Source of the DNA: Gemmatimonas sp.
GTDB taxonomy: Bacteria > Gemmatimonadota > Gemmatimonadetes > Gemmatimonadales > Gemmatimonadaceae
Direction of reading: 5' to 3'
DNA: 64,000 nt
Assembly (NCBI GenBank): GCA_023910675.1
Contig: JAAVWC010000012.1
Location: forward strand, 62,001-126,000
In this document: piece by piece, positions 1 to 64,000 of the stretch
Position numbering within the stretch: the first letter of the stretch is position 1
How the letters are laid out: each line of letters begins with the position of its first letter
Notes under the pieces: model-generated
Database searches by the model: none
What the model was told of the DNA's origin: nothing
What the model saw: the letters and a program-made list of their open reading frames with translations, nothing else
Program-made: the position numbers and the translations under genes

Positions 1-791
1 TTGAAGATCTCGGGATACGTGCGCGCCAGATGGTAGTAGAACATGCTGCGCGCCACGTTCTTCCAGCGCGACAGGGCGTACGCCATGCGCGAGGGCAACA
101 CGCGGCGCAGCGCGTTTGCGATGGCGTCTTCCGATGGCAGCGTGGCGATGTATGTGGGCGATCGCTGCAGCATGGTGACATGCGCCGCGGCACCTTCGCC
201 CTTGGCCATGGCCGGCACCAACGTCACGGCCGTCGCGCCGCTGCCGATGACCACGACGCGCTTGCCGGCATAGTCGAGCCCCTCGGGCCACTGCTGCGGA
301 TGCACCACGCGTCCGGCAAAGTCGGCGAGCCCGGGCCAATCGGGGGTGTATCCCTGCGCGTAATCGTAGTAGCCCGCACAGCTGAAGAGAAAACGCGCAC
401 TGATCTGCACCGGAGTGCGTACACTCCCCGCTTCGAGCGTCACTGTCCAGCGCGCACGTTCCGACGACCACTCGGCGCGCACCAAGCGGTGCTGGAAACG
501 AATGTGCTGGTCAATACCCGCCTCGCGCGCCGTGTCTTCGATGTACGCCTTGATGGACGGCCCGTCGGCGATGGCCTTGGCGTTCTGCCATGGCCGGAAG
601 CGATAGCCGAGGGTGTACATGTCGGAGTCGGAGCGGATCCCCGGGTAGCGAAACAGGTCCCAGGTGCCGCCCATGTGCTCGCGCGCTTCGACAATGGCAT
701 ACGACAGCGACGGGCACTCGGACTGGAGGTGCCAGGCCGCGCTGATGCCGGAGAGGCCGGCGCCAATGACGAGCACATCGAGCTGTTCCAC
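1..791 (-). CDS. Flavin-containing monooxygenase, Baeyer-Villiger type (C-terminus beyond window)
   Basis: NAD(P)H- and FAD-dependent monooxygenase of the FMO/BVMO group, which inserts oxygen into ketones or oxidises heteroatoms. About 263 codons are visible; the C-terminal part lies outside the window. The N-terminus has the FAD-binding VIGAGLSGI motif, followed by GGTWDLFRYPGIRSDSD as in cyclohexanone-monooxygenase-like enzymes. A second Rossmann motif, VVVIGSGATA, lies near residue 180. The segment FAGRVVHPQQWP matches the BVMO fingerprint F-x-G-x3-H-x3-W-P except at a few positions. The start is a GTG at 791 (a TTG just before is possible) behind a GGAG box. The substrate cannot be inferred. 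Confidence 0.85.
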   Translation of the reverse strand, partial: MEQLDVLVIGAGLSGISAAWHLQSECPSLSYAIVEAREHMGGTWDLFRYPGIRSDSDMYTLGYRFRPWQNAKAIADGPSIKAYIEDTAREAGIDQHIRFQHRLVRAEWSSERARWTVTLEAGSVRTPVQISARFLFSCAGYYDYAQGYTPDWPGLADFAGRVVHPQQWPEGLDYAGKRVVVIGSGATAVTLVPAMAKGEGAAAHVTMLQRSPTYIATLPSEDAIANALRRVLPSRMAYALSRWKNVARSMFYYHLARTYPEIF

Positions 792-970
792 CAAGGGCTC
801 CGGAGCGCGGGAGGGCCCGTTGGGGTGCGACGCCAACGGGTGCTGCCGAGAGAAGCTAGCATGCCGCGCGCGGGCCGCGCACGGGTGGGAAAGCGTCGCG
901 CCCTATGGCCACGACTCCCCTCCACGGCGGTACTTGCTAGATTTGTCGCACGGCCGAGGGTTGGCCGCTT

Positions 971-1057
971 GGGGGGATGGTCGAGTGGTTTATGGCTCCG
1001 GTCTTGAAAACCGGCGTACCTGAAAGGGTACCGTGGGTTCGAATCCCACTCCCCCCG
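971..1057 (+). tRNA. tRNA-Ser (anticodon TGA)
   Basis: The acceptor stem GGGGGGA pairs with TCCCCCC, the anticodon loop is CTTGAAA (anticodon TGA), a long variable arm typical of class II serine tRNAs is present, and the T-loop reads GGTTCGAATCC. CCA is not encoded. A coding sequence starts only two bases downstream. Confidence 0.96.
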
Positions 1058-1059
1058 CT

Positions 1060-2145
1060 ATGCACACACGCACGCGGTACTCCGTCGCAATCGCTGCCTC
1101 CCTTTCGGCAGCGATTGCCGTTTCGGCCGGGGCGCAGACGGTGCCACCGGCGACTTCCGCCGCGCCCCGCGCCCCCACGGTGACGGAGCTCCCCTCACCC
1201 ACCACGGCGCTCCTGCAGGCGGTGTACGCGGTCAGCCCGCAGGTGGTGTGGGCGTCAGGGCACAAGGGCGCGGTGCTCCGCTCTCGCGACGGTGGGCGGA
1301 GCTGGGAGCGATTCGAAACGCCTGCGGGTGACACGCTCGAGTATCGCGACATCCACGCCGCCAGCGCCGATACCGCGTGGATTCTTTCGGCGGGTGACGG
1401 CAGCAAATCGCGCATTTACCGCACAACGAACGGTGGCGCCACATGGCGCCTGCAGTTCCTCAACGCCGACAGCGCGGCGTTCTACGATTGCTTCTCGTTC
1501 GGCTCGTCGACGAGCGGTGTGGCCTTTGGCGACGCGTCGAACAGGCGCACGAACCTGCTCCGCACGGATGATGGTGGCGCGTCGTGGTCGCTGTTGCCCG
1601 CGGCGTCGGTACCGGCGCCACTGCCAGGCGAGGGCGCCTTTGCCGCGAGCGGGCGATGTGTGGTGCATGGCGACCCGAACACGGTGTATGTGGCCACGGG
1701 TGCGCCGGGCGCGCGCCTCTTTCGTAGCCGCGATGCCGGTCGCAGCTGGACGGTGGAGAACACGCCGTTCACACGTGGGACCGCTGCCGGCCTCACCGGT
1801 TTGTCGTTCGTCAACGGCACGTTGGGCATTGCCGTCGCCGCCGATATCAATCGCCTGCGCACCGACACGTCGCAGTCGGTGGTCGGCATTACGCGCGACG
1901 GTGGACGTACGTGGGAGATGCGCACCCGACCGCCGCTGCCGGGCGCGCTCGCGGGCGTGACGTGGGTGCCCGATGCCGGCCCCGGTGTTGCCGTGGCGGT
2001 AGGCTTTGGTGGCGCGTTTTACACCACCGACGAAGGGCAGAGCTGGACGACCATTACCAACTCGGTGACTACCGGCGTCGCCGCCTTTGGACGCGCGGTC
2101 TGGATTGGTGGTGGCAACGGCAAACTGTGGCGGCTCGACTTTTAG
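1060..2145 (+). CDS. Exported Ycf48/BNR-type beta-propeller protein
   Basis: A 361-residue secreted protein. Residues 1-25 form a signal peptide ending in A-G-A-Q. The rest carries repeated Asp-box-like motifs (for example SRDGGRSWERF, TTNGGATWRL, TDDGGASWSL, SRDAGRSWTV, TRDGGRTWEM, TTDEGQSWTT), about one per propeller blade. It resembles the WD40/YVTN/BNR proteins related to the photosystem assembly factor Ycf48, which in non-photosynthetic bacteria are mostly uncharacterised. The start is placed at the ATG at 1060 because an in-frame upstream start would lie inside the tRNA. No Shine-Dalgarno box is possible without using tRNA sequence, so translation after tRNA processing or a leaderless mRNA is likely. 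Confidence 0.85.
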   Translation: MHTRTRYSVAIAASLSAAIAVSAGAQTVPPATSAAPRAPTVTELPSPTTALLQAVYAVSPQVVWASGHKGAVLRSRDGGRSWERFETPAGDTLEYRDIHAASADTAWILSAGDGSKSRIYRTTNGGATWRLQFLNADSAAFYDCFSFGSSTSGVAFGDASNRRTNLLRTDDGGASWSLLPAASVPAPLPGEGAFAASGRCVVHGDPNTVYVATGAPGARLFRSRDAGRSWTVENTPFTRGTAAGLTGLSFVNGTLGIAVAADINRLRTDTSQSVVGITRDGGRTWEMRTRPPLPGALAGVTWVPDAGPGVAVAVGFGGAFYTTDEGQSWTTITNSVTTGVAAFGRAVWIGGGNGKLWRLDF

Positions 2146-2330
2146 CGCCGTCATGTTCCGACCGTGCAGTACGCGCGGGCTGGGGCGTTCTTCGTATTCC
2201 CGCCGGTCTGCCATTGCTTCCGCGCTGCGCCTACGACTACATTTCCGCTCCGCGTGGTTCCTGCGAGCTGACGCGGCGCGAGATACACAACTTGTTTATT
2301 CGTAAGCGGTTGGCTGTATCCGTGAGGTTG

Positions 2331-2420
2331 GGAGGGATGGCCGAGAGGCTGAAGGCACCGGTTTGCTAAACCGGCATAGGGGGTCAACCCCTATCGCGGG
2401 TTCGAATCCCGCTCCCTCCG
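2331..2420 (+). tRNA. tRNA-Ser (anticodon GCT)
   Basis: The acceptor stem GGAGGGA pairs with TCCCTCC, the anticodon loop is TTGCTAA (anticodon GCT), there is a long variable arm, and the T-loop reads GGTTCGAATCC. CCA is not encoded. It is the second serine tRNA within 1.4 kb and is followed at once by a terminator. Confidence 0.96.
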
Positions 2421-2423
2421 TGC

Positions 2424-2463
2424 CGCGGGTCCGCTGGCTTGCCGGCGGGCCCGCGTTTTTTTT
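2424..2463 (+). terminator. Rho-independent terminator of tRNA-Ser(GCT)
   Basis: An 11-bp GC-rich stem (2424-2434 with 2445-2455, one G-T wobble) is followed by eight T residues. It sits directly behind the tRNA and before gltX. Confidence 0.92.
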
Positions 2464-2511
2464 GCCCCGACTTTTCGTCGCACTCCGACCTCCTCCGGTC
2501 TGTTGGTACAT

Positions 2512-3975
2512 ATGACGGCTGCGTCCCCCGCGAAGCGTCCCCGCGTTCGCTTCGCTCCTTCCCCCACGGGTTTTCTGCACGTGGGCGGCGCGCGTACGGC
2601 GCTCTTCAATTGGCTGTACGCCAAGAAGTACGACGGCGTGTTCCTCCTGCGGGTGGAAGACACCGACCGTGCGCGCAGTACCGACGAAAGCACCCGCGCC
2701 ATTTTCGAAGGACTCGAATGGCTGGGGCTCACGTGGGACGAAGAGGTGGTCTACCAGGGGGCCAACGTGGCGCGGCATTACGCCGACGCGCATCGTTTGC
2801 TCGAATCGGGCGCGGCCTATCGTGACTTCACGCCGCAAAGCGAACTGGAGCGCCTGCGTGCCGAAGCCGAAGCGCGCGGCGACGCCTTCAAGTTCGATCG
2901 CACGATGGCGGAGTTGAGCCCTGAGGCGTTGTCCGAGAAGCTCGCGAACAACGAGCCCTATGCCATTCGCTTCCGCGTCCCCGAGGGCACGACGGAGTGG
3001 CCCGATCTGGTGCACGGCCGCATCGCGTTCCCCAACAAGGACATCGAGGATTTCATCATCCTCCGGTCCGACGGCACGCCCGTGTACAACATGGCGGTCG
3101 TCAGTGACGACATCGCGATGGACATCACGCTCGTCATGCGCGGCGATGATCACATCTCGAACACGCCCAAGCAGATCCTGCTCTATCGGGCACTGGGCGC
3201 GGCGGTGCCGCAGTTCGGGCACGTCCCCATGATTCACGGCACCGACGGCAAGAAGCTCTCGAAGCGTCATGGTGCGACCGCTGTTGGTGACTATCAGCAT
3301 CAGGGACTGCTGCCACAGGCCATGCTCAACTTCTTGGCGCTGCTGGGATGGTCGCCGGGCGATGACATCGAGGTCATGGCACTGCCGGAACTGATCGAGC
3401 GTTTCAACGTGAACGGACTGCACGCGAAGGCGGCGGTGTTCGACACCAAGAAGCTCGAGTGGATGAACGGACAGCATCTCGCGAGTATCCCCATCGACGA
3501 GTTGGCCGCCATTGTGGCGCCGCTGATCGAACGCGCGGGGCTGGCCAAGGTTGCCGACCTCGCGACACGGCATGCATGGTTCTGCGGCGTGCTCGAACTA
3601 CTGCGCATCCGTGCGCGGCTCACCGACGACATCGTTGCGCAAGCGGGGCTTTTCTTCACGGAGTTGGTCGAGTTCGATGCCGACGCCGTGAGCAAGCAGT
3701 GGCGGGATGCCGAGGCTACGGCCCAGATCCTCGAGAAGACGCACGCGCGCCTCGCCACGATCGACACGTGGGAGACCGCCGTCATGGAAGACGCGCTCCG
3801 CAAGCTTGCCGAAGAGCTTGGCATTTCCGGCGGGAAGATTTTTCAGCCGCTACGCGTCGCGCTCACGGGGCTCACGGTGAGCCCAGGCATTTTCGACGTG
3901 CTGTTGTACGTGGGGCGCGAGCGGTCTCTGGCGCGCATCGCGAACGCGGTCAGCTATCTGCGGCAGAGCAGCTGA
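2512..3975 (+). CDS. gltX: Glutamate--tRNA ligase
   Basis: Class I aminoacyl-tRNA synthetase that charges tRNA-Glu with glutamate in the cytoplasm; 487 residues, the usual length. The HIGH-type signature appears as PSPTGFLHVGGART at residues 16-29 and the KMSKS-type loop as KKLSKRHGA near residue 250. The anticodon-binding helical domain follows. The ATG at 2512 is chosen over an in-frame TTG nine bases upstream because it places the catalytic motif at the normal distance from the N-terminus. Whether it also charges tRNA-Gln (non-discriminating form) cannot be told without the gatCAB status of the genome. Confidence 0.97.
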   Translation: MTAASPAKRPRVRFAPSPTGFLHVGGARTALFNWLYAKKYDGVFLLRVEDTDRARSTDESTRAIFEGLEWLGLTWDEEVVYQGANVARHYADAHRLLESGAAYRDFTPQSELERLRAEAEARGDAFKFDRTMAELSPEALSEKLANNEPYAIRFRVPEGTTEWPDLVHGRIAFPNKDIEDFIILRSDGTPVYNMAVVSDDIAMDITLVMRGDDHISNTPKQILLYRALGAAVPQFGHVPMIHGTDGKKLSKRHGATAVGDYQHQGLLPQAMLNFLALLGWSPGDDIEVMALPELIERFNVNGLHAKAAVFDTKKLEWMNGQHLASIPIDELAAIVAPLIERAGLAKVADLATRHAWFCGVLELLRIRARLTDDIVAQAGLFFTELVEFDADAVSKQWRDAEATAQILEKTHARLATIDTWETAVMEDALRKLAEELGISGGKIFQPLRVALTGLTVSPGIFDVLLYVGRERSLARIANAVSYLRQSS

Positions 3976-3998
3976 GCCGGCGGCACAGGCCGTCGGAC

Positions 3999-4021
3999 GG
4001 GCGACGACTTACTTGTCGCCC
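3999..4021. terminator. Possible bidirectional hairpin between convergent genes
   Basis: GGGCGAC at 3999-4005 pairs with GTCGCCC at 4015-4021. It lies between the stop of gltX and the convergent gene and overlaps the latter's last codons. There is no T-run, so terminator activity is only plausible. Confidence 0.35.
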
Positions 4022-5067
4022 TTGGGGTCGACGGTCTTGAGCGGCGCGGCAATGCTCGCGCTGGGCGCACGCAACCGCTCGCGACGTTCGGCGTCGCGCC
4101 GTTTGTCCATCTCCTTCACAATACGCTTGAACTCGGCTTCACCCATGCCACGCTCCGACATGCGCATGATGTCGGCGCGACCGGCGGCCAAGCGCGACTC
4201 ACGGGCCATGGCGGTAGGATTGCCGGACATTTGCGCCGCGGTAGCCGCGTTCATGGGCAACAGCCCGAGCAGCGCGTTGGGGATCATGACCTTGCCCAGG
4301 CGAATGCCCTGCTGATCCCAGCCCCACTTGCCGCCGTTCTTGTCGGTCTTGGTCCAATCGCCCGGCGCGCGCCCGTACCTGCCCTGCGCCCGGGCAATGG
4401 AGTCGAGCGAGTCACGCGCCGCGGTCAACACGCCGCGCATGATGCTGTCGAGCTTGTCGGCGCGATCACCCGTTCCGGTGCCCGTCCCCCCACCGCCCGC
4501 GCCACCCTCACCGACCGGCCCGCGCCAGACGCGCTCGTCGACGTAGTTCGGCTTGACGCCACGGGTGTTGGGGTCGATGGCACCAATGCCGTTGCCCACC
4601 GCCCCACCGCTCCCCGTATCGCGGGGCGTGGGAGGCCGCAGCTCGGGCGGCGCGCCAGCTGGCGCCGGTTCGGCGATTTGCGGCGCCGTCGAGACCGGCT
4701 GCTCACGCACCACCGACGTCCGCTCCGCCACCGGCTTGGTGGCCGGGACCGGAACCTCTGGGCTCACATACGTGAGCCGTTCTTCGGTGGGAGCGTCCTG
4801 TTCACCAAAGCGCAGCCACGCCGGGATCCCGTGGCCGAAGGTGAGCACCTGTACCAGCACCGCGCCCACCACCAGGTGAAGTCCCACCGCCACGAGCACC
4901 ACCCGTGGCGAGCGCTTCTCTCCCTGTGGGAGCCCAGACAGCCGCGAACCCAGTGCCCCCTTGGGGAGCATGCGCCGACGCGCCGCTGCCCCCTCCCCCT
5001 GCCCTGTCGGGCTGGACGAGCGGTCGCCGGGAGGCGTCGCCGGAGGGACTGGGGTGGGCATGACCAT
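4009..5067 (-). CDS. Hypothetical protein with one membrane segment
   Basis: A 352-residue protein with no family I recognise. A Pro/basic N-terminal tail of about 55 residues precedes one hydrophobic segment (VVLVAVGLHLVVGAVLVQVL), giving a likely type II topology like TonB. A long Pro/Gly/Thr-rich linker follows, then a charged C-terminal region with DKRRDAERRERLR near the end. There is no recognisable TonB C-terminal domain. Two ATGs six bases apart (5067 and 5061) could start it. It is convergent with gltX and downstream of the FAA hydrolase gene. Confidence 0.65.
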   Translation of the reverse strand: MVMPTPVPPATPPGDRSSSPTGQGEGAAARRRMLPKGALGSRLSGLPQGEKRSPRVVLVAVGLHLVVGAVLVQVLTFGHGIPAWLRFGEQDAPTEERLTYVSPEVPVPATKPVAERTSVVREQPVSTAPQIAEPAPAGAPPELRPPTPRDTGSGGAVGNGIGAIDPNTRGVKPNYVDERVWRGPVGEGGAGGGGTGTGTGDRADKLDSIMRGVLTAARDSLDSIARAQGRYGRAPGDWTKTDKNGGKWGWDQQGIRLGKVMIPNALLGLLPMNAATAAQMSGNPTAMARESRLAAGRADIMRMSERGMGEAEFKRIVKEMDKRRDAERRERLRAPSASIAAPLKTVDPKGDK

Positions 5068-5104
5068 GGAATCTAGTAGATGTGGGGCGCGTCGTCCCGG
5101 GGGC

Positions 5105-5720
5105 TCAAGCGCCGGCGACCACCGGATTTGACACCCGGCTCAGCCCCACCAGTTCCACCTCGACCACGTCTCCGGGCTTGATCGGGCTCACCCCGGCGGG
5201 GGTCCCGGTGGCGACGATATCGCCGGCTTCGAGCGTGAGGTACTGGGAGATGTAGTGCAGCAGAAACGGAATCTTGAAGGCCATGTCGCCCCCCTTGGCG
5301 TGCTGCACCACCTTGCCGTTGAGCCGGGTGATGAGCTCGATGCCGTCGAGATCGGCCGGCGCGGCCACCGGGGTACCAATGGGGCAAAAGGTATCGAGCC
5401 CCTTCGCCCGGGCCCACTGGCCGTCGTTCTTCTGGAGGTCGCGCGCCGTCACGTCGTTGAGCGCCACCACCCCGCCAATCGCGGCCACCGCCTCGGCCTC
5501 GCTCGTCGACTTGCTCAGCCGCTTCCCCATCACGATGGCGATTTCCCCTTCGTACTCGATGTGCGTGGACACCGGGTGCAAGCACGATCGCCTCCCCTTC
5601 CGCGATGATCGACGACGTAGGCTTGAGAAAGAGGAGCGGCTCCTTGGGCACATCGTTGCCCATCTCGCGGGCGTGCTCGAGGTAGTTGCGACCAACGCAG
5701 ACGATCTTGGAGGGCTTCAT
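5105..5720 (-). CDS. Fumarylacetoacetate hydrolase family protein (one frameshift)
   Basis: Small FAH-type hydrolase or isomerase, a metal-dependent family acting on 2-oxo acids such as acylpyruvates and catechol-pathway intermediates; about 205 residues. The N-terminus [20 protein letters not shown] carries the CVGRNY signature and the C-terminal half has [22 protein letters not shown] and [20 protein letters not shown]. The two halves are in different frames. The break lies near 5580, where a doubled base (GCTTGC read for GCTGC on the coding strand) shifts the frame; removing it gives a continuous family-like sequence. This is most likely a sequencing error. Exact substrate unknown. Confidence 0.85.
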
Positions 5721-5794
5721 ATTCGGCGGGGAATGAGACGGAGGGAGTGGACGCGGGTAATCTTCAGGGAAATACGCGGGGCGCCATAGCGACG

Positions 5795-8347
5795 CTACAC
5801 ATCCTTTCGTCGTTGCCGGTAAAAGCGGGACACCTCCCCCCGGATCTCCCCCCATGCCCCCACCACGCGCCGCGCCGGCGGCAGGGCATCGAGGAGGTCG
5901 CGGCCGTACCGCTTGGTCACGACACGCGGATCGCAGAGCACAACCACGCCGGCATCGGTGCCGGTCCGAATGAGTCGACCGAAGCCCTGCTTGAGCCGGA
6001 GCGACGCGTGCGGCAGCATGAACTCACCGAAGCTGTTGCCGCCGCGCGCTTCAATGGCTTCGCACTGCGCCGCCACCATGGGCTCCGATGGCACGCGAAA
6101 CGGCAGCTTGGCAATGAGCAGCGCCCGCAACGCATCGCCCGGTACGTCCACCCCTTCCCAGAAGGTCGCCGTGCCCAGCAGCACCGCGCGTCCACCGTCG
6201 CGAAAGCGCTGTAGCAGAATATCACGCGATTCTTCACCGTGCACGAGCAGCGGCCATCCCGCGCCGTTCCCGGGGCCGCGCAACCACTCCGCCATCTCGC
6301 GCACATCGCGATGACTCGTGAAGAGCGCGAAGATGCCGCCGTCGCTCGCCGTCATGAGATCGCGAAGATGACGCGCGACCGCCGCAAAGTGTTCGCGCGC
6401 ATTCTCGTTGGGCGCCGGTAAATCGGTGGGCACCACAAGCAGCGCTTGATTGGGATAGTCGAACGGCGACGGAAAGACGGCGCTGCGCTTGCTGCGCTTG
6501 GCGTCGTCGATGCCCAGTCGCTGCTCGAGGAAGTCGAAGCCGCCATGCGTCGGTGAGTGTGGCGCTCGTGATGATCGCCGTCTCGACGCGCTCGAACAGA
6601 TCTTCACGTAGCACCGGCGCCAGATCGAGCGGCACACAATGCACCGCGAGATTACGCTCGCCGCCGGTGGGCTTGCCCTGAAACTCCATCCAGCGCACGA
6701 CCGGCTCACCATCGGCGGGGGCCATCAATCCCTTGGCCAACGCGTCGCCGGCGCTCCCCAAGCGGCGCAAGACGGCGCGCACTTCGTTCAGCAACGGCGC
6801 CAATTCTTCGGCACGTTTCTGATCGGACTCGAGACGGTCACGCACGACCTTGAGCCCCGCCGCGAGGGCATCGATTTCGGTGAGGAGCTCCTTGAGCGTT
6901 CCCTCAATACCGTTGCGCCAGAGATCGTGCTGCTGAAATTCCCCGGTCAGCCGCATCACGGGAGTGCCCTGCATTTCCAGTACGGCCGTGAGCAACTCGA
7001 ACAGCAGCTGCACACGGTCGCGCGCCGTCACCGGCACTCGAGAAGAGACGCTCCGCGCACGAGATCGTGACTCGCCACACTCAGCAGATCCTTGCCGCCG
7101 GCAAGGCGCGCCGCGAGCGCCGGCAGCAGGCCCTTGCCGCGCTTCTCGAGGCGGTTGAACATGCGCGCGAGGGCGCGGCGCGTGATCGGAGCTTCCCAGG
7201 TGCGATGCCGCCGGCGTCTTCGAGATGATGCCCTTCGTCCACCACGAGACGCTTGTACGCCGGCAACACGGCCGCATCATCCCAGTTCTGCGACTGACGG
7301 CGCACGGCGAGGTCGGAGAGCAACAGATGATGATTGACCACGACCACGTCGGCGTTCGCCGCTTCCTTGCGCGCCTTGAACAGAAAGCACTTGTCGTAGA
7401 ACTCGCACGTGAGACGGCCGCAGAGATCGGGCTCGGCCGACACCTCATCCCACACGTCGGGACGCGGCGCCGTGGCCAAGTCCGACAGCGAACCATCCTG
7501 CGTGCGCTTGGCCCACTCGGCGAATCTTCTCGACTTCCTCTGTCACGTTGTTCTCGAACAGCGCAGGCTCCGGCCCCCTGCGCCTGTTCCAGGCGATAGA
7601 GGCACAGATAGTTGCGCCATCCCTTGAGCAACGCAAAGCGCACCGGCTGATCGGTGAGCGCGCGCTTGTAGAAAGGGCAAATCCTTTCGCGACGAGCTGC
7701 TCCTGCAACGTGATGGTGTTGGTGCTCACCACGGTGCGTTCGCCATTGGCCGCGGCCCAAGCGCAGCTGCCGGCACCGAGATAGCCGAGCGACTTGCCGA
7801 CGCCCGTCCCGGCTTCGAGCAAGGCAACGCCGCCTTCGTTGAAGGCTGCCGTGACTTCGGCGGCCATGCCGCGCTGGCTCGGACGGTCTTCGTAATTGCG
7901 CGCGCCGTGCACCTGCTTCATGGCCTGCGCAATGAGCCCGTATGGACCAAGCGCCACGTCCACGTCATCGGGATTTACCGGCACGATCGTCTTGCCGGTG
8001 GGAATCTCCGTCACGAAGTAGATGCGCGTGGCGTCATTGTTCACGATCGCGAAGCCCACGCCGTTGCCGTGCAGACCGAACGCCACCTGCATGTCGGCAT
8101 CGCTGGGCGTGAGCTCGCCCGACGGGTGATTGTGCACGAGCAATTCGCCGCGTTCGGCGACGCCGGGCAGCGCGAGCACGCTCTGCACGTCACCGGCGGC
8201 GACTTTGCGTGCGGTGTCCACGTTGCCGTCGGCGTCGACGGTGCACACGAAACACACTTCGTTGCCACCGTGGAGCCGGATCTGTGTGCGAATGGCTGCC
8301 GCCGCCTTCGGCAGCAGGCGTGCTTCGCCAGCCTCGACCAACGTCAC
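5795..8347 (-). CDS. RadC-like JAB domain fused to DinG/XPD-type helicase (several frameshifts)
   Basis: About 850 residues in several frames. Residues 1-140 form a JAB/JAMM domain: the motif [14 protein letters not shown] near residue 97 holds the metal ligands as in RadC. From about residue 165 a superfamily 2 helicase follows: Walker [10 protein letters not shown], a DEGH box in [10 protein letters not shown], and C-terminal motifs [15 protein letters not shown] and GFGRLIRT. DinG/XPD enzymes unwind damaged or structured DNA and usually carry a 4Fe-4S cluster; cysteines in [13 protein letters not shown] fit that. At least four breaks (near 7690, 7672, 7575 and 7523) are single extra bases, mostly in short homopolymers; more lie near 7200, 7050 and 6550. 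Start 18 bp after the upstream gene. Confidence 0.85.
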
Positions 8348-8365
8348 GTCGCGCTCAGTTCTCCA

Positions 8366-9646
8366 TCACGTCTTCCGCGGCTTCTTCTTGGCGGCCGGGA
8401 AGAGGACGTTGTTGAGAATGAGACGGTAGCCCGGTGAGTTGGGGTGCAGCGACAGATCGGTGGGCGCACTGCCGATGGCGTGCTGCGGATCTTCCGGGTC
8501 GTGCCCGCCCAGAAAGGTCCACGAGCCTTTGCCGTAATCGCCATGCAGATACTTGGACCACGGCGCGCCGTCTTCCTGCGCGAGCACAGTCACGCCAGGT
8601 TTCACGACGGCCTTGTTGAAGCTCGTGGTCACGCCATAGAAGTCGGCGATGACGGTGCGATGGTTCTGCACGAGCATGGCGGCCACGGGATCGAGCTTGG
8701 CCGAGAAGCCAAAGAGCGAGAAGGCCCCCAGCGGCTGACGACGCGATGGCACGTTGACCTGATGGCCATCGATGTCGCTGAGCGCGTTCACATAGGGCGA
8801 CGGCTCGACGTGTGCGCCCTGAAATGCCAGCGCACGCGTCCAGTCGAGCCGGGTGTCGGCATCGGCGGCGGGTGGCGAGCCGTCGGAGAACGGCCCGGCG
8901 ATATCGACGAACATGGACGCGATGGAAAGATCGAGCGACTCCGTCGCGCCACACATGGCAAAAAGAAACCCGCCACGCTCGACGAACGCGCGGATGTTTT
9001 CGGCCACGCCCTTCTTGAGCGCCGGCACATCGTTCTTGCCGAACTTGCGCCCGGTGGAGAGGTCACGCTCGCGCTGCGCGACGAACCACGGCGCGTCGCG
9101 ATAGGCGAGATAGAGTTTGTTGTACTGTCCCGTAAAGTCTTCGTGGTGCAGGTGCACCCAGTCGTACTTGGACAGATCGCCCTTCATGACGTCATCGTCC
9201 CACACCGAGGCGAACTCGATGCCGGCGTAGGTCAACGCCAACGTCACGGCGTCGTCCCAGGGTGGCTGATCGACGGGGCGATAAATGGCAATCTTGGGGG
9301 CGCGCTCCAGCACGACGGCGTCCATGTTGCCACCCGCGATTTCGGCGCGCGCAGCGGCGACGTTGGCATCGGTGAACGGCTCCACCGAAACGCCGTCGAG
9401 TGCGGCCCGCTTGCGAAGGTCAGGAACGTCGGGGAGCAGGAAGGCGCCGCCGCGATAATTCAGCAGCCATTCCGCCTTCTGCCCACCTTTGAGCGCCTGA
9501 TAGGTGACGCCGTAGGCCTTGAGATGATTGCGCTGCCCGTCGTCCATGGGGAGCAGCAGATACTGCGCCTGCGCCGGACGCACCACGCCCAGCACGAGGG
9601 CCAACACCAGAAGCAGTCGCTGCATGCGCATACCGAAATGTACCAT
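8366..9646 (-). CDS. Exported protein of the family databases name asparagine synthetase B
   Basis: A 426-residue protein with an N-terminal signal peptide (LLLVLALVLGVVRPAQAQ), so it acts outside the cytoplasm. After cleavage it starts YLLLPMDDGQRNHLKAYG and continues EWLLNYRGGAFLLP. I recall this pattern from Bacteroidota proteins labelled asparagine synthetase B, but I see no N-terminal nucleophile Cys or synthetase PP-loop here, so the enzyme name is probably inherited rather than earned. A GGFLFAMCGATESLDL stretch resembles the class I amidotransferase-like fold. The gene lies 11 bp after the TPR gene in a likely operon running from DUF4159 downward. Confidence 0.65.
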   Translation of the reverse strand: MVHFGMRMQRLLLVLALVLGVVRPAQAQYLLLPMDDGQRNHLKAYGVTYQALKGGQKAEWLLNYRGGAFLLPDVPDLRKRAALDGVSVEPFTDANVAAARAEIAGGNMDAVVLERAPKIAIYRPVDQPPWDDAVTLALTYAGIEFASVWDDDVMKGDLSKYDWVHLHHEDFTGQYNKLYLAYRDAPWFVAQRERDLSTGRKFGKNDVPALKKGVAENIRAFVERGGFLFAMCGATESLDLSIASMFVDIAGPFSDGSPPAADADTRLDWTRALAFQGAHVEPSPYVNALSDIDGHQVNVPSRRQPLGAFSLFGFSAKLDPVAAMLVQNHRTVIADFYGVTTSFNKAVVKPGVTVLAQEDGAPWSKYLHGDYGKGSWTFLGGHDPEDPQHAIGSAPTDLSLHPNSPGYRLILNNVLFPAAKKKPRKT

Positions 9647-9657
9647 GACGTGCCGCC

Positions 9658-11400
9658 TTACGAGGGGGGCACGGTGCCCTTGAGGCGCTCGAGATCACGA
9701 CGCGCCTGCGGAGCCAGCGCACTGGTGGTGTAGTCCACCAGCAGCTGTTCGAGTTTGCTGAGTGCACCCGCCTTGTCGCCGCCGTCGCGCAGCTGCCGCG
9801 CCCAGGCGAGCAGCGCCTCGGGCGCTTCCGGGCTGCGCGGAAAGTCCCGCACAATGCGTTCGAACAACGCGGGCGCCTGCGCGCGAGGCGACAGCCGTGC
9901 GGCCTGCGCCAGAAACGCCGGCGCGGCGGTCCCCACCGAGTCCGCCAGCCGCGTAAAGCGCACGGCGGCGCCGGCCGAATCGCGCTTCGCGAGCAGGACG
10001 AACGCTTCGCCCAACCCCGGGAGCGTCTCCACGCGCGTGCGCGCGAGAATCCCTAACGCATCGACGAGTTCCGGACGGCTCGATGCGGCGCGCACGAGTC
10101 GCTTGCGCGCGGTGAGCAGATCGCCGTCGTACAACGCGAGCCAGCCGACCATTTCGTCGTCGTCCACCAAGTCCGAGCCCTGCATGGCGGTGCGTGCACG
10201 CGCGACATCGCCGGCGCGCAACCACGCGCCCACGAGCGGGCGGGCCAGCGCGGCGCGCGTATCGGGATCGAGCTTGCGAGCGGCGTCGTCGAGCTTCTGC
10301 TGCGCCTCGTCACCGCGCCCCAGTTCGCCAAGGGCGGCGATTTCCAAGCCGAGCAGGGCGCGTGTGCGGGTGCTGTCGGCGCCCTTGTTGGGGCCGCTCG
10401 CCTTGCGGCGCACGAGGGTCAGCGCACCAGCCGCATCACCGGCGCGTAGTGCGGCATCGGCCGCCCGTTGCTGCGATTCGAGATCGCCGGACTTGTCGAG
10501 CACCGCCGTCCACGCATCACGCGCGACCAGCCACGACTCGTTGAGCTCCGCCCGTTCGGCAAAGCCGCGCCAGGCGCCGGTGGTGGAGTCGCCGGGCGGG
10601 AGCGTGCTGATGGCACTCCACGCGCGACGCGGTTCGCCCCACGCAAACTCGAGCGAGGAGAGCAACCGGCGCGGGCCGAGGCGCGCGGGGTCGGCGTTGA
10701 GCACGGTGCGAATGGAATCGCGCACGGCGTCCGGCGCACGCTGCAAACCAAAGAGCGCGGCCGTTTCGAGCCACGGTTGATCGGTGAGCGCATCGCGGAA
10801 CGCGACCGCTGCCGGCACCCAGCGTTGCAGCGCGATGTTGAGCTGCGCCGTTTCGCCGGAGAGCGCACCGGCGGCACCCATGTACCGCGCGGCTTCGGCG
10901 AGCACGCTATCGGCGGCCAGCGCACGCCCCCGCTGGAGGAGGAGCCGTGCATATTCGCGGTACGGCGCCGCGTCGTTGGGGGTAATGCGGCGCCAGCTCA
11001 TGTACGCTTCACGCGCGTCGACGTCGCGCCCCATCGTCACGAGCGCGCGCAGCTGCACCGAGCGCGCCGTGGGATCACTCGGACGCAGTTGCAAGACGCG
11101 CGAGACGACCGGCACGATCGAGTCGAGCTGGCCCGCATCGACCCACACGCGCTCGAGTCCGAGCAGCGCGAGCGCCACTCTGTCGCCGTCGGTTTTGCCC
11201 AGCGTCAGCGCCCCCTGCAAGACCTCGCGGTAGGCGATTGAGGCAGCGGCGGTGTTGCGCTTGTCTTCGGCTTCGAGCGCTCGCGTGAGCGGATCGCCGG
11301 TCGGTGGCGCGGCCTGTGCAAAAATGGCCACGCGCGTCGGGGCGAGCAGCATCGCCGCGACCAGCGCGGCGCGACCGTGCTTACGGAGGCGTCGTGCCAT
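9658..11400 (-). CDS. Exported tetratricopeptide-repeat protein
   Basis: A 580-residue periplasmic or surface protein with a signal peptide (AALVAAMLLAPTRVAIFAQA). The remainder is Ala/Arg/Leu-rich helical sequence with TPR-like spacing throughout; the end (GDKAGALSKLEQLLVDYTTS...AGASKLE-type) resembles the terminal TPRs of outer-membrane assembly factors such as YbgF/BamD. No catalytic motif. Its start overlaps the 3' end of the DUF4175 gene by 20 bp, so the two are translationally linked. Confidence 0.75.
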   Translation of the reverse strand: MARRLRKHGRAALVAAMLLAPTRVAIFAQAAPPTGDPLTRALEAEDKRNTAAASIAYREVLQGALTLGKTDGDRVALALLGLERVWVDAGQLDSIVPVVSRVLQLRPSDPTARSVQLRALVTMGRDVDAREAYMSWRRITPNDAAPYREYARLLLQRGRALAADSVLAEAARYMGAAGALSGETAQLNIALQRWVPAAVAFRDALTDQPWLETAALFGLQRAPDAVRDSIRTVLNADPARLGPRRLLSSLEFAWGEPRRAWSAISTLPPGDSTTGAWRGFAERAELNESWLVARDAWTAVLDKSGDLESQQRAADAALRAGDAAGALTLVRRKASGPNKGADSTRTRALLGLEIAALGELGRGDEAQQKLDDAARKLDPDTRAALARPLVGAWLRAGDVARARTAMQGSDLVDDDEMVGWLALYDGDLLTARKRLVRAASSRPELVDALGILARTRVETLPGLGEAFVLLAKRDSAGAAVRFTRLADSVGTAAPAFLAQAARLSPRAQAPALFERIVRDFPRSPEAPEALLAWARQLRDGGDKAGALSKLEQLLVDYTTSALAPQARRDLERLKGTVPPS

Positions 11401-14400
11401 TGAGTCGACGGAAGTATTCGATCACGATCCGACGCTCGTCGGGACCAAGACCACGCAGATCGTTCCAGGTGGGCGGCGTGTACTTGCTCCCCGCCTTCCC
11501 GGACTGCGCGCCATCGACGCGCCCGCCCGAGCCGTTCCCCGCCTTGGCTTCGCGCGGCCCCTGATCATCACGTTCATCCTGCTCGAGGAAACGGCCGGCA
11601 TCGAGCAGACGACGATACAGCTGCTGCTGACGCGCGGCGACGTTGGGATCGAGACCGCCCCGTTCGAGCTGCTGCGCCAACTGCTGCGCTTCTTTGGCGA
11701 GGGCATCGGTCCGTCCGGTTTCGTCGGCATCCGACACGTCGTTGAGACTGCGTGCCACTTCACGCTGCTGACGCGCCAACACACGGGCCTGCTGCTGCGC
11801 CTGATCCCCCTTGGCGCCGCCCGGCATCATGTTGAGCCCCTGCATCTGGCTGTTGAGCTGCCCCTGCTGCTGCGCGAGCTGTTTGAGCTGCTCCATCATT
11901 TCCGTAAAGCCCGACGCCGACTGCGCGTTGTTCACCCGCTCGCGGTCGCGCACGAGTGAGCTGAGCGCTTGGTTGAGCGCTTCAGTGGCGTCTTTCATGG
12001 CGTTCTGCGCCTGTTCACTCCCACCGGGCTGCCCCTGCCCTGCCTGCTGCATGGCCTGGGTGGCCTGCTGCACGCGGCGCTGCGCTTCGCCCATCTGCTT
12101 CTGCGAACGCTGCGACAAGAGCGATGACGAGCGCCCGGCCTGCTCCAAGCGCTCGGCCGCCTGCTGCACGCCTTGCTGCAGCGCACTCTGTTCACCTTGC
12201 ATCCCCTGCGCACCTTGCTGCCCCTGCTGCGCCGACTGGCGCATCTTCTTTTCGAGCTCCGCCTGCTGCCGCGCAAGCTGCATGGTCTCGTTGATGGACT
12301 GGTCGAGCTGGTCGGAGAGCTCTCCCTTCCAGGCGTTCACCTGTGCATCACGCGCCTGCGACAGCTGCTGCGCCGCGCGCTCCATGGCATCGGCGGCCTG
12401 CCGTGCTTGCTGCGCGCCCTGCTGGCCTTGCTGACGCTGGCCCTGCTGGCCTTGCTGGCCCTGCTGACCCTGCTGGCCCTGCTGACCCTGCTGGCCCTGC
12501 TGGCCCTGCTGACCCTGCTGGCCCTGCTGCCCTTGCTGGCCCTTGCTGCCCCTGCTGCCCCTGCTGCTGTTGTTGCCGCTGCTGCTCCGCCGCCTTGCTC
12601 ATCGCATCGGCGGCTTCCTTGGCCAACGGCTGTGCTTCGCGTGTCTTCGCGGCGCCAGGCTTGGCCCCCGCCTCCTCGAGCCGCTTGGCCAACGCCTGCA
12701 CTTCGCGCTCGAGATCGCGCGAACGGTCCGCCAGCGAGCGTGGATCCTGATTGGGCGGCGTCGCGCTCCGCTCACCGGGCTTCCCTTCGCCCGGCTTGCC
12801 CTCACCTTGCGGCGACTTGCCGTCGGTCTTGCCGTCCAGGCGGTCGGCCATCTGCTGCTGCGCCTTCGACAGATCCTTGGCATCATCGCGCAACGTCTGC
12901 ATGGCGCCCTCGAGCGCCGCACGCTTCAACATCTCGGCGCTCTTCTCGAGCTGCTCGCGCATCTGCTTCTGCGCTTCCGAGAGCTGCTGCATGGACTGCT
13001 GCGCCTGCGCGCCACTCAACTTGTCGGAATTCTTGTTGAGCGCCTCGAGCTGCTTCTGCATTTCGGGAGTCATCGCATCGCGCAGCATCTTTTGGATGTC
13101 GCGCATGCGTGAGGCCAAGTGTCGTGTCGAGCGCGTTGGCGTTCTTGAGACGCGACTCGAGCTCCTTGGCATTCATAGCGCAGCGAATCGACCTTCGCCG
13201 ACAGCTGCTGCTGATCACGCGCCAACTGCTTCGCCTTTTCCGCCGCGGTAAAAGCTCATCTGCTGCTTGGCCGCATCGCTCTTCGCGCCGTTCGACGCCG
13301 ACTGATCGCCGCCGCCGGCCTTGAGGATCGCGACTACGCGAGGCATCGGTGGTGTTCTGCTGCAGTCGCTTTTCCTGCTGCGCCAACTGCAGCGCGCGCG
13401 AGGCCAGCGAATCGGCGAGCGAGCGTGCCATCGCCCGCTGCTCCGACAACGTCGGCATGCGCAAAATGATCTCGGCGCTCTGCGCCTGCTGCGCCCACGG
13501 CGAGTCGTCCGTGGCAACTGCGGTCACGTGGAGCTTGTCACCGGGTTCGAGCCCACGGCCGTCGAGCGTGACCGTCGCGCCCCCCTGAAACACCGGCGAC
13601 GATGGAGACGCGACCACCATGCGCTCGCGGGCGACGCCGCCGGCACCGGAGGCAGACTCCTTCCAAAGCACGAGATGCACACGCGCCACGCCGTGATCGT
13701 CACCCGCATCCACCAGCACCGCGACTTCACCGGTGGGGCCTATGGCGGTATCGCTCATGGGCGACACGATCTGCACTTCAGGCGACTGGTCGGGAATGAC
13801 CGTAAAGGGCAGCGAGTCGGGGAGCTCGGGCGGCAGCACCGCGCCATCGGCGCGCGGTGTGGCTTCGGCGCGCCACAGCCACGCGCCGTCACGATCGACG
13901 ATGAAAGGTGCCTTCGGCGGGCACCGCATCGCCGGTCGCGGCAGCAGCAGCCACGAGCGGCACATCGGTACGGACCATCGGACACCACCGCGTTGCGCGC
14001 ACCACCGCGCAGCATGACACGCACACGAATGCGCGTTCCGCGCGGCACGCGCAGGGGCGGGACCGGTTCCAGCGTTTCGTTCGCACGCCCCAAATATGCC
14101 GGATACTCCGCGCGCAACGACACATCGCCCAGCCAGCCGCGCTTCTTCGACCACGAGTGCCGCGGATCAGTTCCGCGGAACGCCCGTCGGATACGCGCAA
14201 CGACTGTCGCGGCGCGGACGGGACCGAGCGCGAGCGACACCACGCCATCAGTCAGGGACGGTGAGCAGCGTATCGCTCCAGGCTTCACCTTCCGAACGAC
14301 GCGAGACCGTGACCGCCTGACGGCCGGTGGCCACCACGCGCACCGTCACCGGCATCCCACGCGGAACACGCGTAGTGAGTTTATCGAAAGCGAGCGCCGG

Positions 14401-14991
14401 CAGCAGTGTCCCGCGCCACGCGCTCACCGGCTGCAACACGGCGGCCAATCCATCGGGCACCGCGCGCGCGGCACCAACGAGCAATGCCAAGCCGACCACC
14501 GCGGCCCCGGCGGCCACGAGCAGCGCCGTCGTGAGTGCACTCGCCAATCCCGGCGCCAGCGTGCCGGGCTTGAGGCGACGCGCTACGTCATCCGCGGCGC
14601 GTGCGCCGAGTGCCCCGGTGCCCGCCACTTCGAGCGCACCGCGCAATGAGCCCTCGCGCAGCTGTTGCTCGCGTTCGACCGCACCGGCCAGCGTGGGGAG
14701 GCGCAATGTCGACTGCAGCGCGCGCCAGCGCCAGAGGAACATCGCCCCGGCTCCACTCACCGCGGTCACCGCGAGCAGCAGCGGCAACGGCGCGGGCAAG
14801 GCGAGCCAACGTCCATCACCCAGCACCAGCGTCGATGCCGCCAGCACCGCGGCCAGCGCTGCGACCGCCGCCAACGTCGCGCCGATCGTGCCGCGCGTCG
14901 CGAGCGATTGCTGTTCACCACCCAGTCGGGTCTCGAGGGCGCGGCCGACACCCGTCGCCACGGCCGCACTGTTCATCGCCGGCGCCGTCAT
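11381..14991 (-). CDS. DUF4175 family membrane protein with Gln-rich coiled-coil tail (several frameshifts)
   Basis: About 1,200 residues if frames are joined. The N-terminus has two membrane segments (near residues 30-75) and a third near residue 170; a periplasmic region with Ig-like features follows (SLPFTVIPDQSPEVQIVSP, VRVHLVLW). The C-terminal half is a very Gln/Ala-rich coiled coil with ALEGAMQTLRDDAKDLSKAQQQ and a Gln-Gln-Gly tandem repeat, ending in LRGLGPDERRIVIEYFRRL. This order matches DUF4175 proteins, which in other bacteria sit beside MoxR/DUF58/DUF4159 genes; the function is unknown. Frames change several times between 12.35 and 14.3 kb; one break is an extra base inside the tandem repeat near 12540. 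It starts 7 bp after the DUF4159 stop. Confidence 0.8.
12417..12560 (-). repeat. 9-bp tandem repeat encoding Gln-Gln-Gly
   Basis: Around fifteen copies of a 9-bp unit, CAGCAGGGC/CAGCAGGGT on the coding strand, encode Q-Q-G triplets in the DUF4175 protein. One unit near 12540 has 10 bp, which shifts the frame into a false collagen-like G-P-A reading. Confidence 0.85.
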
Positions 14992-14998
14992 ACGCGCC

Positions 14999-15724
14999 TC
15001 ACGGCTGCACGCGGCTGGTGGCCGCGTAGGTGAAGAGGTTGACGCCGAGGCGAATGGCCTGCTCGTGCAGCGCCGGCGGATCCGGGTACGTGCCGACGTC
15101 TTCCCATCCGTTGCCAAGATCGGTGGAGAAGGTGTAGAAGAGCGCCAGCCGGTTGCCGATGAAGATGCCGTAGCCCTTGGCCGGCTTGCCGTCGTGCTCG
15201 TGGATTTTGGGTAATCCAGTCGGGAAGTCGTACACGAGGTGGTAAATGGGGTGCGACGTGGGCACCTCCACCAGCGGGCGATCGGGAAAGACCTTGGCGA
15301 TTTCGCGCCGGAAGCTTTCGTCGAGCCCGTAATTGTCGTCGACGTGCAGGAAGCCGCCGCGCGTGAGATACTCGCGCAGGCGACGCCCTTCGACTTCACT
15401 GAGCTTCATCTCGCCGTGTCCGGTGGCGTGCAGAAACGGAACGTCGAAGAGCGACGAATCGGTGAGCGTGACTTTGGCCTCAGTGCGCTCGATGGGAAGC
15501 GAGGTACGCTCCGCGATGGCGCGAATGAGGTTGGGGAGACTGGACGGATTGGCGTACCAGTCCCCGCCCCCTTCGTATTGCAAGCGCGCGACGGCCAGGC
15601 GACCGGGGCCCGGCACCGGAGGGGCAGCGGCTGGCACAAACGGCCGGGCTGCGGCCAACCCGACCGGTAGGGCGACACACGCAGCGAGCAGAACTGAACG
15701 GAATGGACGCTGCGAAAGCCGCAT
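14999..15724 (-). CDS. Exported DUF4159 domain protein
   Basis: A 241-residue protein with a signal peptide (residues 1-26). The mature part, LAVARLQYEGGGDWYANPSS through RGGFLHVDDNYG and LVYDFPTGLPKIHEHDG, is typical of DUF4159, a domain related to the class I glutamine amidotransferase fold without an obvious active site. It leads the DUF4159-DUF4175-TPR-asparagine-synthetase-like run, with gaps of 7 bp, an overlap and 11 bp, so these proteins probably act together at the cell envelope. Role unknown. Confidence 0.85.
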   Translation of the reverse strand: MRLSQRPFRSVLLAACVALPVGLAAARPFVPAAAPPVPGPGRLAVARLQYEGGGDWYANPSSLPNLIRAIAERTSLPIERTEAKVTLTDSSLFDVPFLHATGHGEMKLSEVEGRRLREYLTRGGFLHVDDNYGLDESFRREIAKVFPDRPLVEVPTSHPIYHLVYDFPTGLPKIHEHDGKPAKGYGIFIGNRLALFYTFSTDLGNGWEDVGTYPDPPALHEQAIRLGVNLFTYAATSRVQP

Positions 15725-15735
15725 AGCAGGGAGGT

Positions 15736-16650
15736 TCAGGTGTCGTGGGCGAGCCGATACGCAAGATTGCGACTGGCGCCGTGCTCGTCCATAAGAGTGC
15801 GAACGATATCGCGCGGGCGGAAGCCTTCGGCGCGCAACGCATCGGCGGTGGCACGCAGGCCGTCTTCCGTGGGTTCCGCGGCCGTCGCACCAGACAGCAC
15901 GATCACGATTTCCCCCCGGGGAGGGACTGCTTCGTAATACGCGGCGACATCCTCCAGCGTTCCGCGCCGGATCTCCTCGAAATGCTTCGTCAGCTCCCGC
16001 GCCACGGCCACGGGACGCGCCTGCCCAGCGATGGCCGCCAGATCGCGCAAGGTGTCGACCAAGCGGTTGGGGGATTCGAAGAGCACGACAGCGTGCGGCG
16101 ACCGGACGGCCATCGCCAAGCTGTTTTCCCGTTCCTTGCCTTTGCGCTCGGGAAACCCCAGCACGGTGAACGGGTGCGGTGTGAGGCCGCAGGCCACGAG
16201 CGCGGCCAAGGTGGCCGACGCACCCGGAATGGGCACCACGCGAATGCCCGCGCTGATGGCCGCATCGACCAGTCTGGCCCCCGGATCGGAGACGAGGGGC
16301 GTGCCCGCGTCGCTGATGAGGGCGATGCCTTCGCCTGCGCGCAGCCGCTCGAGCACCCGCGGAATCATGCTCGCTTCGTTGTGCTCGTGCAGCGCGAGCG
16401 TGGCCGTGCCGATGCCATAGCGGTCGAGCAGTGGCCGCGCATGCCGGGTATCTTCACAGCAGATGGCGGCCGCCCCGCGCAGCACGGCGAGCGCGCGCAA
16501 CGTGATGTCGGCCAGATGGCCGATCGGGGTGCTCACGACGTGCAAAGCCCCAGGCGTTACCGCCTGGGGCCAGAGTTCCGCCGCCCGGGTCGCCAGCGTC
16601 GAGGCGCCCTCGACGACCGGTTGACCGGACAGGTCCCCGGACTGACTCAC
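15736..16650 (-). CDS. rsmI: 16S rRNA (cytidine1402-2'-O)-methyltransferase
   Basis: SAM-dependent enzyme that 2'-O-methylates C1402 in the 30S decoding centre; 304 residues, close to the family norm. The tetrapyrrole-methylase fold shows in LHVVSTPIGHLADITLRAL, CEDTRHARPLLDRYGI, ISDAGTPLVSDPGARLV and PIPGASATLAAL. The start is the GTG at 16650, behind a CTGAGG box; an upstream in-frame ATG would run through the whole trxA region and is rejected. It follows trxA by 22 bp on the same strand. Confidence 0.95.
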   Translation of the reverse strand: MSQSGDLSGQPVVEGASTLATRAAELWPQAVTPGALHVVSTPIGHLADITLRALAVLRGAAAICCEDTRHARPLLDRYGIGTATLALHEHNEASMIPRVLERLRAGEGIALISDAGTPLVSDPGARLVDAAISAGIRVVPIPGASATLAALVACGLTPHPFTVLGFPERKGKERENSLAMAVRSPHAVVLFESPNRLVDTLRDLAAIAGQARPVAVARELTKHFEEIRRGTLEDVAAYYEAVPPRGEIVIVLSGATAAEPTEDGLRATADALRAEGFRPRDIVRTLMDEHGASRNLAYRLAHDT

Positions 16651-16672
16651 GTCAGCCTCAGGACGACCTGCT

Positions 16673-16996
16673 TCAGGCGTGCTCCTTGAATTTCGCTTCG
16701 AGCGCCGGACGCGGTACCGCCCCGACGACCTGATCGACCAGCTTCCCGTCCTTGAAGAACAGGATGGTCGGGATCGAGCGCACGTTGAACTTGGCGGCGG
16801 TGCGCTGATTGTTGTCGACGTCGAGCTTGGCCACCTTGACCTTGCCGGCATAGTCGGCGGCCAGCTGCTCGACGATCGGCGCGATCATGCGGCAGGGCGC
16901 ACACCACGTCGCCCAGAAGTCGACCACCGACAAGCCCGCCTGCTCCTCGATTTCCGTCGCGAAGGTCTCGTCCTTCACTTCGACTGCGTTCGCCAT
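16673..16996 (-). CDS. trxA: Thioredoxin
   Basis: Cytoplasmic dithiol-disulfide reductase of 107 residues. The fold motifs are VVDFWATWCAPC (Cys32 and Cys35), the cis-proline loop RSIPTILFFKDGKLVDQVVGA and the KLDVDNN strand. The active site is CAPC rather than the commoner CGPC; this occurs in other thioredoxins and should shift the redox potential slightly. No signal peptide. It is immediately upstream of rsmI. Confidence 0.95.
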   Translation of the reverse strand: MANAVEVKDETFATEIEEQAGLSVVDFWATWCAPCRMIAPIVEQLAADYAGKVKVAKLDVDNNQRTAAKFNVRSIPTILFFKDGKLVDQVVGAVPRPALEAKFKEHA

Positions 16997-17098
16997 CGTG
17001 ACTCCGTTGTAACGCCGCCGCGTATCGCACGCTGCGCTGACGTCACTGTGCAGGATTAGAATTCGGGATCACTCACCCGATCAGGAACCTAGACCGAT

Positions 17099-17509
17099 AT
17101 GACCGATTCCGTTCGCCGCGGCACGCGCATCGCCCACATTGGGCTTGCCGTTCGCGCCATCGACGAGCTGCTGCCGTTCATGCGGGACGTGCTGGAGATG
17201 CCCGAAGTCCCGCTCAATGATGCCGATGGCGCCACAATTGTGGGGCTCGCCTCCGGCGAATCACTGGTGGAGCTGCTGCACTCGGACTCCGAGACGTCAC
17301 CGATTGGCAAGTACGTCGCCAAGCGCGGCCCCGGCATCCATCACGTCTGCTTCGCCGTGGACGACCTCGACGGCATGTTGCAAAAGTGCCGTGACGCCGG
17401 TCTCCGACTCATCGACGAGGTCCCCCGCTTGGGGGCCGAAGGCAAGCGGATTGCCTTCCTGCATCCCAGTGCCACGGGCGGGGTGCTCGTCGAACTGTCC
17501 GAATACTAG
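17099..17509 (+). CDS. mce: Methylmalonyl-CoA epimerase
   Basis: Vicinal-oxygen-chelate metalloenzyme of 136 residues that interconverts (R)- and (S)-methylmalonyl-CoA in propionate and branched-chain catabolism. Recognisable parts are RIAHIGLAVRAIDELLPFMRDVLE, then GPGIHHVCFAVDDLDGML with a metal-binding His, and FLHPSATGGVLVELSEY at the C-terminus with the metal-binding Glu. The mutase genes are not in this window. Divergent from trxA. Confidence 0.92.
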   Translation: MTDSVRRGTRIAHIGLAVRAIDELLPFMRDVLEMPEVPLNDADGATIVGLASGESLVELLHSDSETSPIGKYVAKRGPGIHHVCFAVDDLDGMLQKCRDAGLRLIDEVPRLGAEGKRIAFLHPSATGGVLVELSEY

Positions 17510-17535
17510 TCGGCCTGTCCAGACGGGGTACCCCG

Positions 17536-17570
17536 GGTGCCGCCGCCCCAGATGACCGGGGCGGCGCACC
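17536..17570. terminator. Hairpin between convergent mce and lipoprotein genes
   Basis: A 13-14 bp GC-rich stem (17536-17549 with 17558-17570, one bulge) with an 8-base loop lies between two convergent genes. No T-run on either strand, so it may stop transcription in both directions only weakly. Confidence 0.5.
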
Positions 17571-17578
17571 GTTCGCGC

Positions 17579-18115
17579 TCAGCTGCAGAAATCGCGCAAC
17601 TTGGACACGTCGATATCTTCGACCAGCTGGCGGGCGTTGGGACCACCGACCGTGGTCACCGTGGTCTGGGCGGTCAGCTTTCCCTTCTTGAGCTCGACCA
17701 AATGCTCCTGGCGCCCGCCGGTCTGCAGCCGCGGGCCGGCCTCGACAAAGCGGAACTGGTCGTGCTGCAGCAGGCACTGCATGATGACGAGCCGCTTTTC
17801 GAGCTCGTCGCGCTTGTACTGGTCACGAGCCAGCCCCTTCTCGTTGCCCCAGAGGCCGGACATTGCCTGAAGATCCTGGGCTTTGACCGCCGCCAGGAAC
17901 GCCTCGACGGCGCCTCGTCCCGTGGCCGCGCCAACGGTACCGGCCGGGCTCGCCCCACCAATAGACGGCGGCGCCACCGGGCCGGGCAACGACAGGTCGG
18001 TGGAAACCGCCTGACGGGCACAGGCGCTCGCGATCAGGAGCGCCGCGCCCGCCACAGCGGTCCCCAGGCGAACTCCTGCACGCGAATTCTGCTTGATCTG
18101 CTGCATACCGGGCAC
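17579..18115 (-). CDS. Probable lipoprotein, unknown function
   Basis: About 178 residues. After the start region, AVAGAALLIASAC supplies a lipobox with Cys as the probable lipidated residue. The mature part, RGAVEAFLAAVKAQDLQAMSGLWGNEKG, looks like a SnoaL/NTF2-like or DUF4878-type helix-plus-sheet domain, but I cannot assign it firmly. An AAGGAGG box five bases before a GTG at 18115 makes that the best start; an ATG three codons later is the alternative. Divergent from pdxJ. Confidence 0.65.
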   Translation of the reverse strand: MPGMQQIKQNSRAGVRLGTAVAGAALLIASACARQAVSTDLSLPGPVAPPSIGGASPAGTVGAATGRGAVEAFLAAVKAQDLQAMSGLWGNEKGLARDQYKRDELEKRLVIMQCLLQHDQFRFVEAGPRLQTGGRQEHLVELKKGKLTAQTTVTTVGGPNARQLVEDIDVSKLRDFCS

Positions 18116-18257
18116 CAAGGCCTCCTTACCTTCGGTGTAAACGGGCAATGGTGTAAGCTATCACCATTCCCAACTGCGCATGTTCTGCCGGTCTGTCGCC
18201 GGCGACCTTCTGGACCGTCCGCTCGGACCGTCCCTGATTCCCAGACCTACCCCGAAG

Positions 18258-18999
18258 ATGTCGCTTCGCTACCAGCGTCTGTACGTCAACATCGATCACG
18301 TGGCCACCGTCCGTCAGGCCCGCCGCAGCCCCACCCCCGATCCGGTGGCCGCCGCCGTGCTCTGTGAACAGGCGGGCGCCGACGGCATTACGGCCCACCT
18401 GCGCGAAGACCGCCGGCATATCCAGGACGACGACATCCAGCGACTGGCGACGACGGTCACCACGCTCCTCAACCTGGAGTGTGCCATAACCGACGACATG
18501 CTGGCACTCGCCGAAACACTTCGGCCCGCCCAGGTGACGCTCGTGCCCGAGCGGCGCGAGGAAGTCACGACCGAAGGGGGCCTCGATGTCATCCGCCACG
18601 AAACGGCGGTGCGTGCCGCCGTGATACGTCTGAAACGTGCCGGTATCCGCACCAGTCTGTTCATTGATCCCGACGCGGCGGCGGTACGTCTCTCCAAAGC
18701 CGTCGACGCGGACGCTATCGAACTCCACACCGGCGCCTACGCGCATGCACCTCGGAACCCGGACACTCTGCAAGCGCTCAAGGACTGCCGCAGCACTCGG
18801 CGTGTCGCTCGGCCTGGCGGTGCACGCGGGACACGGACTCTCCGTGGACAATGTGGGGCCGGTGGCCGCGATTCCGGAAATCGAAGAGCTCAACATCGGG
18901 CACGCCATCGTCGGGCGCGCCATCTTTATCGGACTCGTCGCCGCCGTGAAGGAAGTACGGACGGCGATGGACGACGCCCGCGAAGCCGATCGGTTCTGA
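18258..18999 (+). CDS. pdxJ: Pyridoxine 5'-phosphate synthase (one frameshift)
   Basis: Condenses 1-deoxy-D-xylulose 5-phosphate with 3-amino-2-oxopropyl phosphate to give pyridoxine 5'-phosphate in the DXP-dependent B6 pathway; about 246 residues. The TIM-barrel motifs are [50 protein letters not shown] and, in the second frame, [14 protein letters not shown] and [15 protein letters not shown]. The frame breaks near 18784, where an extra G (AAGGACTGCC for AAGACTGCC) fits the pattern of base-insertion errors in this part of the window. The start is the ATG before [10 protein letters not shown]. Confidence 0.93.
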
Positions 19000-19038
19000 A
19001 CGGGCAGCACTGCCGAACTCTCCCCAGCTCTCCCGCGC

Positions 19039-20046
19039 ATGAGTGCACCACAGGCGCTAATCGAGTTCTTCCAGAAGGAAGCCGGCGAGTATCTCGACCG
19101 GCTCGATCAGCTGTTGGCCGATCCCGCCGCGCCCGATGCGGCGGCGTTCCTCGCGAGCGCTCGTGCGTTACGCGGCAGCGCCACGATGACGCGTCTCGAA
19201 GGGCTTCCCGACTTTGCATCGACGCTCGAGCGCATCGCGACGGGACTGCGCGATCAGGAGCTGCGGTGGGATCAGCGCCTGCACTTTGCGGTGCGCGGGG
19301 CGCTGGTGGAGTTGCGGCAGTTGGTGGACAAGGCCGCCGCCTGGGCTGACGCCGAGCAGCGGCGCGCCCGCACGCAGTCCGTGGCGCTGGCCTCCGTGGC
19401 CGCCGGCTATCTCTCCACCAGTGCGCCAGCCGAGTCGCCGACGGCGCAGGTCGTGCCGATCTCGCGCTTCTTTCCGGACGACGGCATGCCGGCGATCCTG
19501 CAGCGCAATCCCAAACCGGCCGTCACCCTCGCGCAGCGCTTCCGCACCGACATTGCTGCGGCGTCCGACGGGGTTGCGCGCGAGGCCGCCGCGCTCGCGA
19601 CCAGTCCGGCCGGCCCGTCGCAGCTTGCCCTCACCGACGGGGTGCGCCGCGCCCTGCTCGGCCTTTCCGACGTGGCCGAAAGTTACGGCGCGTCGAGCAT
19701 TGCCACGCTCGCCACCAAGATGGCGCGGGCGCCGCTCGTGAACAGCGCAGAACGTGCCGGCGTCCAGGGATTCGCGCAGCTGCTCATGGATCGCGAACTC
19801 AGCGACGGACACCTCGCGGCCCAGGTGAAGCAGACCAATCTCACCTGGAACGGCGCCCCTGCCCCGCAGGTCGCCATCGTGTCCATCGACTCGCTGCTCT
19901 ATCGCGGGCATTCGGCGGTTGCACGCGCGCGCGAAGTCCGCGATCAGCTCAAGGTGCATTGGCAGCGCGGCTCGCTGGCGCAGCCCGAAGCGCAGTCGCT
20001 CTTCGAAGAGCTGAGCGATCTGCTCGATCTTGCCGTGACCACGTGA
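19039..20046 (+). CDS. HPt-like helical protein lacking the phospho-accepting histidine
   Basis: A 335-residue cytoplasmic, mostly helical protein. Residues 5-105 resemble a histidine-phosphotransfer domain: [18 protein letters not shown], then [27 protein letters not shown]. In true HPt domains the equivalent pattern is A-H-x-L-K-G-S; here Arg stands in place of the His, so phosphotransfer is unlikely. The C-terminal half has further helical repeats ending [15 protein letters not shown]. It may be a scaffold or a decoy in chemotaxis-like or multicomponent signalling; that is inference. It lies between pdxJ and ispE on the same strand, 10 bp before ispE. Confidence 0.7.
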
Positions 20047-20056
20047 AACGAAGCAC

Positions 20057-20980
20057 GTGTCCGTGAGCGTGTCGCCCACTGCGCCCACGACCGTGCGCAT
20101 CGAACGCGCGCACGCGAAGATCAACCTCGTGCTGCGCATTCTTGCGCGCGAGGCCAACGGCTATCATGGCATCGAAACGCTGTTTCAGAAGCTCGCGCTG
20201 CACGACGTGGTCCACGTCAGCGTCGGCTCGGGGCCGCGTCGATTGTCATGCAGCGGACCCACCATGCCCGAGCGGCGGCCTTGGCCCCGTGGAGCGCAAC
20301 CTCGCCTGGCGGGCCGCCGAGGCCTACGGCGCGGCCGCGGCGTGGGACGCCTCGTGGCAGATCACCATCGAGAAGCATATCCCGGTAGGGCGGTGGACTC
20401 GGCGGCGGCAGTGCCGACGCCGCGGCGGTCCTGCGTGCGCTCGAAGCCATGCTGTCCAACGCCCAGTTGGGCTACCAGCGTCCTGCTGGAGATTGCCGGA
20501 CGACTTGGTGCCGATGTGCCGTTTCTCGTGACCGAGCATTCGCGCGCGTGGGCGTGGGGACGCGGCTGATCGACTGTTGCCGCTGCCCGCGCTGCCGCCC
20601 ATGGCGCTTTCGCTCGTCGTGTTCCGCGCGGGGGTGAACTACCGGCGCGGCGTACGGCGAGTTTGCGCGAGCGCGAGAAGCGCGCGGCGAAAGGGTGGGA
20701 GCCTATGGCTACGAGGCGTCGGCGTTCAACGACTGGTCCGCGCTCATGACCATCGCCGGCAATGACTTCGAGCAGGTGGTCCCCGGCATGCACGACGGGG
20801 TGCGTAGCATGCTGCCGTTGGTTCGAGACCACGCCCATCGACTACGCGAGCAGGGGGCACGCGGCCATCGGCATGATGAGTGGCAGCGGCGCGACTTGCT
20901 TTGTGTTGCACCCGCCGGCGGTCGAGCTCGCGCTCGAGGTACCGGCCGGAGCGAGGGTGGTGCGGACGGAGACCGCGTAG
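20057..20980 (+). CDS. ispE: 4-diphosphocytidyl-2-C-methyl-D-erythritol kinase (several frameshifts)
   Basis: GHMP-family kinase that phosphorylates CDP-methylerythritol in the MEP isoprenoid pathway. The N-terminus RIERAHAKINLVLRIL and GYHGIETLFQKLALHDVV is clear. The ATP-binding GGLGGGSADAA loop can be read only after removing one extra G near 20390. The C-terminus gives AFNDWSALMTIAGNDFE and GMMSGSGATCF, the conserved GHMP motif 3. At least five frame changes, all compatible with single-base insertions. Convergent with the cyanophycinase gene, 8 bp away. Confidence 0.88.
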
Positions 20981-20988
20981 CAGGCGCT

Positions 20989-21892
20989 TTACTGTTTCGC
21001 GCCGCCGAGCCCGGCTTTGCCAGACTTGGGATCGAAGGTGGCGCCGTCGGGGAGCAGATGCATGCGCACATTGCTGGCGCCCAACACGTCTCGATCGGCA
21101 GCCGTCCGCGTGGCCTCACGCGCATCGATGATGAGCGCCGCGCTCGCACCGGCAATGCGCCAGAGACCGGACGGCTCCACGATGAGAGCGGTCCCTTCGT
21201 CGATACCGATGCCCAGATGCGGCGCGTCGGCCAGCACCGAGACTCATCAGCCGGTTGTGCCGCTTGCGCCGCAGAAAGTGTTGATCGATGACCGCGTTGG
21301 TGATGTACGAAAAGCCGCTGTCCACCTGTACCGTGCCGCGCTTGACCCGCGTCCACGTTTCCGTCGTATCCTTGCGCAGCAGTTCTTCGCCCGTAATCAT
21401 CGGCGACGAAATCACCGCCGCTCCTGCCGATGTGCCGCCCACCACCGCCCCCGCGTCGTAACGCGCACGGATGGCGCGCTCCACCTTGGAACCGCGGAGC
21501 GCGGCGGCGAGGCGGTTCTGGTCACCACCCCCGAACCACACACCGGTCACCCCATCGAGCAGTTGCACGATGGAATCGTTGTCGGCCTGCGCGCGGGTAA
21601 TCCAGATGTTCCGCGCCTGGGCGCCGAGTGCCTGCAGGTCCTTGGCCTTCGCTTCGCCGCTACGCTCGCCGCTGGCACTGGCCATGGCAAAGACCACGAT
21701 GCGGGCCGACGCGCCCCCCGACCGCTTCACGAAGTCGTCCACCAGCGCCGCCGGCTGCGTCCCTCCGCCCACGATGAACAACGTGCCGCGCGGTGCGGGC
21801 CGTGACTGCGCGCCGAGCAGCGGGGCGAGCACGGTGAACGACGACAGCAGCAGCGCGGCAGCAATTCGTCTGGGCAACATCGACGTCTTCAT
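20989..21892 (-). CDS. Cyanophycinase-like peptidase S51, exported (one frameshift)
   Basis: About 300 residues with a signal peptide (RRIAAALLLSSFTVLAPLLGAQ). Serine hydrolase of family S51, which releases beta-Asp-Arg dipeptides from cyanophycin or cleaves Asp-dipeptides. Seen: GTLFIVGGGTQPAALV, the nucleophile elbow VGGTSAGAAVISSPMIT, and SYITNAVIDQHFLRRKRHNRL. The frame breaks near 21240, where removing one G restores SLVLADAPHLGIGIDEGTAL, the expected family sequence. An exported form suggests scavenging of external polymer. The start is the ATG at 21892; one 42 bases upstream is less likely. Confidence 0.87.
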
Positions 21893-21943
21893 GAAGGAGT
21901 TCGCAGGTGGGTGCGTTGCGAGCGGCCGCATCACGCGCGCCGG

Positions 21944-24178
21944 TCAGGCACGGAAAAAGTACACGTACTTGGTCACGAGTCCACCACGAGACGGACGTGC
22001 CCACGGAATGGAACGCTCGAGACCGGTGGGCCAGGCGCTATTCCAAACCACGTACAAATCACTGCCCGGCTTCACCGTCCAGCGCATGCGGGCATTCGTG
22101 CTGGCCCGCTGCGACTGATTGTCCCACTGCGCAAAGAGGGTCGTGTTGAGGCGCGGATTGAACGCATAATCACCACGCAGCCGCGCGGTGTTCGCCGTGA
22201 AGCGTGCCTGCGGCAGCCGGACGTCGGACAGCTGGATATCGGCGGTGAGCAACATGTGCGGCGCACGACGCAATCGCACGCTCGCCGTCAGGTCCGACGA
22301 CTCCCCGTTGTAGAAGTCGCCACGACTTGCCGTCAGCGACACCTTCACGCGTCGCGCCTCGGCCCCCTGATACTGGACCTCGCTGCGCGTCCACCAGTAC
22401 TGACCGGGCGCCTACCGTCGCATTCGTGAACAACGCGAATGCGTTTTCCGGGGCATCGAAGCGCCGCCGGACCGTGGCTTCGAGGCGGTCGCCGTTCTGC
22501 AGTTGCAAGCCGAATGGCTTCACCGAAAACGAAGCATTGTCGAGGCCACCCGTGCTCCCCCAGACGACCTCGTAGTTGGCCACAGTTGAACTCGTAGCGC
22601 CGAATGAGACGGCTGCGCTTGTGTGGCCGCGGCGTGATCTTGCGTGCTGCCGGCAATGCGATTGATGCCACGCTGCTGCACGAACCCAAGGGCGGGGTCG
22701 TACGCTTCGTCGATGTGATCGAAGCGCAGCGTGATGTCGGCGTTGTCGTTGGGATAGTCGACCATGACGCGGTAATGACCGCCCGTTTCGCCACCCACCG
22801 AGTCGCGACTGAACGCCGCGTTCCCGAGGAAGACGAGGTTCTGCCCCCCCTGCACGACGTACGGGAGAAAGAAGTCCACGCCGCCCGCCGCACTGCCAGG
22901 TCGGCCGGTTTCGCCGGCGAAGGTGCCCATCGCGCCCACGTATCCGCGCCCCAAGACATCCTGCTTCACGCGCAACACCGCGTTCGTCGTGCTTTCGTCG
23001 CCCGACGTGTGAGCCGCAAGAAAGCCCACCTGCCGGCTCCCCGCGCGCCCCTGCATGCGCAAGCCGAACGGAATCGTTACCGGTGTACCATTCGCACCGA
23101 GTCCGATGCGTCGCGAGTAGAACATCTGCGAATCACGCGGACGCCCGAAGTCGAAGATGGCCGAGCCTTCGGTAAAGAAGGGACGCTGCTCCGGAAAGAA
23201 GAGCGGGAAGCGCGTGAGGTTGACGATCTGCCGATCGACTTCCGCCTGCGCAAAGTCGGGGTTGATGGTGATGTCGGCCGTGATCGTGTTGGTGATCGGC
23301 GCCTTGATATCGAGACCGATGTTGGCATCGTTGCTTGGACGTGCCAGCACCGTATCGCCACGCGCGGCGAAGTAGCGACGCTCGGCGAGCCGCGACTCGG
23401 TGGACAGATACGGACGCGCTTCGATGCGTGGACGGCGCGGCAGACCGTCGAGATTCCCGATGAGGCCTTCCTTCTCGAGGAAGCGCAGCCCTTCGGGACG
23501 GCGCCATGCGTGCCACAACACTTCCTCGTTCTTGCGCGGCATGAAGCGGCGGAAGTTCATCCCCATGACACTGTCGCCCTCGGCGTAGCGGAGTGTCGCC
23601 CACGGAATGAAGATCTCCAGGAAATAGCCTTCGCTCGTCACCGAGGTGCGCACATCCCACACGCCGTCCCAACTTTCGTTGCCGGTTTCGATGTCGACGT
23701 GCTCACCATCCCACATGGCGCCGTTCGCGTTGGCGCGGAAGTAGAACGCGCTGCGCTTGTCGTGCAGCCCGTCGATACCCATGGACACATAGTCGTCGCT
23801 GCGCAGTTCGGCGTCGCGGCGCACCTGCGATCGCACGATGTGTGCGGCGTCCTTGTCGTAGCATGACCAGCCGATCGCGAGCCCCGTCGGCGTAGCGAGC
23901 AGTCGCACGACCGTGCGTTCGGTACCCGGTGCCCCTTCCACCGGGTCGCGCTGTCGGAAGTCGGTGATCGAGTCGGCTTGCGCCCACTCCGGCTCGGTGA
24001 AGCGGCCGTCGAGCGAAATGTTGCGTGATGTGCGATACACGCGGTGTTCGACGTTGTTGACGTGCACCGCAGGTTGTGCGAGCGCGGGTAGGGCCGACAA
24101 CAACAAGAGACTGCCCACCGCAGCGGCGTGGGCACAACACGCGCGTACGGTAGCGGGGATTCGGAGGGGAGACGGCAT
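21944..24178 (-). CDS. Exported DUF5916 / CBM9-like protein (two frameshifts)
   Basis: About 745 residues with a signal peptide (VGSLLLLSALPALAQ). Residues 30-220 form a carbohydrate-binding family 9-like sandwich (ISLDGRFTEPEWAQADSITDFRQRDP, GIDGLHDKRSAFYFRANANG). The rest is a DUF5916 region (DFAQAEVDRQIVNLTRFPLFFPEQRPFF, DSQMFYSRRIGLG) with alternating beta-strands ending in WDNQSQ..YVYFFRA, a barrel-like pattern with an aromatic end. Probably an outer-membrane or surface protein. Frame changes lie near 22590 and 22410. Substrate unknown. Confidence 0.82.
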
Positions 24179-24283
24179 CGTTCGTACTACGCCGCGAGGG
24201 GACGAACTGCTGAGCAGGGCTGAGCCGTACACCGAACTCGGCAGACAACTGGCAGGGGCGCGGTCTTTTCTCGATACTTCCGC

Positions 24284-25276
24284 ATGACCTCTACGCTGAC
24301 CGCTCCCACGATCGCGGACATCCGCGCCGCCCAGGCACGAATTGCCCCGCATGCCGCCGTAACTCCCCTGCTCCGGTCGCCGGTACTCGATGCCGTTGCC
24401 GGTGGTCCGGTGCTGCTCAAGGCGGAAGTGCTGCAGCACACCGGCTCCTTCAAGCTGCGTGGCGCACTCAATCGCCTGTTGCAGCTGTCATTGGAGGAGC
24501 GTGAGCATGGGGTCGTGGCGTATTCGTCGGGCAACCACGCGCAGGCGGTGGCCTACAGTGCAACGCTGCTGGGGATGCGGTCGGTGATCGTGATGCCCAA
24601 GGACGCGCCGGCGCTCAAGATCGAGCGCACCCGTGCCTTCGGGGCGGAGGTGGTGCTCTACGACCGGTGGACGGAAGATCGCGTGGCGATTGGCGGACGC
24701 ATCGCGGCCGAACGTGGGTCGACGGTGGTGCCGCCGTTCGAAGATCCGCACATCGTGGCTGGTCAGGGCACGCTCGCGCTCGAAGCGCTCGAACAGGCCA
24801 AGGCGATTGGCATGACGCCGGACGCTTTGCTGGTCTGCTGCGGCGGCGGCGGTCTCACGGCCGGCTGTGCGCTCGCCGCCGAAGCGGTGTCACCCGGGAC
24901 GGTGGTCCATCCGTGTGAGCCGAACGAGTTCGACGACATGGCCCGCTCGCTCGAGCTGGGGCATCGGGTCGCCAACGAGCCGGGGAAGCGCTCCATCTGC
25001 GACGCCATCGTGACCGATATTCCGGGCGAGTTCACCGTTCTCCATCAATCAGCCGCGCGTCGGGCGTGGGCTCCGCGTAACCGACGACGAAGTGCTGACA
25101 GCGATCGCCTTTCGCGGTACGCGAGCTCAAGCTGGTGGTCGGAGCCCGGCGGGCGGCGGCGCTTGGCGGCGCTGCTGGCCGGCAAGCTGGCGACAGGCGG
25201 GGCGGACGACGCTGGTGGTGACGACTGGAGGGAATATCGATCCGGCCATTCCTGGCCGCGGGCGATCGGGGCGTAA
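24284..25276 (+). CDS. Threonine/serine dehydratase, PLP-dependent (frameshifted C-terminus)
   Basis: Fold-type II PLP enzyme that deaminates threonine to 2-oxobutyrate (or serine to pyruvate); about 325 residues. GSFKLRGALN holds the PLP lysine, SSGNHAQAVA is the substrate loop, and CCGGGGLTAG binds the PLP phosphate. It lacks a C-terminal ACT domain, so it resembles the catabolic or racemase-like short form. The last third is scrambled: removing single extra bases restores VTDDEVLTAIAFAVRELKLVVEP and a natural end at the TAA at 25274-25276. The two-base excess near 25240-25260 fits the same error type. Confidence 0.88.
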   Translation: MTSTLTAPTIADIRAAQARIAPHAAVTPLLRSPVLDAVAGGPVLLKAEVLQHTGSFKLRGALNRLLQLSLEEREHGVVAYSSGNHAQAVAYSATLLGMRSVIVMPKDAPALKIERTRAFGAEVVLYDRWTEDRVAIGGRIAAERGSTVVPPFEDPHIVAGQGTLALEALEQAKAIGMTPDALLVCCGGGGLTAGCALAAEAVSPGTVVHPCEPNEFDDMARSLELGHRVANEPGKRSICDAIVTDIPGEFTVLHQSAARRAWAPRNRRRSADSDRLSRYASSSWWSEPGGRRRLAALLAGKLATGGADDAGGDDWREYRSGHSWPRAIGA

Positions 25277-25330
25277 AGCGGCAGCTCTCGCGATGGCTGC
25301 TCGGTTGGGAACTGCTCACACGGAGGCATC

Positions 25331-25412
25331 CACGGAGGCATCCAAGGATCAGAGGCCACGGAGCCAACTGCGGAGTACGCTCCGTGGCCTCTGATCCTTG
25401 GATGTCTCTGTG
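25331..25412. repeat. Long intergenic hairpin (24-bp perfect stem)
   Basis: Perfect 24-bp inverted repeats at 25340-25363 and 25380-25403 are separated by 16 bases. The stem extends outward with wobble pairs to 25331 and 25412. The left flank also holds a direct repeat of ACGGAGGCATCC. It lies between the dehydratase and the dienelactone hydrolase genes, with no T-run. It could be a processing site, a REP-like element or a terminator. Confidence 0.75.
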
Positions 25413-25523
25413 CATGCAGTTCCAGCGATATCTGGAACGGAATATCTCAGTAATGTATAGATTGCCCGTATCAGGGACAGCCCACCGCACGTGTCCAGTC
25501 CTTTCCCGCACACGACCCAGGAT

Positions 25524-26378
25524 ATGACCATGACCAGCCGTTCAACGCTGCTCCTCGCGGGCGCGCTCTTCGCGTCTCCTCTGGCCGCTCAGCAGGCGAA
25601 CACGCAGGCCGACTACGCTGCGGCGATGCACCGTGAGCACATGAACGAAACGCCCACCGCCTCGCCGGCCGCGAAGATCGCGCCCCGGATGGCCGTGAAG
25701 GGCGAGACGGTCGTCTACGGCACCGAGGGGGGCAAGTCGATCTCCGGCTACCTCGCCAAGCCCAGCAGCGGCGCCACGGGCAAGGCCATCGTCATGGTAC
25801 ACGAGTGGTGGGGGCTGAACGACAACATGAAGGCCATGGCCGATCGCTACGCGGGTGAGGGGTACACGGTGCTCGCCGTCGACCTCTTTGGTGGCGCCGT
25901 GGCCACGACCCCCGACGCGGCGATGAAGCTGTACCAGGCGGGGATGTCGAACATTTCCGCCGGTGAGCGCAACGTCGCCTCGGCGGTGGCGTATCTGCAC
26001 AAGAACGGCGCGTCGTCGGTGGGCACCGTGGGATACTGCTTTGGCGGTCACTGGTCGCTGCGCACGGGACTTGCGGCGGGCGCTGGCGTCAACGCCGTGG
26101 TGATGTACTATGGCGCGCCCATCACCAACGCCACCGAAATCGCGCGCCTCAAGGCCCCGGTGCTTGGCCTGTTCGGTGGGAAGGACACGGGCATCCCGCT
26201 CGACAGCGTGCGGGCCATGGAAGCGCAGATCAAGAAGGCCGGCAAGGCGGTCACGATCAACGTATACGAGAACGCCAATCATGCGTTCGCCAATCCGAGC
26301 GGTCAGGCGTACGACAAGGCCGCCGCGGAAGATGCGTTCGCGAAGACGACGGCGTTTTTCAAGGCGAATTTGAAGTAA
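25524..26378 (+). CDS. Exported dienelactone hydrolase family protein
   Basis: A 284-residue alpha/beta hydrolase with a signal peptide (STLLLAGALFASPLAAQQ). The nucleophile motif is GYCFGGH, with Cys as in dienelactone hydrolase; GGKDTGIP supplies the Asp and ANHAFANP the His. In catechol degradation the cytoplasmic enzyme opens dienelactone; this secreted form probably hydrolyses other esters or lactones. The start ATG follows a CAGGA box; a second ATG lies two codons on. It is followed by a clear hairpin. Confidence 0.88.
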   Translation: MTMTSRSTLLLAGALFASPLAAQQANTQADYAAAMHREHMNETPTASPAAKIAPRMAVKGETVVYGTEGGKSISGYLAKPSSGATGKAIVMVHEWWGLNDNMKAMADRYAGEGYTVLAVDLFGGAVATTPDAAMKLYQAGMSNISAGERNVASAVAYLHKNGASSVGTVGYCFGGHWSLRTGLAAGAGVNAVVMYYGAPITNATEIARLKAPVLGLFGGKDTGIPLDSVRAMEAQIKKAGKAVTINVYENANHAFANPSGQAYDKAAAEDAFAKTTAFFKANLK

Positions 26379-26405
26379 CCGTTCGACCACACGCGGGCTG
26401 CACCA

Positions 26406-26434
26406 GCGCCGGGATCGCCCAACGATCCCGGCGC
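26406..26434 (+). terminator. Hairpin terminator after dienelactone hydrolase
   Basis: A perfect 12-bp stem, 26406-26417 with 26423-26434, with a 5-base loop (CCCAA) is followed by TTT. It is 28 bp after the stop codon and 20 bp before the tldD start. Confidence 0.75.
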
Positions 26435-26453
26435 TTTCGCCATAGTATTGAGC

Positions 26454-28087
26454 ATGACTTCCCGCCGCGATTTTCTTGCGACCGGTGGTGCGGCGCTCAG
26501 GTGCGCTCGCCGTCGGTCCCCGCCTCCTCGAGGCCGTCCCTGCCCCGCCCCGCCTGCCGGCGCTCTACACCGACGCCGTCACGCGCGAGCTCATGATGGA
26601 AGCGCTCGACGCCGCCAAGCGCGCCGGCGCGTCGTGGGCCGACGTGACGCATTTCGCGCAATCCGCAACAACAGCGTGCAGACGCGCGAAAAGCAGATCA
26701 CCTGACGTCGTGGAGACCGACACCATGGGGTGCGGCTGTGCGCGTGCTCGTCGACGGCTGCTGGGGCTTTGCCTGCCACGCAGGAGCTGAGCAAGGCCGG
26801 CGTGGGGAGCACCGCGCAGGAGGCCGTCGCCATTGCCAAGGCCAACCGCGTCGCACGCGATCGCCGGGTCGAGCTCGCGCCTGCGCCCGCGCAGGTCGAC
26901 AAGACGTGGCGCAGCTCGCTACACCATCGATCCGTTCACGATCGCGATCGAAGAAAAGGCCGACCTGCTGCTGCGCGCCAACGCCGCCGCCCTCACGGTA
27001 CCCACGGTGCGCTTCGTGAACAGCGCGGCTGTCGTTCGTAAGGAAGAGCGCAACTACGCCAACTACCGACGGCACCGTGACCACGCAGGACTACGTGCGC
27101 AGCTGGGTTACGATGTCGTGCACCGGCGGTCTCCCCAGATCGTACAGGCACCGCCGTGCGCGGCCCCGAAGTCGTGCAGCCCGCCGGTCGCGGGTGGGAG
27201 TACGTGCTCGAAGCCGACATCGTGAACAACGCCAAGGTGTGGGCGGGCGAAGCCGCCGAGAAGCTCACCGCCAAGCCGGTGGAAGCCGGGCCGCTACGAT
27301 CTCATTCTGCATCCGTCGCAGCTGTTCCTCACCATTCACTGAATCAGTCGCGCACGCGACCGGAGCTCGACCGCGCGATGGGCTATGAAGCCAACTACGC
27401 CGGCACCTCGTTCGTGGCGCCGCCAGCGAAGGTGCTCGGCTCACTCACGTTCGGCTCGCCGATCATGCAGATCGTCGGTAATCGCAGCGAACCCGGCGCA
27501 CTCGCCACCATCGGCTACGATGATGACGGCGTGGTGCCGGACGAGTTCCACATCATCAAAGACGGCATCTTCGTCGATTACCAGACGAATCGCGAACAGG
27601 CGCCGTGGTTGCGCGAGTACTACGCGAAAGACCGGCAAGCCGGTGCGCTCGCACGGATGTTCGTACGCCCAGAGCTGGGCGGATGTGGCGTTCCTGCGCA
27701 TGCCGAATGTGTCGCTGCAGCCCGGCCCCAAGGACATTGGGTGGGACGATCTCATTGCCGCAACCGACAAGGGGATCGCGATGATCGGGCGCGCGTCGTA
27801 CTCCATCGACCAGCAGCGTTACAACGCGCAGTTCGGCGCGCAGCTCTGCTACGAAGTGCGCAAGGGCAAGATCGTCGGTCAGGTGAAGGACGCCGCAGTA
27901 TCAAATGCGCACCCCGGACTTCTGGAACACGCTCGACATGCTCGGCGGCCAGAAGAGCTACATGCACTGGCGGCACCGTTCAACGACGGCAAGGGGACAA
28001 CCGGGCCAGTCGAACGCCGTCAGCCATGGCTGCGTGCCGTCGCGCTTCAAGAACGCCAACATCATCAACACGGGGCGTGCGCTGTGA
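26454..28087 (+). CDS. tldD: TldD-type metallopeptidase with Tat signal (many frameshifts)
   Basis: Zinc-dependent peptidase subunit of the TldD/TldE pair, which in E. coli degrades unfolded peptides and matures microcin B17. The N-terminus MTSRRDFLATGGAAL is a twin-arginine signal, so this copy is probably exported. The metal site is TIHESVAHATELDR (HExxxH), readable near 27340 after removing extra bases; later parts are GYEANYAGTSFV, GYDDDGVVPDEF and NTLDMLGGQ. Seven or more frame changes. The stop TGA at 28085-28087 overlaps the GTG start of the next gene, so the pair is translationally coupled. Confidence 0.87.
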
Positions 28088-29485
28088 GCACTCGTTACGA
28101 CAACGACGCGCCGAAGTCGCTGTTCAACATCGGCCGAGCCGCAGGCCCTACGGGCGTACTTTCACGCGACGAGGCACAGGCGCTGGTGGAGCGCACGGTG
28201 AAGCTGAGCAAAGCCGACGCCGTGCGCGTGAGCGTGAACAGCAGCCGCGAAACCAACCTGCGCTTCGCCGACAACCAGATGTCCACGAGCGGCGCGACGA
28301 CCAACACCACGATTCGTGTGCAGAGTGTGTTCGGCAAGCGCAAGGCGAGTGTGGTGACCAACGATCGCAGCGACGACGGGTTGCGTCGCGCGGTGCAGCA
28401 GTCCGAAGCGCTCGCCAAACTCGCGCCGGAAGATCCGGAGTATCTTGGCGAGCTTGCGGCGCAGCAATACGGCAGCGTGAACGCATGGAGCGATCGCACG
28501 GCAGAGCTGACCGCCGATGACCGTGCCAAAGCGGCGCTCTCGGCGCTTGCTCCCGCACGTGCCGGCAAGGAGCTTACCGTGGCGGGCTTCATCATCTGCA
28601 ACGCGTCGGCGAGCGCCATCGGTACGAACGCCGGGCTCTTTGCCTATCATCGCGGCACGACGGCCAACTACACGCTCACCGCACGCACCAACGACGGCAC
28701 CGGCTCCGGCTGGGTCGGGGCCGAAGATACCGACTGGGCGAAGCTCGATTTCCAGAACGTCGCCGACCGCGCCATCGAGAAGGCGCGGCGATCGAGCAAC
28801 CCGGTGGCCATCGAACCCGGGCGCTACACGGTCATCTTCGAACCTGAGGCGACCGCGAATCTCGTTGGGCTCATGTCGAACGCCTTCCAGGCACGCGCCG
28901 CCGACGAGGGCCGCTCGGCGTTCTCGAAGGCCGGTGGTACGCGACTGGGCGAAAAGATCGTCGACGAGCGCGTATCGCTCTACTCCGATCCCGCCGACGC
29001 CCTCATTCTCTCGTCACCATTCGATGGTGAGGGATTGCCGTTGCAGCGGCAAACGTGGGTGAAGAACGGCGTGCTCAATCAGCTCGCGTACAACCGCTAC
29101 TGGGCGAGCAAGCAGGGCAAGACACCCACTGGCGGCTCTGCCGGCTTGCGCATGGCCGACGGCCCGGACTCTCTCGACTCGCTCATTGCCGGCACGTCGC
29201 GCGGCGTGCTGGTGACGCGGTTGTGGTATTTGCGTCCGCTCGATCAGCGGACGCTCATGTACACCGGCCTGACACGCGATGGCACGTTTCTCATCGAGAA
29301 CGGCAAGATCGCGCGGGCCATCAAGAATTTCCGCTTCAACGATTCGCCGCTGTTCATGCTCAACAACCTCGAAGGCGTGGGCAAGGCGGTACGGACAGGC
29401 GGGCGGCGAAGGCGGACCTGGGGTGGCCATGCCGCCCATCAAGGTCAGGGATTTCAACTTCACGAGTTTGTCGGACGCGGTGTAA
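28084..29485 (+). CDS. TldE/PmbA-type partner subunit (one frameshift)
   Basis: About 467 residues, related to TldD but without the HExxxH metal site, so it is the structural TldE/PmbA-like partner. Recognisable segments: LSRDEAQALVERTVKLSKADAV, GATTNTTIRVQSVFGKRKASV, GRYTVIFEPEATANLV, SPFDGEGLPLQRQTWVKNGVL and a C-terminus PPIKVRDFNFTSLSDAV reached after one frame change near 29400. The GTG start overlaps the tldD stop. A Tat signal is not seen on this subunit; it may be carried out with TldD. Confidence 0.86.
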
Positions 29486-29492
29486 GTGCAGC

Positions 29493-29524
29493 GGGGGCCA
29501 CGGGACTTCCCTCCCATGGCCCCC
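29493..29524 (+). terminator. Hairpin after the tldDE operon
   Basis: GGGGGCCA at 29493-29500 pairs with TGGCCCCC at 29517-29524, with further G-C pairs inside after one mismatch. It starts 8 bp after the stop codon. No clear T-run. Confidence 0.6.
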
Positions 29525-29551
29525 TCTTGCGGCAAGCATTAACGTTTCTTT

Positions 29552-29989
29552 ATGCGGAAGTCCCGAATAGCCCGGTTGCTCGCACTCGTCATGGGTGTGT
29601 GGCTGTCGCTCGTGCAGAGCGACGCCGGGCGGTTCCATGCCTGCGCCACTGGGAACGGCGCCGTTGCCGCCTACGAGGCCGGCGTTGAGGCCACCACGCC
29701 GCCGTCGCATGGTGCGCATGCCGAGCATGCGGATCACCACGCACCCGCGGCCGCGCCCGACACCTCACCCACTCACCAGCATGGTACCGGCGACGTCGAG
29801 TGCCATTGCATTGGCCATTGCTGCGTCTCCACCGTGCCTGCGCTACGTGCTCCAGACACGTTCGCGTTGGTCTCGGTGGTGCGTGTCGATGCCGTGCAAC
29901 CCGGCCGCGCATCGCATGCGGTGGTGGCGGAGTGGGCTGACTTTGTCCTTCCCTTCGCTACGGCACCGCCGGTCGTGATCGTCGGCTGA
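29552..29989 (+). CDS. Exported Cys/His-rich protein, DUF2946-like candidate
   Basis: A 145-residue protein with an N-terminal hydrophobic signal. The mature part has a dense His run (SHGAHAEHADHHAPAAA, THQHGTG) and the cluster CHCIGHCC. This layout resembles DUF2946-type proteins found next to copper-linked TonB receptors; the family match is a judgement by eye. The next two genes are a TonB receptor and a lipoprotein with its own CPCC and CTSC motifs. A role in periplasmic copper or other soft-metal handling is inference. Confidence 0.6.
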   Translation: MRKSRIARLLALVMGVWLSLVQSDAGRFHACATGNGAVAAYEAGVEATTPPSHGAHAEHADHHAPAAAPDTSPTHQHGTGDVECHCIGHCCVSTVPALRAPDTFALVSVVRVDAVQPGRASHAVVAEWADFVLPFATAPPVVIVG

Positions 29990-30157
29990 GCATGTGGCCC
30001 GTGCGTACCCCGGGCCGCGCGCTACGCCTCCACTGGTCGAACGCGTTTCGCACTCCGTGGACACGGACGCCGTTGGGCGCGCCGTGCACTGCGTCGAGCA
30101 CTCCGCCTCGTATGCGGCGGTGTCGATGCACCGATCACTCTTTCGCAATACACAACC

Positions 30158-32483
30158 ATGTCGTTCCCGCTTCCATTGGCGCGGGGCGTTCTGCGCGCAT
30201 CCCTCTCTCGGGGTGCGTGCGGCGTCGCGCTTGTTGCTCTCGCTACCGTGGCCGATCAGGCCGGTGCGCAAAGCTCGACGTCGCAGAAGGCCACCGCCGA
30301 CTCCGCCGCGCGCGCCCGCGCGCTCAACCCGGTGGTGACCACCGCCACCCGCGATGCGCGAGAGCTGCGCAAGCTCCCGGTGTCGGTCACGGTGATCGAT
30401 ACCACCACGCTCGCCCGTACCAGCCAGGTCTCGCTCACCGAAGCGCTGCGCACCGTCCCCGGTGTGATTGCCGGCAACCTGTTCGGCGGCGATGACGTGC
30501 GACTCTCCATTCGCGGAAGTGGTGCCCGCGGCGGATTCGGCGTGCGTGGTATCGGCATTCTGCTCGACGGCGTCCCCATCACCGAACCCGACGGACAGAC
30601 GCGTCTCGATCAGCTCGACCTTGGCGCCGCGCGTAGCATCGAAATCGTGCGCGGTCCCGGCAGCGCCATGTATGGCGGCACCGCGTCGGGCGGCGTGATC
30701 AATGTGATTACGCGTAGCGGCCGCGAAGCTGCAGGGGCTGAGCGTGCGCATGACCGGCGGCGGCTTCGGCTTCGACAGCGTGAACCTGCGCAAGGTGGAC
30801 GTGTCGGCCGGGGGGGCGCGCGGCGCCTTCGATGCCTACCTGCAGGCCAGCGGTACGCGCATGGTCGGCATGCGCGTGCAGAACAAGAACGATATGAACC
30901 GCGCCAACCTGCGTTTGAACTGGACCCGGCAGGAGAACGCGGCACCCGCACCAGCGGCAACGGCGACGCGCGTGGGACTCGATGTGTCGTACAGCGATCT
31001 CGACATGCAGATCCCCGGATCCCTCACCGACGCGAGCTGGCGCAACGAACCGTGGGCCGCCGACCCGCTCAACGTGACGGGCGCCTACGCGCGCCGCGAG
31101 CAGCGGTGGCGCTTCGGGCTGCGTGCCTCGCAGGGGCTGGGTACACGTTTCGGTACCATCGAAGCGTTCAGCTTCGGCACGGCGCGCACCATCGATCACC
31201 CCATCTTCCGCGTCGTCGATCAGAACACCCATCGCGTACAGAGCGGCCTACGCCACGCCGTCAGCTTCGACGCGCCAGGCGCGCTGACCGTGCGCCTCAA
31301 CACCGGTCTCGACGTCGATCGCTGGTACGGCGATTCGCGTCAGTGGACCAATGTGGCCGGTACGCAGGGTCGCAGTACTCCCTGTGTGAATGACCGCGTG
31401 CGCAACATCGTCTCGACGGCGTGCGTGAACCAGTTCGTCACGCTCCCCGGACTCGGCACCTACACCAGTGCCGACATTACCCGGGGCAAGGCGACGCTCA
31501 CCGCAGGCGCCCGCTACGACCGCGTGACGTACGACATCGAAGACCGCATTCGGCCGTCGCAATCGGTGAATCAGTCGTTCGATCAGGTCTCGCCGCGCGT
31601 GGCAGTGCGCTACGACGTCAAGCCCGGCGTAAGCGTGTACAGCAGTGTGGCACGCGGTTTCGAAGTGCCCACCAATAGTGAACTCACCGCCAGCCCCGAC
31701 ACGTTGAGCGGACTCAACACCGCGCTTCGCCCCTCGTCGCTCATGAACTACGAAGCCGGCGCGAAGGCGCTGCTCAAGAGCCGCGTGTTGCTCGATGTGG
31801 CGGTGTACCGTACGAACGTGACCGGGGAGTTTCTGTCGCGCACCGTAGTGATTCCGGGCGTGCAGTTCCCGCGCACGATCTTCGAGAATGTGGGGCGCAC
31901 CCGTCGCACGGGGCTCGAAGTCAGCGCCACCACGCTCGTGGCGCCATGGGTGGATGTCGTGACGAGTTACACCTACGCGCGGTACGTGATGACGCAGTTC
32001 ACCGGCACCGAAATCAACGCGCAGGGACAGTCGGTGGCCGCCAACTATGCGGGCAAGCTCATTCCCGGCGTACCGCAACAGCGTGGCGCGGTGGAGATGC
32101 GCTTCCGCCCTACGAATACGTTGGGCGTCACGGTTTGGGGCGAGGCGCAGGGGCGCACGTTCGTGGACAATGCCAACACCACCACGGGCACCGTGTTCAC
32201 GCAGGTCACCCGGACGGGTCAGGCGCCGCTCATTGTGCCCGTCGCGTTCGGTGCCGTGCCTGGCTACGCCTTGGCGCACGCCAGCATTGCGTACACCCTC
32301 CCCGAGACACGTGGGGCGCGCACAGGCGCGTCGCGCGCGTCGCTGTTCGTGAACATCGAAAACATCCTGGACCGTCGGTACGTGGCCGCCATGGCGACCA
32401 ACAGCGGAAACGGCCGCTTCTACTTTCCGGGTGCCGGCCGCGTCGTGAACGCTGGCCTGACGCTTTCAACCGGGGGACGCTGA
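30158..32483 (+). CDS. TonB-dependent outer-membrane receptor (one frameshift)
   Basis: About 775 residues. After a signal peptide ending near ADQAGAQ, the plug domain shows TGVIAGNLFGGDDVRLSIRG-type sequence, GFGVRGIGILLDGVPITEPDG and SIEIVRGPGSAMYGGTASGGVINV. The barrel follows to the end at GRVVNAGLTLSTGG. The frame breaks near 30730: an extra G in CCGCGAAGC; without it the reading continues RSGRKLQGLSVRMTGGGFG. It is followed after one base by the propeller-thioredoxin gene and preceded by the Cys/His-rich gene. Energy-dependent import across the outer membrane is certain for the family; the ligand (copper-related by context) is inferred. Confidence 0.92.
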
Positions 32484-32484
32484 C

Positions 32485-34455
32485 ATGCGACGCAGCATAG
32501 TGTTGGGCGCGGTACTCGCGGCGGCCGTACTCGTCGCATCGTGCGGCGACAAGGCGCCGTCGGCGGAAACCACCGCGACATCGCAGCAGCCCGCACCGCT
32601 CACGTTCGACAGCGCTCGCGTGCTGTCGGCGGTGAGCAATGTGGGGGCCGCCCCCATTCTCGCCCTCGCCCCAGACGGTCGCTACGCGACCGCCTGGGTG
32701 TCGGCGCCCGATGGCGGCACCGATGGTCGCCTGTATGTCCAGGTGTCGCGCGACGTACCCGGGCGTGCTACCGATGTGGTCCAGCACGAACTGCGCGACG
32801 CGTTGGGCCCCATCGAGCCGCACGGTGAAGCGCCGCCCAAGCTCGCCTGGAGCGCCCGCGCCGACGGCGGGCTCACCCTCGGCGCGCTCTACGTGGTGGG
32901 CAAGCTCGTCCCCGGCAAGCGTTTCCCGGCGAGTGCGCTGCGATTCGTGCGCAGCGACGACGGTGGCAACAGCTGGAGCAGCGCGGTCACGGTCACCGAT
33001 GACACCACGCAGGGGCTCGACGCCGATTTCGGCTCGCACAACTTCCATGCGTTGTATGCCGCTCCCAACGGCACCTTTCATGTGGCGTGGCTCGACGGGC
33101 GTGCCGGCAAGTCGGCCGTGTACACCACACACAGTACCGACGGCGGACGCACGTGGGCACGCAATGTCCGCGTGGTGCCGGTAGGCGCACCGCTCACAGA
33201 GGCCTGCCCGTGCTGTCGCACCGCCATCACGGCTGATGCAGACGGGCACGTCTACCTGGCGTGGCGGGCCGTGATTCCTGATACGTCATCGCCGGCACCC
33301 TCACCGGCGCCGGCCGCCGCACCCGGCGGTCATCAGATGCACGGCGCGAGCGGCCCCACCATTCGTGACATCGTCGTGTCGCGCAGCGACGACGGTGGCA
33401 CCACATGGGGTGCACCGCAGCGTGTGCACGCCGACAACTGGGTGTTCGACGGATGTCCGCACGCCGGACCGTCGCTGGCGCTCGACAGTGCGGGCACGCT
33501 GCACGCCGCGTGGTGGACCGGAAAGGCCGGCGCGGCCGGCGTGTTCTACACGCAATCTCGTGATCGGGCGCAGTCGTTTTCGGCCGCGGTGCCGCTTGGC
33601 GTGGCGTCCGCGTCGCAGCCCGCGCACGTGCAGTTGGCCGTACGTGGCCGCACCGTCTTCGCCACATGGGACGACGGCACCAAGCGCGTACCGTCGGTGG
33701 TGTTGCGCACGTCACATGACGGCGGCGCAACCTTCGCCGAAGCCGTCGCGGTGAGTGACGCTGGCAAGGCGGCGTCGTTTCCGGTGCTCGTCGCCGCGCA
33801 GGACGCACGCGCCATCACCATTGCCTGGAGCGAGCAGTCTGCCGACGCGGCCGCGAGCGCCGCGAAGGCCCGCCCCAACATGAAGGACCCCAAGGCGGTG
33901 ATGCCGCTGCCAAGCGTGGGGAACACGCGGGTAATGGTTCGCCACGCGCGCACGGGTGGCACCGCCACGGTCGCGCAAACCGCGAGCGACGCCTTCACGC
34001 CGCTGCAGGTGGGCGATAGCATCCCCGACTACAGCGCAGCGCTCATCAGCGACAACGGCGCGTTGGCCATGAACGTGGCGCAACCGGGCGCCATTACCCT
34101 GATCAATGTCTGGGCCACGTGGTGCACATCCTGCCGTGAAGAAATGGCCGATCTGCAGGCGCTGCACGAGCAGTACAAGACGCGTGGCGTCCGCGTGATC
34201 GGTGTGAGCGTCGATCAGGGCAATCCGGAAAAGGTCTTGCGCTTCGCGCGTAGCGAGCGGTTGAGCTTTGCCGTGGCGCATGATCCGGCCGGTACCATCC
34301 AACAGCAGTTCGGCATCGTGGGGGTCCCGGAAACGATTCTTGTGGACCAACGCGGCCGTGTGCGTGCCAAGGTGAGCGGCAACGTGCATGGGCAGCTGCC
34401 AGCCCTGCGGGCGGTGATCGACTCATTGCTGACCCGCACGTCCGGCGCCCAGTAA
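32485..34455 (+). CDS. Lipoprotein fusing a BNR beta-propeller to a TlpA-like thioredoxin domain
   Basis: A 656-residue protein. AAAVLVASCGDK is a lipobox, so it is membrane-anchored. Residues 40-500 form a sialidase-like propeller with Asp boxes (RSDDGGNSWSSA, STDGGRTWARN, RSDDGGTTWGAP, SHDGGATFAEA) and a CPCC motif in LTEACPCCRTAI. Residues 515-650 form a TlpA/ResA-type thioredoxin domain with WATWCTSCREEM and the cis-Pro loop VGVPETILVDQRG. ATG starts one base after the TonB receptor stop, so the two are one operon. A role in reducing or loading a metal that enters through the receptor is an inference; the fold assignments are firm. Confidence 0.85.
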   Translation: MRRSIVLGAVLAAAVLVASCGDKAPSAETTATSQQPAPLTFDSARVLSAVSNVGAAPILALAPDGRYATAWVSAPDGGTDGRLYVQVSRDVPGRATDVVQHELRDALGPIEPHGEAPPKLAWSARADGGLTLGALYVVGKLVPGKRFPASALRFVRSDDGGNSWSSAVTVTDDTTQGLDADFGSHNFHALYAAPNGTFHVAWLDGRAGKSAVYTTHSTDGGRTWARNVRVVPVGAPLTEACPCCRTAITADADGHVYLAWRAVIPDTSSPAPSPAPAAAPGGHQMHGASGPTIRDIVVSRSDDGGTTWGAPQRVHADNWVFDGCPHAGPSLALDSAGTLHAAWWTGKAGAAGVFYTQSRDRAQSFSAAVPLGVASASQPAHVQLAVRGRTVFATWDDGTKRVPSVVLRTSHDGGATFAEAVAVSDAGKAASFPVLVAAQDARAITIAWSEQSADAAASAAKARPNMKDPKAVMPLPSVGNTRVMVRHARTGGTATVAQTASDAFTPLQVGDSIPDYSAALISDNGALAMNVAQPGAITLINVWATWCTSCREEMADLQALHEQYKTRGVRVIGVSVDQGNPEKVLRFARSERLSFAVAHDPAGTIQQQFGIVGVPETILVDQRGRVRAKVSGNVHGQLPALRAVIDSLLTRTSGAQ

Positions 34456-34481
34456 GCGCCACGGCGGGTACATTGGTATGC

Positions 34482-35480
34482 ATGTCACCCGCCCGTTCGC
34501 GGCGGCGGTGGCCGCTGGTCACCGCCGCGCTCGTCGTCATCGTGTTGTTGTCCGGCCCGCGCACCTCTGTGCGCGAGCCGGACGTCGCGGTGGTGCGCGA
34601 GGCCATCCCGCGCGACCTCGCCGCAATTCCTACGTGGCTGCAACGCCGGGAGGAGCAAGCAGGCGAGCTCGACACCGCCGTGGCCAAGCGCGTGCACTTC
34701 GCTTCTCCCGCCGCACCGGCGCGGACATCATGGAGCGTCGTGTATCTGCACGGGTTCTCTGCCACGCGTCAGGAAACCGCCCCCCTTTCGGCAGAAGTCG
34801 CCGCCGCACTCGGCGCCAATCTTTTCGAAACGCGTCTACGCGGCCACGGCTTGCCCGGCGACTCCCTCGGCAACGTAGCGGCCGGGGACTGGCTTACCGA
34901 TGCCGTGGAAGCCTTCGAGATCGGTCGCGTTCTCGGCGATTCCGTGCTCGTCATTGGCACCAGTACCGGTGGCACACTCGGCGTGTGGCTCGCCACGCAC
35001 AAAGGCGCCGATTATGACCAGCTGCGTGCACTGGTGCTCATCTCGCCGAACTTCGGACCGCGTGACCAAATGGCCGAAGTGCTCACACTCCCGTGGGCCA
35101 ACGTGCTGCTGCCACGCCTCATTCCGTCACACGAATGGACGCCGCGCAACGATGAGCAGCGCCGCTTCTGGACGGTGAAGTACCCGTCGACGGCGCTCTT
35201 CCCCATGCAGGCGTTGGTCGAGGACACGTGGGCGCGCTCGCTTACGGAGTACAAGGTGCCCACCCTCGCGTTCTTCAATCCCGACGACCATGTGGTCGAC
35301 GCCCGACGCATCAAGGACTGGCTCGACGCGCTGGCATTGGAGTCACGAGCGCCGGTGAAGCAGGTCACCATCACGCCCACCGCAGGCGAAGACGGGCACG
35401 TGATCGCGGGACGGATTGTGTCGCCGAGTCAGACCGACGGCATGCGCGATCGTATCGTGTCGTTCGTCCGCCCGCCCTGA
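34482..35480 (+). CDS. Alpha/beta hydrolase with N-terminal membrane anchor
   Basis: A 332-residue protein with one N-terminal hydrophobic segment (WPLVTAALVVIVLLSG). The hydrolase core has VVYLHGFSATRQE (oxyanion region), FETRLRGHGL, the nucleophile elbow VIGTSTGGTLG, FFNPDDHVVD for the acid and EDGHVIAGR for the His. It is probably a carboxylesterase or lipase held at the cytoplasmic membrane. The ATG at 34482 is preferred over a TTG three codons upstream. Convergent with the YdeI gene. Confidence 0.85.
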   Translation: MSPARSRRRWPLVTAALVVIVLLSGPRTSVREPDVAVVREAIPRDLAAIPTWLQRREEQAGELDTAVAKRVHFASPAAPARTSWSVVYLHGFSATRQETAPLSAEVAAALGANLFETRLRGHGLPGDSLGNVAAGDWLTDAVEAFEIGRVLGDSVLVIGTSTGGTLGVWLATHKGADYDQLRALVLISPNFGPRDQMAEVLTLPWANVLLPRLIPSHEWTPRNDEQRRFWTVKYPSTALFPMQALVEDTWARSLTEYKVPTLAFFNPDDHVVDARRIKDWLDALALESRAPVKQVTITPTAGEDGHVIAGRIVSPSQTDGMRDRIVSFVRPP

Positions 35481-35485
35481 CGCGG

Positions 35486-36121
35486 TTACCCCTTCCTCTT
35501 CGGCGATTCGTATTTCGCGTTCCGCGACTGCCCGTTCGCCAGCATCTCGAGCGCCTGCGCAATACGACGTTCTTTGGTTTCCGGCTTCTTGGCGTCGGCA
35601 ATCCACTCGACGTACTCGCGGCGGTGTGACGGACTGAAGGCGTCGAACACCGCCTTCGCTTTGGCGTCGCGCTGCAGCGCCTTCGCCAGTTCCACGGGCA
35701 CGGCCACGGTTTTCGCGGCGGCTTTCTTGGCGGGTGTCTTCGCGGCCCCGGTGTCGCGGGTGTTTTTCACCCCGGCGTCGGTCAACGCCATCGCGTGGTG
35801 CACCCACTGCGTGAGCTGCGTGCGCGTCGGTAGCCCCTTCACGCTGGTGATGCGCCCCAGCTGTCCCATGGCTTCCCCGGAGGCATCCGTACCCAGCACT
35901 TGCTCACCAAGCCAGAAGCCAAAGGCACAGTGCGCCTTGAACGCTGCCATGTTGCACAGCAGGCTCCCTTTGTACGTGAAGAATGGCATGCTCCACTTCA
36001 TCGCCTCCTCGATTTCGGGGCAGGCGCCATGCACGACGTCACGCAGATGCGCGAGGATATCCTGCGCAAACGGCTGCGCCTTGGCGATGTAGACGTCGAC
36101 CTTCGGTTCACGTGTGCCCAC
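35486..36121 (-). CDS. DUF1801 / YdeI-OmdA family protein
   Basis: A 211-residue cytoplasmic protein. The N-terminal half is a DUF1801-like fold (ILAHLRDVVHGACPEIEEAMKW, FKAHCAFGFWLGE). After a Lys/Ala linker, the C-terminus FDAFSPSHRREYVEWIADAKKPETK matches the YdeI/OmpD-associated helical domain, linked in enterics to resistance against cationic peptides. Molecular role unknown. A second YdeI-type gene lies at 55062. Confidence 0.85.
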   Translation of the reverse strand: MGTREPKVDVYIAKAQPFAQDILAHLRDVVHGACPEIEEAMKWSMPFFTYKGSLLCNMAAFKAHCAFGFWLGEQVLGTDASGEAMGQLGRITSVKGLPTRTQLTQWVHHAMALTDAGVKNTRDTGAAKTPAKKAAAKTVAVPVELAKALQRDAKAKAVFDAFSPSHRREYVEWIADAKKPETKERRIAQALEMLANGQSRNAKYESPKRKG

Positions 36122-36160
36122 ATGACACTCGGCGATGAATGGGTGGTCTCAGCGCGGGAG

Positions 36161-37033
36161 TTACTTTGGCGGCTTGGGGTCCTTCAGGCGCAGCAGCCCT
36201 TCCTGTGCCACCGAGGCCACTAGCAGTCCATCCCGCGTGAAGATCTGCCCGCGCACGAAGCCGCGTGCCCCGAATGCGGTGGGGCTGTCCATCACATACA
36301 GCAACCACTCGTCGGCTCGGAACGGACGGTGCATCCACAGCGTGTGATCGAGCGAGGCCAGAAAGAGCCGCGGATCACCGTAGCGAATGCCGTGCGTGAA
36401 CAGCGCCGTGGGGAGAAAGCCGTAGTCCGACGCGTATGCGACAATGGCCTGATGCACGATGGGATCGTCGGGCAACCGATCGATCACGCGGAACCAGACA
36501 TAGCGCTGCGACTCTCCCGCGCTTGGCCCGCCCGGCAGGTGTGACTGTGGCGAGCGGAAGTCGATGGGGCGGTCCTGCGTGAGCACCGTGCGCAGCTCCG
36601 GCGGCAGAATGGCGGCGTTCTCGCGCACTTGATCGAGCTCGGGCTTGATGCTGTCCGGGTCCTGCACATCGGGCATGGGCACCTGATGGTCGAGCCCTGG
36701 CTCCTCCACGTGAAACGACGCCGACAGGTGAAAGATCGCTTCGCCGTGCTGAATGGCGGTCACGCGGCGACTGGTGAAGGTCCCGCCGTCCCGCGGCCGA
36801 TCGACGAAATACACGATGGGCGCCTTGAGGTCGCCGGGACGCAGGAAGTACCCGTGCACCGAGTGCGCTTCGCGGGCCTCGTCGACCGTGCGCCGAGCCG
36901 CGACCAGTGCCTGGGCAAAGACTTGTCCGCCAAAGACCCGGCCGGTCCCGAGGTCCCGGTTCTTTCCGCGATAGATGTTCACCTCGAGCTTTTCCAGCTC
37001 GAGCAGCTCCAGCAGTTCCGATACGATGCTCAT
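36161..37033 (-). CDS. tesB: Acyl-CoA thioesterase II
   Basis: Double-hotdog thioesterase of 290 residues that hydrolyses medium- and long-chain acyl-CoA. Seen: SELLELLELEKLEVNIYRGKN, GRVFGGQVFAQALVAA, DGGTFTSRRVTAIQHGEAIF in the first hotdog and LASLDHTLWMHRPFRADEWLLY in the second, with the catalytic Asp in SLDHTLW. The start MSIVSELL at 37033 matches the family N-terminus; an ATG six codons upstream would overlap the divergent gene. Confidence 0.92.
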   Translation of the reverse strand: MSIVSELLELLELEKLEVNIYRGKNRDLGTGRVFGGQVFAQALVAARRTVDEAREAHSVHGYFLRPGDLKAPIVYFVDRPRDGGTFTSRRVTAIQHGEAIFHLSASFHVEEPGLDHQVPMPDVQDPDSIKPELDQVRENAAILPPELRTVLTQDRPIDFRSPQSHLPGGPSAGESQRYVWFRVIDRLPDDPIVHQAIVAYASDYGFLPTALFTHGIRYGDPRLFLASLDHTLWMHRPFRADEWLLYVMDSPTAFGARGFVRGQIFTRDGLLVASVAQEGLLRLKDPKPPK

Positions 37034-37049
37034 GGAGTGAATATGAGGC

Positions 37050-37526
37050 ATGAATCGCGCTTTCCGCTCGTTCTTCTTTGCGCTGGTGTGCGTTGCCGCC
37101 GGCACGTGGCTGTTGTGCACCCCGCGTGGGCCCAAAACCGTGCCTCCCGGCCCGGCAGCGGCGCCCAGCGGCCCCGCCGCTGGCGCGCCAGCCCCATCTG
37201 TCAGCCCGGCACCTCCGGCTCCTCGCAGCAGCATCGGCTTCCGCTCGCGAACCCGCCTCGAGGAGCACTTTGCCAAGCATGGCGCAGAATTCGCCGCGGC
37301 GACCGCTAACGACTATCTCGCTATGGCACAGCGTGTCCGCGCGCTGCCGCCATCGGCCACCGTCCTTGAGCTCACCCGCCCTACCGACGGCGTGATCTCC
37401 AAGTTCGACCGCGAGAGCGGTGCCTTGCTGGCGTTCGACGCCGACAGCACCATTCGCACCTTCTTCAAGCCCAACGACGGCGAAGCCTACTTCAAGCGGC
37501 AGGCCCGTCGTTCTCCCCGTTCCTGA
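37050..37526 (+). CDS. Exported small protein with polymorphic-toxin-like C-terminal nuclease domain
   Basis: A 158-residue protein: an N-terminal signal (SFFFALVCVAAGTWLLC), a Pro/Ala/Gly linker to about residue 60, then a compact domain. The domain reads RLEEHFAKHGAEF, DYLAMAQRVRAL, KFDRESGALLAFD and STIRTFFKPNDGEAYFKRQ. I recall the pattern HFxKHGxEF...DGxIRTFFKP from the C-terminal ends of many RHS and contact-dependent toxins, where it is thought to be an RNase of the BECR fold. Here it stands alone behind a signal peptide, so it is probably a secreted or envelope-associated toxin. A likely immunity gene follows 20 bp downstream. Catalytic activity is inferred. Confidence 0.65.
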   Translation: MNRAFRSFFFALVCVAAGTWLLCTPRGPKTVPPGPAAAPSGPAAGAPAPSVSPAPPAPRSSIGFRSRTRLEEHFAKHGAEFAAATANDYLAMAQRVRALPPSATVLELTRPTDGVISKFDRESGALLAFDADSTIRTFFKPNDGEAYFKRQARRSPRS

Positions 37527-37546
37527 TTTCCCGCCCCTGCCCTGTG

Positions 37547-37861
37547 ATGCACGAACGCGACGAATGGTTGGCCCAGTGGTCCCGCACGGTGACTGAGGTA
37601 GAGCGTGGGTACGAGCTCACCTTCGATGACTATCTCAACGACCTCGACATGCGCCACAAGCTGCGGGTCATCGAGGTGCACGACGACCAGTGGGCCGACC
37701 TGCTGGAGCTCGACACGCGCTTCCGCAGCGCCACCTTTCCCAGCGGCCGTTGCGTGTGGGGCGAGGAAAACGCCGCCGCCGAAGGGTGGGACCGCGAGAA
37801 GCACTGGTACTACTGGCTGCTCCCCAAGAAGCAGGGGTTGGCGTTCGAGGCGGAGTACTGA
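37547..37861 (+). CDS. Probable immunity protein of the exported toxin
   Basis: A 104-residue acidic, soluble protein without a signal peptide, starting 20 bp after the toxin-like gene. The start YELTFDDYLNDLDMRHKLR and many Trp and Asp/Glu residues (DDQWADLLELD, WDREKHWYYWLLPKK) are what is expected of an immunity partner that binds a basic nuclease domain. An in-frame GTG just upstream is possible. The pairing rests on gene order and charge, not on a named family. Confidence 0.6.
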   Translation: MHERDEWLAQWSRTVTEVERGYELTFDDYLNDLDMRHKLRVIEVHDDQWADLLELDTRFRSATFPSGRCVWGEENAAAEGWDREKHWYYWLLPKKQGLAFEAEY

Positions 37862-37921
37862 GCATGAGGCCCTGATATCACAAATGTGATTTCGGGGCCG
37901 GAGTCGTTATCTTTCGAGGCT

Positions 37922-39529
37922 ATGTCGGATTCCCTGCTGCCTCAGAATACTCCTGCCGAGCCTGGCTCGACGCCGTCCATATCGGCCGAACAAATCGCCG
38001 CCGCCACCGCGTTGCTCGAAAGGCTCGCGGAAGACCGCGCCAACCTGCTCGACATCCCCGAAGAACAGCGCACGCGCCTGCTCAAGGCTGCGGGCGAAGT
38101 GTCGCGCCCGGATGCCATCCTGCGCCGTCAAATGGTGAAGGCCACCAAGCGTCTCAAGAAGGTCGAGCGCACGGCCAAGCTGCAGGAAGCCGAGAACCAG
38201 CTGCAGGAAACCGGCATTCGCAAGCTGCGGCGGCAGACAGTGTTCACGACGCCCAACTATCTGCTCCCCGGTAGCGATGAGCAGATCACGGTGGACGAGC
38301 CCGACTTCACCGAAGCGTTGGAAGCGCAGCACTGCTACGTGTGCAAGCAGCAGTTCACCGTGCTGCACCACTTCTACGATCAGCTCTGCCCCAGCTGCGC
38401 GGAGTTCAACTACCGCAAGCGCACGGAGCTGGCTGACCTGACTGGACGCACGGCGCTCCTCACCGGCGGCCGCGTGAAGATCGGTTACCAGGCGGGCATC
38501 AAGCTGCTGCGTGCCGGTGCCCACCTCATTGTGACTACGCGCTTCCCGCGTGACTCGGCGCAGCGCTATGCCGCCGAGCCCGACTTTGAACAGTGGAAGC
38601 ATCGGCTCGAGATCTACGGGCTCGACCTGCGTCATACGCCAAGTGTGGAAGCGTTCTGCCACCACCTCATGGAGACGCACGATCGCCTCGATTTCATCGT
38701 GAACAATGCCTGTCAGACGGTGCGGCGTCCGCCCGATTTCTACAAGCACATGATGGATCTCGAGCGTGCCTCCCTCGGCGACATGCCGGATCAGGCCCGC
38801 AAGCTGCTCGGCGCGTACGAAGGCGTGCGCGGCTATCACCTGCTTCCGGAAGCTGGTGTCTCGCGTGAAGACGAGATGATCACGCCGGCCACGTTGCCGC
38901 GCGCCCTCGCCGAGGTGGCGGGGATGACGCATGCGGCCGAGCTCTCGCAGGTGCCTTTGCTCGCCGATGAATATCAGGACCAGTCGCAACTCTTCCCCGA
39001 AGGACGGCTCGATCAGGACCTGCAGCAGGTCGATCTGCGCGAGCGCAACTCGTGGCGCCTGCTCATGCACGAAGTGCCGAGCGTGGAGCTGCTGGAAGTG
39101 CAGCTGGTGAACGCGATCGCGCCGTTCCTGATCAACGCGCGCCTCAAGCCGCTCATGATGCGCACCGCGAACCGCGACAAGCACATCGTGAACGTGAGCG
39201 CCGTGGAAGGGCAGTTCTATCGCAAGTTCAAGACGACGCGCCACCCGCACACGAACATGGCGAAAGCGGCGCTGAACATGATGACGCGCACGTCAGCGGC
39301 CGACTACGAAACCGACGGCATTCACATGAACGCCGTCGACACCGGGTGGGTGACCGACGAGGATCCCGTGCACATTGCCGCGCGCAAGGTGGAGGAGCAT
39401 CGCTTCCATCCGCCGCTCGACATTGTGGACGGCGCGGCGCGCATTGTCGATCCCATCATTGATGGGATCAACACGGGCGAGCATGTGTGGGGGAAGTTCT
39501 TGAAGGATTACCGGCCCACGGACTGGTAG
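37922..39529 (+). CDS. SDR-family dehydrogenase with N-terminal zinc-ribbon extension
   Basis: A 535-residue protein, about twice a classical short-chain dehydrogenase. Residues 1-130 are helical; residues 135-170 hold CYVCKQQF...CPSC, a zinc-ribbon-like pair of CxxC motifs. The NAD(P)-binding TGGRVKIGYQAGIKLL follows near residue 180, NNACQ replaces the usual NNAG, and a YRKFKTTRHPHTNMAKAAL stretch holds the YxxxK-like element. A long insertion (residues 280-385) separates the halves. The last 90 bp are duplicated at 49427-49516, marking the border of the accessory island. Substrate unknown. Confidence 0.85.
   Translation: MSDSLLPQNTPAEPGSTPSISAEQIAAATALLERLAEDRANLLDIPEEQRTRLLKAAGEVSRPDAILRRQMVKATKRLKKVERTAKLQEAENQLQETGIRKLRRQTVFTTPNYLLPGSDEQITVDEPDFTEALEAQHCYVCKQQFTVLHHFYDQLCPSCAEFNYRKRTELADLTGRTALLTGGRVKIGYQAGIKLLRAGAHLIVTTRFPRDSAQRYAAEPDFEQWKHRLEIYGLDLRHTPSVEAFCHHLMETHDRLDFIVNNACQTVRRPPDFYKHMMDLERASLGDMPDQARKLLGAYEGVRGYHLLPEAGVSREDEMITPATLPRALAEVAGMTHAAELSQVPLLADEYQDQSQLFPEGRLDQDLQQVDLRERNSWRLLMHEVPSVELLEVQLVNAIAPFLINARLKPLMMRTANRDKHIVNVSAVEGQFYRKFKTTRHPHTNMAKAALNMMTRTSAADYETDGIHMNAVDTGWVTDEDPVHIAARKVEEHRFHPPLDIVDGAARIVDPIIDGINTGEHVWGKFLKDYRPTDW
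39440..39529 (+). repeat. Direct repeat, left copy: 3' end of the SDR gene
   Basis: These 90 bp encode the last 29 residues and stop of the SDR gene. The copy at 49427-49516 differs at 9 positions by my hand alignment (about 90% identity), in the same orientation. The pair brackets the IS-rich segment and looks like an integration or recombination scar. Confidence 0.85.
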
Positions 39530-40131
39530 TGTACAGCGCGTTGTCCACGCTCTCGCGCGGTCCACACTCTATTGATCAGGTTGAAAGCAACCCCAAGGGA
39601 GCGAATGATTGGCTTGCGCGCAATTCGGCTGCACAGATGCAGTAAACGGTAGATCGAGTTTCCGGCCTAGCTCTTGTCACCTCCTGGTTGTCATGCGCGC
39701 CGCTCGAACATTTCCGAAGATAGATTGTTGAGGAGATTGAGTCGTCACCAAAACGCTCGCCTATCGTCAAGTGTGCGTAATCGAGCAGGCCGACTCGCCA
39801 TCCGGCACTAGCCGAGGGATTGATCGCAGTGGGGCGATCACCCCTGTCGCTTCTAGTAACGTCGACTGCACGAGCGAGACGCCGAGCGTGCGGGTATTCA
39901 AGACTAAAGTGTCATTCCAGTCCGCGAATTTCCGCCCGACCAACAGGCCGAAGTAAAGGCGCTAGATCAAAGCGAACGATTGTCGCTTGTCGAACTAAAT
40001 CTTGCTCAAGCGTCGGCCGACGCCGCACTTGCCGAGCTCTCCCGCGGAGGGCCTGGTGGTGCGGTTCGCGGAGAACTATTGCACGAAGCATGTTGAGGTT
40101 CAGAGCGTCACCGAGGTATTGACAATCCGGT
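39530..40131. other. Gene-poor left end of the island
   Basis: No convincing gene. A 61-codon open stretch on the plus strand (39911-40096, reading EFPPDQQAEVKALDQSERLS) has a coding-like composition but no start codon, so it may be the remnant of a gene cut by earlier rearrangement. Confidence 0.4.
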
Positions 40132-40404
40132 TACTCAGAGAACAGTAAGTTAGCGGACACCTGGGAACGTTTTGACGAGGGTGCGCGTATCTACGGTATG
40201 ACACGACGCGACGGTCGCACCTTGGATCACACGACGCTCGAAGAGATGCGGCGGCTCGCGGTCGAACGCATGCGGGCCGGCGAACGGCCGGCGGCGGTGG
40301 CCGCGTCGTTTGGATTACAGCGGTCGTGGGCCTACAAGATTCAGGCGGCCGTGCGCGGGCGCGGGCGTGGCCTTAAAGTATTGCGCGCGCGGCCGGCGAC
40401 CGGA

Positions 40405-41808
40405 GGGAGTGTCCCGAAGCTAGTTGAAACTCGGGTGGGTGCCTCAAGGATGCTGCTCAGGCGGCAGCGAGGGGTGATGAGAGTTTGCCACCCAGCGCGG
40501 CTTGGAGCAAGCCGAGGTGTTGGTGGCCCTTCACTTTGCGGAACTGCTTCTCGATCTCCAGCAGCGTGGCGGCACACCAGCGCTGCTTTTGATCACTCGT
40601 CCGCCAGCGCGTGATGCGATGGGTCCTCGCTTCGACGCGGGCCATGACACTCTCGATCAGGTTCGTGGTCTTGAAGCTGATGCCAAGCTTGGTGAATACC
40701 TCCAAGCGATGCAGGGTGAGTGTTTCGTCGAGGCCTTCCTCAAGGCTGCGCGCGGCGGAGACGTTGTGCTTCTCCAGTTCCTTCACCAGCTGCCGTAAGG
40801 CGTGCCGGGCCTCGGCGTAGGTGGACCTGGCGTACGCGGCCTGCAGCTTGCGGCGCCACAACGCGTGCTGGGTCTTGGGCAGGTAGCTCACCACGTTTTC
40901 ACGCTTGTGCCACTGGCAGCGCTGGATCGGGACGGTCTCCCCGAATACGTCGCGCACGGCCGCGCTCAGGCCCTTGGCGCCGTCGAGGACGACCAGCAGC
41001 CCGGTCGGCGTCTGGAAGCCGCGCTCGACCAGCTCCCGCAGGAACGCCGCGCAGACGCGCTTGTTCTCGGTCGCGGTCTGCACGAGGCCCAGGATGCGCT
41101 TCTCTCCCGTCGTGGTGACCCCGAGGGCGATGACGACCTGATCGTCGGCGAACGATTTCCCGTCCAGCAGGAGCACCAGCCACTCGGCATCATCATGCCG
41201 TCGCTCGTGGAGGGTCTGCAGCGCCTTCGCGCTGGCGCGCACGAAGCGTCGCGACACGCTCGACTTGGTCAGGCCGAACGCCTCCGGCACCGCTTCCGCC
41301 GCCGCCTCGTAGTCGCGACAGGACAGCCCGCCGAGCACGCGCCGGAACAGCCCAACATCCTGCGCGCGCGGCGTCTGCAACTGGGTATAGGTGGCCAACG
41401 GCACCTCCGTGTTCGTGGCGCGGTTGCGCACGCGCGGCACGTGGATCGGGACTTTCTGATCGGCGAGAAACACCGACCCCGCCTGCGAGCCCCAGCGGGC
41501 GATGGCCGGGCGGCCATCGGTGTGCGCGTACCGCGGGCCCGCGAGGTCGAGGACTTCCTGTTGCAAGGCGTCTTCCACCGCCTGCAGGCCCAACGGGATC
41601 AGCGCCTGAATCAGGGACACCGCCAGGCTGGTGGCCTCGACGGGCGCCGGCTCCGCGCTGGGGGTGGGCGTCGGCGACTGGTGGACGGGCGACTTCGTTC
41701 GTACTCTTGGCATGGGGGGTGTCTCCTATTGGGGCGCGAATCCTGGCTGGGATCAACGCTTCAGTATGGAGGCACCACCCAACTTTCAACTAGACGGGGG
41801 ACAGACCC
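40405..41808 (-). mobile_element. IS256-family element with 9-bp target duplication
   Basis: 1,404 bp. The ends are inverted repeats: left GGGAGTGTCCCGAAGCTAG and right, read inward, GGGTCTGTCCCCCGTCTAG, both continuing TTGAAA and ending TGCCTC. The target GCGACCGGA is duplicated at 40396-40404 and 41809-41817. It is inserted in the IS630 transposase gene. The perfect duplication indicates a recent insertion. Confidence 0.95.
40457..41713 (-). CDS. IS256/Mutator-family transposase
   Basis: A 418-residue DDE transposase. Acidic residues stand in WLVLLLDGKSFADD and LLVVLDGAKGL, with the Glu in KTTNLIESVMARVEART; the HxxC-type zinc site is in CQWHKRENV. The N-terminus is unusually Pro/Thr-rich. 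The frame is complete and the element has intact ends, so it may be active. It reads against the interrupted IS630 gene. Confidence 0.93.
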   Translation of the reverse strand: MPRVRTKSPVHQSPTPTPSAEPAPVEATSLAVSLIQALIPLGLQAVEDALQQEVLDLAGPRYAHTDGRPAIARWGSQAGSVFLADQKVPIHVPRVRNRATNTEVPLATYTQLQTPRAQDVGLFRRVLGGLSCRDYEAAAEAVPEAFGLTKSSVSRRFVRASAKALQTLHERRHDDAEWLVLLLDGKSFADDQVVIALGVTTTGEKRILGLVQTATENKRVCAAFLRELVERGFQTPTGLLVVLDGAKGLSAAVRDVFGETVPIQRCQWHKRENVVSYLPKTQHALWRRKLQAAYARSTYAEARHALRQLVKELEKHNVSAARSLEEGLDETLTLHRLEVFTKLGISFKTTNLIESVMARVEARTHRITRWRTSDQKQRWCAATLLEIEKQFRKVKGHQHLGLLQAALGGKLSSPLAAA

Positions 41809-42739
41809 GCGACCGGACGGCCACGCACGTTGACGCCAACGCAGGAACGGCAGGTGTTCCGATGGGTGCACGGGAAATCCCCGCTGCAGTACGGCTTCGA
41901 TTTCGGACTATGGACGCGACGGGTCGTGCAGTCGCTGATCGCGGAGCGCTTTGGCGTGTCGCTCTCGCTCGCCTCCATCGGGACGCTGCTCGCGCGACTC
42001 GACCTGACGGTGCAAAAGCCCTTGCAGCGCGCCTACCAGCGCGATCCGGTGGCCATCGCGACCTGGCAGCGCGAGCGGTACCCGGCCCTCGTGCAACAGG
42101 CGAAGCGCGAGGGCGCCGAGATCGCGTTCTGGGACGAATCCGGCTTTCGGGCGGACACGGTGCACGGCACGACGTGGAGTGCCCGCGGCGAAACGCCGGT
42201 AGTGCGCGTCCCCGGGCAACGCCAGCGCATCAGCGCGGCATCCGCGGTCACCGTGAAAGGCGCATTTTGGTTTGTCACATACCACGGCGGCCTGACGGGC
42301 GCGCTGTTCGTCACGCTGCTGAAGCGATTGATGCGCGGGCGTCGACGTCCCTTGCATCTCGTCTTGGATGGATTGCCGGCGCACAAGACCAACGCGGTCA
42401 AGACCTATGTGGCGTCGACGAACGGGAAGCTGACCTTGCACGTGTTGCCGGGCTACGCGCCAGAGCTGAATCCGGACGAACTGGTGTGGAGTCATGCAAA
42501 GCGCACGGGGACTGCTCGTCGGCCCTTGCAAAAAGGCGAGGCGCTTGAGGCACGGGTCCACGAACAACTCGCCAGTATGCAGAAGAACAAGGCGCTCATC
42601 CGCTCGTTTTTCAGACACCCAAGTGTCTCCTATATTTCTGACTCCTGAGTAATCGAATAAACGTTCAGAAGGTTCCTTGTCCTGCTCCAGTTGAAATGTG
42701 ACACCACCCGCTCCACACTATGGAGCAACGGAGGTTGTC

Positions 42740-43084
42740 ATGAGTCCCTCAAAGGAAGCTGTCCAGCGCTCGCGTCGGGTCTTCACGCCTGAGCAGAAGG
42801 CCACAATCCTGCGTCGGCATCTCGGCGATAAGGTCCCGGTCTCGGACCTGTGTGACGAGTACCAGATTGCGCCCAGCTTGCTGTACCTGTGGCAGCGGCA
42901 GGCGTTGGAGCACTTGGCCGCCGCGTTGCAGGATGGACGCACGCAGCGCGGCGAGACGCAGACGGCCCAGGCCGATCGCGCGCGCATCGCCGAGCTCGAA
43001 GCCACGATTGCCAAGAAGGACCGCATCATCGCCGAAGTCTCGGAAGAGTATCTCGACATGAAAAAAAAGCGTGGGGCCCCATGA
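42740..43084 (+). CDS. IS3-family transposase OrfA
   Basis: A 114-residue DNA-binding protein with an N-terminal helix-turn-helix (FTPEQKATILRRHLGDKVPVSDLCDEYQIAPSLLYLW) written here in part, followed by a leucine-zipper-like helix (IAELEATIAKKDRIIAEV). It starts after a GGAGG box. The last codons contain A8-G, where ribosomes can shift by -1 into orfB. Its stop overlaps the orfB ATG (ATGA). Confidence 0.9.
   Translation: MSPSKEAVQRSRRVFTPEQKATILRRHLGDKVPVSDLCDEYQIAPSLLYLWQRQALEHLAAALQDGRTQRGETQTAQADRARIAELEATIAKKDRIIAEVSEEYLDMKKKRGAP
43061..43069 (+). promoter_or_regulatory. Probable programmed -1 frameshift site of the IS3 element
   Basis: Eight A residues then G give A-AAA-AAG in the OrfA frame. 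OrfB lies in the -1 frame relative to OrfA and is open back past this point, so slippage would make the OrfAB fusion, the active transposase in this family. Confidence 0.75.
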
Positions 43085-44043
43085 CCGGGCGCTGGGTCCC
43101 GCCCGATCGGCGCGACGAGGTCGTGGATTGCGTCACGTCACTGAGCACGCGCACGGACTTGCCGGTCCGCTCGATGCTGGAGCGGCTCGGCATTGCGCGC
43201 GCCAAATATGCGCGCTGGACGGCCTCGTACGGGGCGGTGCCCACGCCGCACGGGCCGGTGCCGCGCGAGCATTGGCTGACCCCAGCGGAGCGCGATGGCA
43301 TCCTGCAGTTTCATGACCGCTATCCGCTCGAAGGGTATCGCCGGCTGTCGTACATGCTGCTCGATCACGGCGAGGTCGCGGTCAGTCCGTCCTCCGTGTA
43401 TCGCGTCTTGAAGAGTGCAGGGCGGCTGGATCGCTGGACCCGCACGCCCTCCAAGAAGGGCACGGGCTTCGATCAGCCGACGCACGCGCACGCCCACTGG
43501 CACATCGATTTCACGTACGTCAACATCGCCGGCACGTTCTACTATCTCTGCGCGATCCTCGATGGCTGGTCGCGCTACTTGGTGCACTGGGAACTGCGCG
43601 AGTCGATGACGACGCGCGACGTCACCACCATCGTGCAACGCGCCAAAGAAAGGTTTCCGGACGCGCAGCCGCGGATCATCTCGGATAACGGGCCACAGTT
43701 CATCGCCCGCGACTTCCGCGATTTCATCCGGCTCGCCGGCATGACGCACGTCCGCACCGCCCCGTACTATCCGCAGTCGAACGGCAAACTGGAACGCTGG
43801 AACCAGACGCTCAAGGTCACCACGATTCGCCCGGCGGCGCCGTCGTCGATCGAGGACGCGCGGCGTCACGTTACCGCCTTCGTCACGCACTACAACGAGC
43901 AGCGACTGCACAGCGCGATCGGGTACATCACGCCAGCCGACCGCTTGGCGGGCCGGTCCGCGCAGATCTGGGCGACACGCGATGCACGCCTCGAAGCCGC
44001 CCGCGCTACTCGCGCCCTCGCGCATCACGCTGCGGCAGCGTAA
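43081..44043 (+). CDS. IS3-family transposase OrfB (integrase core)
   Basis: A 320-residue catalytic subunit with an rve integrase core: HWHIDFTYVNI for the first Asp, IISDNGPQFIARDF for the second, and SNGKLERWNQTLK for the Glu, the DDE triad. The tail reads HYNEQRLHSAIGYITPADRL, as is usual in IS3. Probably made as OrfAB by frameshifting. Complete. Confidence 0.94.
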   Translation: MTGRWVPPDRRDEVVDCVTSLSTRTDLPVRSMLERLGIARAKYARWTASYGAVPTPHGPVPREHWLTPAERDGILQFHDRYPLEGYRRLSYMLLDHGEVAVSPSSVYRVLKSAGRLDRWTRTPSKKGTGFDQPTHAHAHWHIDFTYVNIAGTFYYLCAILDGWSRYLVHWELRESMTTRDVTTIVQRAKERFPDAQPRIISDNGPQFIARDFRDFIRLAGMTHVRTAPYYPQSNGKLERWNQTLKVTTIRPAAPSSIEDARRHVTAFVTHYNEQRLHSAIGYITPADRLAGRSAQIWATRDARLEAARATRALAHHAAAA

Positions 44044-44200
44044 TCTCGAGTCATCACACACCCACGATTCCATTGTAGTACCACCCACCCGTCACATTCA
44101 CGCTGAACCAGGACATCCTGTCAAGTCGACGAGGACCGATCGCGTCGTGCCTCACCCTGGGGTCGCGCGATGCACTCATGCCCCTTAATCGGAGGGTTGT

Positions 44201-44404
44201 ATGACTCGATTGAAAGCGGTAATCGTTGCAGCGTCGCTTGGAGCTTTTTCCGGTGGCGCATTCACTATCCAGGAGCTTCGCGCGGAAGGTGCTCCGACCA
44301 GCGGCGACGGCCCTCAGTTCATTTGCCTTGCTCATCCCCTTCGACCGTGGGAGTGCGCGCCCACCTGGATGCACAACTGTTGGTGCACGGTGAATCCGAC
44401 CTGA
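44201..44404 (+). CDS. Small exported Cys/Trp-rich peptide
   Basis: A 67-residue precursor behind a strong GGAGG box four to five bases before the ATG. Residues 1-24 form a signal-like leader (LKAVIVAASLGAFSGGAF). The predicted mature part of about 40 residues ends with four Cys and three Trp in ICLAHPLRPWECAPTW and MHNCWCTVNPT, enough for two disulfides. No family recognised. It resembles in layout the NVEALA-type exported peptides of Bacteroidota, which also sit before 6-bladed propeller genes, but the sequence is different. It leads a set of exported or membrane proteins and is separated from them by a long hairpin. Confidence 0.65.
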   Translation: MTRLKAVIVAASLGAFSGGAFTIQELRAEGAPTSGDGPQFICLAHPLRPWECAPTWMHNCWCTVNPT

Positions 44405-44411
44405 TGTGAGT

Positions 44412-44461
44412 CCATTGGAGCTCCTTCGAGGGCTCTTGCGCATTCGGAGGAGCTTCAATGG
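44412..44461 (+). promoter_or_regulatory. Intercistronic hairpin after the peptide gene
   Basis: An 18-bp stem (44412-44429 with 44444-44461) with two G-T wobbles and no mismatch; the loop is 14 bases. It begins 8 bp after the peptide stop. A weak T-run (TTCTTTT) lies 24 bp further on. It could protect the peptide mRNA or stop most transcripts so that the peptide is made in excess over the downstream genes. Confidence 0.7.
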
Positions 44462-44645
44462 GTTCAGTTTCAATCACGAACCGTTCTTTTAGTAGCCAAG
44501 GTTAATCCCATGCCGAAACCCTTTTCGCGACGTTCGCAACCCAGATTCATTTGGTGGATACTGATTGCTTGCATCGTTCTTCAACCTATTGCTCCCGCCG
44601 TTGGAGGAGCACAGCAGCTCCGCGGCGCAGACAGCGTTCGATTAG

Positions 44646-45993
44646 CAGGGTGCTGAAAAAATAGTGAACGGACGCGATGTTCTCGTGGTGCGGACGTTTT
44701 CAGCGCTTTTGGCGAGACGATTCGCGTGTGGCGCGGTGGTTCAGCGCGCCGTGGCGCTGATTCCGTCGTCGCGCGGCCGCGGTATCGGCACGCGTCGCGC
44801 GTCACGCCGCCGTCGGTCGACGAATGAGCGTGCGAATCCGCACCAGGTTGTACGCCGCGTGCACGAAGCGAAACACGAAGTCGACGCGGCGTTGGCCGCG
44901 GTGATGCAGTTTGCGCAGACCGCCGACCACTTTGCCCCAGCCGAAGCTCTCCTCCACCAGCTTCCGCTTTTGTTGACTGATCGCGTAGCCGTCGTGTCGC
45001 GTGGTGCGGTCATCAATGGCGCTCCGCGGTTTGCGGGCGTGAATGTTCTGCGCCACGTGCGGCGTGGCGCCGGCGGCGCGCACGCCCTCCACAAAGGCCG
45101 GGGTATCGTAGCCTTTGTCCGCGCCGAGCGTGCGCCGCCGGGCCCGGGGATCCAGTGTCGTCAGCATCTCGAGTGCCGCGTCTCGCTCACTCTCGTAGCC
45201 TGGCGCGCGCACATCCGTGGCGACGATCAGCCCGTGGCGATTATCCATCAACACACTGCCGAGATAGCCCACGATGGACGCGGTGCCACTACTCTTCCGC
45301 GCCAACCGCGCGTCAGGGTCCGTCGTCGACTGGTGTGTCTCGTTCGTGCGCCGCTGCTGCCGGAAGTTGACGGTCGGATTCTTGGGATCGCCATCGTCGC
45401 TCGGCGTCCGGGCGGCGGGATCCTTCGGTTGCACACTCTTCTGACTGGCCCACGCGTCGAGCAGCGTCCCATCAACGGTGAAATGCTCATGTGACAGGAG
45501 CCCATGGGTCTCGGCGACCCGCAACACTTCCTGCAAAAACGCGTCGGCAATCCCGCCGTCCATCAAGCGCTCGCGATTCTTGCTGAAGACCGTCGGCACC
45601 CAGATGGGATCATCCGGATTGAGGCCGACGAACCAGCGGAACAGCAGGTTGTAGTCGAGCTGCTCCATCAACTGGCGCTCGCTGCGGATCGTGTACAGGG
45701 CCTGCAAGAGCAGCGCGCGCAGGAGGCGCTCAGGCGGAATGGAGGGGCGCCCCATCGCCGAGTACAGGGCTGCGAAGCGCGGGGAGAGCGCCCGCAGGAT
45801 CGGCTGCACCAGCGCGTGCATCGCGCGCAGCGGGTGATCGGCCGGGATCCGGTCCTCAATGGACACGTAGCTGAACATCGTCGACTGCGGCTGATCGGCA
45901 CCACGCATCGGAACGCCCCAAGAAAGAGTCGCGCCCAGTATACAACATCACAACGGTTACGCCAGATTTCTAACCGACTTTTTCAGCATCCTG
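44646..45993 (-). mobile_element. IS5-family element, copy A, TTAG target
   Basis: 1,348 bp. The ends read CAGGGTGCTGAAAAA on the left and, inward, CAGGATGCTGAAAAA on the right. TTAG is duplicated at 44642-44645 and 45994-45997, matching the YTAR target preference of IS5. It sits in codon 46 of the propeller gene. Confidence 0.93.
44802..45908 (-). CDS. IS5-family transposase (DUF772 type)
   Basis: A 368-residue DDE transposase. The N-terminal DUF772 region has ADHPLRAMHALVQPILRAL and RLLRALLLQALYTIRSERQL; the catalytic part has HFTVDGTLLDAWAS, TLGADKGYDTPAF and KRKLVEESFGWGK. Complete and without frameshift. Confidence 0.92.
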   Translation of the reverse strand: MRGADQPQSTMFSYVSIEDRIPADHPLRAMHALVQPILRALSPRFAALYSAMGRPSIPPERLLRALLLQALYTIRSERQLMEQLDYNLLFRWFVGLNPDDPIWVPTVFSKNRERLMDGGIADAFLQEVLRVAETHGLLSHEHFTVDGTLLDAWASQKSVQPKDPAARTPSDDGDPKNPTVNFRQQRRTNETHQSTTDPDARLARKSSGTASIVGYLGSVLMDNRHGLIVATDVRAPGYESERDAALEMLTTLDPRARRRTLGADKGYDTPAFVEGVRAAGATPHVAQNIHARKPRSAIDDRTTRHDGYAISQQKRKLVEESFGWGKVVGGLRKLHHRGQRRVDFVFRFVHAAYNLVRIRTLIRRPTAA

Positions 45994-46325
45994 TTAGACG
46001 AGAAAGAGGGTCGGTTTATCTCGAGAGCTTCGGGTCTCGCAGTTGCTCGCGGAGGAAGTATTTTCGTAGCTGACAACGGGAATAAAGCAGTATTGGCATA
46101 TTCTCCGGGTGGGCATTTCGTTCGCCAGTTTGGGAAGAGAGGCAGCGGTCCTGGCGAGCTAGAGTCGGCACTACAGATAGCATTGGACGGCGACACTTTG
46201 CTTCTGGTCAACAATGCCTCTCGACTTCGAATCGAGGCATTCGGGGTACGCGACGGAAAACACAAATGGGGAGTAGCACTCCCACGGCGACCGTTCTCGA
46301 TCACATCACAAGGCGGCGTACTTAG

Positions 46326-47509
46326 GGAATCTCTGATTAAGTAGTGCGCCGCGGAGGGAAAATCGCAATATTGGCGCGCGCGATTTTCCCTTCTGTCGGA
46401 GCTACCGGATGACCGAGCAGCGCACGTTTGCGGATGCGATCCTCTCGAACAAGCGACGGACGACCCGCCGCGAGCAGTTCCTCACCGAGATGGACCAGGT
46501 GATTCCGTGGGCGACGCTCGAGGCGCTGGTCGAGCCGCACTATCCGAAAGCGGGACGTGGCCGACGCCCCCTGCCGATGGCGACCATGCTCCGGATTTAC
46601 TTTCTCCAGCAGTGGTTCAATCTGTCGGATCCGCAGGCGGAAGACATGCTCTACGACTCGGAGTCGATGCGCCGCTTCGCCCGTATCGATCTGCTGCACG
46701 ACACGGTGCCCGACGAGACCACGATCTGCAAATTCCGCCACCTGCTGGAGGCGCATCAGCTCACCGCGCGGATGTTCGACGCGGTGAAGGCGCTGCTTGA
46801 GGGGCGGAAGCTCTTGCTGAAGGCCGGTACCATCGTCGATGCCACCATCATTGGCGCGCCCAGCTCGACGAAGCATGCCACGAAGACCCGCGATCCCGAG
46901 ATGCGGCAGACGAAGAAGGGCAACCAGTGGTACTTCGGCATGAAGGTGCACGTGGGCACCGACCGGCGCGGCGTGATCCACACGATCACCACGACCGACG
47001 CGGCCACGGCCGATATCACCCAGTTACCCCACTTGCTCCACGGCCAGGAGACGACGCTGCACGGCGACAAGGCGTACTACAAAGCCGAAGACAAACTGCA
47101 GTGGGAGCTCAGCGGCGGCCGGTACCTCGTCAACAAGAGCGGCAAGCGGACCGACTACTGGGATGCGATCAATCGCACCCGGTCGCGCGTGCGCGCCATG
47201 GTCGAGCATCCGTTTCACACCATCAAGCGGCTGTGGGGCTTTACGACGGTGCGCTACCGGGGGCTCGCCAAGAACAAGGCGCGCGTGTACGCCCTCTGTA
47301 CCCTCGCCAACCTCTTCCGGCTGCGGCACCGACTACGGCCGCAGGGCACGTAGTGTCGGCGCGCGCGCCGACATCGGCCGAAAAAGGCCGATGTCGACCC
47401 GTGAATGGGGCGCGACGAGCCGTGCACGCGGTCAGTCGAGCGCCTGTCGGCGCCCGCTGACGCTGAGTTTATCCACACTGCCCGCGATTCCTACCTGTTC
47501 AGACTTTCC
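46326..47509 (+). mobile_element. IS5-family element, copy B, TTAG target
   Basis: 1,184 bp. The ends are GGAATCTCTGA on the left and, read inward, GGAAAGTCTGA on the right. TTAG is duplicated at 46322-46325 and 47510-47513. It is a different IS5-group element from copy A, yet it used the same four-base target in the same gene 328 bp further along. Confidence 0.93.
46409..47353 (+). CDS. IS5-family transposase (IS5 subgroup)
   Basis: A 314-residue DDE transposase: PLPMATMLRIYFLQQWFNLSD, PDETTICKFRHLLE, GTIVDATIIGAPSSTK for the first Asp, TTLHGDKAYYKAED for the second and RVRAMVEHPFHTIKR for the Glu. Complete. The strand is that of the disrupted propeller gene. Confidence 0.93.
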   Translation: MTEQRTFADAILSNKRRTTRREQFLTEMDQVIPWATLEALVEPHYPKAGRGRRPLPMATMLRIYFLQQWFNLSDPQAEDMLYDSESMRRFARIDLLHDTVPDETTICKFRHLLEAHQLTARMFDAVKALLEGRKLLLKAGTIVDATIIGAPSSTKHATKTRDPEMRQTKKGNQWYFGMKVHVGTDRRGVIHTITTTDAATADITQLPHLLHGQETTLHGDKAYYKAEDKLQWELSGGRYLVNKSGKRTDYWDAINRTRSRVRAMVEHPFHTIKRLWGFTTVRYRGLAKNKARVYALCTLANLFRLRHRLRPQGT

Positions 47510-48147
47510 TTAGGGGGGCCAGCATCGAGATGGGAAAGAATGCCTCTATAGTTGAAGTCCGAACACCCACGGGAAAACCGAGTGTGTTTGGCCCGTTGCC
47601 CGAAATGATTCAACGATTTCCAATTCTTGGCGGACCTTTCGGCACAGTCGTTCACGACGATCGCCTAGACCGCATTGCAGCAATGTTCGAAGTCAGCGAC
47701 TACGTATACGTTTGGCGACGTAACAGCGAGCGCTCAGACAGCATTTTGGTGAAGAAGGTCAGGCGTCGAGGCACACGTCAGGATCTTCTACAGGCTGCGG
47801 GGCGTGACACCTCCAAAGGGATCGACGCGCTTTACAAATCATCCATGCCCGTTGCCATCGGATGGCTTACGGACAGCTCAATTGCCGTCGTGCACAGCGA
47901 CGTTGAGTACAGGGGACAGCTTTTCGAGGGCCAGTTCTTCCTCAGTATCGTGAATACTCGCACGCGTCTTTCGTGCGCCGATCTTCAGCTTAGTGTTCCC
48001 CGTGATCCATTTCCCCGCTTCGCGTTTCATGGGGAGACTCTCTATGCTTTGGTTCAGCATGTGCCTGAGGACGGTGATGCCCTAGCGTACGTTGTGAGAT
48101 TTCCAATGCCCTCAACGTGCGCCGCCCGCCAGCGCTAGGAGACAGGA

Positions 48148-48660
48148 ATGTCCACTCGTTGGTTGAACGTCTTGGTGTTTATAGGATCATTGTTCGTCAC
48201 CGCAGTGGCCGTCCGGTCTTTCGGACCGGTGGATGCATTGGATCGGCGCACAACGAATGGTTCCCCGGTCAGTGACCTAGGTGGGATCTCGGATTCTGTG
48301 CTGATTCTCATTTATGATCCAGCAGATGTGTTCGCTTGTTCGTCGGCGATCCAGCAGTGGCAGGCGATCGAGAGATCGCGTTCGCTGAAAGTCCGCCTCG
48401 TCCACAGTCGAATTCCTACTCAAGTAGAGGCCCGCCAGCTTCGGGTTTCCCGAATTGTTCCTAGTGCGACGCTTCGACCGAGGCTCTTCGGAAATTCGGC
48501 CCCCTCCGCGGAGTACCTCATGATCCGGGGCCGCCTAGTCGGGACGACCAGAACACCAGCGATCGGGATCCGTTCACCACTTTTTCCTTTGACGCAGGAG
48601 AACGGCGTGCCGAAGCGTCACGTCAGCGCAGATCAACCGTCACAGACCGAGGCGCCGTGA
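48148..48660 (+). CDS. Membrane-anchored protein of unknown function in the peptide-propeller set
   Basis: A 170-residue protein with one N-terminal membrane segment (LNVLVFIGSLFVTAVAV). The outer part starts DSVLILIYDPADVFACSSAIQQW, which has the look of a thioredoxin-like or peroxiredoxin-like strand followed by a Cys and a helix, but has only a single Cys and no CxxC. An AGGAGA box precedes the start, overlapping the stop of the propeller gene. The next gene starts in its stop codon. Function unknown. Confidence 0.6.
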   Translation: MSTRWLNVLVFIGSLFVTAVAVRSFGPVDALDRRTTNGSPVSDLGGISDSVLILIYDPADVFACSSAIQQWQAIERSRSLKVRLVHSRIPTQVEARQLRVSRIVPSATLRPRLFGNSAPSAEYLMIRGRLVGTTRTPAIGIRSPLFPLTQENGVPKRHVSADQPSQTEAP

Positions 48661-49403
48661 TGCGGAGGTCGGATCACCAGTTGGCAGCGGCTATGGCTGG
48701 CTCCACGATACCGCGTAAATCAGCTCTGATTGTGCTCCTTTTCTGCGTGATCGAGATTGCCGGCTGCTCGCCCCGAGATAGCTATGTGGACGACTACGTG
48801 ATCGAGACTGCGTCGCAACCCAGTGGGCCAGTTGGTATCGCTTTTGTAGATAGCACTTTTGACCAAGTTCAAAACGAACATTCTACGGAGACATTGCCCC
48901 AATCAGCCTTGCATCGGTTTTCAGCAGTCACCATGGACTCCACGGTCGAGCTCAGCATAACTGATACCGTCAGCAGGCTATACTCTTCAGACCGCTCAAC
49001 CGGCCAGCGCGACAGCATTTCGCTTCCGATCATTCGAAGGTGGTCCCTACGCGGACGCGGTGGTCGCGTTGACACGTTGCCGAGTAGACCGATTTTTCTC
49101 GGAGTCCTCCACGACTCCCTGGCATTGGTGGTGCACGAAAGTTCGCGAAATTCGCCGCAGCGGAGCTCTCGCGCGTTCTTCGCCTCTTTGATCAATTATC
49201 TCGGTTTTCAGGTTTGTCTGGATCTGCCGCTCCCTGAAGTCCGCGACCGGTGGTTTCGCCTGAGGATTTCTGGCGATACGCTATTCGCCACCGAGCAGTC
49301 AAACATCGTTGGCCGCGCTGCCTCTTCCGATTCGAGGCGCGTTTGGCGCTGGCACCTTCGCCCCCGAAACTGCCCGTGGAACTTTGTCCAGAGAGATATG
49401 TGA
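48660..49403 (+). CDS. Lipoprotein of unknown function in the peptide-propeller set
   Basis: A 247-residue protein. SALIVLLFCVIEIAGCSP is a lipoprotein signal with Cys in the IAGC lipobox. The mature part is beta-rich with alternating polar residues (DRWFRLRISGDTLFATEQ), possibly a partial propeller. The ATG overlaps the preceding stop (TGATG); a GTG three bases upstream is an alternative. It ends 24 bp before the right repeat copy of the SDR gene end. Confidence 0.6.
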   Translation: MRRSDHQLAAAMAGSTIPRKSALIVLLFCVIEIAGCSPRDSYVDDYVIETASQPSGPVGIAFVDSTFDQVQNEHSTETLPQSALHRFSAVTMDSTVELSITDTVSRLYSSDRSTGQRDSISLPIIRRWSLRGRGGRVDTLPSRPIFLGVLHDSLALVVHESSRNSPQRSSRAFFASLINYLGFQVCLDLPLPEVRDRWFRLRISGDTLFATEQSNIVGRAASSDSRRVWRWHLRPRNCPWNFVQRDM

Positions 49404-49426
49404 TGGGCACGGAGAACTGCGCGCCA

Positions 49427-49516
49427 CGCATTGTCGACCCGATCATCGATGGGATCAACACGGGTGAGCATGTGTGGGGGAAGGTCTTGAAGGATTACAA
49501 GACGACGGACTGGTAG
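49427..49516 (+). repeat. Direct repeat, right copy of the SDR gene 3' end
   Basis: The last 29 codons and stop of an SDR gene (IVDPIIDGINTGEHVWGK then VLKDYKTTDW) without the upstream gene. Compare 39440-39529. The copy has its own substitutions (Lys-Thr for Arg-Pro near the end), so it is not a fresh duplication. Confidence 0.85.
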
Positions 49517-49520
49517 TCGA

Positions 49521-50372
49521 CTACCACGTCAGCCCGCGCAGGTACGCAAAGTTCTCCTGCGCGCTCGCCAGTTCGTCGCCGCTTTCCTCCTGCTCGACAA
49601 AACACGGCTTCTTCTCCAGCTCCGGCACCGCCGCGAGAAACGCTTTGAGGTCGAACACGCCCTTGGCGAGCTCTGTATCTTTGGTACGATCGGCGATGAC
49701 GTTCTTGAGGTGAAAGCTCCAGCAGCGGTTGCGGTACTGCTGCAGGAACGCCAGCGGATCGCCGCCGCCCATGAGCATGTTCCCCACGTCGAGCTGAAAG
49801 CGCACGAGCTTGGGATCGGTCTCGGCAAGGAAGACATCCATGGGCTTCTGTCCCATGATGCGCTTCTCGTGATTGGGCTCGTTGTGCAACGCAATCCACA
49901 GCCCGAAGCGCCGCGCCACTTCACCGGCGCTGTTGAAGCGGTTCGCCCAGAGCTTTACCACCTCGATGCTCTTATTGGCTTCGGCCGGAAGACTCGGCGC
50001 CGTGAGATACGTCATCCCCAGCTCCTTCGCCTCGGCGCAGCGCTGCTCCCATTCGGTGAGAATGGTTTCGGGCGCCATGTGCGCCGACGGCGCCTTGAGG
50101 CCGGTGGCTTTGAGACTCGCCTTTACCTCTTTGATGGACTGCCCGAAGTTCTTGAAGCTCCAGAGCAGCTCCACGTCGGTGTAGCCGATCTTGGCGAGCG
50201 CTTCGAGGGTACGTTCGGGGCTTGCCTTCATGGCGTTCCGCACGGCGTACAGCTCGATGCCGATGCGGTCGAGCTTGCCGGCGGGCGGGAGCGCTAGATG
50301 GCGGCTGGCAAGCGCCACCGGCGAAAGCAGTCCGAGCCCGAGGGTGGGCAAAAAGTCTCTTCGGGAGATCAT
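49521..50372 (-). CDS. Tat-exported sugar phosphate isomerase/epimerase-like protein
   Basis: A 283-residue TIM-barrel protein of the AP-endonuclease-2 superfamily, starting with a twin-arginine signal MISRRDFLPTLGLGLL. Family features: IGIELYAVRNAM, ALAKIGYTDVELLW, GLWIALHNEPNHE with the metal-binding His, FQLDVGNMLMGGGDP and CWSFHLKNVIAD. In similar proteins the site epimerises or dehydrates sugars. Role and substrate unknown. It begins the intact chromosome to the right of the island. Confidence 0.87.
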   Translation of the reverse strand: MISRRDFLPTLGLGLLSPVALASRHLALPPAGKLDRIGIELYAVRNAMKASPERTLEALAKIGYTDVELLWSFKNFGQSIKEVKASLKATGLKAPSAHMAPETILTEWEQRCAEAKELGMTYLTAPSLPAEANKSIEVVKLWANRFNSAGEVARRFGLWIALHNEPNHEKRIMGQKPMDVFLAETDPKLVRFQLDVGNMLMGGGDPLAFLQQYRNRCWSFHLKNVIADRTKDTELAKGVFDLKAFLAAVPELEKKPCFVEQEESGDELASAQENFAYLRGLTW

Positions 50373-50488
50373 GATAGGTTCACGGGGGCGAAACTTCGCA
50401 GAGCACGAACAACCTCGTGCGCGTCGCGGCTACCTACAGAAGTGAGCGCTTGGCGGTGGTCGCGTCAACCGTTGCGCGACCGTCTCAA

Positions 50489-51808
50489 TCAGGTCAGTTG
50501 AGACAGGCAGGCTGCCGCATGGCGACGGATAGGGAGCAATAACCGCGCGAACGCCGTGTTCGCTTTGGCGGAGCGACTCGCAGTCTGCTGCAGCTGTTCC
50601 ACTGCCCCCGGCAACGCGGTAGCCATCTCTGCCGCGCGCTCGACCAGCCGCGTGGGTGACGCTCCGACCTTCCGCGCGACGGCGCGCCAGTGGGCTCCGG
50701 TGATGCGGTCGCACGCTGTTTCGCCGTGCACGGCCATGGCCAGCCGCAGCCCCCGCGTGCGCATGGCGGGGTATGGCAGCGCCGAGATCACATCGTACAG
50801 CGGCGCCAGTCGCACCTGCCCCTCCGCACCCAACAGCAGCGCGAAGTTTTTGGCGTGTGCATCGGTGCCACCAATCAACCAGTTGAAGAGCTGCGCTTCG
50901 AGCAGGCGAAACACGTCTTCGTCAGGCGCATGTGAATGGCGCGACAAAAGAGCGGCAAGGTCGGTGAGACTCGGGCCGCCATCCGTTTCGTACTTCTGTG
51001 TGGGCATGATTGCGAGCGCCTGACAGCAGTCTTCCTGATGTACGCGACGCAGTACACCTCCAACGCGAACGCGGTCGTATCGCTCGACCACGATGGCGAC
51101 TTCCTTGCCGAATCTCTGCACGGTCGTGCTGCAGGCAGCCATTCCCACGGCCCGCGCGAGGTGCAGACAGGCATGCTCATTCCACGCCAGATCATCGAGT
51201 GGTAGCACCGGCGGTTTCAGAATGCGGTTGCTGGGCACTCGGCCACGCGGTACCCCCCACTTTCCGGCGTCGCTCTGATACAACGCCGTCTTGGGCTGAG
51301 CGCCTGCGAGGCTGAACTGTCCTTGCGTTTCGCTACTCCGACCCGCGGCGGGGTTCCGGCGCAACGCGCCGAGCAGTTTCCCGACCTGGCCGGTGGTAAG
51401 CCATTCGATGTGCGTGCGCTCATCGGCCTGCGTAGGGGCGCCACGCAGCGCATCGAGCGCATCCGGAGCCACCAACTGTACCGCACCGGCACAATCGCCA
51501 CCGACGGCCTCGAGCAGCCGCACGACATCGTGCCGCGGCACCCCGAACGCGCGTCCCCATTGCGCAGTGACTTCGGGATTGTCGGGGAGTAGCCCCCACA
51601 GCCACGCCGTCGTGGCACGGTGCCCGTGCTCGTCGGCAGCAAGTGGCATGGAGAGGGAGAGGGCGTGAGCTCCCGGAAGCGCTTGCCACGATGGCTCGTA
51701 GCGAAAGGTGAGCCGTCGGTTGGCCGCCGCGTAAACGTAGCCCGCCAGCTGGCCGTGCAGCACCACCGCGAGTCGCGGGACGGCCGATCGGGTGAGCCGC
51801 AGGCTCAT
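50489..51808 (-). CDS. hipA: HipA-family serine/threonine kinase toxin
   Basis: A 439-residue kinase of type II toxin-antitoxin systems; E. coli HipA phosphorylates GltX and induces persistence, and gltX is present in this window. Seen: SLAGAQPKTALY, the P-loop-like segment whose Ser is autophosphorylated in E. coli; NEHACLHLARAVGM; the catalytic loop GGTDAHAKNFALLL; and LAPLYDVISAL for the Mg-binding Asp. The ATG overlaps the hipB stop by 4 bp. The target in this organism is not known. Confidence 0.93.
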   Translation of the reverse strand: MSLRLTRSAVPRLAVVLHGQLAGYVYAAANRRLTFRYEPSWQALPGAHALSLSMPLAADEHGHRATTAWLWGLLPDNPEVTAQWGRAFGVPRHDVVRLLEAVGGDCAGAVQLVAPDALDALRGAPTQADERTHIEWLTTGQVGKLLGALRRNPAAGRSSETQGQFSLAGAQPKTALYQSDAGKWGVPRGRVPSNRILKPPVLPLDDLAWNEHACLHLARAVGMAACSTTVQRFGKEVAIVVERYDRVRVGGVLRRVHQEDCCQALAIMPTQKYETDGGPSLTDLAALLSRHSHAPDEDVFRLLEAQLFNWLIGGTDAHAKNFALLLGAEGQVRLAPLYDVISALPYPAMRTRGLRLAMAVHGETACDRITGAHWRAVARKVGASPTRLVERAAEMATALPGAVEQLQQTASRSAKANTAFARLLLPIRRHAAACLSQLT

Positions 51809-52173
51809 TTGCTGTTGCCCTTCGCGGTCAGAATAAGCTGATCGAGGCTGATCTGAGGTATGAGACTCGGGGCACCGGGGGGCACCGGGGAAGCCGACGT
51901 ATGCCGTGACGATCCGACGCGGACATCTTCTCCGCTCGCGGCGATCGCGAGCGAAAGCCCCACGGCCTGCACCGCCTTGAGCGCCAACCCGAGCTCGGCG
52001 CTGGGTTTCCCCTGTTCGAATTGCGCCACCCAGAAGCGACTCGCGCCAATGCGATCGCCGAGAGCGCTCTGTGAGAGCCCAGCCGCTAGGCGGGCCTGGC
52101 GGACGGCTTCACCCATGGCGGCGGCGGTGATCACTGTGAGCGGGCCGGTTTTGAGAGGGAGAGCCTCGAGCAT
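51805..52173 (-). CDS. hipB: HipB-like antitoxin, helix-turn-helix repressor
   Basis: A 122-residue protein with an XRE-type helix-turn-helix: VRQARLAAGLSQSALGDRIGASRFWVAQFEQGK, given here only as the span of residues 24-56, with key segment AGLSQSALGD. The C-terminus is a disordered, Pro/Ser-rich tail as in antitoxins. It neutralises HipA and represses the operon by binding a palindrome. The ACATAT-TGC-ATATGT operator candidate lies 52 bp upstream. An internal ATG 19 codons in is an alternative start. Confidence 0.88.
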   Translation of the reverse strand: MLEALPLKTGPLTVITAAAMGEAVRQARLAAGLSQSALGDRIGASRFWVAQFEQGKPSAELGLALKAVQAVGLSLAIAASGEDVRVGSSRHTSASPVPPGAPSLIPQISLDQLILTAKGNSK

Positions 52174-52224
52174 CTGGGTACGCCGGTGTGGGTCCGCCGC
52201 CAGTCCGATTGTTGACGCTCATAA

Positions 52225-52239
52225 ACATATTGCATATGT
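52225..52239. promoter_or_regulatory. Palindrome upstream of hipBA, candidate operator
   Basis: ACATAT and ATATGT flank TGC, a perfect 6-bp inverted repeat in an otherwise GC-rich region. It is 52 bp before hipB and 153 bp before the divergent S9 peptidase gene, so it could act on both. Confidence 0.55.
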
Positions 52240-52391
52240 GTACTATGATCAACATCCTAGGTCAGGACGTCCGACGCCTCCAAGCCGTCACGACGGCCCG
52301 TCGCAAGCCACGACGGATCCGCCTGCCGCGCAAACGCCACCCCTGCCCCGCGCGTATTCTCCCTGAACCCCGTCCACCGTCAGGAGTCTGC

Positions 52392-55046
52392 ATGTCCCGA
52401 GTGCCCGCCCTCTCCCTCTCGCTGCTGTTCGCGCTCCCCTTGGGGGCGCAACAGAACGGCACTGCGCCCGCCTCCTGGGACCCACAACAGATCCTGCGCA
52501 CCGAACGGTTCGTGAAGCCGCCCGAGAACATTGCACGCATGATCATGGCGCCACGCACCGACATCTCGTTCACGAATCAGAGCCCCGACGGGCGCTGGTT
52601 CCTGCGCACGCGCGGCGCCGATCGCGGTGACATCAAGGCGTACGGCGCGCCGCATATCTGGCTAGGCGGCTTGCAGGTGGACACGCGCGCCAATCGCGCG
52701 CGCAGTGTCACCACGAGCACGCGCACCGGGCTCACGCTCGTCGACCCGGTGAGTGGCACGGAGAAGCAGATCGGCATTCCCGCGGGCACCACCATGAGTG
52801 CCCCGGTGTGGTCGCCGCGCGGCACGCACATCGCCTTCATGGTGAACTATCCCACGGCGTCGTACGCATATGTGGCCGACGTGCTCACGGGGCGCATCAC
52901 GCGACTCTCGGAGCGACCGTTGCTGGCCACGATGGTGACCGATATCGACTTCACCGCCGATGGACGCCATGTCGTCGCGGTGCTCGTGCCGCAGAATCGT
53001 GGCCCGGCGCCTACGCACGGAGAGGGCGACATCGAAGACGGGCCGCAGGTTCGCTTGACCGAGTCGAAGGCAATTCCACAGCCAGTGCACTTCTCACTGC
53101 TGCAGGACCCGCATGACAAGGCCCTGCTCACGTACCACACGACGGGACAGGTGGCGCTTATCGACATTCGCTCACGAGCGGTGAAGGCCATCGGTGCGCC
53201 CACGATGGTGCGCGCCATCGATGCGTCGCACGACGGCAGTTATGTGCGCGTGACGCGCATGACGGAACCGTTCTCGTACCTCGTCCCGGTATCGAGCTTC
53301 GGCTCGGTGCAGGAGCTGTGGGACGCCACCGGCAAGGTGGTCGCCACGCTCAACACGCAGCCGCTGCGTGAAGGAGGCCGAGGTGATGACGCCGCGGCCG
53401 GACTCGCGCGCGCGGTGGCCGCGAACGACACGAGCCGTCGCGCGATGCAGTGGAACCCGATTGGTCCGGGGCTGCTCTTCCTGCAGAACATACCGGCTCC
53501 GGCGGCGGCAACGACGCCGCCGGCGGGTGGCGCGCGCAACGAAGGCGGGCCGGCGAATCGCCCGTCAGCCAATGCGCCCATCCAAGTCCGCGCGCCGCGA
53601 GGTCAGGTCGTGCTCTGGAAGGCGCCGTATGGCACGAACGACACCACGGTGCTCTATCGCGGCGGTCCGCAGCTGGCCAACGTGACCTTCAGCCTCGACA
53701 GCAGCACGATGTTCGTGAGTGACAGCGGCGCGGTCATTGCCGTGCGCGTGAACAACCCGGCCGAACGGTGGAATCTGGGGCGCAACGTGTCGCTGCCGGT
53801 GGCGGCAGGCGCGTTCGGTGGGGGCCTGGGCGGCGCACGCCCCAACAGCGACAGCACCGCCGGTCAGCTCGTGTCACGGCGCATTGCCGGCTCCTCGTAC
53901 GTCCTGCTCGGCAAGGACGGCAAAAGCGTCGCACTTACCGGTACCCGGGCACCGGGCGCCAAGTGGTATACGCAGGCACCGCGCCCGTGGCTCGATCGCA
54001 TGGACATCACGAGCAAGGCGCGCACGCGTCTCATGGATTCACCGGCCGACACGTTCGAGGAGTTCGTCGCCGCCGTCGACGGCGACCTGTCGCGCTTCAT
54101 CGTCACGCGTGAATCGCGCACCGTCATTACCGATGCGTGGCTGCGCACCGCCGGCAGCACCGACGCGAAGCAGCTCACGAAGAACGTGGACGTGGGCCCC
54201 GAAGTGAGTCAGGCCGTCTTCAAGCGCATTCAGGTGGTGCGGCCGCGCGACGGCAGCAAGTACTGGGTGGACGTGACCCTGCCGCGCGACTGGAAGCCTG
54301 GGCAGCGCGTGCCCGGCGTCATCTGGTTCTACCCGCGCGAGTACGCCACGCTCACGTCGTACGAAGAGTCACGCTACGGCACGAACATCAACGAGTTCCC
54401 CGCCGTGCCGTCGGCGCGCCCCGCCTCGAGCATGCAGCTATGGGTATCGCAGGGGTACGCGCTCATTCAGCCCGACATTCCCATCTATGGCGATGCCGGG
54501 CGCATGAACGACAACTACACGCGCGATCTCGAAGAGAATCTCGACGCCGTGCTCGATGCCGTGGTAGACAGCGGCTTCGTGGACCGTGACAAGATGGGCA
54601 TTGGCGGCCACAGCTACGGCGCCTTCAGCACCGTGAACGCCATGACCCTCATGCCCAACTTCAAGGCGGGCATCGCGGGCGACGGCATGTACAATCGCAC
54701 GCTCACGCCGTTCGGCTTCCAGAGCGAGCGTCGCAATTTCTTCCAGGCGAAAGACACGTATCTCGACATGTCGCCGTTCCTGCGCGCCGACAAGATCTCT
54801 GGGGCGCTGCTCATGTATCACGCGCTGGAAGATCAGAATCAGGGCACCGCACCCATCAGCTCCACGCGCATGTACGCCGCACTGCAAGGGCTCGGCAAGA
54901 ATGCCGCGCTGTACATGTACCCGTACGAAGATCACTCCGTCTCGACGTACACCAGCGACCTCGATTTATGGGCCCGGTGGGTGGCGTGGATGGACGTGCA
55001 TGTGAAGGGCGCGGGGAAGCCGGCGGCGAATGCGTTGGTGCCGTAG
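52392..55046 (+). CDS. Exported S9 family (prolyl oligopeptidase) peptidase
   Basis: An 884-residue secreted serine peptidase with a signal peptide (LSLSLLFALPLGAQQ). Residues 40-600 form a beta-propeller gating domain; the alpha/beta hydrolase domain follows with GIGGHSYGAFSTVNAM (nucleophile Ser near 739), the Asp near YHALEDQNQGT and the His in YEDHSVSTY. It removes short peptides from the N-terminus or cleaves oligopeptides outside the cell. The ATG at 52392 follows an AGGAG box; longer in-frame openings upstream lack a signal peptide. Confidence 0.93.
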   Translation: MSRVPALSLSLLFALPLGAQQNGTAPASWDPQQILRTERFVKPPENIARMIMAPRTDISFTNQSPDGRWFLRTRGADRGDIKAYGAPHIWLGGLQVDTRANRARSVTTSTRTGLTLVDPVSGTEKQIGIPAGTTMSAPVWSPRGTHIAFMVNYPTASYAYVADVLTGRITRLSERPLLATMVTDIDFTADGRHVVAVLVPQNRGPAPTHGEGDIEDGPQVRLTESKAIPQPVHFSLLQDPHDKALLTYHTTGQVALIDIRSRAVKAIGAPTMVRAIDASHDGSYVRVTRMTEPFSYLVPVSSFGSVQELWDATGKVVATLNTQPLREGGRGDDAAAGLARAVAANDTSRRAMQWNPIGPGLLFLQNIPAPAAATTPPAGGARNEGGPANRPSANAPIQVRAPRGQVVLWKAPYGTNDTTVLYRGGPQLANVTFSLDSSTMFVSDSGAVIAVRVNNPAERWNLGRNVSLPVAAGAFGGGLGGARPNSDSTAGQLVSRRIAGSSYVLLGKDGKSVALTGTRAPGAKWYTQAPRPWLDRMDITSKARTRLMDSPADTFEEFVAAVDGDLSRFIVTRESRTVITDAWLRTAGSTDAKQLTKNVDVGPEVSQAVFKRIQVVRPRDGSKYWVDVTLPRDWKPGQRVPGVIWFYPREYATLTSYEESRYGTNINEFPAVPSARPASSMQLWVSQGYALIQPDIPIYGDAGRMNDNYTRDLEENLDAVLDAVVDSGFVDRDKMGIGGHSYGAFSTVNAMTLMPNFKAGIAGDGMYNRTLTPFGFQSERRNFFQAKDTYLDMSPFLRADKISGALLMYHALEDQNQGTAPISSTRMYAALQGLGKNAALYMYPYEDHSVSTYTSDLDLWARWVAWMDVHVKGAGKPAANALVP

Positions 55047-55061
55047 GCACTCAAGGGTCGC

Positions 55062-55619
55062 ATGCCCCCCACCTACTTCCCCACCCCCGACGCCTTCCGC
55101 GCGTGGCTGACGCAGCACCACGCGTCAGCCTCCGAACTGATCGTCGGCTTCCACAGGGTGGACAGCGGAACGCCCAGCATGACGTGGACGGAGAGTGTCC
55201 GCGAGGCGCTCTGCTTCGGCTGGATAGACGGCGTGCGCAGAAGTGTGGATGCCGAGCGTTACACCATTCGCTTTACGCCGCGCAAACGAGGAAGCAACTG
55301 GAGCGCGGTAAACGTGAAGCACGTCGAAGGGCTCACTGCGGCCGGTCGGATGCAACCCGCGGGGATTCGGGCCTTTGAAGCGCGTACGCCGAACAAGACC
55401 GGCGTGTACAGCTTTGAGCAGCGGTCGGCGGAGCTGCCGGAGCCGTATGCCGGCCTGCTCGCCGCCAATACCAAAGCCGCCACATTCTTTGCCACCCTGC
55501 CGGCTGGCTATCGCAAACAGACAATGTGGTGGATAGTAAGCGCCAAGCGTGAAGCCACCCGGGAAGCTCGGCTGGCCACGCTCATCGCCTGCTGCGCCCG
55601 TGGGGAGCGGCTGCCGTAG
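55062..55619 (+). CDS. YdeI/OmpD-associated family protein
   Basis: A 185-residue cytoplasmic protein. FPTPDAFRAWLTQHHASASEL, SVREALCFGWIDGVRRSVD, FTPRKRGSNWSAVN and the C-terminal AANTKAATFFATLPAGYRKQTMWW are typical of the family, in which members protect against bacteriocins and polymyxin. The molecular action is unknown. It follows the peptidase gene by 15 bp. Confidence 0.9.
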   Translation: MPPTYFPTPDAFRAWLTQHHASASELIVGFHRVDSGTPSMTWTESVREALCFGWIDGVRRSVDAERYTIRFTPRKRGSNWSAVNVKHVEGLTAAGRMQPAGIRAFEARTPNKTGVYSFEQRSAELPEPYAGLLAANTKAATFFATLPAGYRKQTMWWIVSAKREATREARLATLIACCARGERLP

Positions 55620-55628
55620 CGGGTTGGG

Positions 55629-57359
55629 CTACAACGCCCGCCGCTTCATCGCCTGCACTGCATAGTCCACCGCCCGTGCGGTCAGCGCCATGTACGTCAG
55701 CGACGGATTCTGACAGCCACTCGACGCCATGGCGGCGCCGTCGGTGATGAACAGGTTGGGGACGTCCCATGCCTGATTCCAAGCGTTCAGCACCGACGTC
55801 TTTGAGTCGCGCCCCATGCGCGCCGTGCCCATCTCATGATTGGCGTTCCCCATCGTGCTCGGTGGGCGCGTGGTGGGCTGAATGTTCTTTGCCCCGGCGG
55901 CCTCCAGCAACTCAGCCGCCCCAATCTTCATGTCGCGGTGCAACGCGAGTTCGTTGGGCGACCACTGTGTGCTGATGTGCAGCGAGGGAATACCCCACTT
56001 GTCGGTGAGCGTGGGATGCACCGTGGCCCGGTTGTGCGGCATGGGCAGCGTTTCACCATAGCCGTTGAAAGTCATGGTCCACGCACCCAGTTCGCGAAGC
56101 TGCTGCTTGAACGCTGCGCCAATGCCGGGCGCTCTCGTGAGCTGTTGCCACCCGCTGCGCTGCGCACCGCCCTGAAAGCCATAGCCTCGAATGAAGTCTG
56201 GGTGCGTGCTGCCGATGTTGCGAAACCGCGGCACATAGATGCCATTGGGGCGATTGCCCACCACCCGTTTGTCGAGGAACCCGTCAATGGTGCCCGTGGC
56301 GCCGGCATTCTTGATGTGGTCCATGATGTTGCGCCCCACCTGATCGCTCGCATTGGCGAGTCCGTTTTCCGCCCCGGTCGTTGCCGAGTTGAGCAGAATA
56401 CGGGCGCTCTCAATGGCACTGGCGCAGAGAAAGATCACCCGCGCCGAAAAGCGGTGCTCCTGTCCGGTTTGTCCATCAATCACATGAACACTGCGAATGC
56501 GCCGCGAAGACGGATCTATCTCGAGCGACCGGACAATACTGAACGGGCGCAGCGTGAGTCGGCCGGTGGCACGAGCCGCCGGGAGTGTGGCGTTAATGGA
56601 GCTGAAGTATGAGCGCGTCATGCAACCGCGCTGACACGGGCCGCAATAATGACAAGCGGCGCGTCCAGGCCGTGGCGCCGTGAGGATGGCGGCACGGCCA
56701 ATGGTGAGCACGCGATCGCGCCCGAAGCGCGCCGCAATGCCATTACGTACGTGCTGCTCCACCACATTGAGCGCCATGGGTGGATCGAAGACGCTGTCGG
56801 GCAAATGGGGAATGTTTTCCCGCTGCCCGGTCACCCCGATGAAGCGCTCCACGTGGTCGTACCACGGAGCAATATCGCGGTAGCGAATGGGCCAGTCGAC
56901 GCCCACGCCGTCGCGCAGATTGGCCTCGAAGTCGAGGTCACTCATACGATAGACCTGACGTCCCCAGATAATGGACTTGCCGCCCACCTGTCGTGCCCGG
57001 AACCAATCGAAGGGTTGATTGGCCGGCGTGCTGTAGGGGTTCTCGATGTCGTCAATCCAGTAGCGCTGGCTGATCTCGTCAAACGCTACCGAGTTGCGCT
57101 GCACGGGTTGACGCGCTTCGACCGCCCGCCGATCTCCCAGGCCGCGGAAGCGCATTTCGAATGGCGCCACGTGCTCTCGCGAGTCCCGGTCGGGCGACAC
57201 CGGGCGCCCGGCTTCGAGCACCAGAGTACGGAGCCCGCGCTCGGTGAGTTCTTTGGCGGCCCATCCACCGGTAATGCCCGACCCAATGACAATCGCGTCG
57301 TAGGTCACGGCGCGCGGTTGGATGTTGATGGGTCCACCGTCCAAGGACATGTGCGTCAT
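55629..57359 (-). CDS. GMC-family oxidoreductase, gluconate 2-dehydrogenase-like flavoprotein subunit
   Basis: A 576-residue FAD-dependent glucose-methanol-choline oxidoreductase. The ADP-binding motif is YDAIVIGSGITGGWAAKEL; the GMC body shows RARQVGGKSIIWGRQVYR and CHYCGPCQRGCMT, and the C-terminus has MGTARMG and TDGAAMASSGCQNPSLTYMAL as in membrane-bound sugar dehydrogenases. There is no signal peptide; export may occur with subunit 3. It follows the subunit-3-like gene by 6 bp. Confidence 0.92.
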   Translation of the reverse strand: MTHMSLDGGPINIQPRAVTYDAIVIGSGITGGWAAKELTERGLRTLVLEAGRPVSPDRDSREHVAPFEMRFRGLGDRRAVEARQPVQRNSVAFDEISQRYWIDDIENPYSTPANQPFDWFRARQVGGKSIIWGRQVYRMSDLDFEANLRDGVGVDWPIRYRDIAPWYDHVERFIGVTGQRENIPHLPDSVFDPPMALNVVEQHVRNGIAARFGRDRVLTIGRAAILTAPRPGRAACHYCGPCQRGCMTRSYFSSINATLPAARATGRLTLRPFSIVRSLEIDPSSRRIRSVHVIDGQTGQEHRFSARVIFLCASAIESARILLNSATTGAENGLANASDQVGRNIMDHIKNAGATGTIDGFLDKRVVGNRPNGIYVPRFRNIGSTHPDFIRGYGFQGGAQRSGWQQLTRAPGIGAAFKQQLRELGAWTMTFNGYGETLPMPHNRATVHPTLTDKWGIPSLHISTQWSPNELALHRDMKIGAAELLEAAGAKNIQPTTRPPSTMGNANHEMGTARMGRDSKTSVLNAWNQAWDVPNLFITDGAAMASSGCQNPSLTYMALTARAVDYAVQAMKRRAL

Positions 57360-57365
57360 GGCGAT

Positions 57366-57956
57366 TCAGCTCCGCACTGGGGCATTGCCATCGTAGCGCC
57401 CGGTGAGGGGCCAGGCGTCCAGGTGCTTACTCATCCCCGCTTCAGACGTGCAGTAGCCGAACACCGTGAGATACTTGAGCGTACTGAACCAGTGCGCGTT
57501 GGCGGCCGCGCCGTTGGTGCGGCGCAACGCCGTCACTTCGGCGTCGAGCGCCTCCAGCAACTCCACCCGGCGAGCGGCGGGCAACGCCACATACGACGCG
57601 CCTCCCAATGCCGCGGCGCGAGTTTCAAGCGTGGGCAGTCCCTTCAGCACCACGTCGCGTTCGGTGGGCGCATACCATTCGGCGAGCATGCGATCGATGA
57701 ACGGTGTGACGTTGGCGTCGGTCGCACCTGGGGTATTGGTGCGCGGAAGAATGTCCTCCGCCATCACCTGCACCGTGCGAGCCTGCGCGGCGGTGAGCGC
57801 GGCCCACACACGCTGACGGTCCGTGGGGTTGGCGAGCGTGGCGGCGGCGCGATGCACCTGTTCGCCAAGGGCGGCCACGTCGTCGAGCGACAGCTGATGC
57901 AGCGCCGCCAACGCACCGGTGGACATCACGAACTGCAGAAGATCACGTCGTTCCAT
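57366..57956 (-). CDS. Gluconate 2-dehydrogenase subunit 3-like protein
   Basis: A 196-residue small subunit: MERRDLLQFVMSTGALAAL has a twin-arginine-like start, and VMAEDILPRTNTPGATDANV and FIDRMLAEWY are the family signature. It pairs with the GMC flavoprotein encoded next and may carry it through the Tat pathway. The start at 57956 is chosen because the preceding 40 codons overlap the upstream gene. Confidence 0.9.
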   Translation of the reverse strand: MERRDLLQFVMSTGALAALHQLSLDDVAALGEQVHRAAATLANPTDRQRVWAALTAAQARTVQVMAEDILPRTNTPGATDANVTPFIDRMLAEWYAPTERDVVLKGLPTLETRAAALGGASYVALPAARRVELLEALDAEVTALRRTNGAAANAHWFSTLKYLTVFGYCTSEAGMSKHLDAWPLTGRYDGNAPVRS

Positions 57957-57964
57957 GGGGTCTC

Positions 57965-58858
57965 CTATCGCGTGACGCGCACGTTGTGCGCTTCGAGATA
58001 GCGACGAGAGCTTTCGGCGTAATACCGAGGCGACTGGGCAGGATCGGGCACGCCATCCAGCTCCACAATACCCCAACCGGCAAAGCCGGTGGCGTTGAGT
58101 GCCGCGAGTACGCTGGGCAGATCGACGCGCCCCGCGCCGAGTTCACGAAAGCGGTACGACGTTGCGGATCCGCCCGGAGCAGGCTGCTCCAGATCCTTGA
58201 GGTGCACGACGGCAATGCGTGACGCGTATTGCGATACCGCCGCGACCGGATCACCACCGGCAGCCTGCCAGTGGGCGACATCGAGCAGCAGCTTCACATG
58301 ATCGGCATTGGCAGCATCGAGTATGCGGGCCACTTCGTCGGGGCGCTCTCCCAGTGCATCCATGTGATTGTGGTACACCAGCGTCACGCCTTCGTCGGCC
58401 ATGCGGGCGCCAATGTCGGAGAGGGCGCGTCCCATGCGAAGGTAGTCGTCGGCCTGCGGCGTTTGATTGCGCGGGCGTTCGTCGGTCACCTGGACGTAGC
58501 GGCAGCCAGCCGCGCGGGCGAAGCGCGCGTGTTGCGTGTGCAGTGCTGCGGATTCAGCCAGTCGCGCCGCTTCAAAGGGCACACTGCCACTGGAGAGCAC
58601 GGGGAACGCCAAATGATGTTGGGCGAGCAGTGCCTTGAGTGCGTCAGGCGTCTCGCGCCAGCGCTGTACGGCAGACGCCCGCAGCTGTATCCCGGGATAG
58701 CCGGCCGCGGCAATATCGGTAATGGCCGCCGGATCGTTGCCGCCCCAGGTGATGGCGGCACAGCCCACCTGCATGGGGGCGACCCAAGAGGTTCCTGTCC
58801 CCGTGGCCCAGGTAGCCACGCCCAGTCCGCTGTAGCGGAGGAATTCGCGTCGATGCAT
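57965..58858 (-). CDS. Exported sugar phosphate isomerase/epimerase-like protein
   Basis: A 297-residue TIM-barrel protein: MHRREFLRYSGLGV is a Tat-type signal, then AAITWGGNDPAAITDIAAAGY, GVTLVYHNHMDALGE with metal-binding His, LLLDVAHWQAAGGDP and VVHLKDLEQPAPGG. First gene of an operon with the subunit 3 and GMC genes, a combination seen in sugar oxidation loci; the substrate is unknown. Confidence 0.88.
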   Translation of the reverse strand: MHRREFLRYSGLGVATWATGTGTSWVAPMQVGCAAITWGGNDPAAITDIAAAGYPGIQLRASAVQRWRETPDALKALLAQHHLAFPVLSSGSVPFEAARLAESAALHTQHARFARAAGCRYVQVTDERPRNQTPQADDYLRMGRALSDIGARMADEGVTLVYHNHMDALGERPDEVARILDAANADHVKLLLDVAHWQAAGGDPVAAVSQYASRIAVVHLKDLEQPAPGGSATSYRFRELGAGRVDLPSVLAALNATGFAGWGIVELDGVPDPAQSPRYYAESSRRYLEAHNVRVTR

Positions 58859-59058
58859 GGGGGATATTGGCGCGCGGCCCCTTGGTTGGTAAGCGGCGCA
58901 CTGCCATGCCAAGGCGCCCATCACGAGGGGAAAACTGACTGCGTTCAACTCCAGACCCATTACGCAAACCCACCGCCCGGAACTGATCGGTTTTGAGTCG
59001 TGGGTTCGAGTTGTTTTCGTGAGTGTCATGCGTTCAGGTGCCCCGCCTATATTGCGAA

Positions 59059-60327
59059 ATGACCGACCCCGTCCACGCCCCCGTCCCCGGTTTCCGCCCC
59101 GTGCCCCGCACGGGCGTCATTTACGTCATGGACCGCGCGAAGGAATTCGGCTTCCGCGCTGGTGCCGACGGGTGGTGCAACCTAGGTCAGGGGCAACCGG
59201 AGACCGGTCCGCTCCCGGGCTCGCCGGAACGCCCGAGCGATGTCACCATCAGCGCGGACGATTACGAGTACGCGCCGGTGGGTGGCATCGATGCGCTGCG
59301 GCGCGCGGTCGCGAACTTGTACAACGCGCGCTACCGCCAGGGCAAAGCCAGTCAGTACGGCCCCGAAAACGTGTGCATCTGCGGTGGCGGACGCTCGTCG
59401 CTCACGCGCGTCGTCGCCTCGTTGGGCAACGTGAACCTTGGCCACGTGCTCCCCGACTACACCGCGTACGAAGAGCTGCTGGAGATTTTCGGGACCTTCA
59501 GTGCCATTCCGTTGCTGCTCGAACCCGAAGCGGGCTACGCGCTCAGCACCAAGAACCTGCGCCGGGAAATCACCGGCCGCGGACTGGGCGCGCTGCTGCT
59601 CTCCAACCCCGCGAACCCCACGGGCCGTGTCCTGCGCGGCAGTGCGTTGGCCGCGTGGGTGCACGAGGCCCGTGAGCTCAAGTGCACGCTCATCCTCGAC
59701 GAGTTCTACTCCCACTATCTGTGGGATGAAGGCTTGGTGGAAGGCGCGACGGTGAGCGCTGCCGAGTTCGTCGACGATGTGAACGCCGACCCGGTGGTCA
59801 TCCTCGACGGGCTCACCAAGGGGTGGCGGTGCCCGGGGTGGCGCCTCAGCTGGATCGTGGGGCCGGCCAGTGTGATCGAGGCTGCCACGAGCGCCGGGAG
59901 CTTCCTCGACGGCGGCGGCAACCGCCCGCTGCAGGAAGCGGCGTGCACGTTGCTCGAGCCCACCCGCGCCCGCCAGGAAGTCGTCGCCATTCACGAGGCC
60001 TTCGCGCGCAAGCGCCGCATTCTCGTCGACGGACTCCGTGCGGCCGGCCTCACCGTCGAGCACGAGCCCGACGGTGGCTTCTACGTGTGGGGCAGCGTGG
60101 CGTCGCTCCCTGCCCCGCTCAACGACGGCGAAGCGTTCTTCGAAGCGGCGCTTGGCGAAAAGGTCATCACCGTGCCGGGCATGTTCTTCGACATCAACCC
60201 CGGCAAGCGTCGCGCCGACCACACGTCACGCTTCCGGCAGTACATGCGCTTCTCGTTCGGCCCCGACGAACGGTCGGTGACGGACGCGGTGGCGAGGCTG
60301 GGGGCAATGGTGGACCGGGCGCGGTAG
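59059..60327 (+). CDS. Class I/II pyridoxal-phosphate aminotransferase
   Basis: A 422-residue fold-type I aminotransferase. Seen: WCNLGQGQPETGPL, ADDYEYAPVGGIDALRRAVA, SNPANPTGRVL, ILDEFYSHYLW and the PLP-binding lysine in LDGLTKGWRCPGWRLSW (near residue 254). It transfers an amino group between an amino acid and a 2-oxo acid; the substrate is not predicted. The ATG at 59059 precedes TDPVHAPVPG. Confidence 0.9.
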   Translation: MTDPVHAPVPGFRPVPRTGVIYVMDRAKEFGFRAGADGWCNLGQGQPETGPLPGSPERPSDVTISADDYEYAPVGGIDALRRAVANLYNARYRQGKASQYGPENVCICGGGRSSLTRVVASLGNVNLGHVLPDYTAYEELLEIFGTFSAIPLLLEPEAGYALSTKNLRREITGRGLGALLLSNPANPTGRVLRGSALAAWVHEARELKCTLILDEFYSHYLWDEGLVEGATVSAAEFVDDVNADPVVILDGLTKGWRCPGWRLSWIVGPASVIEAATSAGSFLDGGGNRPLQEAACTLLEPTRARQEVVAIHEAFARKRRILVDGLRAAGLTVEHEPDGGFYVWGSVASLPAPLNDGEAFFEAALGEKVITVPGMFFDINPGKRRADHTSRFRQYMRFSFGPDERSVTDAVARLGAMVDRAR

Positions 60328-60339
60328 TAGTTCTCCGCT

Positions 60340-60430
60340 CCTGCCGTCTGTAGTTGCTGCGGTCTGCCGTCTCGGGGCGGACCCGCGGCATCGCGCCGAG
60401 ACGGCAGAACGCAGGGTTTTAGACGGCAGG
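60340..60430. repeat. Nested intergenic palindrome, four copies of a CTGCCGTCT core
   Basis: The outer arms CCTGCCGTCT (60340-60349) and AGACGGCAGG (60421-60430) enclose a 13-bp perfect stem, 60363-60375 with 60396-60408, built on the same core. TTTT follows the inner stem. It may be a terminator for the aminotransferase or a REP-like element. Confidence 0.75.
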
Positions 60431-60461
60431 GACGCAGGGGCACTGCCCCCCCGCTTGCCCA

Positions 60462-60485
60462 GAAGTTTAGTCTTGCCTAAACTTC
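60462..60485. promoter_or_regulatory. DtxR/MntR-like operator before the TonB receptor gene
   Basis: GAAGTTTAG and CTAAACTTC form a perfect 9-bp inverted repeat around TCTTGC. The core TTTAGTCTTGCCTAAA is close to sites bound by DtxR/MntR-family repressors. It ends 4 bp before the start codon, so a bound repressor would block transcription or initiation. No such regulator lies in the window. Confidence 0.65.
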
Positions 60486-60489
60486 AATT

Positions 60490-62466
60490 ATGCCCGTTAC
60501 GCTTATTGTCTTTTGCCTCGCCGCGACGCTCCCGCAGCCCCCGGCGCGGGACTCCGTCAAACGCGCCGCCGCCGACTCCGCGCGGGCCCTGCCCACCATG
60601 CAGGTCACCGCGACCGCGGTCGCCACTGACGCGCGCCGCACCGCCCAGCCCACCGCCCAGCTCGCCGGCGCCGCGCTCCGCCGCAGCCAGGGCGCCTCGC
60701 TCGGCGAGACGCTCGAACTCATCCCCGGCGTCCGCTCCCTCTCCATGACCACCGGTATCGGCAAGCCCGTCATTCGCGGGCTCACCAACAACCGCGTGGT
60801 CACGCTCGCCAACGGGCAGCGCACCGAGACGCAGCAGTGGGGGCACGACCACTCGCCCAATGTCGAAAGCGCCGACGCCGAGCGACTCGAAGTCGTGAAG
60901 GGTCCGGCCAGTGTGCTCTACGGCAGCGATGCGCTTGGCGGCGTGGTGAACGTCGTACGCCGACGACTGCCAAGCGCCGAAGGGCCCCAGGACGTCACTC
61001 GAGGCCGGCTCTCGGTCGCGTACAACTCGGCGAACCTCTCCCCCTCAGCAACGCTCGTGACTGAAGGCGCGCGCGGCAGTTTCGGGTGGCGTCTCTCGGG
61101 CACAGGACGCAATGCCCGTGATCTCCAAACCCCGGGTGGGGCCGTCTTCAACACAGGTAACCGCACGGGCTACCTCGAGGCGGCCACCGGATGGCACGGC
61201 ACCCGTCACGACGTCGAGTTCACCGCCTCATCGCGCGACGAAACCATTCGTATTGCCGACGATCCGATCACCTCGCCGGGGTACGACGGCCGCCAACGTA
61301 TTCGCACGCAGCGGCTCACGCTCGAGAGCAACGTGCGATACGGAGCGCAACGCCTGCAACTGCAGGCGGGCTACGAAGACAACCGGCGCGCCGAGTTCGA
61401 CGGGGCGACCACCCCTGACGTGACGCTCGGCTTGCGGTCACGGACAGCCACGGCCTTTGCGCATTGGCATCACGCGCCGTGGGCCGGCTTTACGGGGGTG
61501 ATCGGCACCGCCGTACAGAGCACACAGTTCCGCACCTTCGGCAACGAAACCCTCATTCCGGACAACCGCACCCAGTCCGCGGGGCTGTACCTGCTCGAGC
61601 AGCGCACGCTCGGCGACTGGTCCCTCTCCGGCGGTGCGCGCTACGACCTACGCTCTCTGAGTACGCCGGGCAACAGCGTGCTGCAGCTGGCACCCACGTC
61701 ACGACGGTTCGATGCCGCCACAGGTACGCTCGGCGCGGTCTACAAGGCGACGGCGCCGGTCTCGCTCGCGTTCAATGTCGCCCGCGGGTTCCGCGCCCCC
61801 AGCGCCAGTGATCTGTTCGCCAACGGCTTTCACGAAGGGACGCGCGCCTTCGAGATCGGGCGTGCGGATCTCCGCGTGGAGACCAGTGTCAACACCGACC
61901 TGGGACTGCGCCTGCGCACCGCCCGCGTGAGTGGCGAAGTGACCGGCTACGTGAACCGCATCAGCGACTACATCTACCTCGCGCCGGTAGGGATGCCGGG
62001 ACGCGCGCTCGATTCGCTCGAAGTGCGGCAGGGTGACGCGCGACTCGTGGGCATCGAGGCCGCCTTTACCGTTCCACTCACCAGTACGCTCTCCTTCTCG
62101 ACAAGCACGGACATGGTGCATGCGACGAACACCGTCGATCGCACCGCCCTGCCCTTCGTCCCCCCCATGCGCGCGACCGGGGCACTGCGCTGGGAAGAGA
62201 AAGGCCCGGGTAAGTCACTCTCGCTCAGTGGCGAGTGGAACGCGCGCCAGTCGCGCACCTTCCGCGACGACCTCGCGCCGCCGGCGTGGGCGGTGCTGCA
62301 CGCGTCGGCCGGTTTCAGTCGGCTTACGTCTCGTGGACTCGTCCATGTCGACCTCTCGGTGCGCAACTTGACCAACCACCGCTATCGCGACTTCATGTCG
62401 CGGTACAAGGAGTTTGCCGACGCGGCGGGGCGCGCCATCGTGCTCCGGCTGAGCACGGATCTCTAA
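60490..62466 (+). CDS. TonB-dependent receptor, ZnuD-like
   Basis: A 658-residue outer-membrane receptor. Signal peptide up to about residue 15; plug ATAVATDARRTAQP, GETLELIPGVRS, GKPVIRGLTNNRVVTLANGQ, then ETQQWGHDHSPNVESADAER and VVKGPASVLYGSDALGGVVNV. The QQWGHDHSPNV segment, with two His, is characteristic of ZnuD/TdfJ-type metal receptors. The barrel ends with FADAAGRAIVLRLSTDL. The palindrome just upstream suggests metal-dependent control; zinc or manganese import is an inference from both. Confidence 0.9.
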   Translation: MPVTLIVFCLAATLPQPPARDSVKRAAADSARALPTMQVTATAVATDARRTAQPTAQLAGAALRRSQGASLGETLELIPGVRSLSMTTGIGKPVIRGLTNNRVVTLANGQRTETQQWGHDHSPNVESADAERLEVVKGPASVLYGSDALGGVVNVVRRRLPSAEGPQDVTRGRLSVAYNSANLSPSATLVTEGARGSFGWRLSGTGRNARDLQTPGGAVFNTGNRTGYLEAATGWHGTRHDVEFTASSRDETIRIADDPITSPGYDGRQRIRTQRLTLESNVRYGAQRLQLQAGYEDNRRAEFDGATTPDVTLGLRSRTATAFAHWHHAPWAGFTGVIGTAVQSTQFRTFGNETLIPDNRTQSAGLYLLEQRTLGDWSLSGGARYDLRSLSTPGNSVLQLAPTSRRFDAATGTLGAVYKATAPVSLAFNVARGFRAPSASDLFANGFHEGTRAFEIGRADLRVETSVNTDLGLRLRTARVSGEVTGYVNRISDYIYLAPVGMPGRALDSLEVRQGDARLVGIEAAFTVPLTSTLSFSTSTDMVHATNTVDRTALPFVPPMRATGALRWEEKGPGKSLSLSGEWNARQSRTFRDDLAPPAWAVLHASAGFSRLTSRGLVHVDLSVRNLTNHRYRDFMSRYKEFADAAGRAIVLRLSTDL

Positions 62467-62485
62467 CGGACAGTAAACTGTTGGC

Positions 62486-63904
62486 ATGACTGCCAACGCG
62501 ATGATCTCAGACAGCGTCCGCCGCTTTGCCTCTGTCGCTACAGTGGTGGCGCTCCACCTCACGTCCGAGTTGCCCGCTCAGACGGCGCCGAGCTGGGCGC
62601 CCACGCTCGACTCCATTGCCCGTAGCGCGTTGGCCACGTCACGATCGCCCGGCGCCACGGTGGCGGTGGTCGTGAATGGACAGCTGGCGTACGCCAAGGG
62701 GTATGGCCTCGCCAACATCGAGACGCAGCAGCCCATGACGGCCGAAATGCTGCTGCGCGTCGGATCGGTGACGAAGATGTTCACCGGCACCATGCTCGCC
62801 TCGCTCGCTGAAAGTCGTGAGCTCGACATGGAACGACCGATCAGTGCGTATGTCCTCACGCTCGCGGGCAAGCGAGTGGGCGCCGTGACGACGCAACAGC
62901 TCATGACACACAGCGCCGGCTTTATCGACAACGCCGTGGCCTACGGGCGCATGGGCGAAGGCGCCTTGGGCGAAGTGATGCGTGAGGTGAACGACACGCT
63001 CATGTTCACCGGCGCCGGTCGGACCTTCTCGTATTCGAACCCGAGCATCAGCATGGCCGGCTACGTGGGCGAAGTTGCCGGCAAGCAGCGCTTTGCGTCT
63101 CTCGTGGAATCGCGGGTGTTGCGTCCCGTCGGAATGAAGCTCAGTACCTTCAAGCCGCTCGAAGCGCTGACGTATCCCACCGCGATGGGACACGTGGCGA
63201 CCGGCGCGAATGGCGCCATGGCGGTCGTACGCCCCATGACCGAGAACACGGCGCAGTGGGCCGCGGGCTTTCTCTTCTCGAACGCGCCCGAGCTCGCGCG
63301 CTTCACCATCGCGCTCATGAACAGCGGCGTCATTGACGGCAAGGACGCTTTGCCGCGCGGCGTCGTTCGCCGAGCGACGACCGGGTATGTGCCGCACGCC
63401 GGCGGGAGCGGGCTCGACTCCGCCATGTACGGGTACGGCCTTGTCGTGGGCAGCGCGCGTGTAAACGGAAAACCGGAACGGGTATGGACGCACGGCGGCG
63501 CCATCAATGGCTACAACGCCGACGTCATCATGCTTCCTGAACGAAACGTTGCCGTCATCGTGCTGGCGAATGGTCCGGGCAGTGGCAACGCCGCGATTCG
63601 CGATGGCGCGCTGCGGCTGGTGCTCGGCACACCACTCGCCTACGTCCCGCGTGCCGAGGCACGCGAGCTCACCGCCGCCGAACAGTCGGCGCTCGTCGGG
63701 AAGTTCGCGATGGGCGGTGTGACGGTGGAGTTTACGCAGACCAACGGGGCGCTGATGTTCAAGCAGGGCGCCGTGACGGCGCCCGTGCGCGGCGGCGCGC
63801 CGGGAGAAATCCTGATCGGTACGCAGCGCATGTTCACGCGCACCGAAAATGGCACCGTGATGTACGTGTACACAGGATCGCGCGCCTTGGCGCGTCAGCC
63901 GTAA
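62486..63904 (+). CDS. Exported serine hydrolase, class C beta-lactamase-like
   Basis: A 472-residue secreted protein with a signal peptide (SVATVVALHLTSELPAQ). The penicillin-binding-type motifs are SVTK (near residue 93), YSN in FSYSNPS (near 181) and HGG in WTHGGAINGY (near 335). It is likely a peptidase or esterase on peptidoglycan or other amides. A C-terminal beta-domain (VEFTQTNGALMFKQ) is also seen. Its start codon lies in the loop of a perfect hairpin (GTTGGC with GCCAAC, 62480-62497), and it begins 19 bp after the receptor gene. Confidence 0.92.
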   Translation: MTANAMISDSVRRFASVATVVALHLTSELPAQTAPSWAPTLDSIARSALATSRSPGATVAVVVNGQLAYAKGYGLANIETQQPMTAEMLLRVGSVTKMFTGTMLASLAESRELDMERPISAYVLTLAGKRVGAVTTQQLMTHSAGFIDNAVAYGRMGEGALGEVMREVNDTLMFTGAGRTFSYSNPSISMAGYVGEVAGKQRFASLVESRVLRPVGMKLSTFKPLEALTYPTAMGHVATGANGAMAVVRPMTENTAQWAAGFLFSNAPELARFTIALMNSGVIDGKDALPRGVVRRATTGYVPHAGGSGLDSAMYGYGLVVGSARVNGKPERVWTHGGAINGYNADVIMLPERNVAVIVLANGPGSGNAAIRDGALRLVLGTPLAYVPRAEARELTAAEQSALVGKFAMGGVTVEFTQTNGALMFKQGAVTAPVRGGAPGEILIGTQRMFTRTENGTVMYVYTGSRALARQP

Positions 63905-63940
63905 CAACTGGTGACCACGGCAGCCGTACCGGGCACGCTC

Positions 63941-63966
63941 GCTGACGCGTATCTCATCGCGTCAGC
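63941..63966 (+). terminator. Hairpin after the serine hydrolase gene
   Basis: GCTGACGCG at 63941-63949 pairs perfectly with CGCGTCAGC at 63958-63966. It begins 36 bp after the stop. No T-run. On the minus strand a 34-codon open stretch ends at 63895, so part of a convergent gene cannot be excluded. Confidence 0.5.
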
Positions 63967-64000
63967 GGTTCCCGTGCGCACGTCGCACAGCTCCGACACG

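Follow-up and report, generated by a model that had tools for sequence, protein, structure and literature searches.

A RadC-like JAB domain joined to a DinG/XPD-type helicase in one protein of Gemmatimonadota

Introduction

What does a RadC-like metallohydrolase domain do at the end of a DNA helicase? This question is raised by a single gene in a stretch of 64,000 nucleotides from a Gemmatimonas sp. assembly (GCA_023910675.1, contig JAAVWC010000012.1, positions 62,001 to 126,000), which is referred to as the window in the following. The RadC family is common, and the literature cited here, as far as it was available to us, holds no agreed function for it; in the gene described here, a domain of this family is attached to a motor whose kind is known.

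The original prediction, made from the letters of the window, described a RadC-like JAMM domain followed by a DinG/XPD-type helicase and regarded the two as usually separate. The two parts are indeed conserved together, but their combination already has a name. Fusions of this kind were known before: section 3.8 of a 2025 review (PMC11981726) names a 'RadC-like DinG' subgroup with a protein of Desulfuromonas soudanensis, and RadC fused to DinG/RAD3-like helicases is mentioned in a 2017 paper. The word 'gemmatimonad' has no occurrence in the main text of the review, and the portions of its RadC-like DinG section considered here do not speak of JAB sites that were lost or inactivated. Our study adds the level of conservation of the JAB domain, dead zinc sites in five proteins and the absence of the domain from nine genomes. 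We consider the window protein to be a Gemmatimonadota member of RadC-like DinG, designed as a helicase plus an accessory hydrolase, with a probability of roughly 70%, a figure that excludes the substrate.

Gene structure and reading frame

The features of the locus are listed in Table 1. The JAB domain and the Walker A motif of the helicase share one uninterrupted frame (P0001, 7445-8347, minus strand), and further parts of the helicase lie in separate frames of the window: P0002 carries three of the four iron-sulphur (FeS) cysteines and the DEGH box, P0003 the remaining FeS cysteine and the arch, and P0004 matches Helicase_C_2 (PF13307, Pfam E 2.7e-45). P0001 is matched by the Pfam RadC family PF04002 above the family cut-off (E 9.6e-7). 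For P0002, the match to NF053712 has an E of 6.5e-24 and that to PF06733 reaches 16.4 bits, below the cut-off of 21 bits. All four pieces are matched by the NCBIfam models of YoaA and DinG.

Table 1. Features of the fusion locus and its direct neighbours (positions in the window)
Feature	Position	Strand	Remarks
Upstream neighbour, 426 aa	8366..9646	-	Without Pfam match at 0.001; its end lies 18 bases ahead of the fusion gene
RadC-like JAB–DinG/XPD helicase fusion gene	5795..8347	-	Start codon GTG at 8347; frame open in relatives, broken in the window
RadC-like JAB domain	7991..8320	-	P0001 residues about 10-119; PF04002 at 18-89; fold matches, model residues 9-115
JAMM zinc site	8093..8260	-	E30 8258-8260, H72 8132-8134, H74 8126-8128, S82 8102-8104, D85 8093-8095
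Helicase Walker A, GTGVGKS	7790..7810	-	In frame with the JAB domain
Remainder of helicase motor 1, four FeS cysteines, DEGH box	7081..7700	-	Frame-broken in the window
Helicase motor 2 (Helicase_C_2) and C terminus	5795..6550	-	PF13307; profile positions 591-839
Downstream neighbour, FAA hydrolase family	5105..5719	-	PF01557, E 2.6e-63 for the L015 copy; frame-broken in the window

The claim of a complete helicase in one gene holds for two relatives, L015 and L001, where the gene is open over 852 codons from stop to stop; it does not hold for the raw letters of the window, in which the helicase is split over several frames. The original prediction had also considered that a corrected sequence could place a stop between the two domains, and this is contradicted by the common frame of JAB domain and Walker A motif as well as by the open gene in both relatives.

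All 2553 bases of the window gene could be aligned to L015 with 95.7% DNA identity, 12 single-base insertions and no deletion, and 11 of these insertions fall within 7000-7999. Over 847 codons, 95 synonymous and three non-synonymous differences from L015 were counted (pN/pS 0.011); the comparison with L001 gave 113 and eight, respectively. Because both relatives have an open gene and differ from the window mostly at synonymous sites, the frame breaks look like assembly errors. A pseudogene was rejected on the low pN/pS and the intact relatives. That the fusion arose as an artefact of assembly, or that the gene has decayed in this organism, as the 12 insertions breaking the helicase half could suggest, is extremely improbable in view of the low pN/pS, the clustering of the insertions and the open gene in L015, L001 and dozens of other loci. 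The genome of the window (G000) comprises 4.55 Mb in 52 contigs and is 84.9% complete.

A second cluster of six frame-changing differences from L015 lies outside the fusion gene at 13000-13999; over 12.5 kb, 11 and six frame-changing indels are found in the two clusters and four elsewhere. Both clusters will be due to local assembly trouble, by which several gene calls would be broken.

The JAB domain and its zinc site

A JAMM signature in the N-terminal part had been noticed in the original prediction, and P0001 contains a complete zinc site between E30 and D85. The five residues E, H, H, S and D are invariant in all 35 rows of alignment A1. Among 55 relatives, H, H, S and D are present without exception and E in 53, the other two sequences (L041 and L055) being cut before this residue by contig ends. 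The motif also occurs in 19 of 20 further N termini from Gemmatimonadota and is visible in each of the ten sequences L104-L113. Compared with the motif EXnH(S/T)HX7SXXD, the residues E, H, H, the X7 spacing, S and D are present, and N instead of S/T stands between the histidines; threonine or asparagine at this place is reported for distant JAMM relatives (PMC300881).

Judged by aligned sequences, the JAB part and the second motor domain are conserved to about the same degree: in 34 rows (L056 being left out), mean pairwise identity amounts to 69.5% for the JAB domain, 86.5% for the start of motor 1, 67.7% for motor 2, 66.0% for the FeS region, 63.2% for the arch part and 48.3% for the linker. 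The predicted model of the JAB domain (mean pLDDT 85.6, pTM 0.66) matched RadC (2qlc) first in Foldseek (E 1.3e-5). VIA-align gave Z 9.2 for BubCD (108 residues, rmsd 2.7), 8.9 for Rpn11 (104 residues, rmsd 2.9) and 7.3 for RadC, values that are middling, near ties and little above the level which the tool calls common.

Canonical RadC (2qlc, PF04002) shares the fold and the pattern HNHPSG...PSxxD with the fusion. However, the L015 protein reaches only 21.5 bits against the RadC model NF000642, with an equivalog cut-off of 180, its domain sits on a helicase, and it coexists with a separate gene: in a draw of 31 genomes of relatives, 29 encode canonical RadC (135-152 bits) separately, so the fusion is no substitute for it. 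Among these 31 genomes, the canonical gene was not found in G000 (85% complete) and G313.

Which reaction such a domain would catalyse is a matter of divided opinion, at least in the parts of the literature considered here: nuclease activity or nucleic-acid processing is proposed on one side (PMC5512222; PMC3482391, from 2012) and a metalloprotease-like fold is described on the other (PMC11981726). In the literature that we found, no RadC-type JAB domain is reported to have an enzyme activity. As a nuclease or another nucleic-acid-processing enzyme, the domain would trim the strand exposed by the helicase and be placed like the N-terminal nucleases of ExoDinG and EndoDinG. This role is favoured from domain context in the first two papers, in the portions at hand; other DinG subgroups do carry N-terminal nucleases according to the review section available to us (PMC11981726), and RadC was the only match of the JAB profile to PDB sequences (E 8.3e-7). 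It is countered by the fold comparison, where the 50 Foldseek and 50 VIA-align rows listed consist of RadC and JAMM/MPN-type proteins with the exception of one weak deaminase row, although a fold in common is no proof of function. The site also retains E and S as found in JAMM peptidases, and the asparagine between the histidines has the precedent given above. We regard a nuclease as possible and as the main rival of the protein-hydrolase guess, the two being about as likely as each other.

The helicase half

The four FeS cysteines (C253, C313, C318 and C324) are present in 55 of 55 relatives. The predicted full-length model (mean pLDDT 85.6, pTM 0.86) matched best to DinG with ssDNA (6fwr, which we take to be the E. 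coli protein; E 7.2e-42), followed by S. aureus DinG, CasDinG and XPD. Over the helicase, the best NCBIfam match of the L015 protein is YoaA (NF053712) with 572.2 bits, below the curated cut-off of 680; L122 reaches 577.3 bits and also stays below it. The scores of L015 against DinG (NF008729; 446, curated cut-off 598) and csf4, the CasDinG of type IV CRISPR (119.6 bits, cut-off 400), are below the respective thresholds as well. From its sequence, the helicase can be classed as an iron-sulphur enzyme of the XPD/DinG kind, nearest to YoaA.

The E. coli YoaA is a repair helicase that works with HolC as its partner (PMC8378479, seen in part), and the four FeS cysteines are common to it and the fusion helicase. 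The fusion differs by its additional JAB domain, by the score below the YoaA cut-off and by the lack of HolC, which was detected in none of 61 Gemmatimonadota genomes, G000 included, while the control was positive in E. coli and Caulobacter. This absence agrees with the statement of the review on the RadC-like DinG subgroup. According to the section at hand, members of that subgroup carry the same N-terminal RadC-like domain with E, H, H and D, an FeS domain, an arch and two motor domains, are YoaA-like and occur in genomes without HolC (PMC11981726). One polypeptide (in the relatives), E/H/H/D, four FeS cysteines and the absence of HolC were all found here; in contrast to the D. soudanensis protein, the window protein comes from another phylum. 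ExoDinG, for example S. aureus DinG, is likewise a DinG-type helicase with an N-terminal enzyme domain and gives a strong fold match to our full model, but this domain is an exonuclease there (PMC11981726, in part) and JAB/JAMM here.

A defence system was considered and rejected: the PADLOC matches (typeIV_DinG, DpdF and PDC-S28 models) lie on the helicase part only.

Distribution of the fusion

The JAB motif shares one frame with the DExH box in 55 of the 57 loci L001-L057, the remaining two (L011 and L042) being cut by contig ends. This confirms the union of RadC-like JAMM domain and DinG/XPD-type helicase in one protein, and separate genes in all relatives, the other outcome that the original prediction had named as speaking against it, are contradicted by the same 55 loci. 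PF04002, PF13307 and DEAD were detected together in all 35 intact relatives.

The A1 profile, which was built from these 35 intact members, matched 126 of 150 Gemmatimonadota genomes and left 24 without a match. With respect to the frequency of the fusion, which had been posed as a question, it is widespread: 113 of the 150, the genome of the window included, have a match that reaches into the JAB region at its start (profile position <=20). Three matches start inside the helicase, in G048 (JAB piece on another contig), G083 (contig end) and G130, and one further match is marginal (G149). A draw of 198 genomes from the class contained 160 with matches, which in part were marginal. Of 148 genomes from the phylum to which the Desulfuromonadales genome G150 belongs, 115 match the profile, only 14 of them from profile position <=15, and the others by the helicase part only or marginally. 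A tblastn search against plasmid records also revealed a protein of 823 codons from Fusobacterium vincentii with a weak, collinear JAB-like N terminus.

A mobile element was rejected as carrier of the gene: tblastn of P0001 gave 15 matches in 72,556 plasmid records and three in 50,697 phage records, none covering 80% of the query. Among the ten of the 15 plasmid matches listed and the three phage matches, the JAB part is reached only by the Fusobacterium record. This circular record of 2.1 Mb (L118, NZ_CP084075.1) is filed as a plasmid, and its size suggests a chromosome. Another record, titled Candidatus Kuenenia stuttgartiensis (L012, CALQGY020000083.1), carries the fusion with Gemmatimonadota neighbours and is placed among Gemmatimonadota rows of the tree described below; it is probably a mislabelled bin.

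Loss and inactivation of the JAB domain

Zinc ligands are missing in five proteins: L097, L103 and L147 from Gemmatimonadota, L125 from the Desulfuromonadales phylum and L118 from Fusobacterium, the N-terminal segment of which aligns only weakly to the JAB profile (13.3 bits). L097 and L103 belong to one genus (genomes G109 and G121), L147 to G131 and L125 to G208. The three cases in Gemmatimonadota are all from small genomes of 1.8-2.0 Mb; G033, also 2.0 Mb in size, has an intact site (L131), and G208 with its degenerate site measures 3.6 Mb. The L125 frame (G208:C4:93000-104000) spans 1185 codons from stop to stop.

In nine further Gemmatimonadota genomes (G015, G020, G022, G025, G034, G069, G104, G107 and G126) the JAB domain is absent and the match starts at 118-125. 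One of these JAB-less proteins (L092, from G069) lies in a frame of 1026 codons, where the helicase is preceded by some 200 residues of different sequence instead of the JAB domain. A search of the nine genomes for a separate copy by a JAB-only profile (A3) gave no more than 23.6-27.7 bits, and nothing in G015 and G126. Second A3 matches of equal strength (23.5-28.6 bits) occur in the JAB-positive genomes G038, G018, G128 and G057; matches of this level are taken for canonical RadC. A split of the fusion into two genes in the JAB-less relatives was rejected, as the A3 matches there are no stronger than the RadC level.

A quick tree of 82 rows was calculated from 81 of the 103 collected helicases together with L118; it has 17 open forks and long branches. 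Seven frames that were cut, broken or did not match the Walker A pattern used (L024, L061, L069, L076, L078, L080 and L100) had been omitted from the helicase set. A single clade of all JAB rows was rejected with a p-AU of 5.4e-7 in a test of 52 against 24 rows, which omitted the long rows L118, L101 and L092 and the rows L104, L082 and L001, identical to others. Between JAMM-intact and other rows, at least six changes are needed on the tree. Judged from these placements, the JAB trait has changed repeatedly, which we read as repeated loss of the domain; the tree alone would also be compatible with repeated gain. Loss is suggested for the genera g3, g4 and g7, because their JAB-less helicases are placed among JAB-positive Gemmatimonadota rows and share their neighbours: the helicase adjoins the FAA gene in seven of seven genomes, and the 426-aa gene lies upstream in three of them (L089-L091), as in JAB-positive relatives. 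The linker following the JAB domain was dropped as a mark of loss, because the profile is matched from about position 120 onwards by helicases of other phyla without a JAB domain as well.

The helicase can thus be retained although its JAB domain is disabled or gone. Missing ligands and missing domains imply that the hydrolase is dispensable in those lineages, and its death or loss in several of them favours an accessory, condition-specific function. A domain that remains recognisable in L097, L103, L147, L125 and, weakly, L118 despite its lost zinc ligands could also be mainly a structural or docking module, for protein contact or gating of the helicase, with catalysis secondary or lineage-specific. 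Since a pure docking role would not require the full JAMM site that is kept in most sequences read, we consider this rather doubtful.

Possible function of the fusion protein

For a helicase with an accessory hydrolase, our preferred reading, the following course of events is conceivable. From what is known of the family, the motor would move along ssDNA in 5'-to-3' direction, driven by ATP, at gaps or stalled forks. The JAB domain may use zinc to hydrolyse peptide or isopeptide bonds and may clip a protein stuck on the strand on which the motor pulls. Such a putative hydrolase, coupled to the helicase and directed at strand-bound protein, is a tentative proposal drawn by analogy. Against it weigh the asparagine in place of S/T in the zinc site and the view of PMC5512222 that a groove for a ubiquitin tail is unlikely in RadC-family domains. 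That modified or protein-linked DNA ends would be processed in a coupled manner, as suggested in the original prediction, is a reasonable guess.

The analogy is taken from eukaryotic DNA-protein crosslink repair. There, an adduct-unfolding helicase, FANCJ, which we take to be an XPD-family FeS helicase, is likewise combined with a protease, SPRTN, presumably of another family than JAMM; these are two proteins, in contrast to the one polypeptide discussed here. FANCJ is reported to translocate into the crosslinked protein and to unfold the adduct so that SPRTN can cut (PMC12279946, in part). The more far-reaching idea that RadC-like DinG would be a bacterial crosslink machine in one polypeptide, the FeS motor unfolding the adduct and the JAMM domain cutting it, seems unlikely to us. 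If true, one protein would do the job of FANCJ and SPRTN, and lineages with a dead or missing JAB domain would hand the cutting to another protease. Relatives in which the site is intact or dead, or in which the whole domain is missing, form a set of natural controls, by which the substrate of the JAB domain and the need of the helicase for it become directly testable.

Genomic context

The 426-aa and FAA genes lie beside most of the Gemmatimonadota fusion copies read and were not found beside the copies of the Desulfuromonadales phylum within the stretches fetched. Since these neighbours were not found in both groups, the context gives no hint of the substrate, and neither gene was retained as a conserved partner. 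The neighbours scanned comprise the 426-aa protein, a TPR-like protein and the FAA hydrolase.

The neighbours also bear on the idea that the domain is a JAMM isopeptidase of a ubiquitin-like system which is brought to DNA by the helicase. BubCD, presumably part of a bacterial ubiquitin-like system, tops the VIA-align comparison, yet many other rows lie within about 1 of it. No ubiquitin-like family appeared among the Pfam matches of the ten neighbour proteins scanned, and RadC-family domains are described, in the part of the source at hand, as unlikely to have a groove for the ubiquitin tail (PMC5512222). An isopeptidase of this kind appears very unlikely.

Two minor observations were made around these genes. 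In three loci of the Desulfuromonadales phylum (L120, L121 and L123), a histidine kinase gene (HisKA and HATPase_c) is located close to the fusion. In the window, a 9-base tandem repeat of about 17 copies extends over 12416-12585 and is rich in proline, glycine and alanine in one frame of the minus strand.
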